DNA from: Bacillota bacterium
Lineage (GTDB): Bacteria > Bacillota_A > Clostridia > Lachnospirales > Lachnospiraceae
Assembly (NCBI GenBank): GCA_023443925.1
Contig: JAEZSL010000323.1
Coordinates: 1-17,593 of the forward strand
DNA: 17,593 bases
Direction: 5' to 3'
A program made the position numbers and the translations under genes. Positions 1-17,593 of the stretch are shown here, piece after piece. Under the pieces are notes generated by a model, which did no database searches, was not told where the DNA came from, and worked only from the letters and a program-made list of their open reading frames with translations. Each line of letters opens with the position of its first letter. The stretch's first letter is position 1.

Positions 1-1007
1 ATGACCGCCAGCCATGGTTTATCCGGAAATGCATATAATACGGACAGGATAACAATAGGGTTGACGGCAGCCGAAGTCAGCCAGAAAGTCATGGTCTGGG
101 GCAGCGGAGTACCCTTCTTTAACAAACCGGATACGATAGGTACCAACCCGCAGTCGCAAACCGGCATAAAGAATCCGGCAATGGCAGCAAAAAAGAAGGA
201 CCCAAACTTTCGGCCAGAAAATTTATTTATAATCCAGCCGGTCGGGATGAATAACTGAATCCCGGAGGATATAAAAGCGCCTAAAAGAATAAAAGGCAGC
301 GCCTGCATTAGTATGCTTAAAAAAATAGTCGAAACCGAACGGATATTATCATATATTTGCTCCAGAGTACGAAAGGGAATCAGACATAGAAGCAACAGGG
401 TTAAAGCCATAATGATCATTCCAGAAGTGATTTTATGGTATTTTTCAAAAGGTACGAAATATTTCTCCAACTGATTTTGGTCACCCTCAAAAATTGTTTC
501 CGTCTTAGGATTAATGGCCCTAACCTGGCTTTTCAGCTGCTTTTTATTCTCCTCGGCAAGGTGCCCGGCGCGGTTAAAGACGATCAAATCACTATTTATA
601 ATCTGTGGCTGTAGAATAGACGACATATTTCTTAAATACGGATTAAACCTGCCTGCTTCACTGATATGGATCAGATTTCTGAACATACAAAATTTCGGCA
701 GCCTTAATGCCAAAAGTCTGCCGATATCCCAGGTTCCGTTATATTCGATAATTATATAATCCGGTGCGTATTCTGTAATAAGTGTATCCATCCATTCATC
801 GGTTAACTCCTCGCTTTCACTAAGGATCACCGGGCTTATGTTACAGGTTTTAAGGTCTTCTGCGGAATACGTGCCGATTCCTTCCTCACACACCACTAAA
901 ACCGTTTTTCCATATTCCAGAAAAGTTTTTCTTTCTATAAGTTTATTGATAAAAGTAGTCTTACCGCTTTCTATAAAGCCGGTTATGACATCAATAAAAA
1001 CCGCCAT
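1..1007 (-). CDS. CobW-like GTPase domain fused to a YraQ/DUF318-type permease (partial, 3' end cut by window)
   Basis: The frame is open for 335 codons from ATG at 1007 (GGAGGG four bases upstream) to the window edge, so the C-terminus is missing. Residues 1-190 look like a divergent COG0523/CobW P-loop domain: GFIESGKTT (10-18), a Walker-B-like stretch DYIIIEYNG (83-91), and VFNRAG (143-148) where NKxD is expected. The CxCC metal-binding motif of COG0523 is absent. From about residue 197 the chain becomes hydrophobic, and MPVCDCGLVPIV (281-292), followed by TSAAVNPIVILS, matches the hallmark of YraQ/DUF318 permeases. It follows the cobW gene by 22 bp and is the last visible gene of the zinc operon. 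I infer a membrane transport role tied to zinc limitation, with the GTPase domain gating or loading it; the substrate is unknown. The fusion is read directly; the function is inference. Confidence 0.85.
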   Translation of the reverse strand, partial: MAVFIDVITGFIESGKTTFINKLIERKTFLEYGKTVLVVCEEGIGTYSAEDLKTCNISPVILSESEELTDEWMDTLITEYAPDYIIIEYNGTWDIGRLLALRLPKFCMFRNLIHISEAGRFNPYLRNMSSILQPQIINSDLIVFNRAGHLAEENKKQLKSQVRAINPKTETIFEGDQNQLEKYFVPFEKYHKITSGMIIMALTLLLLCLIPFRTLEQIYDNIRSVSTIFLSILMQALPFILLGAFISSGIQLFIPTGWIINKFSGRKFGSFFFAAIAGFFMPVCDCGLVPIVSGLLKKGTPLPQTMTFWLTSAAVNPIVILSVLYAFPDKPWLAV

Positions 1008-1029
1008 ATATCCCTCCGTCTCATACTGT

Positions 1030-2073
1030 TTATACCTCGAAGAGCTTCGTTAGTTCAGCCTTATTCAGCTTTTCTCCGATTACGCAGATTCTGCCGGTAT
1101 AATCCGGCACCGATTCCTTTATTGTTATTTCTCCGGGCACATAATCAAATTGGAACCATTTGCCGTTATTCCCCATCAGGATTCCTTTCCCCCGGAGGAT
1201 AAAACCTTGTGCCTCTGAAAACCGGTTTAGTATTTCTCTTAATTTAACTGCAGAGTATATTTGAACGGTTTCCATTCCCCATACGTCAAAAACATCATCC
1301 GCATGATGGTGCTGGGGTTTCGTTATTTTCCCAAGAGAAGAATCCTTCTTTCGAAAAGGCAGGGAGACCTTAATCCGGGAGCCGGAGTCAGATACAGGTG
1401 CCGTTACCGTCAGATTGGCTGGCGGTGTACTCCCATTCCTGACGTAACCTAAGAGTTCCTGCTTTAAGCTTAAGGCTTCCGAATTCTGTGCCAGTTCCGT
1501 TATTCGCTGCCCGTCCATTAAATCCCAGTCCGTGGTAACTAGTGTAGCGGTTTCGTTATAGTTCCTGATATCCTTTACTATGTATTCAATGTCGGCAGTT
1601 TTCATAAACTGGGTCCGGCTAAGTAAAATGGTTCCCGCATTCTTCAGCTGGTCTTTATAAAATTCCGAAAAATTTTTCAGATACATTTTATATTTCATGC
1701 CGTCAATTACGGTAATACACATATTAAACCGTACCGTATCCTCTTTGATAAACGGACGGCAGCCCAGTATCACATCGGAGAGTTTACCTACTCCGGAGGG
1801 TTCAATTATTATGCGGTCCGGCTGGTACAGTTTCAGCATTTCTTTTAAAGCCAGACTGAAATCACCGGATATGGTACAGCATATGCAGCCGGAATTCATT
1901 TCTCTGATTTCAATACCGTAATCTTTTAGTAAAACCCCATCAATTCCAATTTCACCGAACTCATTTTCTATTAATACTACTTTTTCACCCGGAAAACCGT
2001 CTTTTAAAAGTTTTTTTATCAGTGTAGTTTTACCGGCTCCAAGAAAGCCGGAGATTATATCTATTTTCGTCAT
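1030..2073 (-). CDS. CobW/COG0523-family zinc-associated GTPase (metallochaperone)
   Basis: This 347-residue G3E GTPase has Walker A GFLGAGKTT (9-17), ENEFGEIGID (37-46), the metal-binding GCICC (62-66), a Walker-B-like IIIEPSG (88-94), and a CobW C-terminal domain (about 255-347) preceded by a His cluster HHHADD (255-260). Known family members, such as YciC/ZagA of Bacillus, hand zinc to client proteins when zinc is scarce. The start codon overlaps the znuB stop by one base (TGATG), which implies translational coupling and places it in the Zur-controlled znu operon. Oddity: where a NKxD guanine-specificity motif should follow the fourth strand, the sequence reads SRTQ (152-155), so base specificity may be relaxed. 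Family assignment is firm; the zinc role rests on context and the GCICC motif. Confidence 0.92.
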   Translation of the reverse strand: MTKIDIISGFLGAGKTTLIKKLLKDGFPGEKVVLIENEFGEIGIDGVLLKDYGIEIREMNSGCICCTISGDFSLALKEMLKLYQPDRIIIEPSGVGKLSDVILGCRPFIKEDTVRFNMCITVIDGMKYKMYLKNFSEFYKDQLKNAGTILLSRTQFMKTADIEYIVKDIRNYNETATLVTTDWDLMDGQRITELAQNSEALSLKQELLGYVRNGSTPPANLTVTAPVSDSGSRIKVSLPFRKKDSSLGKITKPQHHHADDVFDVWGMETVQIYSAVKLREILNRFSEAQGFILRGKGILMGNNGKWFQFDYVPGEITIKESVPDYTGRICVIGEKLNKAELTKLFEV

Positions 2074-2882
2074 CAGGAAATTCCTCTTTTAAACTTATTG
2101 CCTTTCACAAGGAAAGTAATTAACAGAAAAATAACCCCGGTTAAAACAATGGTACCGCCGGGTTTTAAGCCGTTGTAATAAGACAGGGTCAGGCCGGTTA
2201 CCGTAAACACGACGGCAAATAAAATGGATAAAACCAGGGTCTGCTTATAACTTTTCCCAAACTGCATTCCGCAGGTCACAGGAATAACCATAAGTGAGGA
2301 GATAATAAGAGCCCCTACTGTCCTGGAAGCGACCGATACGGTCAAAGCCGTCAATACGGTAAATACAATATTGATTGCACGGACCGGAACACCGGATAAG
2401 CTGGCTGCCGATTCATCAAAGGCCATATACATAAGTTCCTTATACAGCAGGAAAAAAACAAGAATAACCAGCAGGCTGACTCCCACTACCAGCCACAGTT
2501 CAAAATCGGTAATCGCTACGATACTGCCGAATAGAAAACTGTTAAAGTTGGCTGAGTTACTGACGAATCCTGAAAGTACACCTGCTAACCCCACTCCTGC
2601 CGACATAACTATGGCAATGGATATTTCCGAATATTTAGGAAACCTTTTTCTGATAAATTCAATCCCGAAAGCGGCAAGGATACAGGCAACGGAAGCACTT
2701 AAGACCGGATTGGCCCCAAGGATCAAGCCCAGTGCCACACCGGCCAGGGAAGTATGGCTTAAAGCATCCCCTGTCATAGACAGCCTTCTTAGTACTACAA
2801 CCATTCCGATGCAGGGGACAATAACTGCCAGCAGGATTCCTACTAAAAAAGCTTTTTGCATAAATTCATATTGCAAAATCAT
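2073..2882 (-). CDS. znuB: Zinc ABC transporter, membrane permease (ZnuB)
   Basis: Hydrophobic ABC-3 family permease of 269 residues with about eight membrane segments. It forms the inner-membrane channel for zinc brought by ZnuA and powered by ZnuC. Family signatures include the N-terminal CIGMVVVLRRLSMTGDALSH, the loop that contacts the ATPase, and the SRTVGALIISSLMVIP region. The frame also has a GTG at 2891, but AAAGGAG is only two bases before it and eleven before the ATG at 2882, so I favour 2882. Either start leaves the gene overlapping the end of znuC, and its stop overlaps the start of cobW. This is typical of a coupled operon. Confidence 0.93.
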   Translation of the reverse strand: MILQYEFMQKAFLVGILLAVIVPCIGMVVVLRRLSMTGDALSHTSLAGVALGLILGANPVLSASVACILAAFGIEFIRKRFPKYSEISIAIVMSAGVGLAGVLSGFVSNSANFNSFLFGSIVAITDFELWLVVGVSLLVILVFFLLYKELMYMAFDESAASLSGVPVRAINIVFTVLTALTVSVASRTVGALIISSLMVIPVTCGMQFGKSYKQTLVLSILFAVVFTVTGLTLSYYNGLKPGGTIVLTGVIFLLITFLVKGNKFKRGIS

Positions 2883-3561
2883 GTTCTTCACCGCTCCTTT
2901 CCGCTGTCTGGCCTGAATTGTCCGAAAGCAGTATCAGCTTTTTATCGCTTATTTCGTATATTTTATTCATATCTTTTTTTACTTCTAAAATATTGTGGGT
3001 AACCATAATAACCGTAAGACCGTTTTCCCGGTTCAGCCGGTACAACAGTTGGTAGAGATTCTCTTCGCTTTTAGCATCAATTCCGGATACCGGTTCATCC
3101 AAAATCAGGATTTCCGGATTGTTGACCAGGGATTTGGCGATCAGTACTCTTTGCTGCTGTCCCCCGGATAGTTTTCCAATCAGTCTGTTTTTGTAATCCA
3201 ACATACCCACGATGTCAAGGGCCTTTTCAGCCATTTCATAGTGCTCTTTTTTGGGTCTTTTTAGTAATCCTATGCTGCCATACAGGTTCAGCATGACAAC
3301 TTCCATAACTGTGGCAGGAAAGTCACTTTTTACCGACAAGCCAACCTGGGGAACGTATCCTACGTTCCTTTCGGTTCTGGATACCATACCGGTTCTGGTC
3401 TGCAGTAACCCCAGCATTAATTTAATCAGGGTGCTCTTGCCGGTTCCGTTGGCACCGATTATTCCTACATAATCCCCTTTTTTTATCTCAAGATTAATAT
3501 CATCAAGGATTAAACCATCTTCATATCCAAATTTGAGATTCTTAATTTCAATGCTGTTCAT
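2866..3561 (-). CDS. znuC: Zinc ABC transporter, ATP-binding protein (ZnuC)
   Basis: This 231-residue cytoplasmic ATPase energises zinc import. All ABC motifs are intact: Walker A GANGTGKST (36-44), Q-loop Q72, signature LSGGQQQR (131-138), Walker B ILILDEP (151-157) and the switch histidine in VTHN (189). The start has a strong AGGAGG six bases upstream. It begins 28 bp after znuA and overlaps the start of znuB. The C-terminal tail is short and polar, without the regulatory extension of maltose-type ATPases. Manganese or iron ABC systems share this fold; zinc is favoured by the His-rich binding protein, the cobW gene and the Zur-like box upstream. Confidence 0.94.
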   Translation of the reverse strand: MNSIEIKNLKFGYEDGLILDDINLEIKKGDYVGIIGANGTGKSTLIKLMLGLLQTRTGMVSRTERNVGYVPQVGLSVKSDFPATVMEVVMLNLYGSIGLLKRPKKEHYEMAEKALDIVGMLDYKNRLIGKLSGGQQQRVLIAKSLVNNPEILILDEPVSGIDAKSEENLYQLLYRLNRENGLTVIMVTHNILEVKKDMNKIYEISDKKLILLSDNSGQTAERSGEEHDFAI

Positions 3562-3589
3562 GGCCTGCCTCCTGCCTTATATCTCCGGT

Positions 3590-4672
3590 TTATTTTAATG
3601 CGCTTACCAGTGCATTCAGATTCTTCTCCATAATGGACAGATAATCTTCTCCTGCATTAAGCTGTTCCTGTGTTAAACCTTCCAAAGGATTTAACACAGC
3701 TGTCTGTGCTCCGATCTCAGCCGCTATTGTTTCTGCTACCTTGGGACTTACTAATTCTTCAAAGAATATGGTCTTAATCTCCTTATCCCTGGCAAAATCA
3801 ATAATCTCAGCCATCCTTTTTGCGTCAGGTTCCGAGTCGGCGGCCAAACCTTCTATGGCTACCTGATTCAAATCATAATCCGCACATAAATACGCAAAGG
3901 CCTGGTGTGCAACAATCAGATCCTTATTGGTTAAACCGGATAATTCTTGGCTGAATTTCTGATCCAGAGCATCAAATTCAGCCGCATATTTCACAAAATT
4001 GGCTTCAAAATAATCCTTATTGTCCGGATCCGCTTTCACAAAGGCATCTTTAATGTTTTCCATTTCCTTTTTACCGTTTCTAATGCTGAGCCATACATGG
4101 GGATCAAAACCTTCGTGGTCTTCAATCCCACTCTCTGCCTCGTTTTCATCAGTATGCTTATCTTCAGCTTGCTTGTCTTCACCAGCTTGCTCATCTTCAT
4201 CAGCATGCTCATCTTCACCAGCATGCTCATCTTCATGCTCCACGCCGTCCAGCAGTGTGATACCATTTGAAGCTTCCAGCAAAATCAGATTTTCATTTTC
4301 CAAAGAAGCACTTACCTGATCCACCCAGTGTTCCATACCGGCTCCATTATAAATAAGCATATCCGCTTTTTCAAGGCTTAATATATCCGTAGTGGCAGGC
4401 TCCCAATCATGAGGTTCCGTTCCTGCCGGAACCAGGTTAATTACCTTTACTTTATCACCCCCGATTTTTACTGCGAAGTCGTAAAGAGGATAAAAACTGG
4501 TATATACTTCCAATCTGTCGTTTTCTTTTTTATCTGCGCTTTCCACCGAAATTTTTTCCACATCGGTTAATGCTTCCGTACTTTTGATAGAGGCATCCTC
4601 TTTTCTGGAACCGCAGGCGGCTGTTAATAGGCCGGTTATAATAATTATTGCAGTTATTAAATATTTTTTCAT
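3590..4672 (-). CDS. znuA: Zinc-binding lipoprotein of the ABC importer (ZnuA/AdcA-like)
   Basis: Cluster A-I (TroA/ZnuA) substrate-binding protein of 360 residues. A lipoprotein signal ends in LTAAC with lipidated Cys20. Predicted metal-ligand histidines sit in EPHDW (H88), DPHVW (H192) and AHQAF (H256), with acidic FFEEL (303-307) downstream. Between the first two ligands lies the acidic, His-rich loop typical of zinc-specific members (about 145-187), built of six-residue repeats of the form DEHAGE encoded by 18-bp DNA repeats. It is the first gene of the operon. Its start is at 4672 with only a weak GGTGA before it, about 60 bases below the predicted transcription start. It should capture extracellular zinc at the membrane surface. 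Confidence 0.95.
   Translation of the reverse strand: MKKYLITAIIIITGLLTAACGSRKEDASIKSTEALTDVEKISVESADKKENDRLEVYTSFYPLYDFAVKIGGDKVKVINLVPAGTEPHDWEPATTDILSLEKADMLIYNGAGMEHWVDQVSASLENENLILLEASNGITLLDGVEHEDEHAGEDEHADEDEQAGEDKQAEDKHTDENEAESGIEDHEGFDPHVWLSIRNGKKEMENIKDAFVKADPDNKDYFEANFVKYAAEFDALDQKFSQELSGLTNKDLIVAHQAFAYLCADYDLNQVAIEGLAADSEPDAKRMAEIIDFARDKEIKTIFFEELVSPKVAETIAAEIGAQTAVLNPLEGLTQEQLNAGEDYLSIMEKNLNALVSALK
4145..4240 (-). repeat. 18-bp tandem repeats encoding the ZnuA His/Asp/Glu loop
   Basis: Several imperfect 18-bp units encode DEHAGE, DEHADE, DEQAGE and a degenerate DKQAED. On the plus strand they appear as CTCATCTTCACCAGCATG and variants. Open reading frames on both strands over this segment are by-products of the repeat. 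Unit number could vary between strains by slippage without breaking the frame. Confidence 0.85.
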
Positions 4673-4718
4673 TAAATCACCATTTCTTTCTCATTTTATT
4701 ACTTTTTTCATTAAACGC

Positions 4719-4739
4719 AAATGCAAATCATTCGCATTT
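4719..4739. promoter_or_regulatory. Zur-box-like operator
   Basis: A 21-bp inverted repeat with arms AAATGCAAAT and ATTCGCATTT around a central C (4729), with one mismatched pair. The core TGCAAAT-C-ATTCGCA has the 7-1-7 form of Fur/Zur/PerR boxes and resembles the Bacillus Zur consensus TCGTAATnATTACGA. It directly abuts the -10 and covers the predicted start, so bound Zur-Zn would block znu transcription. Confidence 0.8.
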
Positions 4740-4768
4740 AATATACTACGAATGTGAACATCTGTCAA
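4740..4768 (-). promoter_or_regulatory. Sigma-A promoter of the znu operon
   Basis: On the minus strand, -35 TTGACA (4768-4763) and -10 TATATT (4745-4740) are separated by exactly 17 bases. The predicted start lies near 4733, inside the palindrome at 4719-4739, which is a repression geometry. Confidence 0.85.
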
Positions 4769-4847
4769 GGAGTAATTTTATCACTTAATCCTTTTAATTT
4801 CATATGAAAATGAGTTATTACTTAATGTAAGGGGGGATTTCTTTTTC

Positions 4848-4876
4848 TTGACAATTTTCCAAGTCTATTCTATGAT
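4848..4876 (+). promoter_or_regulatory. Sigma-A promoter of the Fur-family regulator gene
   Basis: TTGACA (4848-4853), a 17-bp spacer and TATGAT (4871-4876) predict a start near 4883, giving a leader of about 180 nt before the TTG start codon. No Zur-box-like palindrome overlaps this promoter. Confidence 0.75.
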
Positions 4877-4890
4877 TTGTAGAGAGTGAA

Positions 4891-4945
4891 CAATGAAAAC
4901 TAGTTTTCATTGAATACAAGTTTTCATTAAATACAAGTTTTCATA
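4891..4945 (+). repeat. 22-bp perfect palindrome plus three 17-bp direct repeats in the regulator's leader
   Basis: Positions 4891-4912 are a perfect palindrome with arms CAATGAAAACT and AGTTTTCATTG. The right arm AGTTTTCAT recurs at 4902, 4919 and 4936, a strict 17-base period. In RNA the left arm could pair with any of the three right arms; in DNA this could be a multi-site operator. Confidence 0.8.
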
Positions 4946-5014
4946 AGTTCTCTTTTCTTTAAGGGATGATTATTCTGTCACTTGACAATATATTGTTTCA
5001 ATAAAGGAGATTAA

Positions 5015-5040
5015 ACGTATCTGCTTATTGGAAGATACGT
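5015..5040 (+). other. Leader hairpin just upstream of the regulator's ribosome binding site
   Basis: ACGTATCT (5015-5022) and AGATACGT (5033-5040) form a perfect 8-bp stem with a 10-base loop, ending about nine bases before AAAGGAG. It could influence translation from the TTG start; this is inference. Confidence 0.5.
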
Positions 5041-5062
5041 AATTTAAAAGGAGTGAATTACC

Positions 5063-5473
5063 TTGGCTAATAATACATTAAAGTCTGCCGACTTAAAACA
5101 AACGAAGAAGCGTATTCTTATTCTATCTGTGCTGGAAGCTGCCTCAACTCCCCTGACCGTGGAAGAAATTGCAGAGCTGACTGCCAAGGACATGAAGATG
5201 AGCATTTCTACCATATACCGCGCTCTAAACGCTTTGGCAGAAAAGGATGTAATCAGTAAGGCACTTCATCAGGACGGCAAGACTTATTATGAAATTAATA
5301 ACCATACCCACAGACATTCCCTTCTGTGTACTTTATGTAATGAAAGAATACCGATTGATGCTTGTCCCTTAGAAAGTCTTGAAAATTATCTGGCTAAAGA
5401 AACCGGCTATACCATTACCGGACATAATCTGGAGTTTTTCGGGATATGCCCAAACTGCGCCGAAAAAAAATAG
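5063..5473 (+). CDS. zur: Fur-family metalloregulator, probably Zur
   Basis: A 136-residue Fur-family repressor. The N-terminal winged helix includes the recognition segment SISTIYRALNAL (47-58). The dimerisation/metal domain carries HTHRH (81-85) and two structural-zinc pairs, C89-x2-C92 and C129-x2-C132. It starts with TTG at 5063, seven bases after AAAGGAGTG; no better ATG exists upstream in frame. It lies divergently from the znu operon, whose promoter contains a 7-1-7 palindrome, so zinc is the likely effector and Zur the likely identity. PerR or Fur cannot be excluded by motif alone. As a Zn-loaded dimer it would repress znuA and the genes behind it, including the GTPase-permease fusion. 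Confidence 0.85.
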   Translation: MANNTLKSADLKQTKKRILILSVLEAASTPLTVEEIAELTAKDMKMSISTIYRALNALAEKDVISKALHQDGKTYYEINNHTHRHSLLCTLCNERIPIDACPLESLENYLAKETGYTITGHNLEFFGICPNCAEKK

Positions 5474-5497
5474 ACAATACCAAACCAAACGGCAAAA

Positions 5498-5557
5498 GCT
5501 GTTCCAAATCAGTGATCTGTTCTATCTATAATACTGATTCTGTAACAGCTTTTTTTA
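5498..5557 (+). terminator. Rho-independent terminator after the Fur-family gene
   Basis: AGCTGTT (5498-5504) pairs with AACAGCT (5544-5550), and ATCAGT (5508-5513) pairs with ACTGAT (5533-5538). The hairpin is followed by a run of seven T. Confidence 0.85.
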
Positions 5558-5600
5558 TTTTTGCTATTCTTATAATGACTCGCATGCATTGATTTCAAAC

Positions 5601-5688
5601 TAGCTCCCATTGCATAAATCATCTTCTGGCAGATGATTTACTGGCTCTGATCAGGGTTTGAAATGTCCTTTATTTCAAACTAAACCCT
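5601..5688 (-). repeat. Structured direct repeat, copy A (3' flank of the S8 peptidase gene)
   Basis: About 88 bp with roughly 80% identity to the copy at 7388-7475, in the same orientation. Read on the minus strand it has stem 1 GTTTGAAAT/ATTTCAAAC (loop aaaggac), stem 2 AAATCATCT/AGATGATTT, then GGGAGCTA. The last codons and stop of the peptidase gene lie inside stem 1. After GGGAGCTA no gene follows; a 22-codon frame there runs into the opposite-strand terminator and is not credible. Confidence 0.8.
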
Positions 5689-7381
5689 CATCCCGAAAAA
5701 GCATAAAGGTTCTGTTTATATCCAATATACCAAACCCCCAATCCTGGTTGGGATAAGGTGTATTGCTGAATCTCCTGGCTCCGCTGATTAACATTCTTCT
5801 TATGATTACGTTAGATATAACCGGCAGATTGCCCCTGACAATTCCCCACTCCAATAACATGGCGGCTACTCCTGCTGCATGGGCTGCTGCTATACTGGTT
5901 CCGGTTGCCCGGGTAAAAGCATTTTCCGACACAGGTGCTTTAATATTAACGCCCGGTGCCGCCACATCCGGCTTGAATTCATTGTCCTTTGTAAAGCCTC
6001 TGCTGGCATTATAATAAAGACTTTCATTAATGGGATTATAAGCCGTAACAGTTAACGTATTTACGGTATTGCCCGGAGCTGAAATTGTTGTCTGGGAATC
6101 GGAATTAAAGAAATAGGTGTTGCCCGTTATAAAACCATCCATGGGAAGCCACAGATGGTATCTGGCCGCCAGATCCGTCGTCCCGCTGACAACAAACCTC
6201 CAGATTCCGCTTTTGGGATTTTGAAACCGCATCAAAATAAGCTGATCGCCGGTAGACGCTTCACTATTCTGACTATCAACCAATATAGTGGTATTCTCAT
6301 ACACTACTTCTATGGTTTCCTGAGGTCCCAGGCTTTCCGGTATGCGTACTACAAAAGAAAATTCCGGTGAATAAATATCTACCTCCACTATGTTCGGAGC
6401 ATATCCCCATAATTCCACTGAAAATCCGGTTTCATTTTCCCCTACATACAATGAGATAACTTCCTGCTCTTTAGAGGGGTTTATTTCACCGAAAAAATGA
6501 TGGCCCCGGTTTCCTTCATTGCCGGCTGCTATAACAACCGAACGTCCTACCATATTACTGATATCCTGCAGATACCCGCATAACAGGCATCTGCCTTCAT
6601 GATCCCCCTGATTGGTACCGACACCGAGACATATCACAAGGGGACGGTTTAAACGGGCAGCCAGCTGATTTAAATAACTGACACCCATTAGAATATCATT
6701 TGACTGAAAACTTACCGAATTCTGCGGCACGCGGAAAAATTCTTTCAGATAAGGTTTTGCTTGTTTTAATTTAACTACAACCAACTCCGACTTAGGTGCA
6801 ACTCCCGCAAACCCGTTCTCTTCCATTACCGTCCCCGCTGCCACACCGGCCAGCATCGTTCCGTGACCGTTTTCATCATTGGTTGGTACAACGGATAACG
6901 GATTCCTGTTTTGCAGGGCACTGTTAATCTGTTCCTGATTAAATTCCGTTCCATAATAAAAATTTTCAGGATAAGCCCCAGTATCTAAAGTCTGATCCCA
7001 TATTGATACAATTCGAGTTGACTGATCGGCATTACGGAATGCCTGACTGATATAATCAATTCCGGTATCGATAAATCCAATCAGTACCCCTTCCCCTTCC
7101 AAATCAAAACCCGGCTCGCCTCGTAACTGGGTTATACCGGAGGATTCCAGGCTGACATAGGATAATAATCCGTAGATTTTGGGAATGGCATCATAGCCGA
7201 AGATCCGGACACTGTTAAAATCCATATATTCTGACGGTAAATATGCAACCGCATAATTATCTTCCAATGCCAGAACGGAATATTCCGGATTGCCTGCTAT
7301 CTCATTAATTCTGTTATTACCCTCGATTATAAAATCTGCATAATCGCTGCTAGTTATTTTATATCTTTCCTCAGGACTCAT
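5675..7381 (-). CDS. Subtilisin-like serine peptidase (S8), Csp-like
   Basis: This 568-residue S8 subtilase has all catalytic residues (numbered from the ATG at 7381): Asp105 in GFIDTGIDY, His173 in NGHGTMLAG, oxyanion Asn288 in AAGNEG, and Ser496 in ATGTSIAAAHAAG. A large insertion domain (about 300-440) separates Asn from Ser, as in clostridial CspB/CspC-type proteins of spore germination, and the N-terminus MSPEERYKITSSDYADFIIE suits that group. There is no signal peptide, so it is probably cytoplasmic or packaged in the spore. An upstream ATG at 7402 lies in the flanking repeat with no good ribosome site, whereas GGGAG stands nine bases before 7381; I chose 7381. The gene is bracketed by direct repeats, suggesting it was once part of a tandem array. 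Family is certain; the germination role is inference. Confidence 0.88.
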   Translation of the reverse strand: MSPEERYKITSSDYADFIIEGNNRINEIAGNPEYSVLALEDNYAVAYLPSEYMDFNSVRIFGYDAIPKIYGLLSYVSLESSGITQLRGEPGFDLEGEGVLIGFIDTGIDYISQAFRNADQSTRIVSIWDQTLDTGAYPENFYYGTEFNQEQINSALQNRNPLSVVPTNDENGHGTMLAGVAAGTVMEENGFAGVAPKSELVVVKLKQAKPYLKEFFRVPQNSVSFQSNDILMGVSYLNQLAARLNRPLVICLGVGTNQGDHEGRCLLCGYLQDISNMVGRSVVIAAGNEGNRGHHFFGEINPSKEQEVISLYVGENETGFSVELWGYAPNIVEVDIYSPEFSFVVRIPESLGPQETIEVVYENTTILVDSQNSEASTGDQLILMRFQNPKSGIWRFVVSGTTDLAARYHLWLPMDGFITGNTYFFNSDSQTTISAPGNTVNTLTVTAYNPINESLYYNASRGFTKDNEFKPDVAAPGVNIKAPVSENAFTRATGTSIAAAHAAGVAAMLLEWGIVRGNLPVISNVIIRRMLISGARRFSNTPYPNQDWGFGILDINRTFMLFRDEGLV

Positions 7382-7387
7382 TCTATC

Positions 7388-7475
7388 TAGCTCCCATGGC
7401 ATAAAGCATCTGCCCGCAGATGTTTTACTGCCTCAAATCAGGGTGTGAAATGTATTTTATTTCACACTATCACCC
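7388..7475 (-). repeat. Structured direct repeat, copy B (5' flank of the S8 peptidase gene)
   Basis: Partner of the copy at 5601-5688. On the minus strand stem 1 is GTGTGAAAT/ATTTCACAC, which differs from copy A by a paired change (G-C for T-A), and stem 2 is CATCTGC/GCAGATG. The element ends in GGGAGCTA, whose GGGAG serves as the peptidase gene's likely ribosome binding site, so the structure could regulate translation or terminate upstream transcription. Confidence 0.8.
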
Positions 7476-7521
7476 GTGCCTCTTCTTACTTAATTAATAT
7501 GTATTTCGCTGATAGATTATT

Positions 7522-7547
7522 AATAGTAAGTTATGAATCTTACTATT
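7522..7547 (-). other. Intergenic hairpin after the 86-residue gene
   Basis: AATAGTAAG (7522-7530) and CTTACTATT (7539-7547) form a perfect 9-bp AT-rich stem with an 8-base loop. On the minus strand it is followed by AATAATC instead of a T run, so it is at best a weak terminator. Confidence 0.4.
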
Positions 7548-7589
7548 GTCTGAAGCTCAGTCCGCAGGCAGTCCTATCTATTAGTACTA

Positions 7590-7850
7590 TTACTTAGCTG
7601 GTTTTTCTCCTTCAATACTCTTTAAGATAGCTACCTGTTCCGGGATATCATCCCGCTCAATAAGAATTTCTGTCCAGGAACCAAACAGCTTTTTATTTGC
7701 GTGGCGCAGACTGTCATACAAATTCTCCTCATTAACATGACTGTCCGGATTTACGCATATAAGTAATTTATTTACTTTGCTGAAATGGTTCGTTTTACTT
7801 AGGATTTGGACTTCTTCCGTAATTTTATTTAAAAGTGGTGTATTGTTCAT
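7590..7850 (-). CDS. Small protein, possibly related to the nickel-binding domain of HypA
   Basis: An 86-residue soluble protein with a clean GGAGG seven bases before ATG 7850. The order (helix about 1-20, strand KLLICVNPD, helix EENLYDSLRHANKKLF, strand TEILIERDDIP) resembles the first domain of hydrogenase nickel chaperone HypA, and the gene sits two genes after a hydrogenase-type maturation protease. However, it lacks the N-terminal MHE nickel motif and the CxxC zinc finger, and the chain ends where that finger would begin. I therefore treat HypA kinship as a hypothesis from topology and context only. It is 104 bp downstream of the cytochrome b5-like gene, with a repeat element in the gap. 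Confidence 0.6.
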   Translation of the reverse strand: MNNTPLLNKITEEVQILSKTNHFSKVNKLLICVNPDSHVNEENLYDSLRHANKKLFGSWTEILIERDDIPEQVAILKSIEGEKPAK

Positions 7851-7881
7851 AATGTTACCTCCATTTATTTATGTTAAATGC

Positions 7882-7957
7882 TTCGAGTTTCAAAAGGTCC
7901 CACAGCATACATTTTATTATACACTCGTATTCATTCAGAACACAAAATCACCCCTTA
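7882..7957 (-). repeat. 3'-UTR repeat element, copy C
   Basis: About 75 bp, clearly homologous to 10848-10920. On the plus strand both contain TTCGAGT near the left end and GTATTCATTCAGAACA plus AAAAT near the right end. On the minus strand it starts at the stop codon of the cytochrome b5-like gene. CGAGT and ACTCG near its ends can pair. Confidence 0.75.
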
Positions 7958-8569
7958 ACCGGGTACCAGGACCCCGATTAGCGGAAGCTGCTGAAGCATG
8001 GAGGAAACTCCCCCATGACAGGATTTAAATTCATCGGTTAGATCATTACCAGCCTGTAACCCGTAGTGTGCACCACCTGACCAGCCGGGCAGCCCGCTGA
8101 CATCATATACCACACCGTTAACGGCTACATAAGCCGGATTACCGCCTTCTCCATTAAATACTTTAAGTTCCTCCGGTGTAAATACAGTTGGCCTTTGAGC
8201 CGTTGGGGGACTGTTCACAATTGGCGGCTGAGTTATATCCATTAATGGAACCTCACTGGTGCTGCCAGGAACGGGATTGGTACCTGACGTAGGCTGCCGC
8301 CCCGGTTCGGTAAAGGGGGGCGGGGCTATACCCGGCGGCCGTTGCGGGACATACCTCCGTTCACTTTCCGGAACAGGCAGCTGAGCAGTATATATCTTTT
8401 CCACGTAACATTCCATTACATGGATTAATTCTTCCGTACGTTCTTTAATCAGAGCCTGATTGCATTGCTTCTCATAAGGTGTAACTCCCAAGGCTTCCAT
8501 TTGGCTGTAATAGCTGATCTCTTTCTGATACTGGTTTATAATATCCCTGATTCCGTATTCATCCCTCAT
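7955..8569 (-). CDS. Cytochrome b5-like heme/steroid-binding domain protein
   Basis: A 204-residue protein in three parts: a polar helical N-terminus (1-62, with C36 and C54), a Pro-rich linker (about 65-127), and a C-terminal cytochrome b5-like domain (about 128-204). The last contains YVAVNGVVYDVSGLPGW, HYGLQAGNDLTDEFKSCHG and a hydrophobic end LPLIGVLVPG. This is the short clostridial form of the fold; His168 and His185 are candidate heme contacts. No signal peptide or membrane helix is visible, so it is likely cytoplasmic. Its ATG overlaps the end of the maturation protease gene by 11 bp, implying co-translation and possibly a shared redox pathway. The GC-rich patch near 8280-8350 is explained by Pro/Gly codons of the linker. 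Domain call is confident; heme binding and role are inferred. Confidence 0.82.
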   Translation of the reverse strand: MRDEYGIRDIINQYQKEISYYSQMEALGVTPYEKQCNQALIKERTEELIHVMECYVEKIYTAQLPVPESERRYVPQRPPGIAPPPFTEPGRQPTSGTNPVPGSTSEVPLMDITQPPIVNSPPTAQRPTVFTPEELKVFNGEGGNPAYVAVNGVVYDVSGLPGWSGGAHYGLQAGNDLTDEFKSCHGGVSSMLQQLPLIGVLVPG

Positions 8570-9026
8570 TTAATACCTTCCCTTCCTCCTGTATCAAATC
8601 CAGGTATCTTAACACTTCTTTGATGATCTCCTTTTTCTTTTTTTGCAGTTCTGAGGTTAATCCAAACCCGAAAGTTATTTCCTTAATTTCGATTCCCAAT
8701 ATATCCCCTTTCAGCTCCGGATAATACAGTTTTAATATATCCAGCAGATTATAGCTATGCTGGGTATGGCCGTCACGGTCAGGGAAATGGTCATCTAAAG
8801 GAATAATTGTGATATCACCAGGGGATTTTCCGTAGTTGGCCGCATCCAGTATTATGACCCTGTCCGAATTATTTACTTTTGATATACAGTCTCCGAAATC
8901 CGTCTCACCGTAAATAACCTCCACACCTTTTTCCTTTAGTTCTTCTTCTATAGCCCTTGCTGTAAAAATACCGATACCGTCATCCTTCATCAGTACGTTC
9001 CCCATTGCTATTAATTTCAGACTCAT
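8559..9026 (-). CDS. Hydrogenase-type maturation endopeptidase (M52, HycI/HyaD-like)
   Basis: A 155-residue M52-family protein. Proteases of this family clip the C-terminal tail from a [NiFe]-hydrogenase large subunit after nickel insertion. The family motif GNVLMKDDGIG (9-19) carries an acidic residue at the nickel-recognition site, ILDAANYG holds Asp61, and HTQHSYNLLDIL holds His90; these correspond to the three nickel contacts of HybD. GAGGT lies six bases before the ATG at 9026. It is the first gene of a run with the cytochrome b5-like and small HypA-like genes. Oddity: no hydrogenase large or small subunit is in this window, so its substrate is either encoded elsewhere or is not a hydrogenase. 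Confidence 0.85.
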   Translation of the reverse strand: MSLKLIAMGNVLMKDDGIGIFTARAIEEELKEKGVEVIYGETDFGDCISKVNNSDRVIILDAANYGKSPGDITIIPLDDHFPDRDGHTQHSYNLLDILKLYYPELKGDILGIEIKEITFGFGLTSELQKKKKEIIKEVLRYLDLIQEEGKVLNEG

Positions 9027-9272
9027 GCCAATACCTCAATTATACATTTGCCGGCGGGCCACCTTAAGGCCCATTATTCAATTCCGGAGGTTGTTCCTTT
9101 TTTAATTTATATTATGACAGGCTATAGAATATAACTCATGGGGAAATGCTTTTTCATTTCACGTATCAAAAAGCTGACGCGCTGTCACGACAGTGACATC
9201 TTCCAAATGATTTATCCTTTTGTGCGTTATGTGCATCCTGCCTGGAAGGCTTTTTAATTTATAGGTAAGTTT
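9027..9272 (-). promoter_or_regulatory. Upstream region of the maturation-protease operon, with palindromes
   Basis: No gene here. It holds TGTCAC-N4-GTGACA (9183-9198), a 6-4-6 palindrome of the size used by Crp/Fnr-type regulators, and a small hairpin GAAATG/CATTTC (9143-9160). I found no convincing sigma-A promoter; a TATAAT near 9040 would leave almost no leader. Confidence 0.35.
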
Positions 9273-9310
9273 AAAAAAGCCGCTGTAACTCATTTAAGTT
9301 ACAGCAGCTT
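9273..9310 (-). terminator. Rho-independent terminator after thioredoxin
   Basis: On the minus strand AGCTGCTGTAACT pairs with AGTTACAGCGGCT (one mismatch) around a short loop, followed by TTTTTTAAA. It lies 50 bases after the trx stop and separates it from the downstream operon. Confidence 0.85.
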
Positions 9311-9360
9311 CAATCATGTATCTGCAGATTCCTGTGAAATTGTAGTACCTTAAGTACTTA

Positions 9361-9672
9361 TTAACTGATTAAGGACATTATAGCTTTCTTTGGTTTAACC
9401 CCAACGGAGGTGCCGGCAACCTTACCGTCCTTTATTACTAACAGCGTCGGTATACTCATAATGCTGAAAGCTTCCGCCAATTCACCTTCTTCATCGATAT
9501 TTATCTTTCCTACTTTTACAGCCTCTTTCGTTTCTTCCGCAACCTCATCAATTATCGGAGCTACCATTTTACAAGGGCCGCACCAGGATGCCCAAAAATC
9601 CAATAAAACCGGTTTATCTGAATGTAATACTTCCTTTTCAAAATTATGTTTGGTTATCTTTAACACGCTCAT
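9361..9672 (-). CDS. trxA: Thioredoxin
   Basis: A 103-residue classical thioredoxin with active site WASWCGPCK (Cys31, Cys34), the cis-Pro loop SIMSIPTLLV, and the usual length. It reduces protein disulfides in the cytoplasm using electrons from thioredoxin reductase, which is not in this window. Two ATGs compete: 9678 is only about two bases after AAAGGAG, while 9672 is eight bases after it and gives the usual MSVLKITK start; I chose 9672. It is monocistronic, with its own terminator. An inverted repeat TGTGA-N5-TCACA lies about 65 bp upstream. Confidence 0.96.
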   Translation of the reverse strand: MSVLKITKHNFEKEVLHSDKPVLLDFWASWCGPCKMVAPIIDEVAEETKEAVKVGKINIDEEGELAEAFSIMSIPTLLVIKDGKVAGTSVGVKPKKAIMSLIS

Positions 9673-9736
9673 ATTCATTACTCCTTTACTAAAACATTTA
9701 TTATAATTTCATTATACTCAGAAATAAATAATTCTC

Positions 9737-9751
9737 TGTGATGGAGTCACA
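9737..9751. promoter_or_regulatory. Inverted repeat TGTGA-N5-TCACA in the trx / small-protein divergent region
   Basis: A perfect 5-5-5 inverted repeat between divergently transcribed genes. It resembles Crp/Fnr-family half-sites, but the spacer is one base short of the classic N6. Candidate operator only. Confidence 0.3.
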
Positions 9752-9825
9752 AAATAAACAGTTCTTAGTTTACAGCATTCTAGAAATTATTTAAAAAAAA
9801 TTAAAATATTCTGTTTCATTTTGTC

Positions 9826-9855
9826 ACAATAATAATTTTAATGTCATAGTATAAT
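9826..9855 (+). promoter_or_regulatory. Promoter of the paralogous small-protein pair, possibly sigma-K type
   Basis: AC (9826-9827), 17 bases, then CATAGTATA (9845-9853) fits the Bacillus sigma-K pattern AC-N16/17-CATAnnnTA. The overlapping TATAAT (9850-9855) could be a sigma-A -10, but no TTGACA-like -35 sits 16-18 bases upstream. The match is short and the DNA AT-rich, so chance is possible. Confidence 0.45.
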
Positions 9856-9920
9856 GTAGAGTTACCAATAACCTTACCAAAGGATTTAAGGAAACTCCAG
9901 AAAAAAAAGGAGGGTTGTTT

Positions 9921-10253
9921 ATGTCAAGTGGATTCGGTGGAAATCAATTTTTCAACTGTCATATCGAGAAATTTATTGGAGAGACAGTTACTGTTTTTAC
10001 TACCAGCGGAGGTTTATCCGGCAGTGGATTTACCGGAGTTGTATTAGCCGTAAACTGCGGTGTTGTCAGATTGGTAGTTCGTCAGGGTTCTGCTCCTGCA
10101 AACCCGCTTGGTGAAAACTTTAATCACGGCAGAGATGACTGGCGCCATGATAAATGTGATGACAGACGCCATGATAGATGCTGTCACAAAGCAGGTGCTG
10201 TTGTAGATATCCCCATCGACAGGATTGCATGTTTTGTTCATAACGCTATTTAA
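9921..10253 (+). CDS. Small beta-rich protein with His/Cys/Asp/Arg insert (paralogue 1)
   Basis: A 110-residue protein of no recognised family. The ATG at 9921 has GGAGG seven bases before it; an in-frame TTG at 9915 is inside that spacing and unlikely. Residues 13-55 (CHIEKFIGETVTVF, then a Gly/Ser-rich turn, FTGVVLAVNCGVVRLVV) and 92-110 (AVVDIPIDRIACFVHNAI) look like strands of one small barrel, SH3- or Sm-like. Between them lies an insert (about 62-90) rich in His, Cys, Asp and Arg, partly built from a 24-bp DNA repeat. It is 30 bp upstream of a paralogue with the same core and a different insert. The insert could bind metal; the pattern recalls small spore-coat or surface proteins. Both statements are inference. 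Confidence 0.8.
   Translation: MSSGFGGNQFFNCHIEKFIGETVTVFTTSGGLSGSGFTGVVLAVNCGVVRLVVRQGSAPANPLGENFNHGRDDWRHDKCDDRRHDRCCHKAGAVVDIPIDRIACFVHNAI
10134..10180 (+). repeat. 24-bp direct repeat inside paralogue 1
   Basis: Two units share GATGAC, three variable bases, CGCCATGATA, one variable base and ATG, at a period of 24 bp. They encode RHDKCDD and RHDRCC-type segments of the variable insert, showing how the insert can grow or shrink in frame. Confidence 0.8.
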
Positions 10254-10283
10254 TAATTTTTTAATTATAAGGAGGTTTTGATT

Positions 10284-10622
10284 ATGTCATTTAATAATGG
10301 TTTATCTAATGAAAGTTTTGTATGCCACATCCGTCGTTTTATCGGCGAAACCGTTACAGTTTTTACCGCCAGCGGCGGCATTTCCGGATCAGGGTTTACC
10401 GGTGTTATTTTAGCAGTTAACTGCGATTTCGTTAGATTAGTAACGGACCAGGGTTCCGCTCCTACTTCTCCGATTGAGCCAATCTATGATGAATGCGACT
10501 GCAATGGAAATTACAACAATAATGGAAACTATGAACGCGAACGCCGTCATTGCTATAATGTAGGTTCCGTTACTGATATTCCTATTGATAAAATAGTAGC
10601 CTTCGTTCATAATGCAGTATAA
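10284..10622 (+). CDS. Small beta-rich protein with Asn/Cys-rich insert (paralogue 2)
   Basis: A 112-residue paralogue of the preceding gene, with GGAGG eight bases before ATG 10284 (an in-frame TTG at 10278 is disfavoured by spacing). The core is nearly the same: CHIRRFIGETVTVFTASGG, GSGFTGVILAVNC, VRLVTDQGSAP, and the end DIPIDKIVAFVHNAV. The insert (about 61-92) instead reads as acidic, Cys and Asn-rich (DECDCNGNYNNN) followed by ERERRHC. The two genes form one operon and are followed by a large terminator-like fold. Conservation of the core with a free-running insert suggests a scaffold presenting different surfaces. Function is unknown. Confidence 0.8.
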   Translation: MSFNNGLSNESFVCHIRRFIGETVTVFTASGGISGSGFTGVILAVNCDFVRLVTDQGSAPTSPIEPIYDECDCNGNYNNNGNYERERRHCYNVGSVTDIPIDKIVAFVHNAV

Positions 10623-10689
10623 TTATTTCAGAAAGAATTAATATAAAGAATAATTAAATTCTAGCTGCTAAATAAGATCTCCTAAACCG

Positions 10690-10804
10690 CAAAGAGATTG
10701 TCTTATGGCAAATACGTTCTTCTTCCTAAACTGAGAAATCAGTTTTCACCGCCACCTGAAAAATTGGAAGTTGTACGTCATCTGTGTAAGGCAATCTCTT
10801 TTTG
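10690..10804 (+). terminator. Large branched terminator-like RNA fold
   Basis: AAAGAGATTGTCTTA (10691-10705) pairs with TAAGGCAATCTCTTT (10787-10801) over 15 bp with one G-U, ending in five T. The 81-base interior also folds: CTTCC (10722-10726) with GGAAG (10766-10770), the two ACGT (10714, 10774), and AAACTGA/TCAGTTT around a GAAA tetraloop (10728-10745). It ends the small-protein operon and may be more than a simple terminator. Confidence 0.65.
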
Positions 10805-10847
10805 TTTATAAAATGCATTTTATTTTCATTAATTGATTCTAAATGAT

Positions 10848-10920
10848 TTCGAGTGTTAAATGGCCCTCAACATGTACTATACATACACTGTATTCATTCA
10901 GAACATAAAATTAACCTTTT
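10848..10920 (-). repeat. 3'-UTR repeat element, copy D
   Basis: Homologue of 7882-7957. On the minus strand it begins about 13 bases after the chemoreceptor stop codon. CAGTGT and ACACTC near its ends can pair and ATGTA/TACAT makes an inner hairpin. Its placement after a stop codon, as in copy C, suggests a mobile or functional 3'-UTR module. Confidence 0.75.
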
Positions 10921-10932
10921 GACACTGTAATC

Positions 10933-12717
10933 CTAAATTGTAAATCCGCCTATTTCCTTCTGCAGCCTTAAAGAACTGTCACGGGTAATCATGATCTGAT
11001 CCGTCACTTCACCGGACATGGCGGTTATATCTGCGATCTTCCCGGCTATTTCGCCGGTTCCTTCCGCTCCTTCCGAGGCTGCCCTGGTAACTTCGTTAAC
11101 GGCATAAATAACCTGTCCTATGGAAGCTAATAATTCTTCTGAAGTTGCACTAAAGTCCGTTATCAGGCTGTCCACATAAGCAGCATCTGCATTATATGCA
11201 TCCGTAACCCCCAGGAATTGTTCAAAATTTCCGTTAATATCTTTAGATACAAAATCCAGGAGAGCATTGGAATTATCGGTAAGATTATCAACAGCTTCGG
11301 TTACCTTCCCGGTTACCTTTTGTATCTGCACCACCATATTCTTAGACTGTTCCGCCAGATTGCGAATCTCCTCTGCAACAACAGAAAAACCTTTGCCGGC
11401 TTCTCCGGCTCTGGCTGCTTCGATTGCAGCATTTAATGCCAGCAGATTAGTCTGAGCGGTTATTCCCATAATCGCTTCGGAAAGTACATTGATTTCATTC
11501 ACTACCTTAGACTGCTCCAGGGCTTGTTGGAGTTTTTCCTGGATTTCCACCCGTACTCTCTGAAGTAACTCCTGGGATTTTTGAATGTCTGTTCTGGTAT
11601 TTTCTGCCCGCTTACTGATTGCAATTACCTGATTCGCACCTTCCTGGGCTTTTTCAGCAATACTTCTGGCTGCGGATTCAATTTCTGCGGAGGAGGAATT
11701 CATCTCCTGGGCGGATGCCGCCGTTTCCTCCATACCTGCCGCCAGTTCTTCCGTTGTAGCGGAAACATCTGTAATATTGCCGTTTAATTCCTTAATGTTT
11801 AAATTAACACGATCAACAACCTGTATTATCTGATGGGCCTCCGCCTTGGTACTTCCGATGAGGCCTGCCACGGAATGTTTCATTGCTTCCAGATCCTGTA
11901 CCAATTCACCGAAATCATCCTTACGTATTATATAGCTTTTTGGTATATCTGCTTTAAAATTACCGGAAGCCAGAACATTTAAGTATTTTCTGATGGTTTT
12001 AAATGCATTATTGATATTGATGGACATATAAGCACAAAAAAGAACGGATAATAACATAGCGGCCAGAAACAGGGCTACGAATTTAGTGATATTGGCCCGG
12101 ATAACTTCTTCCTCTTGTGCTGCCATGTCATTTACCACAGTATCAATAAAATCTATGTAATTACCTGTTCCAATAACCCAGCCGAAAGGTTCAAAGGCAG
12201 CGCTGTAACTTCTTTTGGGAAGAGCTTCTGACTCTCCTGCTTTCGGAAACCAGTATTCCGTAAAGCCTCCTTCCTTTTTTCTTCCGTTTTCGATTATATT
12301 TTTCATATATGGGTAATCATTTACATCAAGCTTATCTATACGGTTGGTGCCTTCTGTCTCATTTCCCAGCAAGACAACACACTCACCTTCATAAGTATCC
12401 GCCCAAAAATATCCGCCGCTGCCATAAGTTAGTCCTCTTAACAAATCCGCACCGGTTTTTTTCGCTTCCTCCAGTGTATACTCTCCGGCTTCGTATTTTG
12501 CATAAATACCCTTTAATAAGGAAATTGCATTTTCTACCTGGTTCTTAATATTGTTATCGTAATCCTGTCGGATACTAACCTCCAAAGTTTTTAAATTAAC
12601 CTTTAATGTCCTGGTCTGGTCTAAAATAGACAATACTCCCATTAATACTGTTGTAAACAGAAGAAATGCCGATAATAATAATATTTTTGTTTTCACCTTT
12701 AAATTATTTAATTTCAT
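10933..12717 (-). CDS. Methyl-accepting chemotaxis protein with periplasmic-type Cache domain
   Basis: A 594-residue chemoreceptor. In order: a membrane helix (about 10-28), an extracellular single Cache domain (about 35-205) with [11 protein letters not shown] and the end [12 protein letters not shown], a second membrane helix (about 208-230), HAMP, and a cytoplasmic signalling domain (about 300-594). The hairpin tip, which contacts CheA and CheW, is recognisable as [20 protein letters not shown] followed by [18 protein letters not shown]. Cache_2 domains of this type usually sense small carboxylates; the ligand here cannot be told. The ATG at 12717 follows GGGAGG. It is monocistronic, with its own promoter and a 5' leader hairpin, and no che genes are nearby, as is usual for scattered receptors. 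There is no C-terminal CheR-binding pentapeptide. Confidence 0.94.
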
Positions 12718-12743
12718 AAAGAAATCCTCCCTTTTCGTAATTG

Positions 12744-12789
12744 TAGCAACATAAATGAAAAATCCGAAAATTAAGAATTTCTGTTGCTA
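12744..12789 (-). other. 5' leader hairpin of the chemoreceptor gene
   Basis: TAGCAACA and TGTTGCTA form a perfect 8-bp stem enclosing an AT-rich loop, between the predicted transcription start and the GGGAGG site. I looked for a c-di-GMP riboswitch, common before clostridial chemoreceptor genes, and saw none of its conserved cores. Confidence 0.5.
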
Positions 12790-12799
12790 TTATATACTT

Positions 12800-12828
12800 A
12801 TTCTACATTATTCTACATAATAGTACAA
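12800..12828 (-). promoter_or_regulatory. Probable sigma-A promoter of the chemoreceptor gene
   Basis: Minus strand -35 TTGTAC (12828-12823), 17 bases, -10 TAGAAT (12805-12800). The -10 lies in a tandem ATTCTACAT repeat. No sigma-D (flagellar) GCCGATAA-like -10 was seen. The remaining DNA to 13000 is AT-rich, with small inverted repeats and no gene. Confidence 0.55.
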
Positions 12829-12999
12829 TATACTTCGTGTATTTTAAATCCGATTTTATGCATATCTCTTAATTCAGTAGAGATTAATTACAATTTTTTG
12901 AATTATTTATTTTAAAAATTCAATCTTCTTAGTACTTTTTTACTAAATAACTTTCTTTTTTTATCATTTTAATCAATTGAACATCATTTCAAATCACAA

Positions 13000-13050
13000 T
13001 AAAAAACAGCCGGTGAAAAGGCAGATTATAAATCACCTTTCACCGGCTGT
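13000..13050 (-). terminator. Rho-independent terminator of the ABC transporter/regulator operon
   Basis: ACAGCCGGTGAAA pairs perfectly with TTTCACCGGCTGT (13006-13018 and 13038-13050), extended by AGG/CCT-like pairing. On the minus strand the stem is followed by TTTTTTATTG. It lies 107 bases after the response regulator stop. The 13051-13157 stretch holds no gene. Confidence 0.92.
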
Positions 13051-13157
13051 TTCAGACAGGCATATGATTGTATATTATCGTTTATTATGTATATTTATTC
13101 ATTCATACTTCCATGCTTTAAATCATAAAATGTGATGCTCCAAGGATTTTCGTCAAG

Positions 13158-13919
13158 CTATTCTCTGCTGGCTACTTTATTGCGGTATTCGTTAGCGGAA
13201 GTCCCTAGAATCTTTTTAAATACTCTTGAGAAATGAGCCATATCTACAAACCCCACCATCTCAGCGATATCTCCGATTCTTAAGGCAGGATCTTTTAATA
13301 ATCTCTGGGCTTCCCGGATTCTGACGTGATTTAAGATCTCAGAAAAGTTCTGCCCCATATGGCGGTTTAACAGTTTGCTTAAGTGCCACTGGCTGATATA
13401 GGTCTTTTCCGCTACTTCAGAAAGAGTAAGTTTATGGGCATAATTCTGTTCTATATAGCGAATTGCATTACTTACAATAAAGCTGCTGGCAGCATTATCA
13501 GACTTACCCTCTCCCTCTGACTCCTGCTCCGGAACAATATGTTTTGCCGCCAGATTGCTTACCATGGCTTCAATTGCTTCTATGATTTCATCCATATTGG
13601 ACGGTTTCAGCAGATATCTGGTAACTCCAAGCCGGATTGCCCTCTGGGCATAGTCAAAATCCCGGTATCCGGTGAGAATACTGATTTCCGTATTGGGAAA
13701 TTCCGACTTCAGTCCTGCCACCATACTAAGGCCGTCAAGTCCGGGCATGGCAATATCGGAGAACAGGATATTGGGCTGCTGCTCTCTGATTATCCCGGCA
13801 CCCTCAATACCATCATTCGCCGTGGCTACGATCTTACAGCCGAATTTATCCCAGGGTACCATACGTGAGATTCCTTCAACAATAATCGGTTCATCGTCTA
13901 TGATAACAACTTTATACAT
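13158..13919 (-). CDS. Response regulator, REC plus AraC-type DNA-binding domain (YesN-like)
   Basis: A 253-residue two-component regulator. The receiver domain (1-120) has acidic pocket D8/D9, phospho-acceptor Asp55 in LFSDIAMPGLDG, Thr83 and Lys105. The C-terminal AraC pair of helix-turn-helices (about 155-250) ends in DMAHFSRVFKKILGTSANEYR. This YesN type is usually paired with a YesM-like sensor kinase and controls a carbohydrate ABC operon. Here it sits last in the transporter operon, 243 bp after the second permease, and no kinase is in the window. The ribosome site at ATG 13919 is poor, hinting at low expression or a misplaced start. It probably activates the operon upstream. Family is certain; the target is inferred. 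Confidence 0.93.
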   Translation of the reverse strand: MYKVVIIDDEPIIVEGISRMVPWDKFGCKIVATANDGIEGAGIIREQQPNILFSDIAMPGLDGLSMVAGLKSEFPNTEISILTGYRDFDYAQRAIRLGVTRYLLKPSNMDEIIEAIEAMVSNLAAKHIVPEQESEGEGKSDNAASSFIVSNAIRYIEQNYAHKLTLSEVAEKTYISQWHLSKLLNRHMGQNFSEILNHVRIREAQRLLKDPALRIGDIAEMVGFVDMAHFSRVFKKILGTSANEYRNKVASRE

Positions 13920-13964
13920 ATTTTACACCGTTGCCTGCCGCAGTCAGCCTTCGGATACTGCCAC

Positions 13965-13994
13965 TATATAAAAAGTGAAAGCATCTATATGCAA
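13965..13994 (-). promoter_or_regulatory. Possible internal promoter for the response regulator gene
   Basis: Minus strand TTGCAT (13994-13989), 18 bases, TATATA (13970-13965), about 45 bases before the start codon. The -35 is a poor match, so this is tentative. Confidence 0.3.
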
Positions 13995-14033
13995 AATCTA
14001 TTTGCGGCATCCTTTCTCATCCTATTTTCTTAC

Positions 14034-14085
14034 ACTCTTCCCGATATGACGCCGATTCCGGTATCATAAGCAATGCCGGAAGAGT
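14034..14085. repeat. Inverted repeat between second permease and response regulator genes
   Basis: ACTCTTCC (14034-14041) and GGAAGAGT (14078-14085) form a perfect 8-bp stem around 36 bases. No T run follows on either strand, so it is not an evident terminator; processing or partial attenuation is possible. Confidence 0.45.
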
Positions 14086-14162
14086 TGGAGTGGATATGAC
14101 TGAATATGCAGTGAAAATTAGTTTAGTCCTCTTTATTTCAAAATCAGCTTCCTTTAATGATT

Positions 14163-15014
14163 CTAACCTTTGACTGCTCCGGCTGTCAATCCTTTAATAA
14201 TATTCTTCTGCAAAAATATGTAAACAATTAAAACCGGTATTACAATCAACGTTACGGAAGACGCCATTAGGCCGTAATCGGTTCCATACCTGGAACTAAT
14301 CTCATTTAACAGAGTGCTGATGGGAAATTTGGTACGCTTTCTTATCATGATAAGCTGTGTAAATAAATCATTATAAGACCAGAGAAAGCAAAAGATAGCC
14401 ACCGTAGCCATAGAAGGCCTGGACAAAGGAACAATGATCCGGGTGAAAACCTTGCTTACCCCGGCTCCTTCCATATAAGCCGCTTCCTCCATCTCCAAAG
14501 GCAGGCCTCTTAAAAAGCCCATCATAACAATTGTAGCAAAACTCAGATTTCCTGCCACCTGAGGGAATATTACACTTAATGGCTTATTTAACAGTTCTAA
14601 GCCAGTCATCATTTTAAACACCGGTATTATAGTGGAGAAGGCCGGAAACATAAGACTTGAGACGATCAGGGCATTAATGATATTTTTCCCCTTAAAATTA
14701 TACCTGGTCATTGCAAAGGCCATCATGGTGGATAAAATCATAACCGCCAGGGTTACACTTCCGGAAATAACAAAACTATTTTTGTAGGATACCAGAATGT
14801 TTTGCCTGTCAAAAGCATTGGTATAATTATCGAGGGTAAACTCTTTCGGAAGTGAAAAAGTACTGTTCACAACCTCCCTGGATGGTTTAAAGGAATTATT
14901 TAATACCCATACAAAGGGAAATATGGTTGTTACCGCCCAGAATATGAGAAAAATATAGATTACAATACGGGCAGCGGAGAACTTTTTTACCTTTTTATTA
15001 TTTGATTGGGACAT
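14163..15014 (-). CDS. Carbohydrate ABC transporter permease (MalG/UgpE type)
   Basis: A 283-residue inner-membrane protein with six predicted helices. It carries the ABC coupling motif EEAAYMEGAGVSKVFTRIIV (EAA loop) that docks to the ATPase, placing it in the CUT1 family that imports oligosaccharides or glycosides. I start it at ATG 15014, which has AGGAGGT seven bases upstream; an in-frame ATG at 15041 would overlap the preceding gene and has no ribosome site. The gap to the first permease gene is then 13 bp. It pairs with that gene to form the channel. No ATPase gene is present, so a shared MsmK/UgpC-type ATPase encoded elsewhere probably powers it. Confidence 0.93.
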   Translation of the reverse strand: MSQSNNKKVKKFSAARIVIYIFLIFWAVTTIFPFVWVLNNSFKPSREVVNSTFSLPKEFTLDNYTNAFDRQNILVSYKNSFVISGSVTLAVMILSTMMAFAMTRYNFKGKNIINALIVSSLMFPAFSTIIPVFKMMTGLELLNKPLSVIFPQVAGNLSFATIVMMGFLRGLPLEMEEAAYMEGAGVSKVFTRIIVPLSRPSMATVAIFCFLWSYNDLFTQLIMIRKRTKFPISTLLNEISSRYGTDYGLMASSVTLIVIPVLIVYIFLQKNIIKGLTAGAVKG

Positions 15015-15027
15015 TTGCTGCACCTCC

Positions 15028-15909
15028 TTACAGATTGGCATCCGGCTTTAGTATTTTTGAAGTAATCTGGGCCACAAAAAGCCCGAAGACCACAATTACC
15101 AAGGCTATGGTGGAACCGTAATCAATGTTGCCGATGGTAAAGGTCTGTTCATACATATAGGTGCCCAAAAAATGGGTAACTCCCTGAGGCGCTCCTTTGG
15201 GCACGATAACCCAGGGCAGATCAAATACTTTCAGGGCCCCTGTTACGGCCAGTGTCACACAGGTACAGATTACACCCCGAAGAAGCGGGATTGTTATGTA
15301 AAATACCTGCTTAAATTTAGAACATCCGTCTATGGAGGCAGCTTCGTAAACATCCTCGGAAATATCACTGAGTCCTGTCAGCATAATCACGAAATAAAAA
15401 CCTACGTAGCTCCATAAGGTAGGTATGGAAACCATAATAAAGGCAATACTGGGTGCCAGCCAGTTAACCGGCTTCATATCCAATGCTTTTAACAGCTGGT
15501 TTAACATACCTCCGTTATAATTATAGAATAATTTAAAAATAAGTCCGATGGCAGTTGCTGAAATTACGATAGGGAAAAAATAAACCGTGCGGAAAAATTG
15601 TTGTCCGCGGGTTATATTGCTTACCATAACCGCAAGTACAAAAGCAAGGCCTACCTGAAATACTATGGTCAGTCCCATCATTTTAAAGGAGTTTATGATT
15701 GCAATACCAATTTTGGGATCGTTGAACATTTTATTAAAATTTTCAAACCCGATAAATTTCCAAGACTGCCCCGGTGCTCTTACAAAGGAAGTCATATCAT
15801 AAAAACTGTTAATGATATTTTCGATAAAAGGTTCATAAAGAAATACCACCATAAGGATAAACCCTGGTAGTAAAAAAACGAAGAGGGGCAATTTCTTTTT
15901 ATAAAGCAT
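15028..15909 (-). CDS. Carbohydrate ABC transporter permease (MalF/UgpA type)
   Basis: A 293-residue partner permease with six predicted helices and the EAA-loop sequence EDVYEAASIDGCSKFKQVFYIT followed by IPLLRG. A start-proximal LFVFLLPGFILMVVFLYEPF helix is characteristic of UgpA-like subunits. Its ribosome site (GGCAGGG) is weak. It is 152 bp after the binding-protein gene, across a strong RNA stem, so it is likely made at lower levels than the binding protein. Confidence 0.93.
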   Translation of the reverse strand: MLYKKKLPLFVFLLPGFILMVVFLYEPFIENIINSFYDMTSFVRAPGQSWKFIGFENFNKMFNDPKIGIAIINSFKMMGLTIVFQVGLAFVLAVMVSNITRGQQFFRTVYFFPIVISATAIGLIFKLFYNYNGGMLNQLLKALDMKPVNWLAPSIAFIMVSIPTLWSYVGFYFVIMLTGLSDISEDVYEAASIDGCSKFKQVFYITIPLLRGVICTCVTLAVTGALKVFDLPWVIVPKGAPQGVTHFLGTYMYEQTFTIGNIDYGSTIALVIVVFGLFVAQITSKILKPDANL

Positions 15910-16001
15910 GGATACCCTGCCTTTCTAAAACTGTAGAATATATAAGTGTGTGCATGGCGGTCTCAAACGCCGGTCACAGTCGGAGAAGCCTATGATAGAA
16001 T

Positions 16002-16037
16002 AAGGCAGAGGGGCGGATATTAAGTCCCCTCTGCCTT
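16002..16037 (-). other. Intercistronic stem-loop after the binding-protein gene
   Basis: AAGGCAGAGGGG (16002-16013) and CCCCTCTGCCTT (16026-16037) form a perfect 12-bp GC-rich stem with a 12-base loop. On the minus strand ATTCTATC follows rather than a T run. It is more likely an mRNA stabiliser or partial attenuator that raises binding-protein output over permeases than a full terminator. Confidence 0.7.
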
Positions 16038-16061
16038 CCTTTTCATCAATGCAAACCGCTA

Positions 16062-17429
16062 TTACTTAGCATTTACTGCTAATACCTCTTTCAATAAATC
16101 AGCCGGATCTACATCGCCTGTAGAAACACCTACAATCCCTGAAATTAAAGTATTATAAGCTTCCTGTGAAAGTCTGGAATCAGTAGGTGCACTGATACTG
16201 CTTGCTGCACTGCTGTAATCAAGACCGGATATTCCAAGAGGTGTCATATTGTCAACCGGTTCTACCGCAGCGGCTGCCTGGCCGTTGCCGCCCCAGTAAG
16301 TTGTTACGGAAGCTTTACTGGTGTGGGTCATTACAAATTTAACTGCAGCATCTCTCTTATCCGGATCATCCCAAGCTTTTTTGGTAATATAGAAACCGGA
16401 GGATATACCGCCTACCATAGCACCAGCAGGCGCTTTACCGTCTGGTATTGTAGGAAATGCTACGAGAACGGTATTATCCTGATCCGGTATTCCACCTGCA
16501 TACCAGGAACCATCTAACTGCATTGCTGCCTGTTTATTTTTAAACAGTTCTCCAGCCAGATCATTATCAATGGTATCGGTATCTTCCGGGAAAGCTCCCA
16601 GATCTCTTAAAGTTTTAAACATGGACAGACCCTTTGCCCAATCTGCCGGAACTTCGGTAGGAACCGTCGTATAGCCTTCCGGGCCGGCTGCGGACAGCAT
16701 TAAAAATTCAACCCAGTAATGAGGAACATTATTTAAGGAAACGGCAATTGGTACGATTCCGTTTGCTTTAAAGGTTTCAATTGCTTTTAACATCTTATCC
16801 CAATCCGTAGGAAGTTCCAGACTATACTGGTCAAACAGATCTTTATTACAGAATAAACCTTCCCAGTAACCGGTAGTTGGTACTGCTCTTTGTACACCAT
16901 CGGGATTGGCTGCTGCTTTCAGGGCTGTTTCCAGGGTATCTTTGGCATAATCGGGATACTCTGCCTTAATCTCATCAATACTAACAAATTTATTCGCTGC
17001 CAAAACATCGCTGGCATTGGCATCGGTAAAGTACTGGATGACATCCGGTTCGTTGCCGACTGCAAAGTCAGCGGCAATCTTTGTTTTCCAGTCCTGGTCG
17101 GAAGACTGTGAATCATCTTCTAAGGTTATATAAGAATAATCTTTCATGAACTGATCATTAATTGCCTGATAATTACCGGCATTCGGGTCAGTACCGCCAA
17201 ACATGGACACCGTAGCTAATGTAACCGGATTCTTTTCCGCTTCTGTTGCTGCCGGTTCTGTGGGTTCGGCTGTTTCCGCACTATCAGCGGATTTCGTATC
17301 AGTAACCGTATTCTGATCAGTTTCCTGTGCTGTTTCCTGCACATCCTGCTTTTTTCCGCAGCCGATCATAAGAACTGCCATTAATACGACCGTTAAAAGA
17401 ACGGATAAGCATTTTTTTAAACTCTTCAT
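16062..17429 (-). CDS. Extracellular sugar-binding lipoprotein of a CUT1 ABC transporter
   Basis: A 455-residue family 1 solute-binding protein. A lipoprotein signal ends with LMIGC (Cys24), followed by a Gln/Glu/Thr-rich linker (about 28-66) and the two-lobed binding domain. Recognisable elements are DQFMKDYSYITLE, IAADFAVGNEPDVIQYF, the LFKNKQAAMQLDGSW stretch typical of the family, and GGISSGFYITKKAWDDPDKR. It captures a sugar outside the membrane and delivers it to the two permeases encoded next. AGGGAGG lies seven bases before ATG 17429. The substrate cannot be told from sequence alone; the YesN-type regulator in the operon suggests a plant or host glycan fragment. It is the first gene of the operon. 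Confidence 0.94.
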   Translation of the reverse strand: MKSLKKCLSVLLTVVLMAVLMIGCGKKQDVQETAQETDQNTVTDTKSADSAETAEPTEPAATEAEKNPVTLATVSMFGGTDPNAGNYQAINDQFMKDYSYITLEDDSQSSDQDWKTKIAADFAVGNEPDVIQYFTDANASDVLAANKFVSIDEIKAEYPDYAKDTLETALKAAANPDGVQRAVPTTGYWEGLFCNKDLFDQYSLELPTDWDKMLKAIETFKANGIVPIAVSLNNVPHYWVEFLMLSAAGPEGYTTVPTEVPADWAKGLSMFKTLRDLGAFPEDTDTIDNDLAGELFKNKQAAMQLDGSWYAGGIPDQDNTVLVAFPTIPDGKAPAGAMVGGISSGFYITKKAWDDPDKRDAAVKFVMTHTSKASVTTYWGGNGQAAAAVEPVDNMTPLGISGLDYSSAASSISAPTDSRLSQEAYNTLISGIVGVSTGDVDPADLLKEVLAVNAK

Positions 17430-17502
17430 AAACTATTCCTCCCTAAAAATATAATATGTACTGCAGCTTTGTGAGATTTTAACCTCTCATTGGTATGAGT
17501 CT

Positions 17503-17531
17503 ATTATACTAACAATTATTACAAAATACAT
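17503..17531 (-). promoter_or_regulatory. Promoter of the sugar ABC operon (strong -10, weak -35)
   Basis: Minus strand -10 TATAAT (17508-17503) with a poor -35 (TGTATT-like, about 17531-17526). This pattern is typical of activator-dependent promoters. The roughly 65-base leader holds a small TGAGA/TCTCA hairpin (17472-17489). Confidence 0.6.
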
Positions 17532-17563
17532 TTGTTCATCTTGACATTATTTGTTCAATCTTG
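17530..17563 (-). promoter_or_regulatory. Direct repeats just upstream of the -35: candidate activator site
   Basis: ATTTGTTCATCTTG (17530-17543) and ATTTGTTCAATCTTG (17549-17563), plus-strand sense, start 19 bases apart. Two direct repeats about two helical turns apart, touching the -35, is the layout used by AraC-family activators such as the regulator encoded at the end of this operon. Confidence 0.55.
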
Positions 17564-17593
17564 CTATATTTAACATTCATTTACAAAACAACG

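What the first reader, a model, noticed from the sequence alone, without database searches (positions are those of the whole stretch)
1..1007. CobW-like GTPase domain fused to a YraQ/DUF318 permease inside a Zur-type operon
One uninterrupted frame joins a P-loop domain (GFIESGKTT at 10-18, DYIIIEYNG at 83-91) to a permease with the MPVCDCGLVPIV hallmark (281-292). The GTPase half has lost the CxCC metal motif and has VFNRAG in place of NKxD. It sits directly behind a full CobW protein and znuABC. A metallochaperone-type NTPase wired covalently to a transport channel would be a new way to couple metal status to membrane transport, perhaps zinc redistribution or efflux from stores, or uptake of a metal chelate.
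Basis: partly seen in the sequence, partly recalled or inferred. Interest (0 to 1): 0.72.

Follow-up and report, generated by a model that had tools for sequence, protein, structure and literature searches.

The report
GTPase domain fused to metal permease
A gene in a bacterial zinc-uptake operon makes one protein that joins a metal-chaperone-type GTPase to a membrane transporter; the same fusion recurs in many clostridia, so it is real, and it may link metal hand-over inside the cell to transport across the membrane.

The parts
3..1007 (-). G3E GTPase - ArsP_1 permease fusion gene, 335 codons visible, cut at the window edge
   Evidence: full length 517 aa from P0001, 97% identical
492..989 (-). 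cobW/G3E nucleotide-binding domain (residues 7-172)
954..980 (-). Walker A GFIESGKTT (residues 10-18)
   Evidence: sequence; pattern present in 92 of 92 fusions
735..761 (-). Walker B-type motif DYIIIEYNG (residues 83-91)
   Evidence: E88, N90, G91 in 92 of 92 fusions
564..581 (-). VFNRAG in place of NKxD (residues 143-148)
   Evidence: sequence; column statistics
27..344 (-). ArsP_1/DUF318 permease domain, visible part (residues 222-327)
   Evidence: Pfam PF03773, E 5e-27; permease model of a relative (P0096), pLDDT 89.2, pTM 0.86, elevator-type matches
132..167 (-). MPVCDCGLVPIV hallmark (residues 281-292)
   Evidence: C284 and C286 in 92 of 92 fusions
1030..2073 (-). CobW-family GTPase with CxCC at residues 63-66 and a CobW_C domain, directly upstream of the fusion
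2073..2891 (-). znuB-type ABC permease
   Evidence: PF00950, E 4.4e-60
2866..3561 (-). znuC-type ABC ATPase
   Evidence: PF00005, E 9e-28; best NCBIfam model AztA, below its cut-off
3590..4672 (-). znuA-type zinc-binding lipoprotein with a His/acidic loop
   Evidence: PF01297, E 8e-88
4719..4739 (.). 10-1-10 inverted repeat (9 of 10 pairs), candidate Zur operator
   Evidence: not significant alone (6.7% of shuffles as good; 11.4% as good against the recalled B. subtilis consensus)
4740..4768 (-). sigma-70-type promoter-like site TTGACA-17-TATATT (11 of 12) reading into znuA; the repeat starts right after its -10 hexamer
   Evidence: 13 such sites found in the region, 11.9 expected from shuffles, so sites of this kind are not enriched
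5063..5473 (+). Fur-family regulator, divergent from znuA, Zur by context only
   Evidence: PF01475, E 1.9e-22; no NCBIfam cut-off reached

Best explanation
The gene encodes an elevator-type (IT-superfamily fold) metal permease of the YcgR/SO_0444-like ArsP_1 group whose cytoplasmic N-terminus carries an atypical, CxCC-less G3E GTPase domain. SHOWN: the fusion, its conservation, its place at the end of a znuACB-cobW run, its shared G3E clade with CobW-DUF1980_C proteins, and the predicted fold of both halves. INFERRED: the permease works with a membrane DUF1980 subunit. The G3E domain is a docking and gating module that pairs, in the dimer arrangement known for G3E proteins, with the CxCC CobW encoded directly upstream. 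The CobW carries Zn(II) and hands it over (or collects it) at the cytoplasmic mouth of the permease, and nucleotide binding or hydrolysis opens the hand-over. The elevator itself is probably driven by an ion gradient, since its closest folds are mostly secondary carriers. It would be a second, CobW-coupled route for zinc or a zinc complex beside ZnuABC; the direction is not determined.
Confidence: 0.38

Rival explanations
1. The G3E domain is the motor: a GTP-driven metal pump, FeoB-like in concept, in which hydrolysis drives the elevator directly without CobW.
For: The covalent link and the intact Walker A and Walker B-type residues in 92 of 92; FeoB as a precedent for a G domain joined to a metal permease (passages).
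Against: The closest folds of the permease are mostly gradient-driven carriers (their energetics recalled). The closest unfused permeases, in spirochaetes, have no G3E domain and in 13 of 14 loci pair with DUF1980, so the carrier does not need it. No FeoB-type Pfam model matched.
Confidence: 0.15
2. An efflux pump, for zinc itself, for a metal that intrudes during zinc starvation, or for a metallophore, placed in the zinc operon to balance high-affinity uptake.
For: The top NCBIfam models on P0001 are the SO_0444 Cu/Zn efflux transporter (75.4 bits) and SaoE efflux (53.5 bits). Three permease cysteines (C284, C286, C448) are invariant in 92 of 92. The Zur-bound ArsP_1 permease of a Bacillus is read by its authors as positively regulated by Zur (passages of PMC6336718).
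Against: Both models are far below their equivalog cut-offs (300 and 325). It leaves the G3E domain without an evident role. In the window the gene is in one run with znuACB.
Confidence: 0.27
3. The fused G3E domain is a regulatory or assembly platform only (nucleotide sensor or scaffold) and handles no metal.
For: No CxCC in 92 of 92 and no His-rich stretch (longest His run 1 in 90, 2 in 2); the same kind of domain sits on DUF1980_C in proteins without a predicted TM segment (P0098).
Against: The position behind CxCC CobWs of one subtype (5 of 5 loci plus the window) suggests a link to the metal-binding partner.
Confidence: 0.15
4. Artefact: frameshift or misassembly joining cobW and permease genes.
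For: None found.
Against: A 97% identical full-length copy (P0001, found on a contig of 5437 bases) and 92 fused clusters from several sources with a length of 517-557 aa.
Confidence: 0.01

Closest known systems
YcgR/SMU_747c-type ArsP_1 (DUF318, COG0701) permease with its DUF1980 (TIGR03943) partner subunit
   Same: PF03773 well above cut-off; close spirochaete relatives pair with DUF1980 in 13 of 14 loci and a Priestia plasmid shows the same pair; a Bacillus relative, similar to SMU_747c, is bound upstream by Zur (PMC6336718 passages).
   Different: Those permeases (308-341 aa in the spirochaete loci, one cut to 217) have no nucleotide-binding domain; here about 190 residues of G3E domain and one more predicted helix (195-209) precede the permease.
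COG0523 / CobW metallochaperone GTPases (YjiA, YciC/ZagA, ZigA)
   Same: G3E fold and Walker motifs; YjiA is the closest solved sequence; a CxCC member is the neighbouring gene.
   Different: No CxCC (0 of 92), E[Y/F/H]NG Walker B tail, no CobW_C domain; a separate clade.
CobW-DUF1980_C proteins, named by some sources GTP-binding protein or TIGR03943 family putative permease subunit
   Same: Same G3E clade, much the same motif set (CEEG, EYNG, FNR), same place behind a CxCC CobW.
   Different: No TM segment predicted in the one checked (P0098); the G3E domain is joined to DUF1980_C, not to a permease.
FeoB ferrous iron transporter
   Same: Works alike in outline: a cytoplasmic N-terminal G domain joined to a metal permease (recalled; FeoB passages).
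   Different: Different G-protein class and permease family; no FeoB Pfam model among the matches.
IcmF (fused MeaB-type G3E domain)
   Different: The client is a soluble mutase, not a transporter.

Membership tests
G3E P-loop GTPases (PF02492) | Profile match above the curated cut-off and Walker A/B motifs | tested here: met
   42.8 bits against 20.7; Walker A in 92 of 92, E88 and G91 in 92 of 92
COG0523/CobW subfamily | CxCC metal motif | tested here: not met
   0 of 92 fusions have C.CC in the first 120 residues; 25 of 25 comparison CobWs have it
COG0523/CobW subfamily | CobW_C domain (PF07683) | tested here: not met
   Absent in the window protein and in full-length P0001 and P0085; present in the neighbouring cobW
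GTP-specific G proteins | NKxD motif | tested here: inconclusive
   Window NRAG; in the family Asn145 87 of 92, Glu or Asp at 148 in 58 of 92
ArsP_1/DUF318 permease (PF03773) | Profile match above the curated cut-off | tested here: met
   95.3 bits on the visible part, 174.5 bits on P0001, cut-off 32.3
SO_0444 family Cu/Zn efflux transporter (NF033936) | Equivalog cut-off 300 bits | tested here: not met
   75.4 bits on P0001
SaoE efflux transporter (NF040736) | Equivalog cut-off 325 bits | tested here: not met
   53.5 bits on P0001
ArsP_1 + DUF1980 two-subunit permease | DUF1980 gene adjacent to the permease gene | not testable with these tools
   The window ends inside the fusion; only an equal contig length links P0007 and P0259
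Elevator-type IT superfamily | Fold shared with DASS, CNT, TRAP, ArsB or AbgT transporters | tested here: met
FeoB | FeoB G domain and FeoB permease profiles | tested here: not met
   No FeoB model among the Pfam or NCBIfam matches of the window protein or P0001
Zur regulon | Zur operator upstream of the operon | tested here: inconclusive
   Inverted repeat 4719-4739 right after a promoter-like -10; 6.7% of shuffles give an equal palindrome, 11.4% an equal match to the recalled consensus

The most novel reading that the evidence does not exclude
A transport system in which a G3E GTPase domain built into an elevator-type permease forms a nucleotide-gated heterodimer with a zinc-loaded CobW chaperone, so that metal passes straight between chaperone and membrane carrier; the same docking domain, on DUF1980_C, serves a soluble client in other clostridia.
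Probability: 0.25. Interest if true: 0.82.

Novelty: new variant of a known kind. Interest (0 to 1): 0.56.

Why it matters
What most Zur-linked COG0523 GTPases deliver metal to is an open question (recalled; Haas 2009 passages, call them putative chaperones of diverse metals). If the fused domain is the docking partner of the neighbouring CobW, it names a concrete client, a membrane transporter, and makes the question testable with two purified proteins. It would also add a second kind of G-domain and metal-permease fusion beside FeoB, with an unrelated carrier. Where such proteins have a source's name it is usually permease or YraQ-type membrane protein, so the GTPase half is often overlooked; some names do mention the GTPase domain.

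Tried and rejected
Frameshift or misassembly: rejected, 92 fused clusters. Simple decay of a CobW: rejected, since motifs are uniform across the family and the clade is separate. That CobW-DUF1980_C arose from within the fusions: suggested in the first tree (AU p 0.008 against one fusion clade) but not robust when eight far outgroup rows and two long rows were left out (AU p 0.134), so I claim only the shared clade. Zur box: the pattern was read off the site itself, so its chance figure is not evidence; the fairer tests are and they are weak; over the whole window the match to the recalled consensus is ordinary (equalled in 87% of 60 resampled windows). Fusion in Spirochaetota: none among the listed matches of 296 genomes (185 have a match to one half or the other; the list is cut at the weak end). 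Viral contigs: patterns found no fusion and no CobW-DUF1980_C. Plasmids and phages: no record covering 80% of the fusion. Foldseek alone for the permease model: no significant hit. Literature, open-licence PMC only: COG0523 with DUF1980 and permease 0 papers; DUF1980 with DUF318 0; COG0523 with COG0701 0; two of COG3689, COG0701, zinc 3 papers, none on this by title; SMU_747c, DUF1980 or permease, the 12 listed include two papers with SMU_747c and one with DUF1980, of which I read passages of PMC6336718 only; TIGR03943, none of the 5 listed holds the term; G3E GTPase with permease fusion, none of the 10 listed holds permease fusion. Haas 2009 (PMC2770081) has 0 occurrences of COG0701, COG3689, fusion, fused or permease in the main text (passages only were seen). 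Of the 28 papers with COG0523, zinc, permease and Zur I saw the listing and read passages of PMC6336718 only.

I lowered the main confidence from 0.40 to 0.38 and raised the efflux rival from 0.25 to 0.27 because the published reading of positive Zur regulation had been left out.

Full report
WHAT IS THERE. The minus-strand frame 3-1007 starts with ATG behind a GGAGG-type ribosome-binding site, 22 bases after the stop of a cobW gene, and runs off the window. The visible 335 residues hold a cobW nucleotide-binding domain (7-172) and the first part of an ArsP_1/DUF318 permease (222-327), both above Pfam's cut-off. A 97% identical protein, P0001 (517 aa), shows the whole: ArsP_1 at 222-509, 174.5 bits.

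IS IT REAL. The protein search gave 137 matches, of which 120 are listed. Of P0001-P0095, 92 are at least 500 aa long (517-557); 3 shorter ones were left out. Names where given include Anaerocolumna, Lachnospiraceae, Anaeromicropila, Velocimicrobium, Acetobacterium, Anaerotignum, Thermincola, Anaeromonas, and one partial from a Bacteroidaceae bin. In these 92: Walker A 92, CxCC 0, E41 and G43 92, E88-x-N90-G91 92, N127 92, Asn at the NKxD site 87, Glu or Asp at its last place 58. In the permease half C284, C286, C448, D479 and N482 are in 92 of 92. A frameshift or chimera is excluded.

SURROUNDINGS. znuA (PF01297), znuC (PF00005), znuB (PF00950), cobW (PF02492 + CobW_C, with CxCC) and the fusion follow each other on the minus strand; a Fur-family gene is divergent. 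A promoter-like site of 11 of 12 matches reads into znuA (such sites are no commoner in the region than in shuffles, 13 against 11.9), and a 21-base inverted repeat starts right after its -10. The region's best palindrome score is reached by 6.7% of shuffles, and its resemblance to the B. subtilis Zur consensus (recalled by me) by 11.4% of resampled regions. So Zur control is plausible from position and gene content, not shown.

WHERE THE G3E DOMAIN COMES FROM. The nearest unfused G3E domains in the search are in CobW-DUF1980_C proteins, a large family (1918 matches). A tree of 72 domains (32 of 93 fusions counting the window's, 25 of 121 CobW-DUF1980_C, 15 of 25 CxCC CobWs, after thinning) puts both atypical kinds in one clade at 100/99; leaving out two long and eight far rows keeps this at 100/99. 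Whether the DUF1980_C kind is nested in the fusions is not settled (AU p 0.008, 0.134).

A PAIR OF GTPASES. I read the neighbourhood of the CobW-DUF1980_C gene in all five records where at least 80% of the query matched in one place: plasmids searched with P0148 (Subdoligranulum variabile, Vescimonas fastidiosa) and phages searched with P0208 (three human faecal contigs labelled Bacteriophage sp.). In 5 of 5 it directly follows a CxCC CobW (12, 30 and 39 bases between the genes in L060, L058 and L056). That CobW is of the window CobW's subtype: 51-56% identity over 204-213 aligned N-terminal positions in four, 40% over the full length in the fifth, against 39% or less for the nine spirochaete CobWs compared. 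Two further subtype members run off a contig edge (L065, L067). Three more distant CobWs show no atypical G3E gene near them (L063 and L064, and L066 with only 316 bases downstream). So the window's order, CxCC CobW then atypical G3E protein, is a recurrent unit in which the second protein's other half can be a permease or a DUF1980_C domain. No permease was found in the DNA read around the five DUF1980_C pairs (212 frames of 80 aa or more in six loci; the search found the permease of the control locus L061), and no Zur-like box before them. Both facts count against a purely transport- or zinc-centred reading of the shared domain.

THE PARTNER. In spirochaetes the close unfused permeases are directly followed by a DUF1980 gene in 13 of 14 distinct loci; the exception is L008, whose genome has a DUF1980 match elsewhere. 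Two more distant permeases (L002, L018) have none. In the permease tree six of these spirochaete genes sit beside Anaerotignum-type fusions at 100/99. That tree needs 4 label changes, 3 forced by starred branches, one of which is P0096, a contig-end fragment; so the domain was gained or lost more than once, and no remnant is left upstream. For fusions the gene behind is outside my view. A second coincidence, 9426 for P0059 and P0148, is short enough to be chance.

WHAT IT DOES. I propose that the fused G3E domain receives the neighbouring CobW, in the dimer arrangement known for this family, and thereby couples metal hand-over to an elevator permease. Metal, direction and coupling are inferred. 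Literature seen, as passages only: PMC6336718 (a Bacillus ArsP_1 permease of unknown specificity, similar to SMU_747c, bound upstream by Zur and read by the authors, from the box positions, as positively regulated), PMC2770081 (Zur-linked COG0523 subfamilies) and PMC9164220 (G3E dimers, FeoB, IcmF). Positive regulation would suit efflux; I keep that as the main rival.

VERDICT. A real, conserved domain architecture of known families, not described in the papers I could search; a new variant, with a testable link to the question of what Zur-linked CobW proteins serve.

Noticed in passing
window 4891-4944: A perfect 22-base palindrome (CAATGAAAACTAGTTTTCATTG) with two further partial copies at 17-base spacing, just behind a promoter-like site (TTGACA 4848 to TATGAT 4876) that reads towards the Fur-family gene; it looks like an operator for a second regulator.
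   Followed up: partly
proteins P0098, P0248, P0252, P0259, P0230: CobW-DUF1980_C (P0098) has no predicted TM segment, although its second domain is the C-terminal domain of a membrane subunit; four TM-type DUF1980 proteins have three TM segments each, and the K+R pattern puts that domain outside in two of them (P0248, P0252) and is unclear in two. The domain may work on both sides of the membrane.
   Followed up: partly
   Followed up: no
L062 4694-4891: A viral contig whose frames read to me like phage genes (no search made) ends in the first 66 codons of a cobW 77% identical to the window's, as if a prophage sat next to cobW in a relative.
   Followed up: no
L004-L009: Spirochaete permeases without a G3E domain branch beside Anaerotignum-type fusions, so the domain was gained or lost more than once.
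   Followed up: partly
L056-L058 (MT835785, MT838432, MT835561): Human faecal records filed as Bacteriophage sp. carry the CobW pair among genes that look bacterial to me; they may be mislabelled.
   Followed up: no
window 7955-9026: A cytochrome b5-like domain protein overlaps a HycI-type hydrogenase maturation protease gene.
   Followed up: no
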